Positions 1 through 64,000 of a stretch of DNA of 64,000 nt are shown piece after piece (the first letter of the stretch is position 1; every line of letters begins with the position of its first letter). This DNA comes from Bradyrhizobium sp. G127 (GTDB lineage Bacteria; Pseudomonadota; Alphaproteobacteria; Rhizobiales; Xanthobacteraceae), in the NCBI RefSeq assembly GCF_021502575.1, contig NZ_JAKFGN010000001.1:806001-870000 (forward strand). Direction: 5' to 3'. Below the pieces are notes generated by a model. The model saw nothing but the letters and a program-made list of their open reading frames with translations. It ran no database searches and was not told the DNA's origin. The position numbers and the translations under genes were made by a program.

Positions 1-1
1 A

Positions 2-1597
2 TTCAGCCCCGAGGGCATCGCGCTCATCAACAGCTACTTCATGGTGATGATTGCGGTGGTGGCGGTGCTCGCGGGTGCCAGCGCCATCCGTTACTATCTC
101 GTCATCACGCTCGGCGAACGCATCGTCGCCGACCTGCGCCGCGATGTGTTCAATCATCTGACTTCGCTGTCGCCGTCGTTCTTCGATACAGCCCACAGCG
201 GCGAGCTGGTCTCGCGCCTGACCGCCGACACCACGCAGATCAAGTCCGCTGTCGGCGCGTCCGTCTCCATTGCTTTGCGCAATCTGGTGCTGTTCATCGG
301 TGCCTCCGCCATGATGGTGGTCAGCAGCCCGAAATTGTCCGGCTTCGTGCTTGCGGTGATTCCGCTGATCGTGCTGCCGCTGGTGGCGTTCGGCCGCCGG
401 GTGCAGAAACTGTCGCGCGGCGCGCAGGACACGCTGGCCGACGCATCGTCCTATGCATCCGAACTGATTGGCGCGATGCGCACGTTGCAGGCCTTCACCA
501 ACGAAAGCCTCGCGAAAATGCGCTTCGGCAGCGAAGTCGAACGCGCCTATCAGGCGGCGCGCAACTCGACCGGCGCGCGCGCGATCCTGACCGCGATCGT
601 GATTTTTCTGGTGTTCGCCAGCGTCGTTGCCATCCTTTGGGTCGGTTCTCACGATGTGCTGACCAACCAGATCAGCGCGGGCCGGCTCGGCCAGTTCGTC
701 CTGTATGCGGCATTCGCTGCGGGTGCGCTCGGCCAGTTGAGCGAGGTCTGGGGCGAAATCTCGCAGGCCTCCGGCGCATCGGAGCGGCTGTTTGAAATCC
801 TCCGCCTCAAGCCGGATATCGCGGCGCCTGCACATCCGCGCGCCCTGCCGCTGCCGCCGCGCGGCGATGTCGCGTTCGACAATGTGCGGTTCGCCTATCC
901 GACGCGGCCGGAGCACCTCACCGTCGATGGTGTGACATTCTCGGTCAAGGCCGGCGAGAAGGTTGCCGTGGTCGGGCCGTCCGGCGCGGGCAAGAGCACA
1001 CTGTTTCACCTCCTGCTGCGGTTCTACGATCCCGCAAGCGGCGTAATCTCCGTAGATGGCGTGCCGGTCCGCGATGCTGATCCGTCCGATGTCAGGTCAC
1101 GCATTGCGCTGGTGCCGCAGGATTCCGTGGTGTTCGCCACGACCGCGCGCGAAAATATCCGCTTCGGCCGTCCCGATGCCAGCGATGAAGAAGTCGCTCG
1201 CGCCGCCGATCTCGCTCACGCCACCGAGTTCATCGCGCGTCTGCCGCTTGGCTTCGATACCCAGCTTGGCGAGCGCGGCGTCACGCTGTCCGGCGGTCAG
1301 CGCCAGCGCATCGCAATTGCGCGCGCGATCCTGCGCGATGCACCGCTGCTGCTGCTGGACGAGGCGACATCCGCGCTCGATGCCGAGAGCGAGACGCTGG
1401 TCCAGACCGCGCTGGAAGAACTGATGAAGCACCGCACCACGCTGGTGATCGCGCATCGTCTCGCCACCGTGCTGTCCTGCGACCGTATCCTGGTGATGGA
1501 GAACGGCCGCATCGTCGAGCAGGGCACGCATGTGTCGCTGGTGGCGGCGAACGGCCTTTATGCGCGGCTGGCGCGGTTACAGTTCGAGAACGTGTAG
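2..1597 (+). CDS. ABC transporter, fused permease/ATP-binding protein (MsbA-like), 5' truncated by window
   Basis: This is the C-terminal ~530 residues of a half-size type IV ABC exporter with a membrane domain followed by a nucleotide-binding domain. The reading frame is open from the first bases of the window, so the true start lies upstream. The last transmembrane helices are visible, then Walker [10 protein letters not shown] (nt 974-1000), the Q-loop VPQDSVVF, the signature LSGGQRQR, Walker [13 protein letters not shown] and the switch histidine in VIAHRLA. Such proteins homodimerise in the inner membrane and export lipids or amphipathic drugs; the substrate cannot be told from sequence. 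It ends just before a palindromic repeat and converges on the downstream acetyltransferase gene. Confidence 0.93.
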
Positions 1598-1599
1598 TT

Positions 1600-1683
1600 C
1601 GTCATTGCGAGCGAAGCGAAGCAATCCAGAGCAACAAGCAAGACTGGACTGGATTGCCTCGTCGCAAGTGCTCCTCGCAATGA
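1600..1683. repeat. Dispersed palindromic repeat (TCATTGCGAG family)
   Basis: The left arm starts TCATTGCGAG (1602-1611) and contains GCAATCCAG. The right arm contains CTGGATTGC (1649-1657) and ends CTCGCAATGA (1674-1683), so the element folds into a long imperfect hairpin. It sits between two convergent genes and could also act as a terminator. From memory this element type is widespread in Bradyrhizobium-group genomes; the copy number cannot be checked here. Confidence 0.75.
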
Positions 1684-1696
1684 TGTTATGTGGTCG

Positions 1697-2146
1697 CTAC
1701 GGCCTCCACGCCATTCCATACACCTTCCGTCCCGACACCGGATTGATGTCGTCGTGGGTGTGCACGAAGCCGTTGCGCTCATAGAAGCGAATGGCGCGGG
1801 CGTTGTCGGTGTTGACCAGCAGCGTGATGCCCTTCGGCGACATCCTCTTCGCCTCGGCGATCAGCGTATTGCCCAGGTTCGATCCCCATTCCTCCGGCGC
1901 GACCACGAGCTGGTCGAGATAGCCGCTGGCGTCGACGGTTACGAAACCGATCATCCGGTCGCTTCGTGAGGCGACCATGATCCTTGCAACAGGCACCAGT
2001 TCATCGCGCCAGCGCGTGCGCCAGCCCTCCAGCCGCTGCGCAAAATCGATCGACGGATAGGCCTGTTGCCATGTGCGAAACCACAGATCGATGGCCGCGT
2101 CCTCGTCGCCGTCCGTGTAGGGCCGCAGCGTGAAATCTGCGCTCAT
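1697..2146 (-). CDS. GNAT-family N-acetyltransferase
   Basis: The protein has 149 residues, the normal size of a single GNAT domain. Visible family features are the N-terminal LRPYTDGDEDAAIDLW, the acetyl-CoA-binding region around LDQLVVAPEEWGSNLGNTLI and the C-terminal LLVNTDNARAIRFYERNGF, where the N-x-RA-x-FYE-x-GF pattern is diagnostic. The acceptor substrate is unknown. Its start is 7 bp beyond the stop of the MotB-like gene on the same strand, so it is probably the last gene of that operon. Confidence 0.9.
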   Translation of the reverse strand: MSADFTLRPYTDGDEDAAIDLWFRTWQQAYPSIDFAQRLEGWRTRWRDELVPVARIMVASRSDRMIGFVTVDASGYLDQLVVAPEEWGSNLGNTLIAEAKRMSPKGITLLVNTDNARAIRFYERNGFVHTHDDINPVSGRKVYGMAWRP

Positions 2147-2153
2147 GCGCGTA

Positions 2154-3182
2154 TCATCGCTCGGTGAGCTTCAACTCGATGCGGCGATTGCGCTTGTAGG
2201 CCTCCTCAGTCGTTCCGGGGTCGAGCGGCTGAAATTCCGCGAAGCCTGCAGCGACCAGGCGCTGCGCCGGCACGCCGAGCGAGACCAGATACTGCACCAC
2301 CGAAATGGCGCGCGCCGACGACAGTTCCCAGTTCGACTTGAACTGCGGGCTGTTGATTGGCCGCACGTCGGTGTGGCCGTCCACGCGCAGCACCCAGGCG
2401 ATTTCAGCCGGAATCTGTTTATCCAGATCGATCAGCGCCGCGGCGAGCTTGTCGAGTTCGGCGCGGCCTTCCGGCAAGAGTAATGCCTGTCCGGTGTCGA
2501 AGAACACTTCCGACTGGAACACGAAACGATCACCCACGACGCGGATATCCGGCCGGTTGCCGAGAATGGTGCGCAGCCGTCCGAAGAATTCGGAGCGATA
2601 GCGCGACAGTTCCTGCACGCGCTGCGCGAGCGCCACGTTGAGCCGCTGGCCAAGGTCGGCGATCTTGCCTTGCGATTCCTTGTCGCGCTTTTCGGACGCG
2701 TCCAGCGCTTCCTCGAGCGCGGCGAGCTGGCGGCGCAGTGCGCTGATCTGCTGGTTCAGCACCTCGATCTGGGCGAGCGCGCGCGCGGAAACCTGCTTTT
2801 CGGAGTCCAGCGCCTTGCCGAGTTCGGTGGCGCGTCCGGCGGCGTTGGCGCCTGCGCCAGCAAGGCCGTCATAGAGGCCTTTGACCCGGTCGCGTTCGGC
2901 TTCGGCAGAGGCGAGACCGGCGCGCATTTGCGACAGTTGATCGTCGAGGCTGAGCTTGCCGAGCTTTTCTAGCGAGAGAAGGTCGTTAAGCTGCGCGATC
3001 TGAGCATTGAGCCGCTCCAGCGCCTTGTCCTTGCCGGTGACCTCCTGCGACAGGAAGAACTGCACGACCAGAAACACCGACAGCAGGAACACGATGGCCA
3101 GCACCAGCGTCGATAAGGCATCGACGAAGCCGGGCCAGTAATTGAACCCCGGGTCGCTGCGGCGTGATCGCGAAAGCGCCAT
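2154..3182 (-). CDS. MotB-like protein: TM anchor, coiled coil, OmpA-type peptidoglycan-binding domain
   Basis: This 342-residue protein has one N-terminal membrane helix (about 17-45, with Asp21 in GFVDALSTLVL at the place of the MotB proton-carrying Asp), a long coiled coil (about 50-190) and a C-terminal OmpA/MotB domain (about 205-342) with VDGHTDVRPI and NWELSSARA. By family logic it anchors a proton-driven stator to peptidoglycan. The partner MotA/ExbB-like gene is 17 bp upstream. No flagellar genes are nearby and the coiled coil is longer than in classical MotB, so an envelope or non-flagellar role is likely. The function is not established. Confidence 0.85.
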   Translation of the reverse strand: MALSRSRRSDPGFNYWPGFVDALSTLVLAIVFLLSVFLVVQFFLSQEVTGKDKALERLNAQIAQLNDLLSLEKLGKLSLDDQLSQMRAGLASAEAERDRVKGLYDGLAGAGANAAGRATELGKALDSEKQVSARALAQIEVLNQQISALRRQLAALEEALDASEKRDKESQGKIADLGQRLNVALAQRVQELSRYRSEFFGRLRTILGNRPDIRVVGDRFVFQSEVFFDTGQALLLPEGRAELDKLAAALIDLDKQIPAEIAWVLRVDGHTDVRPINSPQFKSNWELSSARAISVVQYLVSLGVPAQRLVAAGFAEFQPLDPGTTEEAYKRNRRIELKLTER

Positions 3183-3199
3183 GATCTGCTATCCCCGGT

Positions 3200-4195
3200 T
3201 CAGTTCTTCTCAGGCTGCCGCGCGAGTTTCTCCAGAAGGTTCTTGATCTCGCGATTCTGTTCGCCCTGACCGTCGGCCCATTCGCGGATCAGTTGCTGCT
3301 CGCTGCGCATGTGATGCACAAGGCCCTGAATAGCCTCTGCGAGATTGGCCATCGCTGTGGTCGAGGCGCGGTTCGATCCCATTTCTTCCACCGCCGTCCG
3401 TAGCCGGTCGAAGGCGGGGCTGAAATCACCGCCGATGCCGACGTGACCGTCGCCGGCATATTCCTGCACGGTCTCGGCGAGCCAGTCTTCCAGATCGGTG
3501 TAGAAACGATTCTGCGCCTGGCTCGACTGCAGATCTAGAAAGCCAAGGATCAGCGATCCGGCGAGGCCGAACAGCGAGGACGAGAACGAAATGCCCATGC
3601 CGCCGAGTGGCGCAGCAAGGCCTTCCTTCAGCGTGTCGAACACCGACCCGGCATCGCCGCCGACCTTGAGTCCTTCGATCACTTTGCCGACCGAACCGAC
3701 GGTCTCGATCAGGCCCCAGAACGTGCCGAGCAGGCCAAGGAAAACCAGCAGACCTGTCATGTAGCGCGACAGGTCGCGCGCCTCGTCAAGGCGGGTGGCG
3801 ATGGAATCCAGCAGATGCCGCATGGTCTGCTGCGAAATGCTCATGCGGCCGGAGCGATGGCTCAGCATCGCGGCCATCGGCGCCAGCAGTGTCGGGCGGC
3901 GGTCCACGGCCAGGCCAGGATCGGAGATGCGGAAGCTGTTGACCCACGCAATTTCCGGATAGAGCCGGATCACCTGCCGGAACGCCAGAATGATGCCGAT
4001 GGCGAGAACACCGGCGATCAAGGCGTTGAGACCGGGATTGGCGAGAAAGGCCAGCCAGATCTGTTTGTAGAGCACCACGACAATCAGCCCGCACAGGATC
4101 AGGAACACCAGCATCCGGACCAGAAAGATTCGAGGCGACGACAGTTTGGTGACGCTGATGTCGGCTGAGGTGCTGGGTGGGGGATTTTTCGCCAT
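3200..4195 (-). CDS. MotA/TolQ/ExbB-type proton channel protein
   Basis: The protein has 331 residues with about four membrane segments: two near residues 25-70 and two near 145-170 and 195-215. The second pair carries LLGTFWGLIETVG and LAAPLGGMGISFSSSLFGL, typical of MotA/ExbB/TolQ channels. It would form an inner-membrane proton channel with the MotB-like protein encoded 17 bp downstream. A soluble helical tail follows and mentions no other domain. It is not TolQ, since a canonical tolQ lies at 28.4 kb. It is commonly annotated as a flagellar motor protein, but nothing here supports flagella. Confidence 0.85.
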   Translation of the reverse strand: MAKNPPPSTSADISVTKLSSPRIFLVRMLVFLILCGLIVVVLYKQIWLAFLANPGLNALIAGVLAIGIILAFRQVIRLYPEIAWVNSFRISDPGLAVDRRPTLLAPMAAMLSHRSGRMSISQQTMRHLLDSIATRLDEARDLSRYMTGLLVFLGLLGTFWGLIETVGSVGKVIEGLKVGGDAGSVFDTLKEGLAAPLGGMGISFSSSLFGLAGSLILGFLDLQSSQAQNRFYTDLEDWLAETVQEYAGDGHVGIGGDFSPAFDRLRTAVEEMGSNRASTTAMANLAEAIQGLVHHMRSEQQLIREWADGQGEQNREIKNLLEKLARQPEKN

Positions 4196-4498
4196 GGTGG
4201 ATGGTCAATCCTTCTCCGGGAAACGTCGGCCATCAATATGGCACAGCAGCGGCCGGAAAAAAATGCCGCCGCCAATGTGCTGGCAGGGAGGAACTGGCGG
4301 GAGCAGAAACTGGCGGGATGATACCAACAGGCGTTATCCCCCGCGAATGCGGAGACCCAAATCCTCTAATTTTGTTGAGGGCCGTGAAATTTTCTCTGAC
4401 TCGGATGGTCCCGCTTCCGCGGGTGCGATAACCGAGTCTTTAGCGCAAGACGCGCCCTTACATCCGTAACATCCGCTGTCCGGGCGAATGTGCGGGTA
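4196..4498. other. Intergenic region upstream of the MotA-like gene
   Basis: About 300 bases separate the MotA-like gene from the 3' end of the monophosphatase gene on the same strand. Short reading frames exist but show no ribosome-binding site or protein-like composition. GGAACTGGCGGGAGCAG and AACTGGCGGGAT form a short direct repeat near 4290-4320. I see no convincing promoter or terminator; a promoter for the stator operon should lie here. Confidence 0.4.
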
Positions 4499-5290
4499 TC
4501 AGCCCAATGGCTTTAAAATCTTCACGAGTTCGCGCTGGATGGTTTCGTTGCCGCAGACCACATGGCCGGTCGCCATCGCCGTGTCGCCGCCTTCGATGCC
4601 GCTGACCACGCCACCGGCCTCGCGCACCATGATGAGTCCTGCCGCAATGTCCCACGGCTGGAGATTGCGCTCCCAGTAGCCGTCGAGACGGCCAGCCGCG
4701 ACATACGCGAGATCGAGTGAGGCTGCTCCGAAACGGCGCAGACCCGCCACGCGATTCTGGATTTCCGTCATCTCGCGCCGCGAAAGCTCGTGGTCGCCGC
4801 GCCCGATATGCGGCAGGCCGCAGGCGATCACGCAGTCGCTGAGCTGCTTGCGCGCCGCGACGCGCAGGCGGGTGTCGTTAAGGAACGCGCCCTTGCCGCG
4901 CTCGGCGATGTAAAGTTCATCGGTGGCGGGATTGTAGATCACGCCCGCGACGATCACGCCCTCGCGCTGCAGCCCGATCGAGATCGCGAACTGCGGAATG
5001 CCGTGAAGAAAATTGGTGGTGCCGTCGAGCGGGTCCACGATCCATGTGTTGGATTTGTCGGTGCCCTCGCGAGAGCCGCCTTCCTCGCCGAGAAAGCCGT
5101 AGCCGGGCCGCGCCTTGGTCAGGTCGTCATAGAGCATTTGCTCCGCGCGCTTGTCCGCAAGCGAGACGAAATTGGCCGGACCTTTCAGCGACACCTGAAG
5201 GTTCTCGATCTCGCCGAGATCGCGGCTAAGAGCGCGGCCGGCGCGGCGCGCGGCCTTGACCATGACATTGATGAGCGCTGAATGAAGCAT
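4499..5290 (-). CDS. suhB: Inositol monophosphatase family protein (SuhB-like)
   Basis: This 263-residue protein is a Mg2+-dependent phosphatase of the IMPase family. The metal-binding residues are visible: Glu69 in LGEEGG, Asp86 and Asp89 in WIVDPLDGTTNFLHG, and Asp214 in PWDIAAG. Members hydrolyse inositol-1-phosphate or related sugar phosphates, and SuhB of enterobacteria also moonlights in rRNA transcription. The substrate here is not known. It is separated by ~170 bp from the Sel1-repeat gene upstream on the same strand. Confidence 0.93.
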   Translation of the reverse strand: MLHSALINVMVKAARRAGRALSRDLGEIENLQVSLKGPANFVSLADKRAEQMLYDDLTKARPGYGFLGEEGGSREGTDKSNTWIVDPLDGTTNFLHGIPQFAISIGLQREGVIVAGVIYNPATDELYIAERGKGAFLNDTRLRVAARKQLSDCVIACGLPHIGRGDHELSRREMTEIQNRVAGLRRFGAASLDLAYVAAGRLDGYWERNLQPWDIAAGLIMVREAGGVVSGIEGGDTAMATGHVVCGNETIQRELVKILKPLG

Positions 5291-5461
5291 CGTTTCGGCT
5301 TGATGGGATCGGCCGGGGCCGGATCGGGATAAGGGGTGGTGCTGTGGGCGGGATGCTTGGCGTCAAAGCGCAGGCGCGTCAAGGGCGATAACGGCTGCCG
5401 AGGCGGTTTCGGGCGAAGCGGACCGGCTGGTGCGACGAAAGCGCGTCACAGAGGACCTGTT

Positions 5462-6559
5462 TCATTTCGTGCCAAACCACTTCTTCGCGAGGTCTTCGGC
5501 CTTGGCCTTGTCGAGCGGTTGAAGCTGCGCGAATTGCGCATCGAGATCTGGATCGCTTCCGCCGGCGGTCTTGGCGATCAGATGCCATTTGAAGCCCTGA
5601 ACCTTGTCGGCGGGAACTCCGAGCCCGTCGACGAGAATACGCGCGAGGCGGTTCTGCGCGATCGGGCTGTTCTGCCGCGCGGCGCGGGTGAGAACGGCGA
5701 CCGCCAGCGGAACGTCTTTCGGCGTGCCGGTGCCGTTGAACAGCGCAATTCCATATTCCACGGCGGCGTCGAGATTGTCGGCCATCGCTGCTGCGCGCAT
5801 CAGCTTGGCGGCCTCGACGACATTCTTCTCCACGCCGCGGCCTTCCTTGTAGAAGGTGGCGAGCGCGTATTGCGCTTCCGGATTGCCGGCGTCGGCGGCC
5901 TGCCGGAACAGTTCGGCAGCGCGCTTGATGTCCTGCGGAAAGACCTGGCCTTCGAGATAGAGCAGGCCGAGATTATAGGCTGCTGCTGCTTTTCCAAGTT
6001 TGGCCGATGACGCCAACAGCCGCGCGCCTTCCTCGCGGTTCGGAGGCGCCGGCCGGCCGGAAATCTTCATCATGCCGAGGGCGAACATCGCTTCGCGGTC
6101 GCCGCGGTCGGCGGCCTGCTTGTACCATTCCGCGGCCTTGGCATCGTCGCGCTTGATGCCGAGTGCATTGGAATAGAGCTCGCCCAGCAGCGTCATCGAT
6201 CTGGGATCGCCTTGCTCCTGCGCGCGCTTCAGCGCGATATTGAAGGCTGTGCGATAAAGCCCCTGCTGATAGGCGCCGTAGGCGAGATCGGCGTTCGGAT
6301 CGTCAGGAACAACCGGCGCTGCCGCCTTTGCGGGTTCGGTCTTCTTCTGCTTCTGCGCATCGGGTTTCGGAGCGGCTTTGGGAGACGCAGGTTTCGCCTT
6401 TGCAGCAGGCGTCTCGGCAGGTTTGATGGGCTCCGGAAAAGGATTCGGTTGTGTGCCCTGCGCGACGGCGTTCGCCGATAATGCGACAACCCCGGCAACC
6501 AGCGACGCGAGCAATCCCGCACGGGCGGCTGATGGTATGGCGCGGCGAAGCCCGGTCAT
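5462..6559 (-). CDS. Exported Sel1-repeat (TPR-like) protein
   Basis: I place the start at the ATG at 6557-6559, giving 365 residues; the frame extends further upstream but only as antisense sequence over the neighbouring gene. The N-terminus is a signal peptide (arginines, hydrophobic stretch, AxA-type end near NAVAQ), followed by a Pro/Ala/Lys-rich linker and then about five Sel1 repeats with patterns such as ALGMMKISG, YNLGLLYLEG and YALATFYKEGRGVEKN. Sel1 proteins are periplasmic or cytosolic scaffolds. The partner is unknown. The gene starts 7 bp after the ThiE-like gene and is probably co-transcribed with it. Confidence 0.88.
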   Translation of the reverse strand: MTGLRRAIPSAARAGLLASLVAGVVALSANAVAQGTQPNPFPEPIKPAETPAAKAKPASPKAAPKPDAQKQKKTEPAKAAAPVVPDDPNADLAYGAYQQGLYRTAFNIALKRAQEQGDPRSMTLLGELYSNALGIKRDDAKAAEWYKQAADRGDREAMFALGMMKISGRPAPPNREEGARLLASSAKLGKAAAAYNLGLLYLEGQVFPQDIKRAAELFRQAADAGNPEAQYALATFYKEGRGVEKNVVEAAKLMRAAAMADNLDAAVEYGIALFNGTGTPKDVPLAVAVLTRAARQNSPIAQNRLARILVDGLGVPADKVQGFKWHLIAKTAGGSDPDLDAQFAQLQPLDKAKAEDLAKKWFGTK

Positions 6560-6566
6560 CGCAATC

Positions 6567-7247
6567 CTATCCTTCTGCGACCGTGGCTTTTGCAAAAGAG
6601 GCCTTGAAACCCTGCGCGATGGCATCGGCGGCTTCAACCAGCGCCGCTTGCGGGCCGCGCGCATCCTGCCAGATGAAATCGCCGACCAGAACGAAATCCG
6701 CGCCGGCCGACGCGAACAGGCGCGCTTCATCCAGCGAGGTGGCGAAGCCGACGCATGGCGGTTCGAACAATTCCGCCCACCAGCCGAGCCGTTCACCGAT
6801 GGCGTCCGGCGATGGCCGCGCGCCCTGAGCATCCGGTTCGCCGAACAGCACATAATCAGCACCGGCTTCGCCGGCGACCATGGCGTCGTGACGCGTGATC
6901 AGTCCGCCGACGCCGAGAATGCGGTCCGGCTTCAGCGTCGGCATGGCTTCCTGCATGGCCTCGACGCCGCTGACATTGGCGCCGTCCGCGCCGGAGCGCG
7001 CAACCTGCTCATAGTGACCGTCGAGCAGAAAGGCCGCGCCTGCGTTCTGAACGACCGGCGCGAGCGCCTTGGTGCGCTGGATAATACCGCGCTCGTCACC
7101 GGGCGTGAGACGCAGCAGGATGGCGGCGACATCGGCAGCGGCCAGCAGCGCGGGCAGTTGCGATGCGAGCGGCGCGGGGTCGGCAACCAGCGGCGTCGCA
7201 AGGTAAAGCCGTGGCGCCGGGCGCGGTGGGACGGGTTTGGTGGCCAT
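6567..7247 (-). CDS. Thiamine-phosphate-synthase-like (ThiE fold) protein, degenerate active site
   Basis: I chose the ATG at 7245-7247 (226 residues) over a TTG 33 bp upstream. The TIM-barrel pattern of ThiE is clear: DVAAILLRL, AFLLDGHYEQVARSGADGANVSG, ILGVGGLITRHDAMVAGEAGADYVLFG and a final GADFVLVGDFIW. Several family hallmarks are altered, however: the QLR-K strand end is LLRL, and the GPVFPT phosphate loop is replaced by GEPDAQGA. It may not make thiamine phosphate. It follows the fba terminator and precedes the Sel1 gene. Confidence 0.75.
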   Translation of the reverse strand: MATKPVPPRPAPRLYLATPLVADPAPLASQLPALLAAADVAAILLRLTPGDERGIIQRTKALAPVVQNAGAAFLLDGHYEQVARSGADGANVSGVEAMQEAMPTLKPDRILGVGGLITRHDAMVAGEAGADYVLFGEPDAQGARPSPDAIGERLGWWAELFEPPCVGFATSLDEARLFASAGADFVLVGDFIWQDARGPQAALVEAADAIAQGFKASFAKATVAEG

Positions 7248-7278
7248 GATGTCGGTGTGATGCCCCCGGACTGCGGCC

Positions 7279-7305
7279 AAAAAAGGGGCGGGACATGTCC
7301 CGCCC
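7279..7305 (-). terminator. Rho-independent terminator downstream of fba
   Basis: The perfect palindrome GGGCGGGACATGTCCCGCCC (7286-7305) is followed, read on the minus strand, by a run of Ts (7279-7284 as As on the plus strand). It lies 15 bp after the aldolase stop codon and separates fba from the ThiE-like gene. Confidence 0.9.
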
Positions 7306-7319
7306 TGTCGATCAGAGGG

Positions 7320-8387
7320 TTACGCGATCTTCGGCGCGAGTTCGCCCCTGGCGTAGCGCTGCGCCATCTGGGCCGTGGTCAGCACCTTTTTGATCTTGCT
7401 GGCCTGGCCCGCGGTGTTGAACTCCTGCAACCGCTCCTTGCACAGCTTGGTCATCGCTTCCATCGCCGGCTTGAGATACTTGCGCGGATCGAACTCGCTG
7501 GGATTTTCCGCAAGCACCTTGCGGATCTGGCCGGTCATCGCCATGCGGTTATCGGTGTCGATGTTGATCTTGCGCACGCCGTTCTTGATGCCGCGCTGGA
7601 TTTCCGCGACCGGCACGCCCCAGGTCGGCTTCATCTGGCCGCCGAACTTGTTGATGATGTCCTGCAAATCCTGCGGCACCGACGACGAACCGTGCATCAC
7701 AAGATGCGTGTTGGGCAGCTTGCGGTGGATTTCCTCGATCACGTTCATGGCGAGGATGTTGCCGTCCGGCTTGCGGGTGAACTTGTAGGCGCCGTGCGAG
7801 GTGCCCATTGCAATCGCCAATGCGTCGACCTGCGTTTCCTTGACGAATTTCACCGCTTCGTCGGGGTTGGTCAGAAGCTGGTCGTGGGAGAGTTTGCCCT
7901 CCGCGCCGTGGCCGTCTTCCTTGTCGCCCATGCCGGTCTCCAGCGAACCCAACACGCCGAGTTCGCCTTCCACAGAGATGCCGCCGAGATGCGCCATGTC
8001 GGTGACCGTCTTGGTCACGCCGACATTGTAGTCCCAGTCGCCCGGCGTCTTGCCGTCGGCCTTCAGCGAGCCGTCCATCATTACCGAGGTGAAGCCGGCC
8101 TGGATCGCCGTCATGCAGGTGGCGGGCTCGTTGCCGTGATCGAGATGCACGCAGACGGGAATCTGCGGATAGATTTCCGTCACCGCGTCCATCATGTGCT
8201 TCAGCATCACGTCGTTGGCGTAGGAGCGTGCGCCGCGCGAGGCCTGGATGATGACCGGCGCGTCCAGGGAACTGGCGGCTTCCATGATCGCCAGTGCCTG
8301 CTCCATGTTGTTGATGTTGAACGCGGGCACGCCGTAATCGTTCTCCGCCGCATGATCCAGCAATTGACGCAATGTGATGCGAGCCAT
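7320..8387 (-). CDS. fba: Fructose-bisphosphate aldolase, class II, Calvin-cycle subtype
   Basis: The 355-residue protein is a zinc-dependent class II aldolase that interconverts fructose-1,6-bisphosphate with dihydroxyacetone phosphate and glyceraldehyde-3-phosphate. Zn-ligand motifs are visible: VHLDHGN (His81, His84), SVEGELG and VMHGSSSV. The length and the insert [15 protein letters not shown] match the Calvin subtype (CbbA-like). It acts in the cytosol with pgk, gap and tkt upstream on the same strand. A palindromic repeat lies between it and pgk, and a strong terminator follows it. Confidence 0.97.
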
Positions 8388-8445
8388 GTGACCTTGTCTC
8401 CGTGGTCTTTAGTCAACGCCAGAGGCGCCTGATCTGTTGAAATTA

Positions 8446-8520
8446 CTAGTGTTCCGAATCCGAAATTCGCCTAACCCTGCAGCGTCTTCCTAGCGAACTT
8501 CGGATTCGAAAGGACACTAG
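8446..8520. repeat. CTAGTG-bounded palindromic element, copy A
   Basis: This 75-bp inverted repeat starts CTAGTG (8446) and ends CACTAG (8520). The arms read TTCCGAATCCGAAATTCGC and GCGAACTTCGGATTCGAAAGG around a short loop. Its terminal CTA (8517-8519) is the complement of the TAG stop codon of pgk. Two elements with the same architecture lie at 56.6-56.8 kb. Confidence 0.8.
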
Positions 8521-9713
8521 CGTACTCTAAGAACCTCGACGCCGGGCAAAGGTTTCCCTTCCATCCATTCCAGGAACGCGCCGCCCGCCGTTGAAACGTA
8601 AGTGAAATCTTCCGCGACGCCAGCGTGGTTCAACGCCGCAACGGTGTCGCCGCCGCCGGCGACGGAAATCAGGTTGCCTTCGCGCGTGCGTCCGGCCGCG
8701 TGCCGCGCAGCCTGCACCGTGCCGCGATCGAACGGCTTGCTCTCGAAGGCGCCGAGCGGGCCATTCCAGACGACAGTCGCGGCATCGTCGAACGCCGCGC
8801 GCACGCGATCGACCGACTTCGGCCCGATGTCGAGGATCATGGTGTCAGCCGGCACTGCATCGAGGCCGTAGGCGTGGGACGCGGCATTGGCCTTGAATTC
8901 TCTCGCAACGATCACATCGACCGGCAGAATGACGGCGCATTTCGCCGCTTCCGCCTTCTCCAGAATGCGCAGCGCCGTCGGCGCAAGCTCTTTCTCGCAT
9001 AGCGATTTGCCGACATCGACGCCCTGCGCGTGCAGGAAGGTGTTGGCCATGCCGCCGCCGATCACCAGCGCGTCTACTTTGGTGACAAGGTTTTCGAGGA
9101 GATCGAGCTTGGTCGAAACTTTTGCGCCGCCGATGACTGCGATCACCGGATGGGTCGGGGCTTCCAGCGCCTTGGTCAGCGCGTCGAGTTCGGCCTGCAT
9201 CGAGCGGCCAGCATAGGCGGGGAGTACATGGCCGAGACCTTCGGTCGAGGCGTGGGCGCGGTGCGCGGTCGAGAACGCGTCGTTGACCCAAATGTCACCG
9301 AGCTTCGCCAGTTCGGCGACGAAAGCCGGGTCGTTCTTTTCCTCGCCCTTGTGGAAGCGGGTGTTCTCCAGGCAGATGATGTCGCCGTCCTGCATGGTGG
9401 CGACCGCCGCCTGGGCCTTCTCGCCGATGCAGTCGCCGACGAATTCGACATGACGGCGCAGCAGGTAGGCCAGCATGATTGCGACCGGCTTGAGCGACTC
9501 CTTCGGATCGAAGCCCTTCGGCCGGCCGAAGTGCGAGAGCAGAATGACCCTGCCGCCATGATCGGAGATTTGGACAATGGTCTTGGCGACGCGTTCCAGC
9601 CGCGTGGTGTCGGACACGCGGCCGTTGTCCATGGGCACGTTGAGATCGACGCGCAGCAGCACGCGCTTTCCCTTTACGTCAGCATCATCGAGCGTGCGAA
9701 AAGATTTCGTCAT
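8517..9713 (-). CDS. pgk: Phosphoglycerate kinase
   Basis: The start is the ATG at 9711-9713 (398 residues, the family norm); a longer frame adds 20 residues that resemble no Pgk N-terminus. Pgk transfers phosphate between 1,3-bisphosphoglycerate and ADP in glycolysis and, reversed, in the Calvin cycle. Visible motifs are [49 protein letters not shown] and the nucleotide loop [12 protein letters not shown]. It lies between gap and fba on one strand. The stop codon is part of a palindromic element, so the last residues may be repeat-derived. Confidence 0.97.
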
Positions 9714-9821
9714 CGATTCCCTGTCCCGGACGCGGTGCAGCGCCTTGAGCGCGGTAACGCGCGTCTTCGACATGCTATGGCGGTGCGCCGCAGAGCCGGG
9801 ACCGCCAGAACATGAAACGGC

Positions 9822-9866
9822 CCCGGGTCAGCAATGCGCCACTGCGTGATGCGTTGTCGACCCGGG
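9822..9866. repeat. CCCGGGTC inverted repeat between gap and pgk
   Basis: CCCGGGTC (9822-9829) is matched by GACCCGGG (9859-9866), with partly complementary inner sequence (AATGCGCCA / TGCGTTG). The left arm CCCCGGGTCAGC is also found in another inverted repeat at 59.86 kb. It may be a dispersed repeat or attenuator; there is no T-run on either side. Confidence 0.6.
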
Positions 9867-9876
9867 ACAAGAAGAT

Positions 9877-10884
9877 TCAGATCAGCTTGCTCATCGCAGC
9901 GGCGGTGTCGGCCATGCGGTTGGAGAAGCCCCACTCGTTATCGTACCACGACAGCACGCGCACCAGTGTTCCGCCCTGCACCTTGGTCTGGTCGAAGGCG
10001 AAGGTGGAGGAGTGCGCGTCGTGGTTGAAGTCGATCGACACGTTGGGGTGGCTGGTGGTGCCGAGGATGCCTTTCAGTTCCTGCGAAGCCGCGCGCTTGA
10101 TGGCGTCGTTGATCTCTTCCTTGGTGGTCGCGCGCTTGGCGACGATCTTGAGATCGATCACCGAGACGTTCGGCGTCGGCACGCGGATCGCGACGCCATC
10201 GAGCTTGCCCTGAAGTTCGGGCAGCACGAGACCGATGGCCTTCGCCGCGCCCGTCGAAGTCGGGATCATGGACAGCGCAGCCGCGCGGCCGCGGTAGAGA
10301 TCGCTGTGCATGGTGTCCAGCGTCGGCTGGTCGCCGGTATAGGCGTGGATCGTGGTCATGAAACCGGTCTCGATGCCGACTGTGTCGTTCAATACCTTGG
10401 CGACCGGCGCGAGGCAGTTCGTGGTGCATGAGCCGTTCGAGACGACGAGGTGATCCTTGGTGAGCTTGTCGTGGTTGACGCCATAGACGATGGTCGCGTC
10501 CGCGCCGTCCGACGGAGCGGACACCAGCACGCGCTTGGCGCCTGCGGTGAGATGCGCCGATGCCTTGGCCTTGGCGCTGAAAATGCCCGTGCATTCCATC
10601 GCGATGTCGATGCCGAGATCCTTCCACGGCAGGGTCGCCGGATCGCGCACCGCGGTGACCTTGATCTTGCCGTTGCCGAGATCGATCGAGTCGCCCTCGA
10701 CTTTCACTTCGCCGGGGAAGCGGCCATGCACCGAGTCAAAGCGGAGCAGGTGGGCGTTGGTTTCGACCGGCCCCAGATCGTTGATGGCGACGACCTGGAT
10801 GTCCGTGCGCTTGGATTCATAGATGGCCCGCAGAATGTTGCGGCCGATACGGCCAAATCCATTGATCGCGACACGGACTGCCAT
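9877..10884 (-). CDS. gap: Glyceraldehyde-3-phosphate dehydrogenase, type I
   Basis: The 335-residue enzyme oxidises glyceraldehyde-3-phosphate to 1,3-bisphosphoglycerate. It shows the N-terminal Rossmann motif INGFGRIGR, Asp36 in VAINDLG (favouring NAD), the catalytic Cys153 in [12 protein letters not shown], the TGDQPTLD loop and the C-terminal [12 protein letters not shown]. It lies downstream of tkt and upstream of pgk on the minus strand, as expected for a central carbon / cbb-like cluster. Confidence 0.97.
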
Positions 10885-11071
10885 TCAAGTTCTCCTCGAT
10901 AGGTCGGAAATGACGATTTTCGAGGCGGTTTTTGCCCCGAATGACGCCACGATGCAATCACCTGAATCCCGAATGTTCGGGCAGGGTTATCAGGCCCGAA
11001 GCCTCCGGGGCTCCGGAATTTTATTTGCCGCGTTTCCTGCTGCGAGCCGGTGCCCGCATGGTCTGAAACGC

Positions 11072-13057
11072 CTAGAGCCGGGTCTGCGCAGCCTCTGCAA
11101 CGGCCTCGGCGGTGATCCCGAAATGGCGGTACAATTCCTTGTAGGGAGCGCTGGCACCAAATCCGTCCATGCCCACGAAGATGCCGTCGGAACCGATGAT
11201 CGCATCCCAGCCCTGCCGGATTGCCGCCTCGACCCCGATCTTCACCGGTGCGGTGCCGATGATGGCGTCCCGCCTGGCCTTCGGAAGTTCCAGCAACAGA
11301 TCCATGCAGGGGACGGAGACCACCCGCGTCGGAATGCCGCGCGCGGCCAATAGCTTCTGGGCTTCGACCGCCAGAGAGACTTCCGAGCCCGATGCGAAGA
11401 TCGAGACTTTCGCCTCGCCATCGGCCTTTGAGATTTCGTAGGCGCCGTCGGCGCACTTGTTACTGGTGTCGTTCGAAAGGCGCAGCTGTGGCAGGTTCTG
11501 GCGGGTCAGCGCGAGCACGCTCGGGCGGTCCTTGGCTTCGAGCGCGAGCTGCCAGCATTCCAGCGTCTCGACGGTGTCGCAGGGCCGGAACACGTTGAGA
11601 TTGGGAATCGCGCGCAGCGCCGCCATATGCTCGACAGGCTGGTGGGTTGGGCCGTCTTCGCCGAGACCGATCGAATCGTGGGTCAGCACATGGATCACCC
11701 GCTCGCCCATCAGCGCGGACAGCCGCAGCGCCGGGCGCAGATAATCCGAGAACACGAGGAATGTGCCGGAATATGGAATAAGCCCGCCATGCAGCGCCAT
11801 GCCGTTCATGGCGGCGGCCATGCCATGCTCGCGGATGCCGTAGTTGACGTAGCGTCCGCCGTAGTTGTTGGCGGACACGGCGACCATGCCTTTGACGCGG
11901 GTGTTGTTGGAGCCGGTGAGATCGGCCGACCCGCCGATCATTTCCGGCACGGCGGCAGTGAGCACTTCCAGCGTCTGTTCGGAAGCGGTGCGGGTGGCAA
12001 TTTCCTTTGGCGCCGCAGCCAGCGACGCTTTCATCTTCGCCACAGCTTCGGCCAGCGCCTTGGCGGGAAGATCACCCTTCACGCGGCGCTCGAATTCGGC
12101 GCGCACGCCGGCATCTTTCGCGCCGACGGTCTTGGTCCATGCTTCGCGGGCGGCCTTGCCGCGCGATCCGGCGGCGCGCCATGCGTCGAGAATGTCCTGC
12201 GGAACTTCGAACGGCGGCGAATCCCACTTCAGGTTCTTGCGTGCGCCGGCGATTTCATCGGCCCCGAGCGGCGAGCCGTGCGATTTCTCCGAGCCCGCCT
12301 TGTTTGGCGCGCCGAAACCGATTGTGGTCTTGCAGGCGATCAGGCTCGGGCGGTCGGACTTCTGCGCGCGGGCCAATGCATCCGCAATCGCTTTCGGATT
12401 GTGACCGTCGACACGTTCGGCAGTCCAGCCGGCTGACTCGAAGCGCTTCAGCTGATCGACGGAATCCGACAATGAGATCGCGCCGTCGATGGAAATGCCG
12501 TTATCGTCGAACAGCACGACCAGCCGGTTGAGCTTGAGGTGTCCGGCAAAGGCGATGGCTTCCTGGCTGATGCCTTCCATCAGGTCGCCGTCCGATGCCA
12601 GCACGTAGGTGTGGTGATCGACGATATCGCCGCCGAATTCCGCCGCCATGTGGCGCTCCGCCAACGCCATCCCGACAGCGGTGGCGATGCCCTGACCGAG
12701 CGGACCGGTGGTGGTCTCGATGCCAGGCGTGATGAAGTTTTCCGGATGACCCGGCGTCAGCGAACCGAGCTGGCGGAAATTCTTGATCTGCTCGATGGTC
12801 ATCGACGCATTGCCGGTGAGATACAGCAGCGCGTAGAGCAGCATCGAGCCGTGCCCCGCCGAGAGCACGAAGCGGTCGCGGTCCGGCCATGTCGGGTCGC
12901 TGGCGTCGAACTTCAGGAATTGCGTGAAAAGAACCGTCGCGACGTCCGCCGCGCCCATCGGCAGGCCGGGATGGCCCGATTTGGCCTTTTCCACGGCATC
13001 CATGGCGAGTGCGCGAATCGCATTGGCCATACGGGAAGGATCGACACGCACAGTCAT
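11072..13057 (-). CDS. tkt: Transketolase
   Basis: I place the start at the ATG at 13055-13057 (661 residues). The enzyme transfers two-carbon units in the pentose phosphate and Calvin cycles using thiamine diphosphate. Visible are [30 protein letters not shown], the ThDP/Mg motif [13 protein letters not shown], the pyrimidine domain [17 protein letters not shown] and the C-terminal domain. It is the first gene of the tkt-gap-pgk-fba run. It diverges from the DUF4164-zapA pair with a ~265-bp shared intergenic region. Confidence 0.97.
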
Positions 13058-13323
13058 GGAGGTCCGCCTGACATTCGGTGAGGGAAGTGGCCGCATGTCT
13101 CAAAAATGACACGGCCAGGGAAGCTTTCACCGGGTGGATAGCATCGAGAAACCCTTGAGTCCAAGGGGGCTGGCCCGTTTCTGCCACGGAGTTTTCGCTT
13201 TGTGTGCATAGCTTGCGGCCGGCGTTGCGCGCGGCTCTTCCGGGCCGTAAATTTATCCGCCTAACTACTTGCCGGTCCGCCATTTTTGCGATGCCGGCCA
13301 GAACAAAAGGCCGCCGTTCCGTG

Positions 13324-13653
13324 ATGACCGATCGCAGTGCCAACGGTTTCGCCAATCCAGAGCCCGCCCCGGCGGGAGCGAGCGATATTGAACTCGCGAC
13401 GCGGCGGCTTGCTGCGGCGCTGGATGCGCTCGAAAGCGCCGTCGAACGGCGGCGGGATGCCGACCGCGCGGATGAGGAACTCGGTGCACGAATCCAGGCG
13501 CTCGGCGCCGATCGTTCGCGCCTTGCCAACGAACTCGACGGCACGCTGGTACGGTCTCGCGCGCTGGAGCGGACCAACCGCGAGATCGCGGAACGTCTCG
13601 ACATCGCTATCGACACCATCCGCTCGGTTATCGATTCCGGAGAATCCCCATGA
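13324..13653 (+). CDS. DUF4164 family small coiled-coil protein
   Basis: The protein has 109 residues from the ATG at 13324. It is almost wholly helical and charged, with heptad-like stretches (ATRRLAAALDALESAVERRR; LANELDGTLVRSRALERTNREIAERLDIAIDTI). This matches the small DUF4164 proteins that sit before zapA in alphaproteobacteria. It ends 10 bp before zapA, so the two are co-transcribed. A role as a ZapB-like partner of ZapA is an attractive inference but unproven. Confidence 0.82.
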   Translation: MTDRSANGFANPEPAPAGASDIELATRRLAAALDALESAVERRRDADRADEELGARIQALGADRSRLANELDGTLVRSRALERTNREIAERLDIAIDTIRSVIDSGESP

Positions 13654-13663
13654 GAAAATTGCC

Positions 13664-14047
13664 ATGAGTCACATCAACGTCGTGATCAACGGACGGCAAT
13701 ACCGGATGGCCTGCGAGGCCGGGCAGGAGAACCGTCTGTTGCGGCTGGCCGAGAGCCTGGAGGCGCGGATCGCCGGGTTGCGCGGCAAGTTCGGCGAAAT
13801 CGGCGATCAGCGCCTGACCGTGATGGCGGCTTTGACCGTCGCCGACGAACTGGTTGATGCCGGACAGCGCATCCGGGGCCTTGAGGAAGAACTGAACGCA
13901 TTGCGCGACGTCCGCGTGGTGGCGGCGGATCGCGCCCGTGCCACGCAGTCGGCGGTGGCCAATGCGCTGAATTCGGCCTCCGACCGCATCGAAAAGATGA
14001 CCCAGGCGCTTAATCGTCCGCCACGCAACGGCATCGCGATCGGCTGA
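13664..14047 (+). CDS. zapA: Cell division protein ZapA
   Basis: From the ATG at 13664 the protein has 127 residues. The N-terminal globular half (VVINGRQYRMACEAGQENRLLRLAESLEARI) is the ZapA signature, with the usual DQRLTVMAALTVADEL segment, and the C-terminal half is a coiled coil. ZapA bundles FtsZ filaments at the septum. It is followed by 6S RNA and the 5-formyl-THF cyclo-ligase gene, the same order as in gammaproteobacteria. Confidence 0.93.
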   Translation: MSHINVVINGRQYRMACEAGQENRLLRLAESLEARIAGLRGKFGEIGDQRLTVMAALTVADELVDAGQRIRGLEEELNALRDVRVVAADRARATQSAVANALNSASDRIEKMTQALNRPPRNGIAIG

Positions 14048-14112
14048 AGTCAATCGCAGCGGCATGGCTGGCGCTCCGCCGTGATCGTGACTACATTGGT
14101 TTGGCGAGGCTG

Positions 14113-14272
14113 CGTCGCGCGTCAGAAGCCATAATATCCCCGGGGCCTTATCGATCCTTTAGGGAACTGTCCCTGGCCGGGTCCGTGGACCCGATCATAT
14201 GGTGCCCACCTACTTTCGTAGGTGCTCCGGGATCGAGTGCTTCAACGGCCATCGTGGCTTCGCACTTTTATT
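14113..14272 (+). ncRNA. ssrS: 6S RNA
   Basis: The position between zapA and the cyclo-ligase gene is the classical 6S RNA locus. A closing stem is visible: GAAGCCA (14125-14131) pairs with TGGCTTC (14255-14261). Between them lie the expected imperfect internal helix (ATATCCCCGGGGCC on the left, GCTCCGGGATCGAGTG on the right) and a central apical stem-loop CACCTACTTTCGTAGGTG. A TTTTATTTT run follows (14266-14274). 6S RNA binds the sigma70 RNA polymerase holoenzyme and mimics an open promoter. The ends are approximate. Confidence 0.85.
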
Positions 14273-14324
14273 TTGGCTTCCGGCTTCTTGTCGCGCAGTG
14301 AGTGAATGACAGGGACTTAAGCCG

Positions 14325-14915
14325 GTGGATGGAAACCAATTCCTCGCAAATCTGAAGAACGACTTTCGGCGCGATGCGCTCGCGCGGCGCGACGCGTTGA
14401 GCGATAAGGCCCGGACCGATGCGGCCGAAGCCATCGCCGGCTCACCGTTGCCGGTCGAACTTCCTCCGGACACGATCGTCGCGGGCTATTCGCCGATCAA
14501 TACCGAGCTTGATCCCTTTCCGTTGATGCACGCAGTTGCCGGGAAGGGCGCTGTCCTTGCCCTGCCGGTGATTATCGCGCGCGATCATGCGCTGATCTTT
14601 CGCGCCTGGCGATCGGGAGAGGGACTGGTGCGCGGGCCGTTCGGAATTTTCCAGCCGTCGTCCGACGCGCCCGAAGTCGATCCTGACATTGTGCTGGTAC
14701 CGCTGGCCGCTTTCGACCGCGCCGGCCATCGCATCGGCTATGGCCGAGGTTACTACGACCGCACGCTGCAAAACCTTCGCGCGTCCAAAAAAATCACGGT
14801 GATCGGTCTCGCTTTTGCAGTGCAGGAAATCGAGACGGTGCCGCGACTTCCCCACGACGAGCAGCTCGATTGTGTGCTAACGGAACGCGGGCTGATTGAT
14901 CTGCGGAGTTTGTAA
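14325..14915 (+). CDS. 5-formyltetrahydrofolate cyclo-ligase
   Basis: This 196-residue protein starts at GTG 14325 and converts 5-formyl-THF to 5,10-methenyl-THF with ATP. The family motifs are present: GYSPINTELDPFPLM, VLALPVI, DIVLVPLAAFDRAGHRIGYGRGYYDR (the G-x-G-x-GYYDR loop binds ATP/substrate) and the C-terminal LPHDEQLDCVLTE. The association with zapA and 6S RNA matches ygfA of E. coli. Confidence 0.95.
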   Translation: MDGNQFLANLKNDFRRDALARRDALSDKARTDAAEAIAGSPLPVELPPDTIVAGYSPINTELDPFPLMHAVAGKGAVLALPVIIARDHALIFRAWRSGEGLVRGPFGIFQPSSDAPEVDPDIVLVPLAAFDRAGHRIGYGRGYYDRTLQNLRASKKITVIGLAFAVQEIETVPRLPHDEQLDCVLTERGLIDLRSL

Positions 14916-14916
14916 C

Positions 14917-15396
14917 GTGCAGTCATTTCCGCTTCCATATGCTGTTCAAATCGCGCAGGCGCTTGGGCCTTCTATAATCGCGCTCGCCGCACTGTTAATC
15001 ACTGCCTACTTTGCTTGGAAGCAATGGAGCACAGCGCGCGACAGGCTTCGCCTCGATCTTTTCGACAAGCGCTACGCCTATTTTGTTGTCTTTCGTGAAT
15101 TTATGATTTCTGTCATCCAGCATGGAGATGCGACGAACGATGATCTTCGGAAGTTTTGGCAGGGAATGATTGGGTCAGAATTTGTCTTCGACAAAGAGGT
15201 TACAGAATACGTTGAAAGTGTGAGAAAGCGCGCAGAGTTGCTTCGGTCCAAAAATCGGATACTCGAAAATATCGATAACGGCGAGGCGCGAGCTAGGATG
15301 GCTGACGAGGTTTCAAGCATCTTCCTGAGTATCAACGATGATTTTCCATTGCTTGAGCAGAAGTTTGCTAAATCAATGAACCTAGGAAGTATGTAA
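14917..15396 (+). CDS. Hypothetical single-pass membrane protein, foreign-looking
   Basis: I do not recognise this 159-residue protein. The start is probably GTG 14917, one base after the upstream stop. It has one N-terminal membrane helix (IIALAALLITAYFAWKQW), then RLRLDLFDKRYAYFVVF, a motif frequent in single-TM proteins of unknown function, and a helical cytoplasmic domain. It is visibly AT-richer than its neighbours and uses rarer codons (ATA, AAA, TTT), which suggests transfer. It fits exactly between the cyclo-ligase and the YmdB-like genes (3-bp gap). Confidence 0.7.
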   Translation: MQSFPLPYAVQIAQALGPSIIALAALLITAYFAWKQWSTARDRLRLDLFDKRYAYFVVFREFMISVIQHGDATNDDLRKFWQGMIGSEFVFDKEVTEYVESVRKRAELLRSKNRILENIDNGEARARMADEVSSIFLSINDDFPLLEQKFAKSMNLGSM

Positions 15397-15399
15397 GAC

Positions 15400-16218
15400 A
15401 TGCGTATCCTGTTTGTCGGTGATGTGGTGGGACGAAGCGGCCGCATGGCCGTGAACGAAACCCTTCCGGGCCTTGTCCGTGATTGGAAACTCGATCTTGT
15501 CGTGGTCAACGGTGAAAACGCCGCGGGCGGCTTCGGCATTACCGAGGCGATCTATCATGAACTGCTTGAGGCGGGCGCGGATGCGATCACGCTCGGCAAT
15601 CATTCGTGGGATCAGCGCGAGGCATTGGTTTTCATCGAGCGCGCGCCGCGTCTGATCCGCCCGGCGAATTTTCCGCCGGGCACACCGGGTCGCGGCGCCG
15701 CGCTGGTCGATACCAAGAGCGGCAAGCGCGCGCTGGTCATCAACGGCATCGGCCGCATCTTCATGCAGCCGTTCGACGATCCCTTCGCCATCATCGATCG
15801 CGAGTTGAACGCCTGTCCGTTGCGCGAAGCCGCCGATGCTGTGCTGGTGGATTTCCACGCCGAAGCGTCGAGCGAGAAGCAGGCCATTGGCTACTTCTGC
15901 GACGGCCGCGCCAGTCTCGTGGTCGGCACTCACACCCATGTGCCGACATCGGATCACCGGATTCTCCCGGGCGGCACCGCCTACATGACCGACGCCGGCA
16001 TGACCGGCGACTATCAGTCGATCATCGGGATGGATCGGGAAGAACCGATCGGACGCTTCCTGCGCGGCTATCCGGCCGGGCGCTTCGAGCCTGCGGAGGG
16101 CGTCGCGACCTTGAGCGGCGTTGCGGTGGAAACCGACGATGCGACCGGCCTTGCCGAACGAGTCGCGCCCGTGCGCATCGGCCCGATGCTGGATCGGGCC
16201 GTGCCGGATTTCTGGTAA
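15400..16218 (+). CDS. YmdB-like metallophosphoesterase (TIGR00282 family)
   Basis: The 272-residue protein carries the complete dinuclear metal site: Asp8 (VGDVVG), Glu39-Asn40 (NGENAAGG), Asn67-His68 (LGNHSWD), His153, His178 and His180 (VGTHTHVPT), plus the conserved AYMTDAGMTGDYQSIIGM. Relatives hydrolyse 2',3'-cyclic nucleotides or cAMP; the substrate here is unknown. In many alphaproteobacteria this gene directly follows the 5-formyl-THF cyclo-ligase gene; here a foreign gene lies between them. Confidence 0.92.
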   Translation: MRILFVGDVVGRSGRMAVNETLPGLVRDWKLDLVVVNGENAAGGFGITEAIYHELLEAGADAITLGNHSWDQREALVFIERAPRLIRPANFPPGTPGRGAALVDTKSGKRALVINGIGRIFMQPFDDPFAIIDRELNACPLREAADAVLVDFHAEASSEKQAIGYFCDGRASLVVGTHTHVPTSDHRILPGGTAYMTDAGMTGDYQSIIGMDREEPIGRFLRGYPAGRFEPAEGVATLSGVAVETDDATGLAERVAPVRIGPMLDRAVPDFW

Positions 16219-16221
16219 TCC

Positions 16222-17976
16222 CTAGATTTTGTAGGCCGTCCTGAATCCGCCCCAGTGCCGGCCGTTGACGCGGATCGGCACGTCGATCTCGCGCATCATG
16301 ATGGTCGTGCCGTTGCCCATGTCGCGGGCGTAGCTCTGGATCAGGTAGGAACGGATGTTGCGGCCTGCCGCGAGCCCGGCGGGATCGTTGAAGATGCGGC
16401 GGTTGCGTGAATTCGCCGTATTCCACGTGACGTCGCCCATGCGCTGCGGCTGCGAATAGATCTTGTTGTGCACGGGCAGATAGCCGTTGCGGTCGATGGC
16501 GACGCTGAAGGCGAGCCGCGGATCTTTGGCCAGGAACGCTTCCTGAAATTCCGGCAGCGCCCGGTCCGCCCAACCGAGAAAGCGGGTGCGGTGCTGCACT
16601 GGATCGGTGCTTTCGATCTTGATGTAATCTTCGTCGAACAGATCCTCGATCGATATGTCGCCTTTCGCGACGGCATTTTCGAATATCTTCGTGATCGTGT
16701 CGCCGGCCTCCATCGCCCGTGTGACGAATTCTGTATTCTCGTCGTGGATGCTCCAGACCTTGTCCTCGATCTTTCCCTTGAGCGTGGCATCGGGCGAAAC
16801 GAATTCGGCGCGGACTCCCGCAGGCGTGCGCTCGGTCACCCGAACCTCGCAGGAGCCGATATCTTGCAGCGTTGCCCGCACGACCTGATTCTGGGACAGG
16901 GCATTGGCCTCCGCACCGGAAATCAGAATCCCGGCGATGGAGAGTTCGAGCGCCTCGGCCTTGATCGGAGACGGCTGTGCCGCGATCTCGATGTGAAGGC
17001 GGCACGGCATCCGCTCGGCCTTGCGCTCCTCGCCTTCGTTCTGGCGCAGCAGCACCGCGCAGCGCGTCTTCAGCTTTTCCGCGAACATCGTTACGGCCTT
17101 GCCGGCCTGTGCGACGCTCTCGCCGTGGGTTTCAGCTTCCTTGGCGGCGGTGTCGATTTCCGCGCTGCTGGTGCCGACCGAAACGATGAACTGCGAAGCC
17201 GACGCTGCGTTCTGCGCGATCTCGCCGGTGACTTCGGTCTGTTCGGCCACCGCGCCGTTGACATGTGCGAACACCGGCTTGATGGCATCGATCGCGGCGG
17301 TGATCCGGTGCACCGCGTCGAACGACGTCGCCGCGTCCTGCTGCAGCGCGTCGATCTTCTGCTTGATCTCTTCGGTCGCGCTCTGGGTCTGCACCGCCAG
17401 CGCCTTCACCTCGGAGGCCACGACGGCGAATCCACGGCCGGCGGAGCCCGCGCGCGCGGCTTCAATCGTAGAGTTGAGCGCGAGCAGCGTAGTTTGTTTG
17501 GCGATACTCGCGATCAGGTTGACCACGTTGCCGATCGCTGCCGAGGATTCGCGCAGCCGCTCGACATTCGCACCGGCTTCGCGCGCCGCGGCGCTGGCCT
17601 CGTCCGCGAGCTTGCTGGCGTCGCGCACCTGGGCGCCGATGCCGTGAGCCGATTGCGTGAATTTTTCCGCAGCCTGCGAGAAGGTTTCCGCGGTGGCTTG
17701 CGCGTCGCTGGTGCGGTCGGTCAGAGCGTCGGCGCGATGGCGAATGGCGTGGAGGGTGGTTGCAGTGGATTGCGCGCCGCTCGCCACGGAGGTGGCGGCG
17801 CGCTCGAGCTGGCGAATCATGGCGACCAGTTCGAGTTCGAGGAGTTCCAGAATCTCGCGGGCAGAGTCGTGATGCGACGCCGCGGCAGGTTCCGGCGCCG
17901 GGAGTGCCGGAGCTTCAGAGGCAATAGCGGGCATGGCCTGTTCTGGCTGCCGCTTCCGAAAAAGACCGAACGCCAT
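16222..17976 (-). CDS. Soluble methyl-accepting chemotaxis protein with internal PilZ domain and C-terminal sensor-like module
   Basis: From ATG 17976 the protein has 584 residues and no membrane helix. Residues ~40-300 are the MCP signalling coiled coil, with the tip [20 protein letters not shown] (159-178) and [16 protein letters not shown] PilZ-like domain follows (about 315-400) with R322-x3-R326 and ELSIAG (344-349), the c-di-GMP-binding motifs RxxxR and [D/N]xSxxG with Glu in place of Asp/Asn. Residues ~410-584 form a further module ([26 protein letters not shown]) that recurs at the C-terminus of soluble chemoreceptors. It converges with the phosphodiesterase gene, 4 bp apart. Confidence 0.88.
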
Positions 17977-18217
17977 GAGGGCTCTCTGAAATATATGAGT
18001 AATAGATAGGCAGTGTCTCATTCCGGCGTGAAGTCGCGGTTAACTTTCACTGGGCGGACCCACCGTTTCCCCTATCGATGTACCAAAAATCGGGCTTCTG
18101 CCTTTAAATTTGGCCGTTCCCGGCCTATAACGCCGCCCCGCCGGGTTGTTCCAAGAACGATGCCCGCGAATCACGAGACCCTGCAAATTCAGCACTGACG
18201 CCCGAGAGACCCCCCCG

Positions 18218-18964
18218 ATGGCCGGACATTCCCAATTCAAGAACATCATGCACCGCAAGGGCAAACAGGATGCCATGCGGTCCAAGATGTTCGGCAAGCT
18301 GGCGCGGGAAATCACCGTCGCCGCCAAGCTCGGAACTCCGGACCCCGCCATGAACCCGCGCCTGCGCCTCGCGATTACCGCGGCGCGCGCGGAAAACGTG
18401 CCGAAGGACAATATCGAGCGCGCGATCAAGAAGGCCATCGGTAACGACGGCGAGAACTACGATGAGATGCGTTACGAGGGCTACGGCCCCGGTGGCGTCG
18501 CGGTGATCGTCGAGGCGCTGACCGATAACCGCAATCGCGCCGCCTCCGATATCCGCTCCTATTTTACCAAGTCGGGCGGCAACCTCGGCGAAACGGGTTC
18601 CGTTTCCTTCATGTTTGATCGCGTCGGGTTGATCGAATACGACGCCACGGTTGCGTCCGACGACGCCATGCTGGAAGCCGCGATCGAGGCTGGCGCGGAT
18701 GATGTCGCGTCCAGCGAGGATGGACACGAGGTGTACGCCTCGCCGGACACGTTCCGTGACGTCGCCAAGGCGCTGGAAGCGAAGTTCGGCGAGCCGCGCA
18801 AGGCGGCGCTGGTGTGGAAGCCGCAGAACACCATCACGGTCGATGACGAGACCGGGGAAAAGCTGTTCAAGCTGCTCGACCTTCTCAACGAGCACGACGA
18901 CGTCCAGAACGTCTATGCGAACTTCGAAGTGTCCGACGCGCTTGCGGCCAAGATGAACGCCTAA
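18218..18964 (+). CDS. YebC/PmpR family DNA-binding regulatory protein
   Basis: The 248-residue protein begins [18 protein letters not shown], the family's hallmark N-terminus, and continues with [41 protein letters not shown] and [11 protein letters not shown]. Members bind DNA as transcription regulators (PmpR) or help translation of proline-rich tracts, as shown for some YebC homologues. It precedes ruvC, ruvA and ruvB, the usual arrangement. Confidence 0.96.
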
Positions 18965-19016
18965 AGCCGGTGGTGCTCCGCTGGGCTTGCGACTCGCCCG
19001 GCGGTATCATGGCTTC

Positions 19017-19547
19017 ATGACATCTTTGCCGATTCGCTCACCTGTCCGCATTTTGGGGATCGATCCGGGCCTTCGCCGGACCGGCTGGGGCGTGATCGAC
19101 ATCGATGGCAACCGGCTGATCTATGTCGGCTGTGGCTCGGTGGAGTCGCGCGAGGCCTCGCCGTTGGCAGAACGACTGCTCGCGATTCATGAGGGTCTCG
19201 TCCGCGTGCTCGGCGACTTCAAGCCTGCGGAGGCTGCGGTCGAGCAGACTTTCGTTAACAAGGACGGCGCGTCCACACTCAAGCTCGGTCAGGCGCGCGG
19301 CGTCGCCATGCTGGCGCCGGCGATGTTCGGAATTGCAGTCGCGGAGTATGCGCCGAACCAGGTCAAGAAGACGGTGGTCGGAGCGGGCCATGCCGACAAG
19401 AACCAGATTCGCGTCATGCTCGGGGTGCTGCTGCCGAAGGCCGATCCGCGGACGCCCGACGCTGCCGACGCATTAGCTATTGCGATTACCCATGCCCATC
19501 ACCGCCAGAGTGCGATGCTGAAGCTGAAGGTTGCGGCAATCCGCTAA
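19017..19547 (+). CDS. ruvC: Crossover junction endodeoxyribonuclease RuvC
   Basis: RuvC (176 residues) resolves Holliday junctions. The start is the ATG at 19017. The four acidic catalytic residues are visible: Asp16 ([13 protein letters not shown]), Glu76 ([11 protein letters not shown]), Asp148 and Asp151 ([16 protein letters not shown]). It lies 52 bp after yebC and is separated from ruvA by a LysE-family gene. Confidence 0.97.
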
Positions 19548-19616
19548 AGCGGTGCAGCCGTACGGGTGGCGGCGCGGCGCGTTCGGTGCGAAGATAGCGG
19601 CCACAAGGAATTTGGA

Positions 19617-20240
19617 ATGACGATAACCGCACTGACGATCTTTGCCTTCGCCATCCTGGTGGCGGCGGCTTCGCCCGGTCCCGCGATCGCGGCGATTCTT
19701 GCGCGCGTGATCGGCCGCGGCACCGCAGGCGTGCCGGCCTTCATCGCCGGCATTGTGCTGGGCGATATCACCTGGCTGGCGATCGCGGTGCTGGGTCTGT
19801 CGTTCGTTGCGAACAGCTTTGAGATGATCTTTGCCGTCATCAAATATGCCGGTGCGGCCTACCTGCTGTTTATCGCGTATCGCCTCTGGACCGCTCCGGC
19901 GACACCGGTCGATGTGAATGCGGCCGATAATGTCGATGGCCAGCCGCTTCGCTCCTTTGTGGGCGGACTGTTGCTGACGCTCGGCAATCCCAAGACCATT
20001 GCGTTCTATGTCGCGCTGACCCCGACGCTCATTGACGTGTCGCGGGTCGATCTTGTCAGCTATGCCGAGCTTGCCGCCATCATTGCCGTGGTGCTCGTGT
20101 TCGTGCTCGGTGGATACGCACTGGCGGCGGCAAGGGCGCGCAAGATGTTTCGCAGTTCGCGGGCGATGAAGCTGCTCAACCGCGTCGGTGGTGGCGTGAT
20201 GGCAGGTGCCGCAGCGGCCATCGCGACCCGGCAGGCATAA
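19617..20240 (+). CDS. LysE family translocator
   Basis: The 207-residue inner-membrane protein has about six hydrophobic segments and the LysE/RhtB signatures AAASPGPAIAAILARVIGRG near the N-terminus and GGLLLTLGNPKTIAFYVAL in the middle. The family exports amino acids or other small molecules; the substrate is unknown. I take the ATG at 19617 as the start. The gene ends 3 bp before ruvA, so it has been absorbed into the ruv operon. Confidence 0.92.
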   Translation: MTITALTIFAFAILVAAASPGPAIAAILARVIGRGTAGVPAFIAGIVLGDITWLAIAVLGLSFVANSFEMIFAVIKYAGAAYLLFIAYRLWTAPATPVDVNAADNVDGQPLRSFVGGLLLTLGNPKTIAFYVALTPTLIDVSRVDLVSYAELAAIIAVVLVFVLGGYALAAARARKMFRSSRAMKLLNRVGGGVMAGAAAAIATRQA

Positions 20241-20243
20241 CCC

Positions 20244-20861
20244 GTGATCGGAAAACTCAAAGGCCTGATCGATTCCTACGGTGAGGATTATGTGATCCTC
20301 GACGTGCAGGGCGTCGGCTATCAGGTGCATTGCTCGGCGCGAACGCTACAGGCGCTGCCGCCGCCGGGCGAGGCGGCGGTGCTCTCCATCGAGACCTATG
20401 TCCGCGAGGACCAGATCAAGCTGTTCGGTTTTCGCACCGACATGGAGCGCGAATGGTTCCGGCTGCTGCAAACCGTGCAGGGCGTCGGCGCGAAGGTGGC
20501 GCTTGCGGTGCTGAGCACACTGCCGCCGCAGGATCTCGCCAACGCCATTGCGCTGCGCGACAAGGCCTCGGTGGCGCGCACGCCGGGCGTCGGCCCGAAA
20601 GTCGCCGAGCGCATCGTCACCGAACTGAAAGATAAAACGCCGGCCTTCACCAATCTCGATCCGGCGGTGGTGCACCTGTCCGGCGCGCTCGATGACAACC
20701 GCGCGCCGCGTCCGGTCACCGATGCGATCTCGGCCTTGGTCAATCTCGGCTACGGTCAGCCGCAGGCGGCGGCAGCGATTGCCGCGGCTTCGCGAAGCGC
20801 AGGCGAAACCGCCGAGACGGCGCAGTTGATCCGGCTCGGTTTGAAGGAATTGTCGAAGTGA
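20244..20861 (+). CDS. ruvA: Holliday junction DNA helicase RuvA
   Basis: The 205-residue protein starts at GTG 20244 ([31 protein letters not shown], the OB-fold domain). It continues with the helix-hairpin-helix region [18 protein letters not shown] and [19 protein letters not shown], and ends in the small RuvB-interacting domain [16 protein letters not shown]. RuvA tetramers bind Holliday junctions and load RuvB. The stop overlaps the start of the next gene (GTGA). Confidence 0.97.
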
Positions 20862-21385
20862 CCGGTAGCGAGAGCGACGCATCGCGTGGCTTCAGGCGCG
20901 CCGGGAAATTTATCAGCATCGTCGCGATCTTCACCGTGGCCGGGCCGCTGACGATTGCTGGGATCGTGTTGTTGCTTGTCATCGTCCTTGGCGCGCCGTT
21001 GCTGCAACTGCTGCTCGCAGTGGCCGATATCGACGCGCTGCGCACCGTCGCGTCGTTCGCGGCATGGCTGCTGGCGGCGATCGCGATTCTTGCCTCGTTT
21101 CTGCCGTCGTTCGCGGCCGGAATCATTTTCGCATGGTCGGCGATCTACGCAGACCTCAATGCCATCTGGATGGCGTGGCTGGCGGCTTTCGCCGCCATTG
21201 CCGGTTTCGTGGCGTTCGGCATGTTCATCAGGCCGAGCGAATCCTCCGCGCTGATCCTGCCCAGCGTGCAGTCGGCCGCGCAGGCGATGTCGCTGTTTTC
21301 CATGCTGGCCGTTCTCGGGTTTCTCGCAGCCAGTTTCTGTTGGTGGCTTGCCCGCCCGCTGCATCGGGTTAAACATACGCCATGA
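20858..21385 (+). CDS. Small hydrophobic membrane protein between ruvA and ruvB
   Basis: I do not recognise this 175-residue protein. It contains four probable membrane helices ([77 protein letters not shown]) and few charged residues. It begins with GTG overlapping the ruvA stop by 4 bp and ends overlapping ruvB by 4 bp (ATGA), so it is translationally coupled to both. No enzymatic motif is visible. Confidence 0.82.
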
Positions 21386-22422
21386 ACTCGCCCCGCATCG
21401 TCACCCCCGAGCGCCGCGCCGACGACATCGGCGATACCTCGCTGCGCCCGCAGAACCTGTCCGAATTCGTCGGCCAGCAGCAGGCTCGCGCCAATCTGCA
21501 GGTGTTCATCGATGCGGCGCGCAAGCGCAAGGAAGCGCTCGACCATGTGCTGTTCGTCGGACCGCCGGGTCTCGGCAAGACCACACTGGCGCAGATCGTG
21601 GCGCGCGAACTCGGCGTCGGCTTCCGCGCCACGTCAGGGCCGGTGATCGCCAAGGCTGGCGATCTTGCGGCATTGCTCACCAATCTCGAAGAGCGCGATG
21701 TACTGTTCATCGACGAGATTCATCGACTCAGTCCAGCGGTGGAAGAAGTGCTCTATCCGGCGATGGAGGATTTCCAACTCGACCTTATTATCGGCGAAGG
21801 TCCCGCGGCGCGCTCGGTGAAGATCGATCTGGCGAAGTTCACATTGGTGGGCGCGACCACGCGGGCAGGGCTGCTTACCAATCCGTTGCGTGATCGTTTC
21901 GGCATTCCGGTGCGGCTGAATTTCTACACCGAGGACGAACTGGAAAAGATCGTGACGCGTGGCGCGCGGGTGCTCAATATCGGCATGACGCCGGACGGGG
22001 CCAACGAAATCGCACGGCGCGCACGCGGCACGCCGCGCATCGCGGGCAGGCTGCTGCGCCGGGTGCGCGATTTTGCCTCCGCGGCGGACGCCGATGCCAT
22101 CGACCGCAAGATCGCCGACAACGCGCTCGGCGCGCTGGAAGTGGACAAGGCCGGGCTCGATGCCATGGACCGGCGCTATCTGACCACCATTGCGATGAAC
22201 TACGGTGGCGGGCCGGTGGGCGTAGAGACAATGGCCGCCGCGCTGTCCGAGCCGCGCGATGCCATCGAGGACATCATCGAGCCGTTTCTGATTCAGTGCG
22301 GTTACCTGCAACGCACGCCGCGCGGGCGGCTGCTGACATCGCATGCGTTCAAGCATCTCGGTCTTGCCGAGCCGTCGCGCGATCCGGCGCAGTTCGGCAT
22401 GTTCGAGCAGGACGATGACTAG
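21382..22422 (+). CDS. ruvB: Holliday junction DNA helicase RuvB
   Basis: The 346-residue AAA+ motor drives branch migration with RuvA. The visible motifs are [12 protein letters not shown], Walker A GPPGLGKT (60-67), Walker [11 protein letters not shown], sensor 1 [20 protein letters not shown], the arginine-finger region, and the C-terminal winged helix with [14 protein letters not shown]. It ends next to the ybgC start. Confidence 0.98.
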
Positions 22423-22435
22423 ACAGGGTTTGGAT

Positions 22436-22879
22436 ATGCTCGACGGATCGATCCGCGACGGCCGGCATGTGATGCAGGTGCGCGTTTATTACGAAGACAC
22501 CGATTTCACCGGCATCGTCTATCACGCCAATTATCTGCGCTTCATGGAGCGGGGACGTACCAATTATCTGCGGCTGCTCGGGGCCGATCAGCACGCGCTG
22601 TTTGCGGAAGCGCAGAACGAGGCGCCGGGTTTTGCCTTTGTCGTGCGTTCGATGCAGATCGAATATCTCAAGCCGGCGCGAATGGACGATGTGCTCGACA
22701 TTGTGACAGTGCCCGCCGAGATCAGGGGCGCATCGATCACGCTGGCGCAGGAAGTCCGGCGCGGTGACGACATGCTGGTAGAGGCGCGGGTCAAGGTCGC
22801 ATTCGTCTCCGGCGGTCGCGCCCGGCCGATCCCGAAGGCGCTGCGCCTCGCCATGAAGGCCGATCAGGACGCGGCCTGA
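22436..22879 (+). CDS. ybgC: Tol-Pal-associated acyl-CoA thioesterase YbgC
   Basis: The hot-dog-fold thioesterase has 147 residues from ATG 22436; an alternative ATG at 22415 overlaps the end of ruvB. The signature VYYEDTDFTGIVYHANYLRFMERGR includes the catalytic Asp in YEDTDxxGIVYH. In many genomes ybgC heads the tol-pal operon; here tolQ is 5.6 kb downstream, separated by the tetR-containing modules. Confidence 0.94.
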   Translation: MLDGSIRDGRHVMQVRVYYEDTDFTGIVYHANYLRFMERGRTNYLRLLGADQHALFAEAQNEAPGFAFVVRSMQIEYLKPARMDDVLDIVTVPAEIRGASITLAQEVRRGDDMLVEARVKVAFVSGGRARPIPKALRLAMKADQDAA

Positions 22880-22925
22880 CTGCTCAAAGTTTATTCTTTC
22901 TGCAGCCGGCTTGATGCTTGACGAT

Positions 22926-22963
22926 TTGTACTGGCTGGTACAAGTTTGTACTTGTCGGTACAA
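22926..22963. promoter_or_regulatory. Two tandem palindromic operators upstream of the DUF1348-tetR pair
   Basis: Box 1 is TTGTACTGGCTGGTACAA (22926-22943) and box 2 is TTGTACTTGTCGGTACAA (22946-22963). Both follow TTGTAC-N6-GTACAA, 20 bp apart centre to centre, about two helical turns. They lie 15 bp before the ATG of the DUF1348 gene, next to a possible -35 TTGACG (22918-22923). This fits cooperative binding of the TetR repressor encoded by the second gene; the assignment is inference. Confidence 0.82.
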
Positions 22964-22977
22964 ATTGGAGTTGCCTG

Positions 22978-23451
22978 ATGTCTCGTCCGCCGCTGCCGCC
23001 GTTCACAAGAGAAACCGCCGCGCAGAAGGCGCGCATGGCGGAAGATGCCTGGAATTCACGCGATCCGGTCAAGGTGTCGCTGGCCTATACTGAGGACAGC
23101 ATCTGGCGGAATCGCTCGGAGTTTTTTCGGGGTCGCGCCGCGATCGTGGAATTTCTCACCCGCAAATGGGCGAAGGAGCAGGACTATCGCCTGATCAAGG
23201 ATCTGTGGGCATTCGACGGCAATTTCATCTCGGTGCGCTTCCAGTATGAATGGCATGACGGTGCCGGAAACTGGTTTCGCTCCTACGGCAACGAGAACTG
23301 GGAGTTCGACGAGAGCGGCCTGATGAAGCGCCGCGAAGCCAGCATCAACGATGTCGCGATCAAGGAACCGGAGCGGCGCTTCCATTGGCCCGCGCCGGGC
23401 CCGCGGCCCGCGGATTATCCGGGGTTGGCTCCGGTGCCGAAAGGTGGCTGA
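22978..23451 (+). CDS. DUF1348 / nuclear transport factor 2-like protein
   Basis: The 157-residue protein begins [30 protein letters not shown] and shows the DUF1348 pattern [41 protein letters not shown] and [21 protein letters not shown]. These NTF2-fold proteins form a cone-shaped pocket and are often induced with redox or xenobiotic regulators; the reaction is unknown. The upstream twin operator and the downstream TetR gene indicate ligand-controlled expression. Confidence 0.88.
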
Positions 23452-23503
23452 ACGGAAACGGGTTGCGGTCCGTGAGCAGAAACTTGCGAACAAAGCGGCG
23501 TCC

Positions 23504-24058
23504 ATGGGGGACGCCGGGCGCGAGGGACTTCTGACCGCGCTCGCGGAAGTGTTTCGCGGCCACGGCTATGAGGGTGCAACGCTTGCGCGGATTTCGGAAG
23601 CCACGGGCCTCGGCAAGGGCAGCCTCTACAATTTCTTTCCCGGCGGTAAGGAGCAGATGGCCGACGAGGTGCTGGCCTCCATCGACCGCTGGTTCGTCGA
23701 TCACATCTACACGCCGCTGCGCGCGTCGGCCGATCCGGCGACAGGCATCGCCGCAATGTATGCCGCGACGGATGATTACTTCCGCTCCGGGCAACGTGTG
23801 TGTCTTGTCGGAGTCGTTGCGCTCGGTGCGTCGCGCGACATTTTCGCTGCCAAGGTGAAGACCTATTTCGTTGGCTGGGTCGATGCGCTGGCGGCGGCGC
23901 TGCGCCGTCTGGGCGACGAGAAGGGCGCGGCGCGGCGCAAGGCCGAACACGCGGTGCTGGAAATTCAGGGCGCGCTGGTGATCGCGCGCGCGTTCGATGA
24001 TCCAAAGGTGTTTTCGCGTGCGCTCAAGGAATCGGAGCGTCGGCTATTTGAAAAATAG
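23504..24058 (+). CDS. TetR/AcrR family transcriptional regulator
   Basis: From ATG 23504 this is 184 residues; a GTG at 23444 overlapping the DUF1348 stop would add 20 residues ([18 protein letters not shown]) and is possible. The TetR helix-turn-helix is clear (TALAEVFRGHGYEGATLARISEATGLGKGSLYNFF), followed by an all-helical ligand domain with a single Cys in QRVCLVGV. It is probably the repressor acting on the TTGTAC-N6-GTACAA boxes ahead of the upstream gene. Confidence 0.9.
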   Translation: MGDAGREGLLTALAEVFRGHGYEGATLARISEATGLGKGSLYNFFPGGKEQMADEVLASIDRWFVDHIYTPLRASADPATGIAAMYAATDDYFRSGQRVCLVGVVALGASRDIFAAKVKTYFVGWVDALAAALRRLGDEKGAARRKAEHAVLEIQGALVIARAFDDPKVFSRALKESERRLFEK

Positions 24059-24089
24059 CGGCGACGCGAGGGGATGCGCCGCCGCTTTA
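24051..24089. terminator. Bidirectional terminator between convergent tetR and GST genes
   Basis: AGCGGCGACGC (24057-24067) pairs with GCGCCGCCGCT (24076-24086) apart from one mismatch. A run of As precedes it (24051-24055), giving Ts for minus-strand transcripts, and TTAAGTT follows. It overlaps the tetR stop codon. Confidence 0.7.
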
Positions 24090-24112
24090 AGTTGCCTTCA
24101 GGTCCGTGTCGG

Positions 24113-24757
24113 TTATGCTGCCGCCTTGTGGCGGGCGACTTCTGCCTTGAACAGCACAAGCTCTTCAGCCAGTGCTTTCGCCACGCTCGGCCGCGCTCGG
24201 AAGCGGGTCAGGTACGCGTTGATCGCCGCCCACTTCGCAAGATCGATTGCCGGCATTGCGGTGGTCCAGTTCAGCACGGTGCCGAGATAGGCGTCGGCCA
24301 CGCTGAAATGATCGAGCAGGAATTCGCGGCCTTCCAGGTGTTTGTTCAGGACATCGAGCCGCGACAGGTATTTCTCCAGCACATAGGCTTTCATTTCTGC
24401 CGGCGCCTTCCGGTCGAGCAGCGGCAGGAACAGGCCCTTGTGCAGTTCGGTGCCGATGAAGCACAGCCACTGCTGCAACCGGCTGCGGTCGATGGTGTTG
24501 GCTGATCCGAGACCCGCATCCGGGAAACGGTCGGCGACATATTGCAAGATCGCGGCGTTCTCGGTGAGAATCGCGCCATCGTCGGTGCGGAGCGTCGGCA
24601 CCAGGCCAAGCGGATTGATCGGCAGGAAGTCCGAATTGTCCTGCAGCACTTTCTTGAATTTGGGATCGACCTCCAGATAGCACGCGTCGGCGCCGATCTC
24701 GTAAAGCGCGATGCGGGTTGCCATCGAACAGGCCAATGGTGAGAAATAGAGATCCAC
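24113..24757 (-). CDS. Glutathione S-transferase family protein
   Basis: The protein has 214 residues from a GTG at 24755-24757, chosen because a strong AAGGAG lies 8 bases upstream. The thioredoxin-fold N-domain reads VDLYFSPLACSMATRIALYE with the cis-Pro region GLVPTLRTDDGAILTENAAILQYVADRF, and the C-domain has FSVADAYLGTVLNW with the conserved N-cap Asp. It conjugates or reduces electrophiles with glutathione. It diverges from the tetR gene at 24845, with an inverted repeat between. Confidence 0.92.
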   Translation of the reverse strand: MDLYFSPLACSMATRIALYEIGADACYLEVDPKFKKVLQDNSDFLPINPLGLVPTLRTDDGAILTENAAILQYVADRFPDAGLGSANTIDRSRLQQWLCFIGTELHKGLFLPLLDRKAPAEMKAYVLEKYLSRLDVLNKHLEGREFLLDHFSVADAYLGTVLNWTTAMPAIDLAKWAAINAYLTRFRARPSVAKALAEELVLFKAEVARHKAAA

Positions 24758-24799
24758 GATGTGTCTCCTTGACCGAGTCCCGGCGTTCTTGATTTTTAT

Positions 24800-24825
24800 A
24801 CCGTTCCGCATAAATTAAATACGGT
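24800..24825. promoter_or_regulatory. Putative operator between divergent GST and tetR genes
   Basis: ACCGT (24800-24804) and ACGGT (24821-24825) form an inverted repeat around an AT-rich 16-bp centre. On the minus strand a -35-like TTGACC overlaps its edge, so a repressor bound here could block GST transcription and probably its own. The arms are short, hence moderate confidence. Confidence 0.5.
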
Positions 24826-24844
24826 CAAGAGAATTATTTGCGAT

Positions 24845-25498
24845 ATGGTACAAAAAAAGAAAAGAACTGCTGCCGCGCCGCCAGCCGCGCCGAAGAAGCG
24901 CGGCCGTCCGCGCGCCTTCGAGCCGGATGCCGCGCTGGAAAAGGCGATGAACACGTTCAGGGATGGCGGTTTCGCCGCGACCTCGCTCGACGATCTCAGC
25001 CAGGCGATGGGCATCAACCGGCCGAGCCTTTACGGGACGTTCGGCGACAAGCGCGATCTGTTTCTCAAGGCCTACGAGCGGTATCGCGCCGAGATGGCGG
25101 AGAGATTTGCACCTGCCTTCGATCCGGCGCTGACGCTACGGCAGATGCTGGAAAAAATCTATGCTATCGCGCTCGATGTTTACCTCGCGGGCGAGAACGG
25201 ACCGCGCGGCTGCTTCACGGTGATGACTGCGACATCGGAAGCAATGGCCGATGCGGAAATTCGCCCCCTGGTGCAGAGGGCGCTCGGCTCGACCCAACGG
25301 GCGCTCGCCCGGCGCTTTCAGGCGGCGGTGGAAAGCGGCGAGTTGCCGTCAACGGTAAATGTTCAGGTGCTGGCGCAGATCGGCGCCGCGACGGTGGAGG
25401 CCCTGGCGATTCGGTCGCGGGCCCGTGTGCCGCGTGCCGACCTGGAGGCCATCGCTGCAGGCACAATCGATCTGATCTGTGGGCCTAAAGCGCGTTAA
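24845..25498 (+). CDS. TetR/AcrR family transcriptional regulator, divergent from GST
   Basis: The 217-residue protein begins with a Lys/Ala/Pro-rich tail (KKKRTAAAPPAAPKKRGRP), typical of this subgroup, then the helix-turn-helix ALEKAMNTFRDGGFAATSLDDLSQAMGINRPSLYGTFGDKRDLF. The ligand domain contains GPRGCFTVM, whose Cys sits as in electrophile- or redox-sensing members. Divergence from a GST gene suggests it represses that gene until an electrophile is present; this is inference. Confidence 0.92.
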   Translation: MVQKKKRTAAAPPAAPKKRGRPRAFEPDAALEKAMNTFRDGGFAATSLDDLSQAMGINRPSLYGTFGDKRDLFLKAYERYRAEMAERFAPAFDPALTLRQMLEKIYAIALDVYLAGENGPRGCFTVMTATSEAMADAEIRPLVQRALGSTQRALARRFQAAVESGELPSTVNVQVLAQIGAATVEALAIRSRARVPRADLEAIAAGTIDLICGPKAR

Positions 25499-25533
25499 GA
25501 GCGTTCTGCGGCGCTAGTGACGCCCGCTGGCAA

Positions 25534-25558
25534 CTCATGTAAAAGAACTTTACATGAG
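25534..25558. promoter_or_regulatory. Operator CTCATGTAAA-N5-TTTACATGAG upstream of the WHG-domain tetR gene
   Basis: Perfect 10-bp arms, CTCATGTAAA (25534-25543) and TTTACATGAG (25549-25558), flank AGAAC. It ends 12 bp before the ATG of the tetR gene, so binding would block initiation. The inner ATGTAAA-N5-TTTACAT recurs exactly at 26293-26311. Confidence 0.88.
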
Positions 25559-25570
25559 CAAGATCGACAG

Positions 25571-26239
25571 ATGAGCTGGCACAAGAACCGCGGCCGCCGC
25601 GAAGGCGGCTATCATCACGGCAACCTGAAAGAAGCGCTGGTGCAGGCCGCGCTCGATCTGATTGCCGCGAAGGGGCCGGGCGGCTTCACCTTCGCCGAGG
25701 CGGCGCGTTCGGCGGGCGTCAGTCCGGCGGCTCCCTATCGCCATTTCCGCGACCGAGATGAATTGCTGGCGAGCATCGCACAGCAGGGCTTCGAGCAGTT
25801 CGAGGCGCAACTTACCGCCGCGTGGGACGATGGTCGCCCCGATACGCCAACAGCGTTTCAGCGGGTCGGCAAAGCCTATCTCGCCTTCGCGCGCGAAAAT
25901 CCCGCTTATTATTCGGCGATGTTTGAATCGGGCATTCCGCTGGAGAGCAATCCGGCTCTGCTGCTCGCTGGTGAGCGCGCTTTTGCAGTCATTCGCGCCG
26001 CTTCCGAGCGGCTGGTGGCGATGGCGCCGCCCCATGTGCCGCGCCCGCCGGCCCTCATGATGGCCCTCCATATCTGGTCGATGTCCCACGGCATCGCGTC
26101 GCTGTTCGGGCGTGGCGACGCGTCGCGTCGCAAGCTGCCAATGTCGCCGGAAGACCTGCTGGAAGCTGGCGTGCTGATCTACCTGAAAGGTCTCGGGTTC
26201 CCGACCGACCAGCGGCCGCCGTCCACGCCTCCGAAATAA
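25571..26239 (+). CDS. TetR/AcrR family regulator with C-terminal WHG domain
   Basis: I start the protein at ATG 25571 (222 residues), because an earlier frame start would overlap the operator. It has the helix-turn-helix LVQAALDLIAAKGPGGFTFAEAARSAGVSPAAPYRHFRDRDEL and a C-terminal domain with HIWSMSHGIASLF, the W-x-x-x-HG motif that names the WHG family. The same palindrome precedes this gene and the next one, so I infer it represses both. The ligand is unknown. Confidence 0.92.
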   Translation: MSWHKNRGRREGGYHHGNLKEALVQAALDLIAAKGPGGFTFAEAARSAGVSPAAPYRHFRDRDELLASIAQQGFEQFEAQLTAAWDDGRPDTPTAFQRVGKAYLAFARENPAYYSAMFESGIPLESNPALLLAGERAFAVIRAASERLVAMAPPHVPRPPALMMALHIWSMSHGIASLFGRGDASRRKLPMSPEDLLEAGVLIYLKGLGFPTDQRPPSTPPK

Positions 26240-26265
26240 TTTCGGGCCTGCGACACCCACTCCGC

Positions 26266-26293
26266 TTGACAAAAACGTTGGATGATTTATCTA
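26266..26293 (+). promoter_or_regulatory. Sigma70-type promoter of the DUF2852 gene
   Basis: TTGACA (26266-26271) and TATCTA (26288-26293) are spaced by 16 bp. The operator starts inside the -10 element, so the repressor would occlude RNA polymerase. A GGAGG ribosome-binding site (26333-26337) sits ahead of the ATG at 26344. Confidence 0.75.
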
Positions 26294-26311
26294 TGTAAAT
26301 GTTATTTACAT
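26293..26311. promoter_or_regulatory. Operator ATGTAAA-N5-TTTACAT upstream of the DUF2852 gene
   Basis: ATGTAAATGTTATTTACAT is a perfect inverted repeat (8-bp arms, 3-bp centre). It shares ATGTAAA-N5-TTTACAT with the operator before the preceding tetR gene (25537-25555) and overlaps the -10 box. Confidence 0.88.
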
Positions 26312-26343
26312 TCACGGAAGCGTGAAACCCTAGGAGGACGCCA

Positions 26344-26847
26344 ATGGCGAACACCGCAGAAACTGCACAGCTCGACCGATGGGGCCGCCCTGCCTGGGCC
26401 GGACCGCATCACGACAACTTCGAATCGCGGCACGACTGGCGGCCGGGCTTTCATCCCGGACGCATCATTCTGATCGTCGCCGGTTTCATCATCTGGTGGC
26501 CGCTCGGTCTGGCCGCTCTCGCTTATTCATTCTGGAGCAGAAAAATGGGTTGCTGGTCTCACGATCGTCACGGCCGTTTTGCCGACAAGATGGAGCGTAT
26601 GCAGTGGAAGATGGAGCGGATGCGCAGCCGCATGGAGGGCCGCGGGTTCTATGGGCCGTCGAGCGGCAACCGTGCCTTCGACGACTACCGCATGGAGACG
26701 CTGCGCCGTCTCGAGGAAGAGCAGACCGAGTTCAAGGACTTTCTCGACCGCCTGCGTCACGCCAAGGACAAGGAAGAGTTCGACGCCTTCATGGCGCAGC
26801 ACAAGCAGCGCCCGACGCCGCCGAACGATCAGCCGCAGCAGGGATAA
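26344..26847 (+). CDS. DUF2852 family membrane-associated protein
   Basis: The protein has 167 residues with one membrane helix (HPGRIILIVAGFIIWWPLGLAALAYSFW, about 38-62), then a charged helical domain (DKMERMQWKMERMRSRME; NRAFDDYRMETLRRLEEEQTEFKDFLDRLRHAKDKEEFDAFM) that is the DUF2852 signature. The function is unknown. It has its own strong promoter with a TetR-type operator and a terminator, forming a single-gene regulon with the upstream repressor. Homologues often carry an envelope-stress annotation, which I cannot verify. Confidence 0.9.
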   Translation: MANTAETAQLDRWGRPAWAGPHHDNFESRHDWRPGFHPGRIILIVAGFIIWWPLGLAALAYSFWSRKMGCWSHDRHGRFADKMERMQWKMERMRSRMEGRGFYGPSSGNRAFDDYRMETLRRLEEEQTEFKDFLDRLRHAKDKEEFDAFMAQHKQRPTPPNDQPQQG

Positions 26848-26877
26848 CGCCCCCGTCTCCCTCAGTGGCTCGCGAAG

Positions 26878-26913
26878 CCGCCCGCCTGTCGAACAGGCGG
26901 GCGGTTTTGTTTT
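26878..26913 (+). terminator. Rho-independent terminator after the DUF2852 gene
   Basis: CCGCCCGCCTG and CAGGCGGGCGG form a perfect 11-bp stem with a TCGAA loop, followed by TTTTGTTTT. Confidence 0.93.
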
Positions 26914-27130
26914 ATGCGCAGATCGCCTCGTCAGTTGGCCGTAGTCTTTGCCGTTGCCATCGCAGGCCGGATGCGTATCAATGAGGCATGATCGAGCGCG
27001 TGACCTCACTTCGCCGCCGCTGGTGGCGATCCGTTTCCTGCAACGGCAGATGGTAAGCCGGTCCTCGCGTTAGCGCTGGTCCGCCCGTCGCTTCTTCTCC
27101 CGCTTTCTCTCGCGCTTTCCGAAAGACGTC

Positions 27131-28117
27131 ATGCCTGCAAATCCGCAGACTTCGTTGCCGCTGCCCGTGGCAGCGCTCGCGTGGCTCGGCCGGCAAGGCA
27201 CCCGCGCCATCGCCGCGCTGGTTTTTATCGGCATTGCCATTCCGCCGCTTGGCGCGCTGCTCAAGCCCTGGGTGACCGAGGCGGTCTTCGTTCTGCTCGT
27301 GATTTCGTTCATGCGTGTGGACGTCGCCGCCATGCGCGGGTACCTCGCGCGCCCGATGCTTGTGATAGCCGCGACGGTGTGGAGCGCGCTCATTGTGCCG
27401 CTGCTGTTCGGCATCGGCAGCGTGGTGACGGGGTTCGACAAGGCGTCGCCCGATCTGTTTCTCGGGCTGATGCTGCAAGCTGTCGCTTCCCCGATGATGG
27501 CGTCGCCCGCGCTGGTGGCGCTGATGGGGCTGGATTCGACACTGGTGCTGATCACGCTGGTGACCAGCACGGCGCTGGTGCCGCTCAGCGCGCCGCTGTT
27601 TGCCTATGTGTTCCTTGGCGGCACGTTGACACTTTCACCGCTGGCGTTAGGCGTGAAACTGTTCGCCATCCTCGCGGGAGCGATCCTCGCCGCCGCCGTG
27701 ATCCGCCGCCTTGCCGGCGTGGACGCGATCACGCGCCACAGGCAGGCGATCGACGGCTTCAATATTCTGGTGCTCTTGGTGTTCGTCAGCGCGGTGATGG
27801 GCACGGTGGGCGCGAGCTTCTGGGCCGATCCGGTCGGCGTGCTTCTCCTGACCGGACTCGCCTTTGTGATCTTCGCAATTCTGCTGGGCGCAACCGCGCT
27901 GATGTTCCGGAAAGCCGGGCAGGAGCGCGCGCTGGCGCTCGGGCTGATGGCGTCCCAGCGCAACATGGGCCTGATGCTGGCCGGGACCGACGGCGTGCTG
28001 CCGGGGCTGACCTGGCTTTATTTCGCGCTGGCTCAGTTCCCGATTTACCTGTCGCCGCAACTGCTCAAGTCGCTGGTCCGGCGGCTGCGGGAACTTCCCG
28101 GCCCTAGCCGGGGATGA
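27131..28117 (+). CDS. BASS-like integral membrane protein (probable transporter)
   Basis: The 328-residue protein has about ten membrane helices (for example LVFIGIAIPPLGALL, PLLFGIGSVV, LFLGLMLQAVASPMMASPALVALMG and RNMGLMLAG). The paired broken-helix regions with conserved Pro/Ser (ASPMMASPAL, SQRNMGLML) and the overall layout resemble the bile acid:sodium symporter / arsenite permease superfamily. The substrate is unknown. It stands alone between the DUF2852 unit and tolQ. Confidence 0.7.
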   Translation: MPANPQTSLPLPVAALAWLGRQGTRAIAALVFIGIAIPPLGALLKPWVTEAVFVLLVISFMRVDVAAMRGYLARPMLVIAATVWSALIVPLLFGIGSVVTGFDKASPDLFLGLMLQAVASPMMASPALVALMGLDSTLVLITLVTSTALVPLSAPLFAYVFLGGTLTLSPLALGVKLFAILAGAILAAAVIRRLAGVDAITRHRQAIDGFNILVLLVFVSAVMGTVGASFWADPVGVLLLTGLAFVIFAILLGATALMFRKAGQERALALGLMASQRNMGLMLAGTDGVLPGLTWLYFALAQFPIYLSPQLLKSLVRRLRELPGPSRG

Positions 28118-28450
28118 CGCTAACCGGTCGCCGCCGTGTCACAGGCCCCGGCTACCAAAGCCATATTCCGGTCTGGAAGCGCACGCGGTAACTCCGCCTT
28201 AACCATGATTAGCGTTTGGTTATATGGGCTAAAGTGGCACCGGCAGCCCTCGTTTTGACACGTTAGCAGGGGATTCAGGACCCGGCCTTGGACGGGTTCC
28301 TTGGGACAGGCCACCCCACGCGACACGAGACCGGAACGGGGCGATCGGCAGCGTCGGCGTTTTCGCTGCGGCGGTCGCTTGGCCGATGGCCGTGACCATA
28401 CGGCGGTCGCGCGTGAATTTTGGGACAATCGCCTTGAGAGGATACCGATC
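28118..28450. other. Intergenic region upstream of tolQ
   Basis: About 330 bases without a convincing gene. A TTAACCATGATTAG stretch (28199-28212) loosely resembles a CtrA site, and a TTGACA occurs at 28255-28260 without a good -10. GAGAGGA (28436-28442) is the tolQ ribosome-binding site. The tol-pal promoter should lie here but I cannot fix it. Confidence 0.4.
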
Positions 28451-29164
28451 ATGAATCCAGCAGACGTGGCGCAGTCGGCGTTGCCCTTGGCCTCCGCTGA
28501 CGTGTCGCTGATCTCGCTGTTCTGGCATGCCCATTTCGTCGTCAAAACGATCATGCTCGGACTGCTGGCCTGCTCGGTATGGGTCTGGGCCATCGCCATC
28601 GACAAGATGATCCTTTATTCGCGCACCAAAAAGGCAATGGACCGCTTCGAGCAGGCATTCTGGTCGGGTCAGTCTATTGACGAGCTGTATCGCGCGTTGG
28701 CTGCGAAGCCGACGCAATCGATGGCGGCGCTGTTCGTCGCGGCGATGCGCGAGTGGAAGCGGTCCTTTGAGAGCCATTCCCGGTCCTTCGCCGGCCTTCA
28801 GATGCGGATCGACAAGGTGATGAGCGTGTCGATCGCCCGCGAGGTCGAGCGGCTGGACCGCCGGCTGCTGGTCCTGGCGACGGTGGGATCGGCCAGCCCT
28901 TTCGTGGGCCTGTTCGGCACGGTCTGGGGCATCATGTCGAGCTTCCAGTCCATTGCAGCGTCCAAGAATACCTCGCTGGCGGTGGTGGCTCCGGGTATCG
29001 CGGAAGCCCTATTTGCCACCGCCATCGGCCTGATCGCCGCAATTCCGGCGACAATTTTCTACAATAAGTTCACCTCAGAGGTGAACCGGCAGGCCCAGCG
29101 GCTTGAGGGTTTCGCCGACGAGTTCTCGGCGATCCTGTCGCGCCAGATCGACGAGCGCGCGTGA
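28451..29164 (+). CDS. tolQ: Tol-Pal system proton channel TolQ
   Basis: TolQ (237 residues, ATG 28451) is an inner-membrane protein with three helices that forms the proton channel with TolR. Visible segments are LFWHAHFVVKTIMLGLLACSVWVWAI, then LATVGSASPFVGLFGTVWGIMSSFQ and VAPGIAEALFATAIGLIAAIPATIFYN, both characteristic of TolQ/ExbB. It energises TolA and outer-membrane constriction at division. It is followed by tolR after 37 bp. Confidence 0.97.
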   Translation: MNPADVAQSALPLASADVSLISLFWHAHFVVKTIMLGLLACSVWVWAIAIDKMILYSRTKKAMDRFEQAFWSGQSIDELYRALAAKPTQSMAALFVAAMREWKRSFESHSRSFAGLQMRIDKVMSVSIAREVERLDRRLLVLATVGSASPFVGLFGTVWGIMSSFQSIAASKNTSLAVVAPGIAEALFATAIGLIAAIPATIFYNKFTSEVNRQAQRLEGFADEFSAILSRQIDERA

Positions 29165-29201
29165 ACTGCAACTACTTGATCTCGACTTCGGGGAACCGGT
29201 T

Positions 29202-29651
29202 ATGGGCATGAACATGGGAGGCGGGTCGTCCGGCGGTCGTGGCCGTTATCGCCGCGCCAACGTCATGGCCGAGATCAACGTCACCCCGATGGTTGACGTG
29301 ATGCTGGTGCTGCTCATCATCTTCATGGTGTCGGCGCCGTTGCTCACCGTGGGCGTGCCGCTCGATCTGCCGCAGACGGCGGCCAAGAGCCTCGATCAGG
29401 ACAAGGAGCCGCTGACACTGTCCGTCCAGCTCAACGGCAAGGTCTTTCTCAACAATACCGAGATCAAGGTCGATGAACTGGTGCCGAAATTGAAGGCAAT
29501 CACCGAAGCGCGCGGCGGCATGGACGAGCGTATCTTTGTGCGCGGCGATACGAAGGTGGATTACGGTACGGTGATGCGCGTGATGGGACGTCTGTCCGCC
29601 GCAGGCTTCAAGCGCGTTGCTCTGGTGACCGAGGTCGAGCAGGGAACCTGA
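29202..29651 (+). CDS. tolR: Tol-Pal system protein TolR
   Basis: TolR (149 residues) has a Gly/Arg-rich cytoplasmic tail, one membrane helix with the essential Asp in INVTPMVDVMLVLLIIFMV, and a periplasmic domain ending RVALVTEVE. I use ATG 29202; a second ATG two codons later is possible. It overlaps closely with tolA (1 bp gap). Confidence 0.97.
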   Translation: MGMNMGGGSSGGRGRYRRANVMAEINVTPMVDVMLVLLIIFMVSAPLLTVGVPLDLPQTAAKSLDQDKEPLTLSVQLNGKVFLNNTEIKVDELVPKLKAITEARGGMDERIFVRGDTKVDYGTVMRVMGRLSAAGFKRVALVTEVEQGT

Positions 29652-29652
29652 C

Positions 29653-30591
29653 GTGAAAATCGACAAGACCATCGCAGCGTCTGTCGCTTTACATGCCCTG
29701 GTGATCGGCTGGGGCATGGTGTCGTTCTCGACCCGGGCCTTCGAGTCGCTGCCGGAGGATTCCGTCCCGGTCGATATCATTTCCGCAGATCAGTTCGCCA
29801 AGGCCATGTCCGGCATGAAAACCGGCAAGAAGGAAAATCCGAAGCCGCTGGTAGAGAAGGTCGCCGAGGCCAAGCCACCGGTGGACGACGCGGTCGGCAA
29901 GATCGACGACAAGAAGGCGCCGGTGGTCACCGAGGCTGCGCCTCCGCCGACGCCCAAGCCCGAGGAAAAGCCGGTCGAGAAGAAGCCCGATCCGCCGAAG
30001 CCTGTCGTAGAGAACAAGCCGAAGGAAGAGCAGAAACCTGCGGAGAAAAAGCCGGATCAGGCCAAGGTCGATCCGATCGCGGAAGCCTTGAAGAAGGAGG
30101 AGGCGAAGAAGCCTCCGAAGCCACAGCAGGTCAAGGCCTCGACGCCCCCACCGGACAAGCAGAAAGCCGAACGCGTGTTCGACCAGTCGAAGATCGCGGC
30201 GCTGCTCGACAAACGCGATCCGTCGCGCGCATCCATCACTGGCGCTGCGATCAACTCGCAGGCATCGCTGGGAACGGCGCGCGGGACCGCCGCCGACAAT
30301 TCGGCGACATGGGGGGCGATGTTCCGCCAACAGGTCGAGCGTTGCTGGAAGAAGCCTTATGGCGGTGTCGAGGCGCAAAAGGTCGAGGCGGTCTTCACCA
30401 TCAAGCTGAAGCGTGACGGCACGCTCGAAACCATGCCGGTGCCGCTGCCGGGCCAGTCGACTCCGTATTTCCGCGTTTATCAGGAGAGCGCGCAGCGCGC
30501 GATCATCGAGTGTCAGCCTTATAACCTGCCCGCGGCTTATTTCGACGAATGGAAATTCTTCGAGCCGGCCTTTACCGAAAAGTTTTCGTGA
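29653..30591 (+). CDS. tolA: Tol-Pal system protein TolA (TonB-like C-terminus)
   Basis: The 312-residue protein starts with GTG. It has an N-terminal membrane helix (SVALHALVIGWGMVSFS), a long Lys/Pro/Glu-rich periplasmic domain (about 65-180, with EKPVEKKPDPPKPVVENKPK-like repeats) and a C-terminal TonB/TolA domain (about 220-312) with FRQQVERCWKKPYGG and two conserved cysteines (ERCW, IIECQP). It transmits the TolQR proton-motive work to Pal and TolB. Confidence 0.94.
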   Translation: MKIDKTIAASVALHALVIGWGMVSFSTRAFESLPEDSVPVDIISADQFAKAMSGMKTGKKENPKPLVEKVAEAKPPVDDAVGKIDDKKAPVVTEAAPPPTPKPEEKPVEKKPDPPKPVVENKPKEEQKPAEKKPDQAKVDPIAEALKKEEAKKPPKPQQVKASTPPPDKQKAERVFDQSKIAALLDKRDPSRASITGAAINSQASLGTARGTAADNSATWGAMFRQQVERCWKKPYGGVEAQKVEAVFTIKLKRDGTLETMPVPLPGQSTPYFRVYQESAQRAIIECQPYNLPAAYFDEWKFFEPAFTEKFS

Positions 30592-30725
30592 CGGCGTGAT
30601 CCCGAAAAGCGGAAACCGGCTTTTGGATGGGATCCTGCCCTGCATACTAGAAACGGCGTCATCGCCAGAATGAAGTTTGGATGAGCATGCGAGATCACGA
30701 CGAGTTGCAGGCCCGGTTGCTGGCG

Positions 30726-32063
30726 ATGAGCGCGACGACCAATCTGAAATTTTCTCGCCGGCAGGTGATGTCGGGAGCGGCCGCCGCCGGACTGCTGCTG
30801 GCGACACCCGTCAGCAAAGCCTTGGCGCAGGCGCGCGTGACCGTCACCGAAGGCAATTTCCAGCCGATCCCGATCGCTATCCCGAATTTCGTTCCCGGCA
30901 CGCAAGGCGACGGCGAGGTGGCTGCCGGCATCGCGCAAGTCATCACCAACAATCTGCGGCGCAGCGGACTGTTCGCGCCAATCGATCAGGCGGCCTTCAT
31001 CGAGCGCATTTCCAATATCGACGTGCCGCCGCAGTTCGCGAACTGGCGGCAGATCAACGCCCAGGCGCTTGTGACCGGCCGCGCCACCCGGCAGGGCGAC
31101 GGCCGCCTCAAGGCCGAGTTTCGCCTTTGGGACGTGCCCCAGGCGCAGCAGTTGACGGGCCAGCAGTATTTCACCTCGCCGGAATCGTGGCGGCGCATCG
31201 CGCACATCATCTCAGACCAAATCTATGAGCGCCTCACCGGGGAAAAAGGCTATTTCGACAGCCGCGTGGTATTCGTCGACGAGACCGGTCCGAAGGAACG
31301 CCGCGTGAAGCGGCTCGCGATGATGGATCAGGACGGCGCCAATGTGCGCTACCTGACGCGCGGCGCGGACCTCGTCATCACGCCGCGGTTCTCGCCATCC
31401 ACGCAGGAAATCACCTACATGGAATATGGTCAGGGCGATCCGCGGGTCTATCTGTTCAATGTTGAGACCGGGCAGCGTGAGATCGTCGGCAATTTCCCCG
31501 GCATGTCGTTTTCGCCGCGGTTCTCGCCCGATGGACAGCGTATCATCATGAGCTTGCAGCAGGGCGGCAACTCGAACCTGTTCGTGATGGACCTGCGCTC
31601 GAAGTCGACCACGCGTCTCACGGATACGCCGGCCATCGACACCTCGCCGTCCTATGCGCCGGATGGCGGCCGGATCTGTTTCGAATCCGATCGTGGCGGC
31701 AAGCCGCAGATCTACGTGATGGGCGCGGGCGGCGGCGCGGCGCAGCGCATCTCGTTCGGCGAAGGCAGCTATTCGACTCCGGTCTGGTCGCCACGTGGCG
31801 ACTACATCGCCTTCACCAAGCAGGGCGGCGGACAGTTCGCCATCGGCATCATGAAGCCGGACGGCTCGGGCGAGCGCATTCTCACTTCAGGCTTCCACAA
31901 TGAAGGGCCGACCTTCGCGCCGAACGGTCGCGTCGTGATGTTTTTCCGCGAGGGGGGAGGCGGACCGTCGCTGTTCACGGTGGATATTTCCGGCCGCAAT
32001 GAACAGAAGGTGCCGACGCCGGGCTTTGCCTCCGATCCGGCGTGGTCGCCGCTGCTATCGTAA
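30726..32063 (+). CDS. tolB: Tol-Pal system beta-propeller protein TolB
   Basis: From ATG 30726 the protein has 445 residues; ATGs at 30681 and 30687 are alternatives. The N-terminal signal [20 protein letters not shown] with SRRQVM before the hydrophobic core looks like a twin-arginine (Tat) signal, ending at AQA. The mature part has the TolB N-domain (about 40-160) and a six-bladed WD40-like propeller with repeated [25 protein letters not shown] and [12 protein letters not shown]. It works in the periplasm with Pal and TolA. Confidence 0.95.
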
Positions 32064-32244
32064 ACGAGACGTTAGCGGCGGTTCTGCACCAGTAGCGTAC
32101 CCGGCAATCCTTACCTAGCGTGCTGAATTCACGGGCATATTTTCTGCCGTCATGAGCGGGTCAAGGAATCGTTAACGATGTTCGCTCAGAAAGACTTCAT
32201 CAGCGGCGGGTAATGCTGGGCGTCCAAAGGACGTGCGCGCGCCC

Positions 32245-34569
32245 ATGCAATTGCTTCATCGGAAGAAGAGCCAAAACGAAGAGACTCTGTCGCCGTCGAT
32301 CTACGCGGCGCTGGTCGATTCGATGTGCCAGAATTCCTTCGCGATGCTGTTCGGGGCCATCTGTGCGGCTGCCGCGGCTTTGATGACGGCGCTCAAGACC
32401 GGCTACGCTCCGATCTGGCCGTGCGCGCTTTTGATCATCACCATCGGTATCGCGCGCGCGATCCAGATGCGCAAATACGAGAAGCGCACCACGGTTCTCA
32501 CCCCCGAACAGGCTGCCGATTTCGAGCCGCGTTACATGGTCGGCGCGATGCTTTACGCCGGGGTGCTCGGTCTCTGGTGCGCGCTGGTGCTGCTCGGCAC
32601 CGACGATCCGATCGCCCACATGCTCTGCACGACGGTGACCATCGCCTATACCGGCGGCGGTGCCGCGCGCAACTACGGCCGTCCGCGCATTGTCCAGCTT
32701 CACATCCTGCTGTCCTGCGGGCCGATGTCTGTGGCGCTCGCCGTGCACGGCGATCCCTACCATCTCGGGCTGGCGGGACTGCTGGTGCTGTTCTTTTTCG
32801 GGTTGAAGGACATCAACCTGAGCCTGCATTCGATTTTCGTCAAAGCGCTGCTTGCCAACGAGCGCGAGGCGTCGATCGCCGCGCAGTTCGATACCGCGCT
32901 GAACAACATGCCCAACGGCCTCTACATGATCAACCCGGATGGCAACATCGTGGTGGTCAATCGGGCCTTCACCGACATGATGAAACTGAACAGGGATTTG
33001 ACTCACGGCGATGTGACGGTTCGCGATATCGTATCGGATGCGGTTGCGGCGAACACGCTTTCGGTGGCGAGCGGCAAGACCATCATGGCGGAAGTCGAGG
33101 CATCGCGCGCCGGGGAGATCGTCACGATCGACGCGAGCGGTTCCGGCGAGCGCGCGTTGTCCTGGACCTTCCAACCGATGGAGGGCGGCGGCACCGTCGT
33201 TCTGGTGGACGACATCACCGAGCGCCGCAACGCTGAGGCCAAGATCAGCCATATGGCGCGCGTCGACGAACTGACGGGACTGCCCAATCGCGTCAGCTTC
33301 CGCGATGAGATCGAGAAGCTGCTGGCAGCGCCGTTTGGCGACGCGCCGCTGTCGGCATTGCTCTTCATCGATCTCGATCAGTTCAAGCAGGTCAACGATA
33401 CGCTCGGCCATCCCAGCGGCGACAAGCTGCTTTGCGCGGTCACGGCGCGGCTGCGCCGGTTGCTGCGTCCGCAGGATTTTGTCGCGCGCTTCGGCGGCGA
33501 CGAATTCATCGTGTTCCAGCGCGGGATCCATTCCGCCGAGGATGCCGCCTCTCTGGCGCGCCGGATTGTCGATCGCCTAAGCGAACGCTACGAGATCGAT
33601 CAGCATCTGGTCGAGATCGGCGCCAGCATCGGCATCGCTCTCACCTCGCCAAACGTCTCTGTCGACGTCCTGCTGAAGAATGCCGACATGGCGCTTTATC
33701 GCGCCAAGGCCGACGGCCGCGGCACTTTCTGCTTCTTCCGAGAGGAAATGGCGCACACCGTCGAAGCGCGGCGCGTGCTCGAACTCGATCTGCGCCATGC
33801 GCTCGCGCATGAGGAATTCGAATTGTACTACCAACCGCTGGTCAATCTGAAGTCGGGACGGATTTCGACTTGCGAAGCGCTGCTGCGCTGGAATCATCCG
33901 ACGCGCGGATCGGTATCGCCGGCCGACATCATTCCGGTCGTCGAAGACATGGGTCTCGTTGTCGACCTGGGGCGCTGGATTCTGCGCAAGGCCTGCATGG
34001 AATGCATGAAATGGCCGGAGGCGGTCAGCGTTGCGGTGAATTTCTCGCCGCAGCAATTCCATCAGCGCGACGTCATGACCGAAGTCCGCTACGCGCTTGA
34101 AGTGTCGGGTCTGCCCGCGAACCGGCTGGAAATCGAGATCACCGAATCCTCGCTGTTACGCAACACGCAGTGGACGCTCGACGTGCTGGCACAACTGCGC
34201 GAGGCGGGCGTCCGCATCTCGCTCGACGATTTCGGCACCGGCTATTCGAGCCTGAGCTATCTCCACAACTTCCCGCTTCAGAAGGTGAAGATCGATCGCT
34301 CCTTCCTTGAAGATATCAACACCCAGCGGCCGCTGACGCTGCTGCGCGGCGTCGCGCGCCTGAGCGCCGACCTCGGCATGACCGTCGTCGTCGAAGGTAT
34401 CGAGACCAACGAGCAACTCGAACTGATTAGCGCCGAAGGGACGATCACCGAAGCGCAAGGCTATCTGTTCAGCCGGCCCGTTCCGGCGACGCGTGTGCGC
34501 GAACTGCTGAAAGCCTCGCACGCGTCCGCCACGAAGACCGTTGTGCCCCTCCGTCAGACGCAGCGCTAA
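32245..34569 (+). CDS. Membrane GGDEF-EAL protein (diguanylate cyclase / phosphodiesterase) with PAS domain
   Basis: About 774 residues from ATG 32245 (GTG 32233 is an alternative). It has 4-6 N-terminal membrane helices (about 25-200), a PAS-like domain (FDTALNNMPNGLYMINPDGNIVVVNRAF), a GGDEF domain with intact FGGDEF and an EAL domain with intact CEALLRW, NFSPQQF and DDFGTGYSS. Both active sites look complete, so it may make and break c-di-GMP. It lies between tolB and pal, separating the tol-pal genes, and could link c-di-GMP to envelope or division status; that is inference. Confidence 0.94.
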   Translation: MQLLHRKKSQNEETLSPSIYAALVDSMCQNSFAMLFGAICAAAAALMTALKTGYAPIWPCALLIITIGIARAIQMRKYEKRTTVLTPEQAADFEPRYMVGAMLYAGVLGLWCALVLLGTDDPIAHMLCTTVTIAYTGGGAARNYGRPRIVQLHILLSCGPMSVALAVHGDPYHLGLAGLLVLFFFGLKDINLSLHSIFVKALLANEREASIAAQFDTALNNMPNGLYMINPDGNIVVVNRAFTDMMKLNRDLTHGDVTVRDIVSDAVAANTLSVASGKTIMAEVEASRAGEIVTIDASGSGERALSWTFQPMEGGGTVVLVDDITERRNAEAKISHMARVDELTGLPNRVSFRDEIEKLLAAPFGDAPLSALLFIDLDQFKQVNDTLGHPSGDKLLCAVTARLRRLLRPQDFVARFGGDEFIVFQRGIHSAEDAASLARRIVDRLSERYEIDQHLVEIGASIGIALTSPNVSVDVLLKNADMALYRAKADGRGTFCFFREEMAHTVEARRVLELDLRHALAHEEFELYYQPLVNLKSGRISTCEALLRWNHPTRGSVSPADIIPVVEDMGLVVDLGRWILRKACMECMKWPEAVSVAVNFSPQQFHQRDVMTEVRYALEVSGLPANRLEIEITESSLLRNTQWTLDVLAQLREAGVRISLDDFGTGYSSLSYLHNFPLQKVKIDRSFLEDINTQRPLTLLRGVARLSADLGMTVVVEGIETNEQLELISAEGTITEAQGYLFSRPVPATRVRELLKASHASATKTVVPLRQTQR

Positions 34570-34691
34570 GGCGCGCGCCGCCGATAGCCCACCTTCAAAT
34601 TCAGGCAACGCTGCCATGCTTCCGATGTGGAAGAATATTGCAGATTCGGCATCGGGGTTAAGGTTAATTCCGGCTACACTTTGCTCTGGGG

Positions 34692-34707
34692 TTAAGAAAC
34701 CATTAAC
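34692..34707. promoter_or_regulatory. Candidate CtrA-binding site upstream of the FeeM-like gene
   Basis: TTAA-GAAACCA-TTAAC (34692-34707) matches the CtrA consensus TTAA-N7-TTAAC exactly. Further TTAA half-sites lie at 34658-34661 and 34664-34667. It is 47 bp before the ATG. CtrA binding is inferred from consensus only. Confidence 0.6.
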
Positions 34708-34753
34708 CTCTAAAATAGTGGCGCAGGCGTTTCCGGTCGGTCGGAGCAGCAAT

Positions 34754-35500
34754 ATGATCTCAGCAGTGCAAACGTCCGGTCGTTCGTCCGAACGCAGCAG
34801 ATTTCCTCTCGATGCGGTGGACTACAGGCTGGCTGAAACGCCTGCTGACCGGGAAGAAATCTACCGGTTGCGCTATCGCGCATATCGTGAAGAGGGAGCT
34901 GTCGCCCCAAACCCGAGCGAAATGGTCCACGACCGCTATGACGACATGCCGAACTCCTGGGTCTTCGGAGTTTATTTCGACGGGGTGCTGATGAGTTCGC
35001 TCCGCATCACGGTGGCTTCGCCGGAGATGCCGGATTGTCCGTCGCTCGATGTGTTTCCGGACTTGATCAGGCCTCAACTCGCCGAGGGCAAGGTTCTGGT
35101 GGACCCGACGCGCTTCGTCGCAGACCCGGATCGCGAGACGCGTTTTCCCGAACTGCCTTACATGACGCTTCGGCTCGCTTATGTTGCCTGCGAATACTTC
35201 GAAGCCGATGTCGGACTTGCGAGCGTTCGTTCGGAGCATCAGGCGTTCTACCGCCGGGTATTTCTGCACAAGCCGATCAGCGGGCCTCGTGAATATCCCG
35301 GGCTGATTAAGCCAATTTGCCTGATGGCGGTGGATTATCCCGCGATGCGCGATCGGGTGTTCGAGCGCTATCCGTATTTCCGCTCCAGCTTCTTCGAGCG
35401 CCGCAAACTGTTCGAGCGAAGCCAGCAGCAGCCGGACTCAACCGTCGTGACCCTGCCGGAGTTTCCGTTCAAGAACGCAACTATCGCCCCGCGGTCCTGA
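34754..35500 (+). CDS. FeeM-like N-acyl amino acid synthase-type GNAT protein
   Basis: The 248-residue protein has YRLAETPADREEIYRLRYRAYREEGA at the start and the segments VFGVYFDGVLMSSLRITV, KVLVDPTRFVAD and YMTLRLAYVACEYFEADVGLASVRSEHQAFYRRVF, the pattern of the FeeM / PEP-CTERM-associated acyltransferase group, a LuxI-like fold. FeeM makes long-chain N-acyl tyrosines from acyl-ACP; whether this protein does is unknown. It follows the GGDEF-EAL gene, has a CtrA-type box upstream and a terminator after it. Confidence 0.75.
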   Translation: MISAVQTSGRSSERSRFPLDAVDYRLAETPADREEIYRLRYRAYREEGAVAPNPSEMVHDRYDDMPNSWVFGVYFDGVLMSSLRITVASPEMPDCPSLDVFPDLIRPQLAEGKVLVDPTRFVADPDRETRFPELPYMTLRLAYVACEYFEADVGLASVRSEHQAFYRRVFLHKPISGPREYPGLIKPICLMAVDYPAMRDRVFERYPYFRSSFFERRKLFERSQQQPDSTVVTLPEFPFKNATIAPRS

Positions 35501-35551
35501 GGCGAGTCCCGCCGGGCGGCGGGTGGGCGATACAGAATTTTCCTCAAAATG

Positions 35552-35582
35552 AAGGGCTCCAGCCAGCTGCGGGGCCCTTTTT
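35552..35582 (+). terminator. Terminator after the FeeM-like gene
   Basis: AAGGGCTCC pairs imperfectly with GGGGCCCTT around an AGCCAGCTGC loop, followed by TTTTT. It separates the acyltransferase from pal, which must then have its own promoter. Confidence 0.75.
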
Positions 35583-35762
35583 GCTTGGCACATTCACCAT
35601 CGCGCCATATTCATACCGCATTAACCATTCGTGCGTGTTTTACCCGATGGTCAGCATTTGAGGGGGTTCGGCAACGCCTCATCAAGGTTGACGGAACGTT
35701 CGTTTAACCAAGCCGCTGTAGACCGGGTGCTGTCCTTAAAACCAGAGCGTGGAGGCTCCGGA

Positions 35763-36254
35763 ATGAAACATCAAATGCGTATCCTCCAGGGATTGAAGCT
35801 GGCAGCGGTCTTGGCCGTGGCACTTTCGATGGGTGCCTGCGCCAACAAGACCGGAGTCGGCGGCGACGCCATGGCGAGCGCGGCCGTACCGGGCAGCCAG
35901 CAGGATTTCGTCGTGAATGTCGGCGACCGCGTGTTCTTCGAGAGCGACCAGACCGAGCTGTCGCCCCAGGCGATCGCCACCCTCGACAAGCAGGCGCAGT
36001 GGCTGCAGCAATACAACCGCTATTCCTTCACGATCGAAGGCCACGCCGACGAGCGCGGCACCCGGGAATACAACATCGCTTTGGGTGCCAAGCGCGCGCA
36101 GTCGGTGCGCAGTTTCCTCGCATCGCGCGGCATCGATTCGGGCCGCATGCGCACGATCTCCTACGGCAAGGAACGTCCGGTCGCGGTGTGCAATGACATC
36201 TCGTGCTGGTCGCAGAACCGCCGTGCGGTGACGGTGCTGAACGCCAGTTCGTAA
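35763..36254 (+). CDS. pal: Peptidoglycan-associated lipoprotein Pal
   Basis: Pal (163 residues) has a lipoprotein signal ending ALSMGAC and an OmpA domain with FFESDQTELSPQA, IEGHADERGTREYNIALGAKRA and the C-terminal SQNRRAV. It is anchored in the outer membrane, binds peptidoglycan and interacts with TolB and TolA. The cysteine-rich VCNDISCW region is typical of alphaproteobacterial Pal. Confidence 0.96.
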   Translation: MKHQMRILQGLKLAAVLAVALSMGACANKTGVGGDAMASAAVPGSQQDFVVNVGDRVFFESDQTELSPQAIATLDKQAQWLQQYNRYSFTIEGHADERGTREYNIALGAKRAQSVRSFLASRGIDSGRMRTISYGKERPVAVCNDISCWSQNRRAVTVLNASS

Positions 36255-36275
36255 GGCTTTAATCGAGAGCTTTGG

Positions 36276-36306
36276 AAACGGCGTCTTCGGGCGCCGTTTT
36301 TGTTTT
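36276..36306 (+). terminator. Rho-independent terminator after pal
   Basis: AAACGGCG (36276-36283) and CGCCGTTT (36292-36299) form a perfect 8-bp stem, followed by a run of Ts (TTTTTGTTTT). Confidence 0.88.
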
Positions 36307-36406
36307 GGTGCTTATTTTCAAGCTGTCGGAAGCCATATTTTTGGCGTACTGAACCGGTCAGTCTTGGTCGCTTTGAAAGCGATGCCCCTTTTTCTCTTGG
36401 GTCAAA

Positions 36407-37435
36407 ATGTTATCCAGATTTCAAATTTTCGCCTGTGCGGTTCTCTTGACCGCGCCCTTGTGGTTGCCTGTCAGCGCATCAGCGCAGCAGGACATCGATC
36501 CCGAAATCCGCATTGAGCGGCTGGAAAACCAGCTGCGCACGCTGACCGGCCAGAACGAGGAATTGCAGTATCGCAACCGCCAGCTCGAAGAGCAGTTGCG
36601 GGCGTTTCAGGGCGCGCAGCCGGCTCCCGCCAATCAGGCTGCGGCGGCGCGTCCTGCCGCACCCGGCACGGCGGTCGCACCGCAGGTTCAGCCGAACCCG
36701 GGTTATCAGCAAAATCCCGGCTACCAGCAGGCACCAGCGGCGCCACCTGTTGTCGGCGAAGCGCCACCGGTGATTGCCGCGCCTGTCGCCAGCAGTGGAC
36801 GCCGCGGTGACGCTTTCGATCCGAGCCGGAATCCGAATGCCCCCGGTGTGCCGCGCGCGCTGGGCGGTGGACAACTTCCTGTCACGGAGGCTCCGGTTGG
36901 CGCGCCGGGCGGACGTGATGCGGGCGAGCCCCTTGACCTGTCGAATGTCGGCCGCCCTCGCGATCCCTATGGTAGCGGCGCGCCGACTCAACAGCGCCAG
37001 ACCCCGCCTGCCCCGAATACCACGGCATCGTTGACCACATTGCCGCCGTCGGCCACGCCGCGGGACGAGTTCGATCTCGGTATTGGATACGTCCAGCGCA
37101 AGGATTATGCGCTCGCCGAAGAGACGATGCGAAACTTCGCGGTTAAATATCCCACCGATCCACTGCTGCCGGATTCGCAGTACTGGCTCGGCGAAAGCCT
37201 GTACCAGCGGCAGAAATACCGCGACGCCGCCGAAGCGTTTCTGGGCGTCACCACCAAGTTCGACACGTCGGCGAAGGCGCCCGACGCGCTGCTCCGGCTC
37301 GGTCAGTCGCTCGCAGCGCTGAAGGAGAAGGAAGCCGCCTGCGCCGCGTTCGGCGAAATCAACCGGAAATATCCGCGCGCCTCCAACGGGGTGAAGCAGG
37401 GCGTTACCCGCGAACAGAAGCGGGTGGGCTGCTGA
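36407..37435 (+). CDS. cpoB: Tol-Pal system protein CpoB (YbgF)
   Basis: The 342-residue periplasmic protein has a signal peptide ending at ASAQQ, a trimerising coiled coil (RIERLENQLRTLTGQNEELQYRNRQLEEQLRAF), a Pro/Ala/Gly-rich linker (about 70-215) and a TPR domain (about 215-342: YVQRKDYALAEETMRNFAVKYPTDPLLPDSQYWLGESLYQRQKYRDAAEAFLGV). CpoB coordinates peptidoglycan synthesis and outer-membrane constriction with Tol-Pal. It follows pal as usual. Confidence 0.94.
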   Translation: MLSRFQIFACAVLLTAPLWLPVSASAQQDIDPEIRIERLENQLRTLTGQNEELQYRNRQLEEQLRAFQGAQPAPANQAAAARPAAPGTAVAPQVQPNPGYQQNPGYQQAPAAPPVVGEAPPVIAAPVASSGRRGDAFDPSRNPNAPGVPRALGGGQLPVTEAPVGAPGGRDAGEPLDLSNVGRPRDPYGSGAPTQQRQTPPAPNTTASLTTLPPSATPRDEFDLGIGYVQRKDYALAEETMRNFAVKYPTDPLLPDSQYWLGESLYQRQKYRDAAEAFLGVTTKFDTSAKAPDALLRLGQSLAALKEKEAACAAFGEINRKYPRASNGVKQGVTREQKRVGC

Positions 37436-37527
37436 GGATAGGGTTCGCGCCGGATTTGGTGCGAGGACTTTAGACGCGTTTTGGGGCATCATCCGTTAAA
37501 TCGGAATCCGGATGTCCCGATAGCGCT

Positions 37528-38625
37528 ATGCCCAAATCTGACTCGTCCAAATCTCGGTCGTCCAAGTCTCGGTCGTCCAGGATCAAATCCAGGCTTCACG
37601 AGCCACCGATCACCGCCGCCGAAGCGCGGGGCCTGTTTGCCGAGTGGAAAACCGCGCCCGCGATTGTGCTGGCGATCTCCGGCGGCCCGGACTCCGTTGC
37701 ATTGATGTGGCTTGCCGCGCGCTGGCGGCGGACGTTGAAAAAAGCGCCGCATCTGGTGGCGGTCACGGTCGATCATGCCCTGCGCAAGGAGGCCGCCCGG
37801 GAGGCCCGCGACGTCAAGCGTCTCGCCAAGGCGCTGGAGATCGAACATCGCACCGTTCGCTGGTCCGGCGCGAAACCGGAGACCGGCGTGCCGTCGGCCG
37901 CGCGTGATGCGCGCTACCGGCTGCTGGTTCGCGCCGCGCAGCGTCATGGTGCATCGCATATTTTCACGGCGCACACCCGGGACGACCAGGCTGAGACCGT
38001 TATCATGCGGCTGTCGCGCGGCAGCGGCATTGCCGGACTGGCAGCGATGGCGCGGCAGTCGGATCGGGAAGGCATGGTGCTGGCGCGGCCGTTCCTGGAT
38101 GTGCCGAAATCACGGCTGGTCGCCACGCTTCAAAAAGCCGGCATTGCCTTTGCCGACGATCCCACCAACCGCGATCCGCGTTTTACGCGCCCAAGGCTGC
38201 GTGCGCTGATGCCCGCGCTGGCGGCCGAAGGGGCCGACGCGCGCAGTCTGGCGCGGCTCGCATCGCGTCTTGCCCGCGCCAACGCGGCGCTGGAGATTAT
38301 GACGGATGGTGCATTGCGTTATCTGGCGAGCATCAATCCGGGCAGCGGGTTCGAACTGGCGGCCTTTATCGCGCTGTCCGACGAAATCCGGGTGAGGCTT
38401 TTGCTGCGCGCGATCAATCGTGTCGGTCATGAGGGGCCAGCTGAACTCGGCAAGGTTGAGGCCCTGGTGCAGGCGATTGATGAGGCGGCGGCCAGGGCAA
38501 AGAACGCGGGCGGGCGGTTCCGTTTCAAGCAGACGCTGGCCGGGGCGGTCATCAGCATCGACAAAGGCCGCATCCATATCGTGCCGGCTCCGCCAAGGGG
38601 GCGGCGGAGGGCTGGTTTGCCTTAA
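37528..38625 (+). CDS. tilS: tRNA(Ile)-lysidine synthetase TilS
   Basis: The 365-residue enzyme modifies the wobble cytidine of tRNA-Ile(CAU) to lysidine. The PP-loop motif SGGPDSVALM is intact, and VTVDHALRKEAAREA, ARDARYRLL, TAHTRDDQAETVIMRLSRG and ADDPTNRDPRFTRPRLR are conserved. The N-terminus carries a low-complexity Ser/Lys/Arg repeat (SKSRSSKSRSSR) from a tandem DNA repeat at 37545-37582. The position between cpoB and ftsH is typical of alphaproteobacteria. Confidence 0.95.
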   Translation: MPKSDSSKSRSSKSRSSRIKSRLHEPPITAAEARGLFAEWKTAPAIVLAISGGPDSVALMWLAARWRRTLKKAPHLVAVTVDHALRKEAAREARDVKRLAKALEIEHRTVRWSGAKPETGVPSAARDARYRLLVRAAQRHGASHIFTAHTRDDQAETVIMRLSRGSGIAGLAAMARQSDREGMVLARPFLDVPKSRLVATLQKAGIAFADDPTNRDPRFTRPRLRALMPALAAEGADARSLARLASRLARANAALEIMTDGALRYLASINPGSGFELAAFIALSDEIRVRLLLRAINRVGHEGPAELGKVEALVQAIDEAAARAKNAGGRFRFKQTLAGAVISIDKGRIHIVPAPPRGRRRAGLP

Positions 38626-38818
38626 CCACTGTTGAAATAGCCCGGGTAAGCCGCCCTTATTTCACCCGGAATGGCATTAAGATGCGTTAAATAGTCCCGC
38701 GAGGTTCCCTTGGCATTGAGGGGGTCCGCACCTAGATTGTACTGCAACCCGCACCAAGAAACGTGTTGCAGGCCCAAGGATATGAGGCCGCGATTCATGC
38801 GGCCACGAAGGAAGCTCA

Positions 38819-40735
<1,917 letters not shown>

Positions 40736-40755
40736 GTCTCGCGACATCATTCTGA

Positions 40756-40786
40756 AAAGGCCGGTTTTCGAACCGGCCTTTTTCGT
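40756..40786 (+). terminator. Rho-independent terminator after ftsH
   Basis: AAAGGCCGGTT and AACCGGCCTTT form a perfect 11-bp stem with a TTCG loop, followed by TTCGTTT. Confidence 0.93.
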
Positions 40787-40906
40787 TTGCAGTTCGCCGC
40801 TCGGGCAGTTCGCTCCGCGCGATCCGCATGGGCGGCTGCGCTTGCCCCCTGTTTGAACATGGGTCGCAGCCGCGGCGCTTGACCACATGCTTCGTTCACC
40901 GCACCG

Positions 40907-41719
40907 ATGGCGTCTCATGCGGATGAATCGATGACGACGCTTCACCCCCCGTCCGAGACGGTGCCCGATCATTTCCACACGCCCGCCTACTGGTCGTCCA
41001 AGGCGATCGTGCCGGGCATCTACGCCATCTCGCCGATGCTGCCGGGTACCATCGCGTTCGGTATGGCGTTCGGCGCGCTTTGCGCCCAGAAGAATTTCAC
41101 TCTGGCCGAAGTGCAGGTGATGATGGCGTTCGTTTATGGCGGGCTGTCGCAGTTCGTCGCAGTCTCGTCGTGGCCGGATCAGCTCACGGTGACGTCGATC
41201 GCGACGCTGGCGCTGCTGACGCTGACCGTGAATATCCGTTTCTCGCTGATGAGCGCCAGCCTGCGCCCGTGGTTCGGCACGCTGCCGCCATGGCAGTCCT
41301 ATCCCTCAATGCTGCTGGTCACCGACGGCGGCTGGCTTGCCGCCACGCGCTATCGCAATCACGGCGGCGCCGATGCGTCGTTCTTCGTGGGCGGCGGCAT
41401 CGTGCTTTATATCGTCTGGTTTGTCTCTTCGCTGCCCGGATATCTGCTGGCGGGACAATTAAGCGATCCGAAAAAGTATGGCGTCGATCTGGTGGTGCCG
41501 GCGTTCTATGCCGCGATGCTGGTACCGGCCTGGAAAGGCCCGCGGCGTGCCATTCCCTGGGCCGTCGCAGGCGTGGTGGCGCTCGCGGTGCATTGGCTGG
41601 TGCCGGGTTGGTGGTTCATCATCGCGGGCGCGGTGTCGGGCGCGATCTGCGCCGGCCTAATGGATGATCCACCTGCCGCCGATCCGCATGCCAACTCCCA
41701 CGGGAAGGGCGGCGTATGA
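40907..41719 (+). CDS. azlC: AzlC family transporter (branched-chain amino acid exporter large subunit)
   Basis: The 270-residue protein (ATG 40907; ATG 40931 is an alternative) has about seven membrane helices and the AzlC signature AISPMLPGTIAFGMAFGALC followed by MMAFVYGGLSQFVAVSSW and LTLTVNIRFSLMSASLRPW. AzlC with AzlD exports branched-chain amino acids or their analogues. Its stop overlaps the azlD start (ATGA). Confidence 0.93.
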   Translation: MASHADESMTTLHPPSETVPDHFHTPAYWSSKAIVPGIYAISPMLPGTIAFGMAFGALCAQKNFTLAEVQVMMAFVYGGLSQFVAVSSWPDQLTVTSIATLALLTLTVNIRFSLMSASLRPWFGTLPPWQSYPSMLLVTDGGWLAATRYRNHGGADASFFVGGGIVLYIVWFVSSLPGYLLAGQLSDPKKYGVDLVVPAFYAAMLVPAWKGPRRAIPWAVAGVVALAVHWLVPGWWFIIAGAVSGAICAGLMDDPPAADPHANSHGKGGV

Positions 41720-42033
41720 GCGAATTCCTGCGTTCCGACGTGATGATCGCATTCGCCGTGATGACGGCGGTGACGGTGGCCTCGCGCCTCGGCGGCTACT
41801 GGCTGATGGGTTATGTCACCATCACGCCGCGCGTGCGGCGGATGCTCGACGCGCTGCCCGGATCGATTATCGTTGCCGCGTCGCTGCCGGTCGCGGTCAA
41901 TGGCGGCGCGGTCGTGCTGTTCGCGATTGGTGCGGCGGTCGCCATCACCATCGTCCGGCGCAACGAGTTTGTCGCCGTGATCACCGGAATGGCGGTGGCG
42001 GCGCTGGCGCGCGCGATGGGATTCAGCGGTTAA
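41716..42033 (+). CDS. azlD: AzlD domain protein (branched-chain amino acid exporter small subunit)
   Basis: The 105-residue protein has about four membrane helices, with VTVASRLGGYWLMGYV and RVRRMLDALPGSIIVAASLPVAV matching AzlD. It is coupled by a 4-bp overlap to azlC and completes the exporter. Confidence 0.92.
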   Translation: MSEFLRSDVMIAFAVMTAVTVASRLGGYWLMGYVTITPRVRRMLDALPGSIIVAASLPVAVNGGAVVLFAIGAAVAITIVRRNEFVAVITGMAVAALARAMGFSG

Positions 42034-42090
42034 ATTTATGCTGCACTGCGAATTTGAATCCGCGCATCTTGAAACGCTTGTTTTCGCTTT

Positions 42091-42104
42091 TGAACTGATG
42101 TTCA
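42091..42104. promoter_or_regulatory. Putative TetR-type operator TGAAC-N4-GTTCA
   Basis: TGAACTGATGTTCA is a perfect 5-bp inverted repeat around TGAT, 27 bp before the tetR ATG. Its size and form fit autoregulation by a TetR protein. Confidence 0.55.
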
Positions 42105-42131
42105 CTTCTTTTCGGGAGACGAACGCCGTCA

Positions 42132-42824
42132 ATGGTTTACAGGCGAACTCATCAGGTCGTGAAACGCCTTGCGGCGCGCCGCAACGCGATTCTTTCGGCC
42201 GCACGCGACGCCGCTGCCGAAGGCGGAATGGCGGCGGTTCAGATTGCGCCGGTTGCCTCCCGCGCCAATGTTGCAGCGGGTACGGTCTATCGCTACTTCC
42301 CGTCCAAGGCCGATCTGATTTCCGAGTTGATCGCGGATGTGTCGCGCGCCGAACTAACGGCGATCAGGCGTGCCGCTGATGCTGCGCCTGGGCCTTCGTC
42401 GGCGCTGGCCGCGGCAGTGACCACGATTGCCGTGCATGTGGTATCGAACCGCAAGCTGGCCTGGGGCATTCTCGCCGAGCCGGTGGATGTGGATGTGACC
42501 GCATCGCGTCTTGCCAGCCGCCGCGAGATCGCCGCCGAAGTCGAAGCGCGGATCGAGGCCGCGGTGCGGGCGGGGCATCTTCCGGCACAGGACATCTCGC
42601 TGGCCGCCACAGCCCTGATCGGAGCGCTGCACGAGTCGCTGGTCGGCCCGCTCGCGCCCGATGACATCGACGATCCGGTGAAACTGCGCGACTCGGTGCA
42701 GGCGATTACGCTGTTTGCGCTTCGTGCCGTCGGTGTGCTCGATGCGCGCGCGCGCGGTCTGGTGGTGCAGGCGGTGATGCCCGTGATGCCCGCGCGGCGG
42801 GAGCTGGGCGCGCTGGTCGGGTAA
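42132..42824 (+). CDS. TetR/AcrR family transcriptional regulator
   Basis: The 230-residue protein has an N-terminal helix-turn-helix (RRNAILSAARDAAAEGGMAAVQIAPVASRANVAAGTVYRYFPSKADLISELI) and a helical ligand domain. It lies between azlCD and glcD on the same strand; its targets cannot be told, though a palindrome upstream suggests autoregulation. It ends ~140 bp before glcD. Confidence 0.91.
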   Translation: MVYRRTHQVVKRLAARRNAILSAARDAAAEGGMAAVQIAPVASRANVAAGTVYRYFPSKADLISELIADVSRAELTAIRRAADAAPGPSSALAAAVTTIAVHVVSNRKLAWGILAEPVDVDVTASRLASRREIAAEVEARIEAAVRAGHLPAQDISLAATALIGALHESLVGPLAPDDIDDPVKLRDSVQAITLFALRAVGVLDARARGLVVQAVMPVMPARRELGALVG

Positions 42825-42967
42825 AAATTACGGCATTGCGTCGCCATGGGCCGCGCCGGCTCCAAGAGCTCGTTGGTCTTTGGAACTATTCAAAACCCGC
42901 AAGATGTGGTTGATACACCGGAACAAATAATGCGTGACACAAACACGCTGCGTTCTGGAGACCGCAC

Positions 42968-44461
42968 ATGTCCATCATGATGCCTGAGCCCGATCAGGCG
43001 GTGCTCGCGCGCCGCGAAGAGATCGTCGCCGCCTTGAGTAAAATCGTGCCGGGCGAGGGCGTGATCTCGACGACGCGGGAGATGCAGCCCTATGAATCGG
43101 ACGCGCTGACGGCCTATCGCCAGCCGCCGATGGTGGTGGTGCTGCCGGACACCACCGAACAGGTCTCGCAGGTTTTGAAGTACTGCTACGACAACGGCAT
43201 CAAGGTGGTGCCGCGCGGCTCCGGCACCTCGCTGTCGGGAGGCTCGCTGCCGCTCGCGGACGGCGTGCTGCTCGGCCTCGGCAAATTCAAGCGCGTGCGC
43301 GAAATCGATTTCGACAATCGCGTCGCGGTGGTGGAGCCCGGCGTCACTAACCTCGCCATCAGCCAGGCTGTGGCGCATGAGGGATTCTACTACGCGCCCG
43401 ATCCGTCATCGCAGATCGCCTGCTCGATTGGCGGAAATGTCGCGGAGAACTCTGGCGGCGTTCACAGCCTGAAATACGGCATGACCACCAACAACGTGCT
43501 GGGCTGCGAATTCGTGCTGATCACCGGCGAAATCCTGCGCATCGGCGGCAAGGCCCCCGAGAACGACGGCTACGACCTGATGGGGATCATCAACGGATCG
43601 GAGGGGCTGCTCGGCGTCGTCACCGAGGTCACTGTGCGCATCCTGCAGAAGCCGGAAACGGCCCGTGCCCTGATGGTGGGCTTCGCCTCGGTCGAGGACG
43701 CCGGACAGTGCGTGGCCAACATCATCGGCGCGGGGATCATTCCCGGCGGCATGGAGATGATGGACAAGAACGCGATCGTAGCCGCCGAAGCCTTCGTCCA
43801 TGCGGGCTATCCGCTCGATGTCGAAGCGCTGCTGATCATCGAACTGGACGGCCCGAAGGTCGAAGTCGATGAACTGATCGAGCGCGTCGAGAAGATCGCG
43901 CGCGGCTGCGGCTCGACCACCCTGCAGATTTCGAATTCCGAGCAGGAGCGGCTGCTGTTCTGGTCCGGTCGCAAGGCGGCGTTTCCGGCGGTAGGGCGGC
44001 TGTCGCCGGATTATCTCTGCATGGACGGCACTATTCCGCGCGGCAAGCTGCCCGAGGCGCTGGCCGGGATACGCGACCTGTCGGAGAAATATGGCCTGCG
44101 TGTCGCCAATGTCTTCCACGCCGGCGACGGCAATCTTCATCCTCTTATTCTGTACGATGCAAATATCCCCGAAGAGATGGACAAGGCGGAAGCCTTTGGC
44201 TCGGACATCCTGCGCCTGTGCGTGAAACTCGGCGGCGTCCTGACCGGCGAGCACGGCGTCGGTGTCGAGAAGCGCGACCTGATGCCGGAGATGTTCAGCG
44301 ATATCGACCTCGCCCAACAGCAGCGTCTGAAATGTGCCTTCGATACGCAAGGATTGCTCAATCCCGGCAAGGTGTTTCCGACCCTGCACCGCTGCGCCGA
44401 ACTTGGGCGGGTCCATGTCCATGGTGGCAAGCTGGCGTTTCCGGACATCCCGCGATTCTGA
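42968..44461 (+). CDS. glcD: Glycolate oxidase subunit GlcD (FAD-linked)
   Basis: The 497-residue FAD-binding flavoprotein subunit of glycolate oxidase carries the VAO-family FAD-binding segment (VPRGSGTSLSGGSLPLADG), SIGGNVAENSGGVHSLKYG, YDLMGIINGSEGLLGVVTEVTVRI and the C-terminal HAGDGNLHPLI and GVLTGEHGVGVEKRDLM. It oxidises glycolate or D-lactate, passing electrons through GlcE/GlcF to the quinone pool. It is the first gene of glcDEF. Confidence 0.96.
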   Translation: MSIMMPEPDQAVLARREEIVAALSKIVPGEGVISTTREMQPYESDALTAYRQPPMVVVLPDTTEQVSQVLKYCYDNGIKVVPRGSGTSLSGGSLPLADGVLLGLGKFKRVREIDFDNRVAVVEPGVTNLAISQAVAHEGFYYAPDPSSQIACSIGGNVAENSGGVHSLKYGMTTNNVLGCEFVLITGEILRIGGKAPENDGYDLMGIINGSEGLLGVVTEVTVRILQKPETARALMVGFASVEDAGQCVANIIGAGIIPGGMEMMDKNAIVAAEAFVHAGYPLDVEALLIIELDGPKVEVDELIERVEKIARGCGSTTLQISNSEQERLLFWSGRKAAFPAVGRLSPDYLCMDGTIPRGKLPEALAGIRDLSEKYGLRVANVFHAGDGNLHPLILYDANIPEEMDKAEAFGSDILRLCVKLGGVLTGEHGVGVEKRDLMPEMFSDIDLAQQQRLKCAFDTQGLLNPGKVFPTLHRCAELGRVHVHGGKLAFPDIPRF

Positions 44462-44542
44462 GCCTGATCGCGGGTAAATCATCAATCGCCGGGCAATCGG
44501 CCGGCATCATTCGATTTGCAACACAAAGAAACGAGCGTTGGT

Positions 44543-45775
44543 GTGGATACCCTGAAAGTGCGTGACGCGAAGGATGTGGAGCAGGCCGTGCGCGACGCAC
44601 TCGCCGCCGAGCAGCCGCTTGAAATCATCGGTCACGGCAGCAAGCGCGCCATCGGGCTCCCGATGGCGACCAACGCGGTCCTCGACCTGTCGGCGCTCAA
44701 CGCCATCACGTCCTATGAGCCGAACGAGTTGATCGTCACCGTCCAGGCTGGTGCGCCGATGGCCGATCTGCTGTCGCTGATCGATTCGAAGAACCAGCAA
44801 TTCGCGTTCGATCCCATGGACACGTCGGTGCTGCTGGGAACGCCGCGCGGCGCCGGGACCATCGGCGGCACCATCGCTGCGGGGTTGGCGGGACCGCGGC
44901 GCATCAAGGCCGGCGGCGCGCGAGATCATCTGCTCGGAGCTTATGCGGTCTCCGGCTTCGGCGATTCGTTCAAGGCCGGCGGCAAGGTGGTGAAGAACGT
45001 CACCGGCTATGACCTCTGCAAGCTGCTCGCGGGGTCATGGGGCACGCTGTCGGTGATGACGGAAGTGACGCTCAAGGTTCTGCCGAAGGCGGAAAACGAG
45101 CGGACGCTGGTTTTGCGCGGTCTCGACGATGTCACTGCGAACCGGGCCATGACGGCGGCGCTGGGATCATCGTTCGACGTGTCGGGCGTTGCGCATCTGC
45201 CGGCGTCGATCTTCCGGACCGCTGGCGACGGGCTGGCCGGTCTCGGAGGCTCTCAACAGGGTGTGACGCTGATCCGGCTGGAGGGAATCGGCGCGTCGGT
45301 GTCCGATCGCGCCGGATCGGTAAAGCAGTTGCTTGCGGCGTTCGGTGCGGCGGATTTGATCGCGGACGACGCCTCCTTATCGGTCTGGGAGGCGATCCGC
45401 GACGTCACGCCGTTCGCGGCATCCGGATCGCTGGGCGCGTGGCCGGTGTGGCGCATCGTGTGTCCGCCGGCGTCGGGCGGCGCATTCGGCCAGGCACTGG
45501 CACGCGAGACCGGCGGCGACGTGATCTACGATTGGGGCGGCGGGCTGATCTGGGCGGCGTTGCCGCCCGCAGCGGACGCCCACGCCTCGATGCTGCGCGA
45601 ACGTCTCAAGCCTATCGGCGGCCACGCCACGCTGCTTCGTGCCGCCGACCAGGTGCGCAATACGGTCGATGTTTTCCAGCCTCAGGAGCCGGGCGTCGCG
45701 GCGCTGGGCGCGCGCGTCAAGGCGAGCTTCGATCCCCGCAATATCTTCAATCGCGGCCGGATGGTGCGCGCATGA
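44543..45775 (+). CDS. glcE: Glycolate oxidase subunit GlcE
   Basis: About 410 residues from GTG 44543 (VDTLKVRDAKDVEQAV); a TTG at 44516 is an alternative. It has the FAD-binding segment GHGSKRAIGLPM, LLGTPRGAGTIGGTIAAGLAGPRRIKAGGARDHLLG and GKVVKNVTGYDLCKLLAGSWGTLSVMTEVTLK, and ends ASFDPRNIFNRGRMV. It is the second, FAD-containing subunit. GlcF starts 17 bp downstream. Confidence 0.95.
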   Translation: MDTLKVRDAKDVEQAVRDALAAEQPLEIIGHGSKRAIGLPMATNAVLDLSALNAITSYEPNELIVTVQAGAPMADLLSLIDSKNQQFAFDPMDTSVLLGTPRGAGTIGGTIAAGLAGPRRIKAGGARDHLLGAYAVSGFGDSFKAGGKVVKNVTGYDLCKLLAGSWGTLSVMTEVTLKVLPKAENERTLVLRGLDDVTANRAMTAALGSSFDVSGVAHLPASIFRTAGDGLAGLGGSQQGVTLIRLEGIGASVSDRAGSVKQLLAAFGAADLIADDASLSVWEAIRDVTPFAASGSLGAWPVWRIVCPPASGGAFGQALARETGGDVIYDWGGGLIWAALPPAADAHASMLRERLKPIGGHATLLRAADQVRNTVDVFQPQEPGVAALGARVKASFDPRNIFNRGRMVRA

Positions 45776-45791
45776 TCCGGACAACTCAGCC

Positions 45792-47156
45792 ATGAAGACC
45801 GAATTTTCCCTAAGCCAGCTCGCCGATCCCGATATCCGCGAAGCCGACAAGATTCTGCGCGCCTGCGTCCATTGCGGATTCTGCACCGCGACCTGTCCGA
45901 CCTATGTCCTGCTCGGCGACGAACTCGATAGTCCGCGCGGCCGGATTTACCTGATCAAGGACATGCTGGAGAACGACCGCGCGCCGACACAGGAGGTGGT
46001 CAAGCACATCGACCGCTGCCTGTCGTGCCTGGCCTGCATGACGACCTGTCCGTCGGGGGTGAACTACATGCACCTCGTCGATCAGGCGCGGGTGAAGGTC
46101 GAGGAGGAATATGCGCGGCCGTTGCCGGAGCGATTTCTGCGGGGTGTCCTCGCCTTCGTGCTGCCGCGTCCGGGCCTGTTCAGGGTCAGCATGATCGCGG
46201 CCCGGATCGCGCGGCCGTTCGCGGCGCTGCTGCCGGCTCCCTCCGGCGCGACCGCGCCGTCCTTCTTCGACCGGCTTCGGGCCATGCTGGCGCTGGCGCC
46301 GGGACATTTGCCTGCGCCGGGGCCTGCGGGTGGCACGATATTCCCCGCCGAGGGCAAGAAGCGCGGCCGGGTCGCCTTATTGCAGGGATGCGCCCAGCAG
46401 GTGCTGTCGCCGGGGATCAATCAGGCGGCCGTTCGGATGCTGACCCGCCACGGCATCGAGGTGGTGCTGGTCGCGGACGAACAATGCTGCGGCTCGCTGA
46501 CGCATCACATGGGCCACGATGGCGACGCGCTGAAGCGTGCGCGGGCAAACATCGAGGTGTGGACAAACGAGGCTGACCGGAATGGCCTCGATGCCATCCT
46601 CGTCACTACGTCGGGATGCGGCACCACGATCAAGGACTACGGCTACATGCTGCGCGAAGATGGCGCTTATGCAGCCAAAGCCGCGCGAATATCGGCTTTG
46701 GCGAAGGACGTGACCGAGTATGTCGCGAGCCTCGACATCGCGTGGCCGCAAAGCAAAAGCGATCTCGTCGTCGCGTATCACTCCGCATGTTCGTTGCAGC
46801 ACGGACAGAAAATCACGCAGCTTCCGAAAGAATTGCTTTCCAAGAGCGGATTCGTGGTGAAAGATGTACCGGAGAGTCATCTGTGTTGCGGTTCGGCAGG
46901 AACGTACAACATCCTCCAGCCCAGCATTGCAAAGCGATTACGCGAACGGAAGGTCGCCAACATCGCGTCGACGAAGCCGGACATCATCTCTGCCGGCAAC
47001 ATCGGTTGCATGGTGCAGATCGGCTCGGTGGAAAGTACCGACGGAACGTCAGTCCCTGTGGTGCATACGATTGAGCTGCTCGACTGGGCGACAGGCGGTC
47101 CTCGACCGGATTTATTGACGAGATCGATGAAGGGCCCCCGCGTTGGGAGTGCCTGA
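45792..47156 (+). CDS. glcF: Glycolate oxidase iron-sulfur subunit GlcF
   Basis: The 454-residue subunit has two ferredoxin-like 4Fe-4S motifs near the N-terminus (CVHCGFCTATCPTY and CLSCLACMTTCPSG) and two CCG domains (QCCGSL and LCCGSAGTYN, with cysteine-rich LQGCAQQV). It passes electrons from GlcD/GlcE towards quinone. It closes the glcDEF operon; a lysine-rich protein gene follows. Confidence 0.96.
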   Translation: MKTEFSLSQLADPDIREADKILRACVHCGFCTATCPTYVLLGDELDSPRGRIYLIKDMLENDRAPTQEVVKHIDRCLSCLACMTTCPSGVNYMHLVDQARVKVEEEYARPLPERFLRGVLAFVLPRPGLFRVSMIAARIARPFAALLPAPSGATAPSFFDRLRAMLALAPGHLPAPGPAGGTIFPAEGKKRGRVALLQGCAQQVLSPGINQAAVRMLTRHGIEVVLVADEQCCGSLTHHMGHDGDALKRARANIEVWTNEADRNGLDAILVTTSGCGTTIKDYGYMLREDGAYAAKAARISALAKDVTEYVASLDIAWPQSKSDLVVAYHSACSLQHGQKITQLPKELLSKSGFVVKDVPESHLCCGSAGTYNILQPSIAKRLRERKVANIASTKPDIISAGNIGCMVQIGSVESTDGTSVPVVHTIELLDWATGGPRPDLLTRSMKGPRVGSA

Positions 47157-47197
47157 ACGCTGGCTGAAGTGGTGCTGGCGGAAACAGGAGGACCACA

Positions 47198-47602
47198 ATG
47201 GCTAAATCTAAGAAGAAGAAATCGAAGGGTAAAAAAGCAAAGAAGCTGATGGCGGCGAAGAAGTCCGCCAAGAAGGCTTCCAAGAAGTCGGCGAAGAAGG
47301 CCGCGAAAAAGTCCGCCAAGAAGGTCGCGAAGAAATCTCCAAAGAAGGCAGCCAAGAAATCCGCCAAGAAGGTGACCAAGAAAGCTGCCAAGAAGTCGGC
47401 GAAGAAATCATCCGCCAAGAAGTCTGCCGTCAAAAAGGCTGCGCCGAAGAAGGCTGCTCCCAAGAAGAAGCGTGCGCCGAAGCCTGCCGCGCCCGCGCCT
47501 GAGCCCGCCCCGGTTTCAGCCGAGCCAAGCTGGTCCCCGGCTCCAACCTCCACGACGAGCTGGTCGTCCGGCTCCGGCAGCGAGGATAGCACCACCAGTT
47601 AA
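47198..47602 (+). CDS. Lysine-rich histone H1-like protein (AKKS-type repeats)
   Basis: The 134-residue protein is almost entirely Lys, Ala and Ser in its first 95 residues (MAKSKKKKSKGKKAKKLMAA, then repeated KKSAKKAAKK-type units), with a Pro/Ala-rich then Ser/Thr-rich tail (PAAPAPEPAP; SSGSGSEDSTTS). The composition resembles bacterial histone H1-like / AlgP / PhaF-type DNA- or polymer-binding proteins. It probably binds DNA or another polyanion. It has an AGGAGG-like site (47187-47192) 5 bases before the ATG and its own terminator. Confidence 0.85.
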   Translation: MAKSKKKKSKGKKAKKLMAAKKSAKKASKKSAKKAAKKSAKKVAKKSPKKAAKKSAKKVTKKAAKKSAKKSSAKKSAVKKAAPKKAAPKKKRAPKPAAPAPEPAPVSAEPSWSPAPTSTTSWSSGSGSEDSTTS

Positions 47603-48031
47603 GAGGTGGAGCAGGCTCCGGCCCGCTCCTCCGAGGATTCAAAGGGCTGCAGCATTTTCGCTGCGGCCCTTTGTATTTGATGTCAGCTTTTGGGCATCCG
47701 GGGAGGGAAAGACCGCGAATCGAGGGAGACGCAGATGGTGGGCAGGACACAGAAGATTGCCTTTCTGAGGCTAAATGCCCTTGGTTATGTGGAAAATCGT
47801 GTCTCAGAAGTTCCAATTGGGGCCGAAATTTGTTGTCAGAATGCCACACTGCGGCAGAACATCGCTTGGAACCATTCAAACGCCTAAAAAGGCGGCAGTT
47901 GCTTGGGTTTTTTGCTTCCCCAAGCCCCCTCAGCCCCGCAGATTGGTGCCACGAGTTCATGCAGTCGATTAACGCTTGTCATTCGGACCTTCGGCAATCG
48001 GACTGGATTTTTAACGATGATGGGGATCGTC
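47603..48031. other. Intergenic region before the porin gene, with hairpins
   Basis: No convincing gene. A terminator follows the lysine-rich gene. A 51-codon reading frame (47733-47887) has an AGGGAGA-like upstream site but an unremarkable product. Two hairpins lie at 47881-47894 (CGCCT-AAAA-AGGCG) and 47901-47925 (GCTTGGG / CCCAAGC); they may form a structured leader of the porin mRNA. Confidence 0.4.
47641..47678 (+). terminator. Terminator after the lysine-rich protein gene
   Basis: AAAGGGCTGCAGC and GCTGCGGCCCTTT form a stem with one mismatch around ATTTTC, followed by TTTGTATTT. Confidence 0.8.
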
Positions 48032-49015
48032 ATGAAGAAAGTAAGTTTGTCGATCGCAGCAGTTGCTGTTGCGATGGGTCTTGGATCGGCATCGGCGGCC
48101 GACCTGGGCAAGGTCTACAAGAAGGCACCGGCGCCGATTGTGGTCTCGCCTTGGGATGTGGCCTTCGGTGCTGCAATCACCAACAACTACGTGTTCCGCG
48201 GCATCTCGCAGTCGAACCGTGGAGCTTCCGTCTCGGCTTATTTCGAGCCGCGCTATAACATCACCCCAGACCTGCAGCTCTACGCGGGTGTTGCCGGCAA
48301 CAGCATTTCCTTCGCCAACCGCGCAGCGGCAGAAATCGACGTCTACGGCGGTATCCGCCCGACCTTCGGACCCCTTGCCCTCGACTTCGGTGTGTGGGGC
48401 TACATCTACCCGAGCGGGCAGTGCATCGACGGCAACCTGACGCCCGGCACCGCCGCCATCACCCCGGCTGGCGCTTGTCCGTTCGGGTCGAACGCTCTCT
48501 TCAACGGCAACGTCATGAAGGGCGACGTGAGCTACTACGAGGCTTACGGTAAGGCGACCTACACCTTCAACGACATGTTCGCCCTCGGCGGCAGCGTCTG
48601 GTATTCGCCTAACTTCCTGAACTTCGGCTTCGATTCGACCTACGCTTCGATCAACGCCAAGTTCACTGCTCCGAGCAACCTGTTCGGCAACAGCGGCATC
48701 GGCGCCTACGTGTCGGGTGAATACGGTCATCAGTGGCTCGGCACCACCGATGCGTTCTACGCCTTCACCCCGCTTCCCGATTACAACACTTGGAACGTCG
48801 GTGTCGGCTTCACCTACAAGGTCTTCACGCTCGATCTGCGCTACTCGGGCACAGACATTGGCAAGGGCAACTGTAACGCCATTACCTCCGACTTCGGCGC
48901 GGTTCAGACCGGCAGCGTGACGCTGGCGAACCCGGGCGGCTTCGGCTCCAAGTGGTGCGGCGATCAGTTCATCGCCAAGCTCTCGGCGGACGTGACCTTG
49001 GGCGCTCTTAAGTAA
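48032..49015 (+). CDS. TorF-family putative outer-membrane porin
   Basis: I use ATG 48032 (327 residues), which has GGGGA 6 bases upstream; ATG 48017 is an alternative. A signal peptide ends at ASAAD. The mature protein has alternating beta-strand stretches (AFGAAITNNYVFRGISQSNRGASVSAYFEPRYNI, LYAGVAGNSISFANRAAAEIDVYGG and VEYGH-like turns) and aromatic ends, matching the TorF / TIGR02001 porin group. It probably forms an outer-membrane channel or adhesin-like barrel. A terminator follows. Confidence 0.85.
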   Translation: MKKVSLSIAAVAVAMGLGSASAADLGKVYKKAPAPIVVSPWDVAFGAAITNNYVFRGISQSNRGASVSAYFEPRYNITPDLQLYAGVAGNSISFANRAAAEIDVYGGIRPTFGPLALDFGVWGYIYPSGQCIDGNLTPGTAAITPAGACPFGSNALFNGNVMKGDVSYYEAYGKATYTFNDMFALGGSVWYSPNFLNFGFDSTYASINAKFTAPSNLFGNSGIGAYVSGEYGHQWLGTTDAFYAFTPLPDYNTWNVGVGFTYKVFTLDLRYSGTDIGKGNCNAITSDFGAVQTGSVTLANPGGFGSKWCGDQFIAKLSADVTLGALK

Positions 49016-49035
49016 GCTCCTCCATCTGATGGTTT

Positions 49036-49069
49036 AAGGGCGGCAGAGAAATCTGCCGCCCTTTTCTTT
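49036..49069 (+). terminator. Rho-independent terminator after the porin gene
   Basis: AAGGGCGGCAGA and TCTGCCGCCCTT form a perfect 12-bp stem with a GAAA loop, followed by TTCTTTG. Confidence 0.94.
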
Positions 49070-49303
49070 GTGTGTAACGCCAACCGCATCGGGAGATGCC
49101 AAAGACTCGCGCGACGGATGCGGCAAAAGGGATGACCGGGAAAAGATAGCTTTACCTGGCAGCGAGCCACTCCATTCGACAGATCGCGAGTGCGATGCCG
49201 ACGGCTACGACAACTCCAGCTCTGAGCCTGGGTTGTCGGTACTGTGCCTTGGCCGGAGCATGAGTTATGGCAGGCTATGGCCGTGCTTCGCGAGGCGACA
49301 GGG

Positions 49304-51049
49304 TCATGCCGCTGGCACCCGTTCGCCGCCGCCCAGCGTGAATTGTTCGCCGTCGCGCACCAGCGCTACATGCCGCTGATGGAAGGCATCGAGGGTGCTG
49401 CGGTGGCCGATCGAGACGATGGTAGTGTCGGGCAGTTTTTCCCCGATCAGGCGATAGAGCAGCGCCTCCGACGGCTCATCCAGCGAGGCTGTCGCTTCAT
49501 CAAGGAAAAGATATTGAGGCGCTTGCAGCAGTGCCCGTGCGATGCCAAGGCGCTGTTGCTCACCAAGCGACAGCGTTCTGTTCCAGTGTCCGTGTTCGGC
49601 AAGCCGGGTTGCGAGCGCCGGCAATCCGACGAGGGTCAGGACTTCGCAGAGTCGTTCGTCGCTGTATGTGCCGTCCCGCGCAGGATAGGTGATCGCGGAT
49701 GCCAGCGCGCCGACCGGAAAATAAGGACGCTGTGGCAGCATCATCAAGGATGCCCCCTTCGGAATTGAGATGTCGCCCTTGCCGAATGGCCAGATGCCGG
49801 CGATGGCGCGAAACAGCGTGGACTTGCCGGAGCCGGACGGCCCGGTGAGCAGTGTGCGCTCGCCGCTCTGCACTCTGAAGCCCGATGTCTCAATCAAGGG
49901 CCTGCCGTTTGGCAATTTGAGCAGCAGTTCGTCGAGGCGGATCGCGCTGGCATCGGCTGCGGTCACGGTGCGAATCGAATCCGGGCTTTCGGCCAGCGTT
50001 TTCGCTGCCGTGATTCCCGCTTCGAATCCGTCGAGCCGGCCGACCACGGCCTGCCACTCGGCGAGCGTGCGATAGGTTGTGATGAAGAAGGACAGTGCGC
50101 CCTGCACGCTGCCGAAGGCCGAGGCAGTCTGCATCATGCCGCCGAGTTGCATTTTGCCGGCGAAATAGGCGGGTGCGACCAAGATGAAAGGGAAGATCAC
50201 GGATGCCTGCGAGTAGCTCGCGGTGAAGGCGGTCACTTTCTTCGTGCGGCTCATGATGCCGAGCCAGTTATCGACGACGGCGCCGAAGCGTCCAAGCAGG
50301 CGGTCGCGCTCGGCATTGTCGCCGTCCAGCAGGGCGATCTGCTCAGAGTTCTCGCGGACGCGCACCAGATTGAAGCGAAAGTCCGCTTCGTATTGCTGCT
50401 GCCTGTAGTCCAGCCCGACCAGAGGTTTGCCGATCAGGTGCGTCAGCCATGTTCCAAGAACGGCATAGATCAGAGCGCCCCAGACCATGTAGCCCGGAAA
50501 GTCGATGTCCTTGCCGAACAGGTGTAACGGTGCCGCGCTCGACAGCGTCCAGAGGATCACCACAAACGAGGCGAGCGTCACGATGGAGTTCAAAAGCCCG
50601 ACGCCGATGTTCAGCGTGCGGTCGACGAACAGCTTGACGTCGTCGGTGATGCGTTGATCCGGGTTGTCCGCGGCGTCGCCCTGAAGCTGCATCCGGTAAT
50701 GGGTGGCGTCGTGAAGCCAGTCGCCGAGATAACGCTCGGTCATCCACTTGCGCCAGCGGATCTGGAGCCACTGGTTGAGGTAGAACTGATAGACGGCGAT
50801 GGCGATGAAGATGGTGACGATGACGGTGAAGTAGATGATCTCGGAAACGAAGCTGTCCCAGTTGTGCTCTTGCAGCGCGTTGTAGAAGCGGTTGTTCCAC
50901 GAATTCAGCAGGACGTTGATCCACACCGTCGCCAGTTCGATCACGATTACCGCGGCGAGCAAGCCGCGGCCGGCCCATTTGTCCTCGGAACGGAAGTAGG
51001 GTGCCGCAATCCGCCACACCGTCTTGAGCGTCGAGCCGATACCATTCAC
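49304..51049 (-). CDS. SbmA/BacA-type ABC transporter with fused ATPase domain (YddA-like)
   Basis: The 581-residue protein has a membrane domain of the SbmA/BacA fold (about 25-330: LATVWINVLLNSWNNRFYNALQEHNW, QFYLNQWLQIRWRKWMTERYLGDWLHDATHYRMQL, DNPDQRITDDVKLFV) fused to an ABC ATPase (about 380-581) with GPSGSGKST, signature LSLGEQQRLGIA, Walker B YLFLDEATASLDEP and IGHR. It is thought to move peptides or long-chain lipids; BacA relatives matter in rhizobial symbiosis and very-long-chain lipid A. The substrate here is unknown. It diverges from the lactate permease. Confidence 0.93.
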   Translation of the reverse strand: MNGIGSTLKTVWRIAAPYFRSEDKWAGRGLLAAVIVIELATVWINVLLNSWNNRFYNALQEHNWDSFVSEIIYFTVIVTIFIAIAVYQFYLNQWLQIRWRKWMTERYLGDWLHDATHYRMQLQGDAADNPDQRITDDVKLFVDRTLNIGVGLLNSIVTLASFVVILWTLSSAAPLHLFGKDIDFPGYMVWGALIYAVLGTWLTHLIGKPLVGLDYRQQQYEADFRFNLVRVRENSEQIALLDGDNAERDRLLGRFGAVVDNWLGIMSRTKKVTAFTASYSQASVIFPFILVAPAYFAGKMQLGGMMQTASAFGSVQGALSFFITTYRTLAEWQAVVGRLDGFEAGITAAKTLAESPDSIRTVTAADASAIRLDELLLKLPNGRPLIETSGFRVQSGERTLLTGPSGSGKSTLFRAIAGIWPFGKGDISIPKGASLMMLPQRPYFPVGALASAITYPARDGTYSDERLCEVLTLVGLPALATRLAEHGHWNRTLSLGEQQRLGIARALLQAPQYLFLDEATASLDEPSEALLYRLIGEKLPDTTIVSIGHRSTLDAFHQRHVALVRDGEQFTLGGGERVPAA

Positions 51050-51081
51050 AGAATTCTTCTCCTTGGATGCGCCGCAAAGCG

Positions 51082-51095
51082 CTGATAAATATCAG
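51082..51095. promoter_or_regulatory. Small palindrome upstream of the ABC transporter gene
   Basis: CTGATA-AA-TATCAG (51082-51095) lies 33 bp from the ABC transporter start in the ~300-bp divergent region before the permease gene. It could be an operator; the evidence is only its symmetry. The rest of this region shows no gene or clear promoter. Confidence 0.35.
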
Positions 51096-51346
51096 AAATT
51101 CCAAAAGCTAGACTAAAGTCGCAAAATGCCAGCCCTGCGGCATCTTGTCCATTGTGCGGTGTTCACTCTAGCATGCGGCCGACGGCGAAGGCTGGGGAGC
51201 CGTTCATTTAGCGGCATTGTGAGCGTTTTGGGGCTTGGACCAGCGCTTGCGGTTTTCATCACACGCTTGTGCTCTCCGGCGTGCACGCGCGCTGACCAAC
51301 CACGCTCTGGTTAGGCGCTTCAACAATGACGTGGGGAGGAACTGCA

Positions 51347-53011
51347 ATGTGGAATCAAATCTATAATCCGCTCGGCAATGCCGCGCTGTCGACGATCGCG
51401 GCCGCGGTGCCGGTCGTTGCGCTGCTCTTGATGATCGCCAGCGGCAAGGTCAAGGCACACATCGCAGCGCTGATCGCGTTGATCATCGCCAACATCATCA
51501 CGATTTTCGTCTTCACGATGCCGGCCGGCATGTCGATCCGCGCGTCCCTGCTTGGTGTCGTCGTTGGTTTCTTCCCGATCGGCTGGATCGTGCTGAACGT
51601 TATCTTCCTGTACCGTATTACGGTCGAGACGGGACGTTTCGAACTGCTGCAGCGCGCCATCGGCGGCGTCACCACGGACCGCCGTCTGCAGTTGCTGCTG
51701 ATCGCGTTTTCGTTCGGCGCGTTCTTTGAAGGCGCTTCCGGTTTCGGCACGCCTGTCGCGATCACCGGCGCAGTCTTGATCGGTCTCGGCTTCTCGCCGC
51801 TCGCGGCGTCGGGCCTGTCGCTGATCGCCAACACCGCCCCCGTGGCTTACGGCGCGCTCGGCACGCCGATCCAGGGCCTCGCGTCCGTCACGGGCTTCGA
51901 TCCGTACGTTCTCGGCGCCATGGTCGGACGCCAGTTGCCGCTGTTTTCTCTGATCGTCCCGTTCTGGGTCATCTGGGCGTTCGCCGGATGGCGCGGCATG
52001 ATGCAGGTCTGGCCGGCTATTCTCGTGACGGCGGTGTCGTTCGCGGTCCCGCAGTTCGTGATCTCGAACTACATCAACCCGTGGATCGTCGACATCGGCG
52101 CATCGCTGATCTCGATGGGCGCGCTGATCCTGTTCCTGAAAGTCTGGCAGCCGAAGGAGCTTTGGACATCACCGGCGCTGCGCGGCAAGGATGAGTCGGC
52201 GGCGACGATGAAACCGGCTAAGCCGCTGGACACGACGCCGCTGTCGCAGGCGCAACTCTGGAGCGCCATGCTGCCGTGGATCATCGTCTGCGTGGTCATG
52301 CTGATCTGGGGCAACGGCGCGTTCAAGACCTGGGCGAACTCGATCTTCACCTGGAATTATCCCGTTCCCGACCTGCACAACATGATCAACAAGGTGCCGC
52401 CGGTGGCAGTGAAGCCAACGCCGGAAGGCGCGGTGTTCTCGTTCACCTACCTGTCCTTCACCGGCACGGGAATGCTGATCGCGGCGCTCATCTCGGGCTT
52501 CCTGATGGGCTTCTCGCCGGCCAAGCTGATCGGCGAATACGGCCGCACCATCAAGGTCTGCGCGATTTCGCTGATCACGATCTCGGCGATGCTGGCGATC
52601 GGCACCCTGACGCGCCTGTCGGGCGTCGATGCGACGCTGGGTCTCGCATTCGCGGCAACCGGCGTGTTGTATCCGTTCTTCGGCACGCTGCTTGGCTGGT
52701 TGGGTGTGGCGCTGACCGGATCCGACACGGCATCGAACGTGCTGTTCGGCAACTTGCAGAAGATCACGTCTGAGCAGCTCGGCATTTCGCCGATCCTGAT
52801 GGCGGCGGCGAACTCGTCCGGCGGCGTCATGGGCAAGATGATCGACGCCCAGTCCATCGTGGTGGCTTCCACCGCGACCAACTGGTACGGCCATGAAGGC
52901 TCGATCCTGCGCTACGTCTTCCTGCACTCGATCGTACTGGCCTGCTTGGTTGGCCTGTTCGTGACGTTGCAGGCTTACGTCTATCCGTTCACGGAGATGG
53001 TGATCAAGTAA
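51347..53011 (+). CDS. lctP: L-lactate/glycolate permease (LctP family)
   Basis: The 554-residue protein (ATG 51347, preceded by GGGGAGGA) has about 13 membrane helices. LctP family features include FSFGAFFEGASGFGTPVAITGAVLIGLGFSPLAASGLSLIANTAPVAYGALG, GSDTASNVLFGNLQ and AANSSGGVMGKMIDAQSIVVA. It imports L-/D-lactate or glycolate with protons and would feed GlcDEF encoded at 43-47 kb. It is followed by a terminator. Confidence 0.95.
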   Translation: MWNQIYNPLGNAALSTIAAAVPVVALLLMIASGKVKAHIAALIALIIANIITIFVFTMPAGMSIRASLLGVVVGFFPIGWIVLNVIFLYRITVETGRFELLQRAIGGVTTDRRLQLLLIAFSFGAFFEGASGFGTPVAITGAVLIGLGFSPLAASGLSLIANTAPVAYGALGTPIQGLASVTGFDPYVLGAMVGRQLPLFSLIVPFWVIWAFAGWRGMMQVWPAILVTAVSFAVPQFVISNYINPWIVDIGASLISMGALILFLKVWQPKELWTSPALRGKDESAATMKPAKPLDTTPLSQAQLWSAMLPWIIVCVVMLIWGNGAFKTWANSIFTWNYPVPDLHNMINKVPPVAVKPTPEGAVFSFTYLSFTGTGMLIAALISGFLMGFSPAKLIGEYGRTIKVCAISLITISAMLAIGTLTRLSGVDATLGLAFAATGVLYPFFGTLLGWLGVALTGSDTASNVLFGNLQKITSEQLGISPILMAAANSSGGVMGKMIDAQSIVVASTATNWYGHEGSILRYVFLHSIVLACLVGLFVTLQAYVYPFTEMVIK

Positions 53012-53037
53012 CGTCGCCTTCGCGGTCATTGCATCAT

Positions 53038-53068
53038 CCCCGCGGCGCCAGCCGCGGGGATTTTGTTT
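53038..53068 (+). terminator. Rho-independent terminator after lctP
   Basis: CCCCGCGGC (53038-53046) and GCCGCGGGG (53051-53059) form a perfect 9-bp stem with a GCCA loop, followed by ATTTTGTTT. Confidence 0.92.
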
Positions 53069-53179
53069 GGCCTTTTGTTCCTCGCAGTCGCGCGCAATTT
53101 GGGCAGCCTGCGCACTGGAAAAGCCGTGCCTGACCGTCTAGAACCTCGCGCAATCGACAACGTGCGAAGGTCTTCGGTC

Positions 53180-53584
53180 ATGACGGTTCTGCGACATGCG
53201 GCATTCGGTCTTGTTCTCGCGGCCAGCATGGCGGGACACGCAACGGCCTATGCCGCCAGCGAGTTTCCGTTCGGCCTGGAAATGACTCTCGAGGCGCGTC
53301 CGCAGCCGGGATCGAAACGGATTCCACGGCTCGAGATCGGCGACAATGGCGAGGCGCAGCTCGACCTGTGGTGCAAGGCGGGCAAGGGCCAGTTCTCGGT
53401 GGCCAACAACACCGTCATCTTCGTTCCCGGCCCGATGCAGGACGGCGGCTGTTCGCCCGAGCGCGCGCAGGCCGACGATGCGCTGGTGAATGCTCTCGCC
53501 GAAGCGGCGACATGGACGCGGCAGGGCGATGTCGTGTCGTTCGTTGGTGCTGCGACGCTACGGTTCCGGTTGAATACGAATTGA
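53180..53584 (+). CDS. Small exported protein, META-domain-like
   Basis: From ATG 53180 the protein has 134 residues, with a signal peptide (MTVLRHAAFGLVLAASMAGHATAYA) and a small beta-rich mature domain (FGLEMTLEARPQPGSKRIPRLEIGDNGEAQLDLWCKAGKGQFSV; TWTRQGDVVSFVGAATLRFRL) resembling META/HslJ domains. The function is unknown. The pair of cysteines (LWCKAG, GGCSPE) could form a disulfide. Confidence 0.72.
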   Translation: MTVLRHAAFGLVLAASMAGHATAYAASEFPFGLEMTLEARPQPGSKRIPRLEIGDNGEAQLDLWCKAGKGQFSVANNTVIFVPGPMQDGGCSPERAQADDALVNALAEAATWTRQGDVVSFVGAATLRFRLNTN

Positions 53585-53637
53585 ACGCCCTCTCCGAACA
53601 TCCGGAGAGATTGGGGAAACACTGATTTCTCTTCATG

Positions 53638-53764
53638 TCGTCCTGGCGCAGGCCGGGACCCATACTCCCTGAATCCGATGTTTCGGCTCAGTGGTTGTTG
53701 CGGTTTTCTTTTTGGGATCGCGAAGATGATGGTTATGGGTCCCGGCCTGCGCCGGGACGACGAA
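53638..53764. repeat. Dispersed palindromic repeat (GGGTCCCGGCCTGCGCC family)
   Basis: TCGTCCTGGCGCAGGCCGGG-ACCCATA (53638 onward) is the inverse complement of TATGGGTCCCGGCCTGCGCC-GGGACGACGA (ends about 53764). The arms flank ~70 bp of unique sequence. It lies between the small exported protein and the oxidoreductase gene. Its abundance in related genomes is from memory and not checked. Confidence 0.75.
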
Positions 53765-53786
53765 AGAAAAATCGCGCACTTGTCGT

Positions 53787-55331
53787 TCAGCCCTCCCGCA
53801 AGATCATGTCCGCGCAGGCGCCGGCCGACTGGATCACGCCGGTATAGCCGCCGAAGCCTGCATAGGCCGACGCAAGATAAAGGCCCGGGACCGCTGTTGC
53901 GGGCGTCTGTTTCCTCAAATCTAACAGTGAGCGCGGGGGTGTGGGTGCGAAACCATAGACCGCACCCTGCGGCGCGCCGAGATATGTTTTGACCGACAGC
54001 GCGGTGTTGAACGACGAGGCGACCACGGCAGCCGCCAAGCCGGGATAAATTCCGTCGAGATAGGCCACGATGGCATCCTGCCAGCGCGCGCGCTTGGCGC
54101 GATACGCGTCCTGGTCGCTATCCTCCCAGTTCATAAGAGAATCGGGCCCCACCACCGACAGCACATAGGGCGGTGCGGGGACGCCGGAGTCGATCGCTGC
54201 ATAATCGACGAGGGCAAGCGGCGGCATGCGCTGGCCCGGTTCGCTCGCCATGAGCGTCGTGCCTTGCACGTAATCATCGAAGGTCGTCATCCAGTCCGGC
54301 AGCAGTTGTGTCGAATAGCTGGTGATGCCGAATGTGGACGGCGGTGCGGACAGGCCGAGGGTCAGCGCGAACAGCGAGATCGAGCGTTGCCGTGGGCCAT
54401 AGGCGGCGGCGAGCTTCGCGCCGCTGGCCTCGGGCAGCAGCGCGGCCAGTATTTCCGGCGCGGCGTTGCCGATGATGCGTGCAGTGTCCACGGTCTGCGG
54501 ATCACTGCCGTCTTTCGCTGCATGGGTGAGGCTTGTGACGCGGCCGCTTGCATCGACGGCGATGGCGCTGGCCACCCGCCGCAGGATGACGTCGCTGCCC
54601 GCGGTCTTGATGGCGCGCGCCAGCGCGCTGGAGAGCCGCTGGGATCCGCCTTGCACGTAGCGGCCGCCGCTCAACAGGTAACCACCCTGGGCGACGGCGA
54701 AGAACACCCACCATGTCGTCGTCGGATCGTCGTGGTAATAGGACAGGTTGGCGGCCAGCGCCGCCTTGACGGCTTCGTTGTCGCCGAACGTGCGGTCGAG
54801 CTTTTGCGACAGCGACAGATTCCAGTCCCGAATGGCCGGGAGAAGTTTTCTCAACGCTCCAAAGGCCCGCCGCGGATTTCGGAACGCGCTTCTGCCACGC
54901 GACAGCGTTCCCATCGCGGCTGCGACCTGCTCCATCTCGCCCAGCAACCGCGTGATGCCATCGCGGGTTTCGGGAAACCGCTCCGTCAAAGCGCGCCGGG
55001 CGGCGTCGAAATTGTCGGGCAGCATCAGCGGCGCGCCCACCGGGCCGCCACGCACCTCGTAAAATGTGCCCGAGGGGATCCATTGCACGGCACCTAGCAC
55101 GCCGGCTCGTGTCAGAGGCTCGTGTTTGGGATCGCGCGGGTCGTGCGGATCGCTGGTCTCGTGCAGCGAACCTTCGACGAACAGATCGCCGACCTTGTAA
55201 CTGGATGCTGCGCCGCCAACCGAATTGCTGCGCTCGACCACCAGCACCTTGCGGCCTGCACGCGCGAGGATCGCGCCGGCAGTGAGGCCGCCGAGGCCTG
55301 CGCCAATGATGACCGCATCGTAGCGCGCCAT
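53787..55331 (-). CDS. FAD-dependent oxidoreductase, phytoene desaturase-like
   Basis: The 514-residue protein has an N-terminal Rossmann/FAD motif VIIGAGLGGLTAGAILARAGRKVLVVERS and a conserved C-terminal GLYLASAYAGFGGYTGVIQSAGACADMI, the FAD pattern of the phytoene desaturase / CrtI superfamily. The size fits CrtI/CrtN. No carotenoid genes are near, so the substrate is unknown; annotation as a general NAD(P)/FAD-dependent oxidoreductase is safe. It is separated by ~30 bp from the secreted protein gene upstream on its strand. Confidence 0.85.
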   Translation of the reverse strand: MARYDAVIIGAGLGGLTAGAILARAGRKVLVVERSNSVGGAASSYKVGDLFVEGSLHETSDPHDPRDPKHEPLTRAGVLGAVQWIPSGTFYEVRGGPVGAPLMLPDNFDAARRALTERFPETRDGITRLLGEMEQVAAAMGTLSRGRSAFRNPRRAFGALRKLLPAIRDWNLSLSQKLDRTFGDNEAVKAALAANLSYYHDDPTTTWWVFFAVAQGGYLLSGGRYVQGGSQRLSSALARAIKTAGSDVILRRVASAIAVDASGRVTSLTHAAKDGSDPQTVDTARIIGNAAPEILAALLPEASGAKLAAAYGPRQRSISLFALTLGLSAPPSTFGITSYSTQLLPDWMTTFDDYVQGTTLMASEPGQRMPPLALVDYAAIDSGVPAPPYVLSVVGPDSLMNWEDSDQDAYRAKRARWQDAIVAYLDGIYPGLAAAVVASSFNTALSVKTYLGAPQGAVYGFAPTPPRSLLDLRKQTPATAVPGLYLASAYAGFGGYTGVIQSAGACADMILREG

Positions 55332-55366
55332 GCGCTAACCAGCCTCGGGGCGAGTGGGCGCGGGGA

Positions 55367-56569
55367 TCATTTCCACGATGCCTTGTCGGTGTCCCAGCGT
55401 TGTCCCTTCAATTGAGCCGCGATCGCCTTGATCATTCCGTCGTCGTCGTTGAACGTGCTTTCTTCCTCGCCGCCGGCATTGTCGGAGAACTGCAGGCGTG
55501 GGCCGGGCGTCTCGTCCGTGGTCTTGCTGGAGGGAACGGCAAGCCAGACGATCAGGTGGTCAGAGGTGCCGGGCTTGTCCGGGCTGACCAGCGCGGTGAT
55601 CTCCAACGTCTCGGTCAGATCCAGCGCGGGCGCCAGCTGGCTCGGGCGCTTCAAGGTAAAGGTGAATTCGCCGGTGGCATCGTTCCACGCCGATGTTCCG
55701 GGCTTCGCGGACATGACCTTGGCGGCCGTGGCTGTGAGTGCAGCGGCGAATTTGTCGCGATTCAGTTTTCCGCCGTCGCTCCATTCGCCGGCGGCAAACC
55801 GGATCGCGCGTTCCATGTCATAGGTGCCGGAGGTCCAGCCGGCGGCGGTCACGCCCGTCGCCGTCTTCAGGCTCGCGACCAGCGCGGGGGCGCGCGCGGG
55901 ATCGGCCACCAGACGCAACACCTGATAACCCGAGCGCAGCGCGTTGCAATCGGTGGCGATGCTGTCGAGTGCGATCTGGACGTTCTGGGTCTTCAGGCTC
56001 TTGACGAGTTCGGCGAAATTCTCGCGCTTGACCCGGACCGCGACCGATTGCGGCGACACCTGGGTGAAATCCTTCGGCGCTTCGCTGAGGTCGTCATCGA
56101 CCACCTGCGATTGCTGGAATTCGTTCTCGTCGACATCGGCGTTGTCCGGTGATGACACCGAATTGGGGACGGTTCCGAGCGTGATCTTGCCGTCGAACGA
56201 TGTCGATTTGCTGCCCTTGCGGATCAGGCTGACCGTGACCGGCGTCTTGTTCTCGAAGCTCTGTCCGCTGCCGCTGAGCTTCTCGCCTTCAACCTTCAAA
56301 TCGATGGCGAAGCGGTCCTTACGATCCGAGGTGGTCGATACCGAATAGCAGACATCGAGCAGGGCCGAGACCACCTTGCCGCCCTGCCGCGTTTCCTTGA
56401 TGAAGGCGTCTACCGGCAGATCGCCGAGAAGATCGCCCAGCGAGTTGAAATAGCGCACGTCGCTCGCAGCCGGTGCCACCTTTGCATCCTTGGCCGCCTG
56501 GGCATGGGCTGCCGTCCACGATCCTGCGCCCAGAAGAGCGACGGTGCAGCCAATCATCAATGCGCGCAT
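55367..56569 (-). CDS. Secreted protein of unknown function
   Basis: I do not recognise this 400-residue protein. It has a clear signal peptide (MRALMIGCTVALLGAGSWTAAHAQA, cleaved near AHA-QA) and a soluble mature part with a central region FAIDLKVEGEKLSGSGQSFENKTPVTVSLIRKGSKSTSFDGKITLG and a C-terminal KRPSQLAPALDLTETLEITA. One Cys is at LLDVCYSVS and another at ATDCNALRSG, possibly a disulfide. It has no transmembrane segment beyond the signal and no motif I can name. It lies after two palindromic repeats. Confidence 0.8.
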   Translation of the reverse strand: MRALMIGCTVALLGAGSWTAAHAQAAKDAKVAPAASDVRYFNSLGDLLGDLPVDAFIKETRQGGKVVSALLDVCYSVSTTSDRKDRFAIDLKVEGEKLSGSGQSFENKTPVTVSLIRKGSKSTSFDGKITLGTVPNSVSSPDNADVDENEFQQSQVVDDDLSEAPKDFTQVSPQSVAVRVKRENFAELVKSLKTQNVQIALDSIATDCNALRSGYQVLRLVADPARAPALVASLKTATGVTAAGWTSGTYDMERAIRFAAGEWSDGGKLNRDKFAAALTATAAKVMSAKPGTSAWNDATGEFTFTLKRPSQLAPALDLTETLEITALVSPDKPGTSDHLIVWLAVPSSKTTDETPGPRLQFSDNAGGEEESTFNDDDGMIKAIAAQLKGQRWDTDKASWK

Positions 56570-56596
56570 AATCTCGATCCTGAATCGCGGAATTGC

Positions 56597-56671
56597 CAGT
56601 GGAGTAGATTTGACATTCGCGTCATGCCTTGCGGTTGCTTTGCAACGCGAATGTCAAATCCAAACTCCACT
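56597..56671. repeat. CTAGTG-type palindromic element, copy B
   Basis: CAGTGGAGTAGATTTGACAT-TCGC is the inverse of GCGAATGTCAAATCCAAACT-CCACT around a GC-rich loop. The design matches copy C and copy A (8.4 kb): short CAGTGG-type ends, a GATT-core and an ATTCGC/GCGAAT centre. Confidence 0.75.
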
Positions 56672-56686
56672 AAAAACTTATAGTTG

Positions 56687-56762
56687 CTAGTGGTCCTTTG
56701 ATTTCAACATTCGCAAAGATGCTCGTTGAAATGGGAAGCGAATGTTGGAATCGGACCACTGG
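56687..56762. repeat. CTAGTG-type palindromic element, copy C
   Basis: CTAGTGGTCC-x-GATTTCAACATTCGC pairs with GCGAATGTTGGAATC-x-GGACCACTGG. Its ends CTAGTGGTCC/GGACCACTGG match copy A's CTAGTGTTCC/GGACACTAG. It lies 15 bp from copy B. Confidence 0.78.
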
Positions 56763-56821
56763 TCGCCGGACAATCTCAAAACCGGGACGGATTGTCGCGG
56801 CATTTCTTGACGTCAGACAAC

Positions 56822-56848
56822 AAAAAAGGCCGCCCGCAGGCGGCCTTT
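56822..56848 (-). terminator. Rho-independent terminator after groEL
   Basis: On the minus strand AAAGGCCGCC and GGCGGCCTTTTTT form a 10-bp stem with a TGCG loop and a T-run (56822-56827 as As on the plus strand). It lies 29 bp after the groEL stop. Confidence 0.92.
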
Positions 56849-56876
56849 GCTGTCGTTAAAGCGAAGACGGTGGGCT

Positions 56877-58535
<1,659 letters not shown>

Positions 58536-58557
58536 TTACTCCTGATAATGTGGGTTT

Positions 58558-58605
58558 CCGTCACCCTGAGGTGCGAGCGCAATGCGCAGTCTCGAAGGAT
58601 GACGG
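58558..58605. repeat. Palindromic repeat between groES and groEL
   Basis: CCGTCACCCTGAGGTGCGAG-C pairs with GCGCAGTCTCGAAGGATGAC-GG around a short loop (CGTCAcCCTgaGgtGCG / CGC...CtcGAAGGaTGACG). This is the CCGTCATCC-type repeat I recall as common in Bradyrhizobium-group genomes. It lies inside the groESL transcript, 28 bp from the groEL ATG and ~33 bp from the groES stop. Confidence 0.8.
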
Positions 58606-58638
58606 TCGATGTCGGTTCAATGGGAGGCGAGAACGTCC

Positions 58639-58935
58639 TTACTTCAGGACGCCCATGATGTCGGACTCCTTCATGATGAGGAGTTCTTCTCCGTCGAGCT
58701 TCACTTCGGTGCCCGACCATTTGCCGAACAGCACGGTATCGCCGGCCTTGAGATCAATCGGGATCAGCTTGCCAGCTTCGTCGCGGCCGCCGGGACCGAC
58801 GGCGACCACCCGACCCTGCGAGGGCTTTTCCTTGGCGCTGTCGGGAATGATGATGCCGCCTTTGGTCTTCTCTTCGGCGTCGATGCGCTTGACGACGACA
58901 CGATCATGCAGCGGGCGAAAAGTTGTCTTGGCCAT
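58639..58935 (-). CDS. groES: Co-chaperonin GroES
   Basis: The 98-residue protein has the classic GroES pattern [44 protein letters not shown] and [36 protein letters not shown]. It caps the GroEL cavity. It is transcribed from the promoter and CIRCE site upstream. Confidence 0.98.
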
Positions 58936-59037
58936 CGGATGTCCTTTAGGCGTTGCTTGTAAAATTTGACGTGCGGTGGGGCGCGGGCCGTGGATAATGG
59001 GGGCATGGCTACCCCCTTGAGGGATGAAGCCTTGCCC

Positions 59038-59064
59038 TTAGCAATCGCGCTCCGAGAGTGCTAA
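59038..59064. promoter_or_regulatory. CIRCE operator (HrcA-binding site) of groESL
   Basis: TTAGCAATC-N9-GAGTGCTAA (59038-59064) matches the CIRCE consensus TTAGCACTC-N9-GAGTGCTAA with one changed base. It lies just downstream of the -10 box. HrcA represses chaperonin genes at this operator under non-stress conditions. Confidence 0.95.
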
Positions 59065-59074
59065 AGACGGCTCG

Positions 59075-59103
59075 GGAATATTGGTTGCAGCCGATCCTGT
59101 CAA
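59075..59103 (-). promoter_or_regulatory. Sigma70-type promoter of groESL
   Basis: On the minus strand TTGACA (59098-59103) and TATTCC (59075-59080) are 17 bp apart. Transcription would start around 59068, immediately before the CIRCE site, giving a ~130-nt leader to groES. Confidence 0.85.
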
Positions 59104-59253
59104 GCGAGGCTCTTAAGGCCTTGGTGAGGCCAATATAGGATGATCTGGAAACCATTCAGGGGACGCAGCGTATTGACGGGGGTCAGCTTGCGCAGCGTGA
59201 ACGGCGGTTCTGTCGGTCTGGCAGGCGGCCACGTGTTCTTGCCGGGAGACACC

Positions 59254-59787
59254 ATGACCACAATGAACGAACGAAGCAGCGCCTCCAAAATTATCACGTT
59301 GGCGGCCTTATCGGTGCTGTCAGGTTTTCTCGGTGCGTGCGGCGGGGGTGGTTTCGGCGGATTCAGCGGGTTTGGCGGGGGACAGGCTACGGTGCAAGAA
59401 CCGGCGGCGGCTCCCGAAATTCCCGCGACCATCCGTGCAGATGAGATTGTCGGACGCTGGGGGCTCGCCTCGTTCCACAAGCCGGACGATCGCGTCCGTA
59501 CCGAAGCAGCGGCGCGCGGCCAGTGCAAGAATCCCTATGTGATTGGCCAGGGCGCTACCGGCGGCGTCATCATGCATCTGCCGGATGAAGCGACCCCGCA
59601 GGAACTGCGCCTCAAGGGCAGCCAGAGCGGCAAGAACTACATCGGGCCGGCCGGTCCCGCCGGTGGAGAGAAGGATCGCGAGATCGTATCCTTCGATGGA
59701 CGTGTGTTGATGACCCGGTTCATCGACAAGGATGCGTCCGGCCGTTACGGAACCATGGTCTATGTCCGCTGCGCGCCTCGCGCCTGA
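59254..59787 (+). CDS. Hypothetical lipoprotein
   Basis: About 177 residues from ATG 59254 (a second ATG is at 59263). A lipoprotein signal ends SGFLGAC with the +1 Cys, followed by a Gly-rich stretch (GGGGFGGFSGFGGGQ) and a soluble domain (IRADEIVGRWGLASFHKPDDRVRTEAAARGQCKNPYVIGQG; GRVLMTRFIDKDASGRYGTMVYVRC). I recognise no catalytic motif. It diverges from groES. The beta-rich domain could bind envelope components. Confidence 0.78.
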   Translation: MTTMNERSSASKIITLAALSVLSGFLGACGGGGFGGFSGFGGGQATVQEPAAAPEIPATIRADEIVGRWGLASFHKPDDRVRTEAAARGQCKNPYVIGQGATGGVIMHLPDEATPQELRLKGSQSGKNYIGPAGPAGGEKDREIVSFDGRVLMTRFIDKDASGRYGTMVYVRCAPRA

Positions 59788-59853
59788 GGGCAGGGGCTGG
59801 TTCTGACCATCGAATGAACTGCGAGACAGCGGGGAAGGATGCGACTGTCACCA

Positions 59854-59904
59854 TCCCCGGGTCAGCCCGCATAGCGCCGTTGGCGCCTGAAACACGACCC
59901 GAGG
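59854..59904. repeat. Second CCCGGGTC-type inverted repeat
   Basis: CCCCGGGTCAGCCCGCATAG is followed by GGCGCCTGAAACACGACCCG-AGGG, whose GACCCG is complementary to CGGGTC. The left arm shares CCCCGGGTCAGC with the repeat between gap and pgk (9821-9832). Confidence 0.55.
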
Positions 59905-59919
59905 GCAGTTCTGAAAACA

Positions 59920-59947
59920 AGAAACCCGGAAACGGGTCCGGGTTTCT
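59920..59947. terminator. Hairpin between the lipoprotein and cheZ genes, possible bidirectional terminator
   Basis: AGAAACCCGGA (59920-59930) and TCCGGGTTTCT (59937-59947) form a perfect 11-bp stem with loop AACGGG between convergent genes. There is no strong T-run, so terminator function is probable rather than certain. Confidence 0.65.
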
Positions 59948-60013
59948 GCATCCTGATTGTGTTTCAAGGTTCTGATCTGGTTCGAACGCCGGTGTCGGCT
60001 TTCGGGGCGTGTC

Positions 60014-60784
60014 CTAGTTGAACATCGCGTCGATGTCGTCCTGCGATGCATGTCCCACATCATCGAGACCCTTCGGGCCGTTCAGGAGACGGGCATCGCC
60101 GACACGGGTGTCGAGGATCGCGGGCGCGTGCTGCTTGATCGCGTCAACGCCGCCCCAGATCTCCATCATGACGGTGATGTGATGCTCGATGAACTTCATC
60201 GTGGTCATCACCTTGCTGATGCGCTGGCCGGTAAGGTCCTGAAAGTTGCATGCCTCGAAAATGCTGACCACGCGCTCGAGGATTTCCTCGCTGAGCCGGG
60301 CGTGCTGATCCGGCGATGACGTCTTGCCGAGGGCGGTGGCCGCCTGATCGATCGCTTCCGCTGCTTCCAGAATCTGCTGGGTGGCTTCTTCGGTGCCGCC
60401 GACCACAGCGCCGAGTTCACCGGTGACTTTCGACATCTCGTCGCCGCTGAAGCTGTTGCCGTGGAGCACGGCGATTTCCTGCTTGGTGCGGGTGATGGCG
60501 TCATGGATGAGATCAAGCTCGACCTTGAGCTTTTCGCATTGCTCGATCTGCGCGCGATAGCTCGCGAGAAGCTGCTGGGCCGCCGTCAGATCCTGCGCCG
60601 AGGGAGCGTCTTCCTGTTCTGCAGCGGGGCCGCGATGGTGAGACGCCATCTGCGCGCGAATGGCGCGCAATTCGCTCATGATCTGGTGATGATGCGGATT
60701 AACGTCGCTGTCGTCTTGGTCAATGATAGGCATGTCGCCGGACTGCATGGTCTCGATCCGATATCGTTTGCGCTGAATAGCCAT
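60014..60784 (-). CDS. cheZ: Protein phosphatase CheZ-like protein
   Basis: From ATG 60784 the protein has 256 residues. The CheZ catalytic motif FEACNFQDLTGQRISKV is intact (Asp183 and Gln187 match the residues that dephosphorylate CheY~P in E. coli), and the C-terminal DDIDAMF resembles the CheY-binding helix. It probably resets a CheY-type response regulator. No other che genes are adjacent. Confidence 0.87.
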   Translation of the reverse strand: MAIQRKRYRIETMQSGDMPIIDQDDSDVNPHHHQIMSELRAIRAQMASHHRGPAAEQEDAPSAQDLTAAQQLLASYRAQIEQCEKLKVELDLIHDAITRTKQEIAVLHGNSFSGDEMSKVTGELGAVVGGTEEATQQILEAAEAIDQAATALGKTSSPDQHARLSEEILERVVSIFEACNFQDLTGQRISKVMTTMKFIEHHITVMMEIWGGVDAIKQHAPAILDTRVGDARLLNGPKGLDDVGHASQDDIDAMFN

Positions 60785-61074
60785 TGGTCTCCCCAATCCC
60801 TGATGCAGCGTTTGTAACCCGGTGTCATTTAACGCGAAGTTTCAGGCGGAACTGTTCTCTTCATGAGATGAAAGCCGCCGCATACCGACGGTTAACCATG
60901 CGGCGGCGGCATTCATCGAAAATAAACGCTGTCGGCAGGAACACCGCGGACATGCGGACGTGGTGAATCCAAAACCCGGTTTTGTTTACCAAACCGACGC
61001 GAATTGAAACTTAAATGGATCGAGTTCAGGCGCGCTGTCCGCGCGTCAACGACGAAACAGTGCAGAGTACGTCG

Positions 61075-61884
61075 ATGTCCAGAAAAGTATCCCTCGCGCT
61101 TGTCGCCGGCGCGGTGTGTCTCGGCGCTAGTTCAATTCAGGCTTTTGCTTTTGACGACGACATGCCGGGCGAAAATCCCCGGGTGATCTATGCGCGGCCG
61201 CAGGGCAGTCCGCCGATGCCGATCCGGGTTGCCTATCAGGAGCGATCCAGAATGGGCGGCGGCTTCATCGAATTCCTGTTCAGCGGCGGGCAATCGGGCG
61301 ACCCCGGCTATGCGCAGCCGCGGTACGAACAGCACGATGAGCCGATGCCGTCACGCGGCGGCCTGCCGCCGATGGACCCGCAGTACCGTCAGGAGATGCG
61401 GCAGGGTGACGTTTCGATCGAGCCGGGCCGTCCCGGGATAGATCCGAAATTCGAGAAGCAGGTGGTTGAATACAACAGGGGACATGCACCCGGAACGCTG
61501 GTGATCGATACGCCGAACAAATTTCTCTATCTCGTGCAGGGCGGCGGCAAGGCGCTACGCTACGGCATCGGCGTCGGCAAGCCGGGTTTCACCTGGTCAG
61601 GCGTGAAGACGATCTCTGCCAAGAAGGAATGGCCGGCCTGGACGCCGCCGCCGGAAATGCTCAAGCGCCGTCCCGATCTGCCGCGCCACATGGAAGGCGG
61701 GCCGGAAAATCCGCTCGGCGCCCGCGCGATGTATCTCGGCACCTCGCTGTATCGTATCCACGGTTCCAACGAGCCATGGACGATAGGTACCAATGTGTCG
61801 TCGGGCTGCATCCGGATGCGCAACGAGGACGTGATCGATCTGTATGGCCGCGTCCCTGTCGGCACCAAGGTCGTCGTGATCTGA
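61075..61884 (+). CDS. L,D-transpeptidase (YkuD domain)
   Basis: The 269-residue protein (ATG 61075) has a signal peptide (MSRKVSLALVAGAVCLGASSIQAFAF), a Pro/Gly-rich linker and a YkuD domain (about 138-269) with the catalytic HGSNEPWTIGTNVSSGCIRM (His229, Cys245). It makes 3-3 peptidoglycan crosslinks or attaches outer-membrane proteins to peptidoglycan. It ends at a terminator shared with the convergent gene. Confidence 0.94.
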   Translation: MSRKVSLALVAGAVCLGASSIQAFAFDDDMPGENPRVIYARPQGSPPMPIRVAYQERSRMGGGFIEFLFSGGQSGDPGYAQPRYEQHDEPMPSRGGLPPMDPQYRQEMRQGDVSIEPGRPGIDPKFEKQVVEYNRGHAPGTLVIDTPNKFLYLVQGGGKALRYGIGVGKPGFTWSGVKTISAKKEWPAWTPPPEMLKRRPDLPRHMEGGPENPLGARAMYLGTSLYRIHGSNEPWTIGTNVSSGCIRMRNEDVIDLYGRVPVGTKVVVI

Positions 61885-61900
61885 ACGAAACCGAAATCAA

Positions 61901-61936
61901 AAACGGCCGCTGGTTTCAGCGGCCGTTTTCATTTCT
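61901..61936. terminator. Bidirectional terminator between L,D-transpeptidase and DUF2076 genes
   Basis: AAACGGCCGCTG and CAGCGGCCGTTT form a perfect 12-bp stem with a GTTT loop, followed by TCATTT. As on the left side give Ts for minus-strand transcripts. Confidence 0.92.
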
Positions 61937-61950
61937 GCTAACGGAGGCGA

Positions 61951-62772
61951 TCAGGCGAAATCGCTGTCGCCGTCATCGAAGTCGCCGGAATCGTAGTCGT
62001 CGTCATCGTCCTGATCCTGGTCTTGGTCCTGATCGGCATCCGCCTGCGCCTGGTCGTAGGAGCTCTGACGCTGGCTGTCGCCGCCGCTCTTGCCGACGTC
62101 ATTGACGCCGGCATCGCGTGCGAGATCGCTGGATGACGAGCCGCTGTCCCACGGGCTCTTGCTCGCGCCCCCATCGGCGGTATTGCCGAAACCCTGCTGA
62201 TGCGATCCGCCGCCCATCAGGCCGCGGATGCTGTTCATCAGCATCGATCCGCCGATAACGCCGGCAGCCGTCGCTGCGGCGGTGCCGAGAAACGATCCAC
62301 CGCCGGTATTGCCGCCACCGAACAGTCCGCCGCCGGGATTTCCAGACCTGCCATCATTATTAGGCCGAGGATCATTCATGCGCGGATCGTCAGCCGCTCG
62401 TGCGTTGCCGAGCGCCTCACCGCTGTTCCAGACCGGCCCACGCTGCGCGCCATAGCCGTCGCCGGGACGGACGCTCGGCACCGAACCACGGCCCTGACCG
62501 GGTCCGAGAATCGCATCGCGCATGGAATCGAGAAAGCCGCCGGACGGGCGCGGCTCCTGTTCGCCGCCTTCCAGTTCCTGAATGCGGGCGTTGGCGCGCT
62601 TCAAGGCTTCATCCTGCACCAGCACCGTCTGCACCAGCGCGTAGACGGCATTTGGCGCACGGCGCAGCCCCTGCATGATTGCAGTTTCCGCGTCCGGCTC
62701 GCGCGGTGACGTCTCGAGCTTGGCGAGACGGTCGAACAGATCGTCAACCAGTTGGCGTTCCTGCGGCGTCAT
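61951..62772 (-). CDS. DUF2076 domain-containing protein
   Basis: The 273-residue protein starts at ATG 62772 behind GAGGAGGGA. It begins MTPQERQLVDDLFDRLAKLE, the DUF2076 signature, with a helical N-domain (about 1-85), a Gly-rich middle (GNPGGGLFGGGNTGGGSFLGTAAATAAGVIGGSMLMNS) and a very acidic tail (DQDQDQDQDDDDDYDSGDFDDGDSDF). This family is periplasmic or secreted by position in some genomes; no signal peptide is evident here. The role is unknown. Confidence 0.88.
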   Translation of the reverse strand: MTPQERQLVDDLFDRLAKLETSPREPDAETAIMQGLRRAPNAVYALVQTVLVQDEALKRANARIQELEGGEQEPRPSGGFLDSMRDAILGPGQGRGSVPSVRPGDGYGAQRGPVWNSGEALGNARAADDPRMNDPRPNNDGRSGNPGGGLFGGGNTGGGSFLGTAAATAAGVIGGSMLMNSIRGLMGGGSHQQGFGNTADGGASKSPWDSGSSSSDLARDAGVNDVGKSGGDSQRQSSYDQAQADADQDQDQDQDDDDDYDSGDFDDGDSDFA

Positions 62773-62915
62773 GATTCCCTCCTCAAGCATCCGGCATGCG
62801 AATGCGCGTCATGATGTAACGCCGCATTGTGTCGCCAGAAGCCCCGGCGTGGATTAAATTTAGGAAAGCCGCTGTCCGAAGTGCGACAAAACGACTTAGG
62901 CGTTGCGTTGAACTT

Positions 62916-63767
62916 TCAAGCGCGATCGAGCGTGACGTTGTTCGCAGTGAGCAGTTGGGGAAAGTGGTCGCTCGCGAGATAGGCATATTCCCGTTCGCGC
63001 TGATGGGTGACGTTGTCGACGCTGACGAGCGTTTCGTCCACGAAACCGGGATGGCACATCACGAGGCCGCCGCTTGGCAGGCCCTCGAGAAACCCCTGCA
63101 TGGCGAGACCGAACTCGCCGCCGCGGACCATGTCATAGGCGCCAGCAAAGCCGGAATTGAACGCAACGCCTGCGCGCGCGCTTTTGCTGCGGAAGGTATC
63201 GCTCAGCGTATCCAGCAGCAGCGCTTTCGGATTGTTCAGCCGCCGGGCCAGCGGCAAGCTGCGGCCGCACTGGCGCACCCAGGCGCCGGGCGCGGCGTCC
63301 TTCACCGCGGCGAGGAATGCATCACGGATTTGCGGAAACAGTTGGACATGCTGGTGGCCGTCGACGTAATCCGGCGGGCGGCCGAACATTCGCCGGAAGG
63401 CGGCGATCTGCGCCAGCAGTTCGGCCTGAATGATCTCCCGATCGAGTTGCCGCAGCAGGCTCGTGCGCAGCAGTCTGCCGAGCGGCAGGAACTGGCCGCC
63501 GTCGAGCGGCTTGAAATGCATGGTGAGCGGACTGAACGGCGCGGTCAGTGTCGCGTGCAATCCGACCGCGCAGTCGGGATTTGCGGCAACCGCCTGGGTT
63601 AGTGCGTCGATTTCAGCGCGGTCGATCGCCGAGGCCACCACCATCACCGATGTGGCGTTGAGTCTTTTCTTGTCGATGAGGTCGCGGATCGCGCGGTTGA
63701 CGCCGGGGCTCATGCCGTAGTCGTCGGCACACAGCCAGATGCGGCGCGGCGGCGTCTCCACGTTCAT
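62916..63767 (-). CDS. ChbG/HpnK family deacetylase
   Basis: The 283-residue protein belongs to the YdjC/ChbG-HpnK deacetylase family. The metal site is visible: Asp15-Asp16 (CADDYGM), His71 (GLHATLT), and His138/His140 (VDGHQHVQLFP). ChbG deacetylates chito-oligosaccharides; HpnK acts in hopanoid side-chain synthesis. It is coupled by a 4-bp overlap (ATGA) to a GT2 glycosyltransferase, so a role in glycan or lipid-carrier modification is likely; hopanoid synthesis is possible but other hpn genes are not in the window. Confidence 0.9.
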   Translation of the reverse strand: MNVETPPRRIWLCADDYGMSPGVNRAIRDLIDKKRLNATSVMVVASAIDRAEIDALTQAVAANPDCAVGLHATLTAPFSPLTMHFKPLDGGQFLPLGRLLRTSLLRQLDREIIQAELLAQIAAFRRMFGRPPDYVDGHQHVQLFPQIRDAFLAAVKDAAPGAWVRQCGRSLPLARRLNNPKALLLDTLSDTFRSKSARAGVAFNSGFAGAYDMVRGGEFGLAMQGFLEGLPSGGLVMCHPGFVDETLVSVDNVTHQREREYAYLASDHFPQLLTANNVTLDRA

Positions 63768-64000
63768 TCAGCCGCGGTCTGTGGCGTCTTGTCGGCGACG
63801 GCGGAGGCGTCGGCGCTTTTCACGCTGTGCTCCGCCACGAAGTAGATCGGGCGCGCCTTGATCTCGGACAGGATCTTGCCGATGTACTCGCCCATCACGC
63901 CGATCATGATGAGCTGTACGCCGCCGATAGTCATCAGGCCGACCACGAGCGACGGATAACCGGGAACGGATTTACCGCTGACGACGGTCTCCCAGAGAAT
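63764..64000 (-). CDS. GT2 glycosyltransferase, C-terminal fragment cut by window end
   Basis: The last ~78 residues of a polyprenyl-phosphate-type glycosyltransferase (GtrB/ArnC/DPM1-like): a C-terminal membrane helix pair (PSLVVGLMTIGGVQLIMIGVMGEYIGKILSEIK) with the conserved GEYIGKI-x-x-E-x-K-x-RP motif, ending in a short polar tail. The catalytic domain lies beyond 64000. It overlaps the deacetylase start by 4 bp and is translationally coupled. Confidence 0.85.
   Translation of the reverse strand: MLWETVVSGKSVPGYPSLVVGLMTIGGVQLIMIGVMGEYIGKILSEIKARPIYFVAEHSVKSADASAVADKTPQTAAE

Follow-up and report, generated by a model that had tools for sequence, protein, structure and literature searches.

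Introduction

QacR, TtgR and AcrR are local TetR-family repressors that also regulate themselves. The sign of control by a TetR protein is not fixed, as members of the family can also activate. Binding by two dimers is described, in the excerpts of the literature available to us, for CprB and QacR, which bind as a dimer of dimers (PMC4150764), and for DarR, whose second dimer occupies a pseudo-palindrome that overlaps the first (PMC10636190).

Here, we have analysed a window (the whole stretch of DNA under study, 64,000 nucleotides) in which a gene for a predicted TetR-family regulator, tetR, is followed by a gene for a DUF2852 protein. The sites, the promoter and the genes, their conservation and co-occurrence, and the composite or single architecture of the operators are all read directly from sequence. 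On this evidence the pair of repressor and target with a shared operator is real and conserved, and ordinary in kind; what is new is the target, DUF2852, and the unequal operators. We consider it highly probable that DUF2852 is controlled by a dedicated repressor, the TetR protein encoded at 25571-26239, which a ligand would release and which would act by the mechanism proposed in the Discussion.

Results

Two exact copies of ATGTAAA-N5-TTTACAT had been reported in the initial annotation, one of them inside a palindrome with 10-bp arms that ends 12 bp before the tetR start codon, and both copies, the palindrome and the gap are found as described (Table 1). The core of the tetR operator at 25537-25555 is ATGTAAAAGAACTTTACAT, and the window holds no further match to the motif even when up to three mismatches are allowed. 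At that threshold, shuffled windows gave a mean of 0.27 matches, with two or more in 3 of 100 shuffles. The exact motif occurs in the whole 4.76-Mb genome only at these two sites and its reversed control not at all, which agrees with the annotation's claim that the sharing of the site is very unlikely to arise by chance. At up to three mismatches the genome has no more sites (27) than the reversed control gives (33), which is the level of noise, so that only exact or near-exact copies are meaningful genome-wide.

Table 1. Features of the tetR-DUF2852 locus (positions in the window)
Feature	Position	Strand	Remarks
tetR operator	25534..25558		10-bp-arm palindrome CTCATGTAAA-AGAAC-TTTACATGAG; single-palindrome type
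TetR-family repressor (predicted), 222 aa	25571..26239	+	TetR_N and TetR_C_33 (Pfam)
DUF2852 promoter -35, TTGACA	26266..26271	+	TTGACN at exactly the same distance from the operator (21 bp) in 94 of the 141 related sites
DUF2852 promoter -10, TATCTA	26288..26293	+	TANNTA found here in 83 or more of the 141 related sites
DUF2852 operator, primary palindrome ATGTAAA-TGTTA-TTTACAT (ATGTAAATGTTATTTACAT)	26293..26311		exact; co-occurs with the TetR orthologue
DUF2852 operator, second overlapping palindrome ATGTTATTTACATTCACGG	26299..26317		shifted by +6 bp; 8 of 10 key bases
DUF2852 protein, 167 aa	26344..26847	+	PF11014, 153.2 bits; one hydrophobic segment
Intrinsic-terminator-like stem-loop with T-rich tail, 3' of DUF2852	26882..26904	+	longest stem, 9 pairs

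Just upstream of the locus lie two more TetR-family genes with other C-terminal domains (23351-24058 and 24845-25498), the second of which is divergent from a GST gene (24113-24811). Together with tetR at 25571-26239, this makes three TetR genes within ~2.9 kb.

The identity of the regulator as a TetR protein with a WHG domain is upheld by Pfam, which assigns TetR_N (PF00440, 40.7 bits against a cut-off of 24), the N-terminal helix-turn-helix, and TetR_C_33 (PF13305, 55.9 bits against 26.8), which we take to be the family that the annotation called WHG. The AlphaFold model has a pLDDT of 87.3, and the closest solved fold found by Foldseek is 3on2 (E 4e-8; TM 0.70-0.72 by query and 0.80-0.81 by target). 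Pfam, AlphaFold and Foldseek thus agree on an all-helical TetR fold with a C-terminal ligand and dimer domain. The structure 3on2 has no stated function and gives no hint of the ligand. In genome G019 (L006), whose tetR site carries two mismatches, a 97%-identical TetR begins inside the operator; the window has its start codon 17 bp downstream of that point.

The gene 3' of tetR is a DUF2852 gene, as annotated, with a score of 153.2 bits against the PF11014 gathering score of 22.5. Its product has a hydrophobic stretch at about residues 38-63, with Kyte-Doolittle values of up to 2.4 at residues 41-59. In the predicted model, helix 38-69 is well predicted and the C-terminal tail is helical, with an overall pTM of only 0.24. 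DUF2852 is probably a one-pass membrane protein. A search for solved relatives returned none beyond chance level, and no phage family was matched. DUF2852 is present in 154 of the 199 genomes sampled in the order.

Upstream of DUF2852, the spacer between TTGACA and TATCTA is 16 bp, and position 26293 serves both as the final base of the -10 element and as the first of the operator. The arrangement TTGAC[A/G]-16-TANNTA is kept at no fewer than 83 of the 141 related DUF2852 sites, and TTGACN is absent within 40 bp of the operator in 19 of the 141. The annotation had called this promoter strong. Its TTGACA is indeed perfect and its -10 element does overlap the operator, but TATCTA is weak by comparison with TATAAT, and a general promoter scan found nothing at this place because the two hexamers are so unlike in sequence; the label 'strong' is therefore not borne out. 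Since the operator abuts the conserved TTGACA-16-TANNTA promoter, occlusion of RNA polymerase would be the best reading of how DUF2852 is repressed. That the adjacent TetR binds and instead activates DUF2852, or both represses and activates it, is very improbable in our judgement: conservation of a binding site does not by itself give the sign of regulation, but the operator begins at the last -10 base and covers the expected start site, and the sites of activators normally lie upstream of the -35 element. Downstream, the terminator-like hairpin at 26882-26904 makes it probable that DUF2852, the presumably repressed gene, is made from its own short transcript; around the locus there are three terminator-like sites in 1.6 kb, where 1.4 are expected.

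The motif search in relatives that had been proposed with the annotation bears out the conservation of the palindromes. Both sites are present at no more than two mismatches in all 29 family loci (own included; the set leaves out L034, which is cut). Among the 29 Afipia genomes (the same genus), 27 carry the exact motif, in 38 copies altogether, of which 37 are at tetR or DUF2852, and the reversed control has none. Of the other two genomes, G016 has one-mismatch sites, and the assembly of G025 is fragmented and yielded no DUF2852. With the relaxed pattern ATGTNAA-N5-TTNACAT, 51 of 54 copies in these 29 genomes are at tetR or DUF2852, again with none for the reversed control. The stray copies (1 of 38 exact, 3 of 54 relaxed) each occur in a single genome. 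The one of the three whose gene context was examined is an exact motif 33 bp upstream of an ankyrin-repeat gene in an Afipia genome (G026:C3:741089-741107; L040:1501-1519). A wider regulon was considered and set aside, as the exact and relaxed searches of the 29 Afipia genomes gave no third conserved target apart from a paralogous TetR. When the search is widened to the family, an exact copy is found in 58 of 119 genomes, where the control yields 1; the gene context was examined for part of these 58. Among 80 named loci, the best 80 of 585 found with a TetR profile and hence the nearest relatives (some of them are also assemblies of our genome sample), every one has the tetR site (80 of 80), and the DUF2852 site is found in all 77 whose contig includes that gene. 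Named loci with both sites include Bradyrhizobium diazoefficiens, B. japonicum, Nitrobacter and Rhodopseudomonas.

Across these relatives the centres of the tetR sites vary freely, and the arms are kept. This bears on the reading that the two sites are alike by chance, or because both descend, without function, from one duplicated stretch of promoter. Upstream DNA can be duplicated between adjacent genes, but besides the kept arms and free centres, the flanks and the promoter geometry differ between the two sites, and presence of the site follows the TetR gene over 17 families, so that we give this reading hardly any credence.

That the site follows the regulator came from a survey of the order. 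Outside the own genome there are 44 clear TetR orthologues (at least 240 bits), of which 43 were examined, the place of DUF2852 being unlisted for G083; a site was called at no more than three mismatches within 450 bp upstream of the DUF2852 domain. Of the 43 genomes with such an orthologue, 42 have the DUF2852 site (37 at no more than two and 27 at no more than one mismatch), and they come from 17 families. Genomes were counted as TetR-less when they had no match of at least 150 bits, with at most 15 candidates scored per genome. Ninety-nine such genomes have DUF2852, and 60 of them were taken from the listed matches by DUF2852 score, regardless of the site. The site is present in none of these 60, from 20 families; in two of them (L155 and L289) the stretches reach only ~270-330 bp upstream. 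Fisher's test on 42/43 versus 0/60 gives 3e-28 when phylogeny is ignored. Two families, f13 and f29, hold both states, each in the expected sense. In two TetR-less genomes of different families (L068 and L073), the gene adjoining DUF2852 resembles, by eye, a zinc metallopeptidase of the YgjP kind.

The single exception among the 43, G221, has the TetR and no site at the sole DUF2852 copy found, a copy that may correspond to the site-less second DUF2852 copy of its relatives. Such second copies carry the site in none of the seven examined (L110 and L272-L277), five from genomes with a clear orthologue and two from genomes with an intermediate TetR; the copies of G096, G126, G133, G149 and G188 are outside this count. 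Ten genomes with DUF2852 have a TetR of intermediate score (150-240 bits), and the five examined all carry the site at no more than two mismatches (the position in G055 was taken from an incomplete match to DUF2852, and G183 has its TetR on a separate contig). The DUF2852 site is also kept where the two genes are ~2 kb apart, in G037 and G056 (L064 and L072, with 2 and 3 mismatches), and in G075, where tetR and DUF2852 are on different contigs, more than 100 kb apart by gene places; there the DUF2852 site has one mismatch, and tetR has no site. Because the site at DUF2852 almost always accompanies the TetR and is unseen without it among the relatives examined, DUF2852 very probably has a dedicated controller of its own, the TetR, to judge from these genomes.

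Self-control appears less constant. An operator at the regulator's own gene is found in the window and in all of the 80 named relatives, and at order level 8 of 39 orthologues lack a tetR site at no more than three mismatches (two of them have a site with four), as do two of five other TetR loci (L064 and L067). With the tetR site missing in these 8 of 39 and 2 of 5, DUF2852 is, by this reading of the sites, the constant target and self-control of tetR is the variable element. The claim that the repressor controls both itself and DUF2852 is accordingly supported for the pairing by the shared site (42/43 versus 0/60) and has to be narrowed for tetR, whose site is not universal. In relatives outside Afipia the operator mostly overlaps the tetR start codon (..ACATG..), as it does in 22 of the 31 order-level orthologues that have a site; additional bases in the window set the ATG 12 bp beyond the operator.

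The own genome also encodes a more distant TetR_C_33 regulator, P0003 (33% identity), which has a one-mismatch operator over its start codon (G000:C2:881497-881515; L003:1501-1519) and adjoins an oppositely oriented carotenoid-oxygenase gene (PF03055, RPE65 family). All 11 Afipia genomes with a paralogue of this type keep the one-mismatch site; the other 18 of the 29 have no paralogue at E<=1e-30. Two closer paralogues (L139 and L140) have no such site, and setting their recognition helices beside those of P0001 and P0003 by eye did not separate motif-bearing from motif-less regulators. The proposed two-gene regulon is therefore very small, as claimed, with 37 of the 38 exact copies at tetR or DUF2852, and it is not strictly limited to two genes, as the paralogous TetR carries a one-mismatch site. 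Cross-binding of P0003 to the tetR and DUF2852 operators is possible. A step further, another regulator such as this paralogue (G000:C2:881514) might be what binds the sites, with the adjacent TetR a co-target and not the controller. The paralogue's conserved site means that it may read the same motif, but 17 of the 18 Afipia genomes without it keep the DUF2852 site (in G024 the contig is cut), and across the order the site tracks the orthologue of the adjacent TetR among the genomes examined. We hold this explanation to be quite improbable, and the adjacent TetR stays the preferred controller.

The two operators had been described as identical. They do share the ATGTAAA-N5-TTTACAT core, but they are not equivalent, as the one at DUF2852 is composite. 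When half-sites were scored at every shift in 141 distinct sites of each kind (~54 effective sequences for DUF2852, ~53 for tetR), a second palindrome displaced by 6 bp to either side, matching 8 or more of the 10 key bases, was found at 132 of the 141 DUF2852 sites and at 0 of the 141 tetR sites. At DUF2852 it lies at +6 in 110 and at -6 in 22 of the 141. At control shifts, even the looser mark of 7 of 10 was reached in only 1.2% (DUF2852) and 0.2% (tetR) of cases, and the second palindrome is perfect (10 of 10) in the distant genomes L086, L102 and L120. Two overlapping palindromes are the rule among the DUF2852 operators compared. The presence of the second palindrome at DUF2852 operators and not at tetR operators suggests that two dimers would bind the former and one dimer the latter.

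It may be argued that the second palindrome is not a dimer site and that the centre and 3' flank of the operator serve the promoter start region or the 5' end of the mRNA instead. These bases do sit at the presumed transcription start, where other constraints are possible, and in the window the second palindrome has only 8 of 10 key bases. Under a promoter constraint, however, one would expect neither a second site on either side of the first nor the perfect second palindromes outside the family, and we regard this alternative as unlikely, if deserving of some weight, next to a composite operator for two dimers.

Discussion

At DUF2852, we infer binding by the TetR, repression rather than activation, occupation by two dimers and a ligand. 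In the mechanism we propose, TetR dimers would occupy the palindrome 26293-26311 when no ligand is present. RNA polymerase would then be blocked, since this palindrome shares its first base with the -10 element and extends over the expected start of transcription. The two dimers would probably bind the composite DUF2852 operator cooperatively, and one dimer on the single palindrome 25537-25555 would shut off tetR. Both operators would be freed once a small ligand, probably hydrophobic, enters the C-terminal pocket, and DUF2852, the probable one-pass membrane protein, would then be produced, probably on a short transcript of its own.

Two reports mention proteins that bear the same Pfam family label as DUF2852 here. 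In the part of the study of Bradyrhizobium diazoefficiens available to us, bll7160 is up in microoxia (protein log2 2.5, transcript 2.1-fold) and its transcript is up 4.9-fold in bacteroids, and it is marked neither as a NifA+RpoN nor as a FixK2 target (PMC6515984). In the corresponding part of a study of Brucella suis, BR2114 is lowered in a mapB mutant (PMC6377625). These portions of the two papers assign no regulator to bll7160 (PMC6515984) or to BR2114 (PMC6377625), and a literature search for bll7161 and for the core site TGTAAATGTTATTTACA found no mention. We take bll7160 to be the orthologue that carries the DUF2852 operator, because a B. diazoefficiens strain (L258) shows the whole arrangement and DUF2852 is single in genus g34: five genomes of 6.9-8.8 Mb from this genus, taken as Bradyrhizobium, have one DUF2852 each. 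As far as the excerpted data go, the induction of bll7160 and the decrease of BR2114 would fit an envelope role of DUF2852, without proving it.

Tentatively, and with more doubt than confidence, we put forward that the pair forms a one-target sensing module of many Rhizobiales, in which TetR_C_33 would sense a hydrophobic molecule related to the membrane or to low oxygen and switch DUF2852, an inner-membrane protein; the two-dimer operator at the target would give a steep switch and the one-dimer operator at tetR a graded feedback. If true, the switch would be tuned in the operators and not in the protein, since the unequal operators are kept apart across many families, and the module would explain how DUF2852 can be induced in microoxia in Bradyrhizobium without being targeted by FixK2 or NifA, as the excerpted study marks it. 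A dedicated repressor would also give a handle on the function of DUF2852, as the signal that releases the TetR would be the signal that DUF2852 answers, and the motif marks the controlled DUF2852 copies in Bradyrhizobium, Rhodopseudomonas, Nitrobacter and Afipia. A composite operator at the target and a single one at the regulator, kept over many families, offer a natural case in which to follow how operator architecture sets the steepness of a switch.

The locus resembles those of QacR, TtgR and AcrR in having a nearby target, a palindromic operator at the promoter and a regulator gene with its own operator, and its regulator shares with them the TetR_N helix-turn-helix and the ligand-domain fold. 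Unlike in these systems, the target is a probable one-pass membrane protein and not an efflux pump. As described in the excerpts available for QacR and CprB (PMC4150764) and for DarR (PMC10636190), overlapping palindromes could hold two dimers here as well. In contrast to the QacR, CprB and DarR systems, the composite operator is found at the target only, and the regulator's own operator is single in all 141 of the 141 sites compared.
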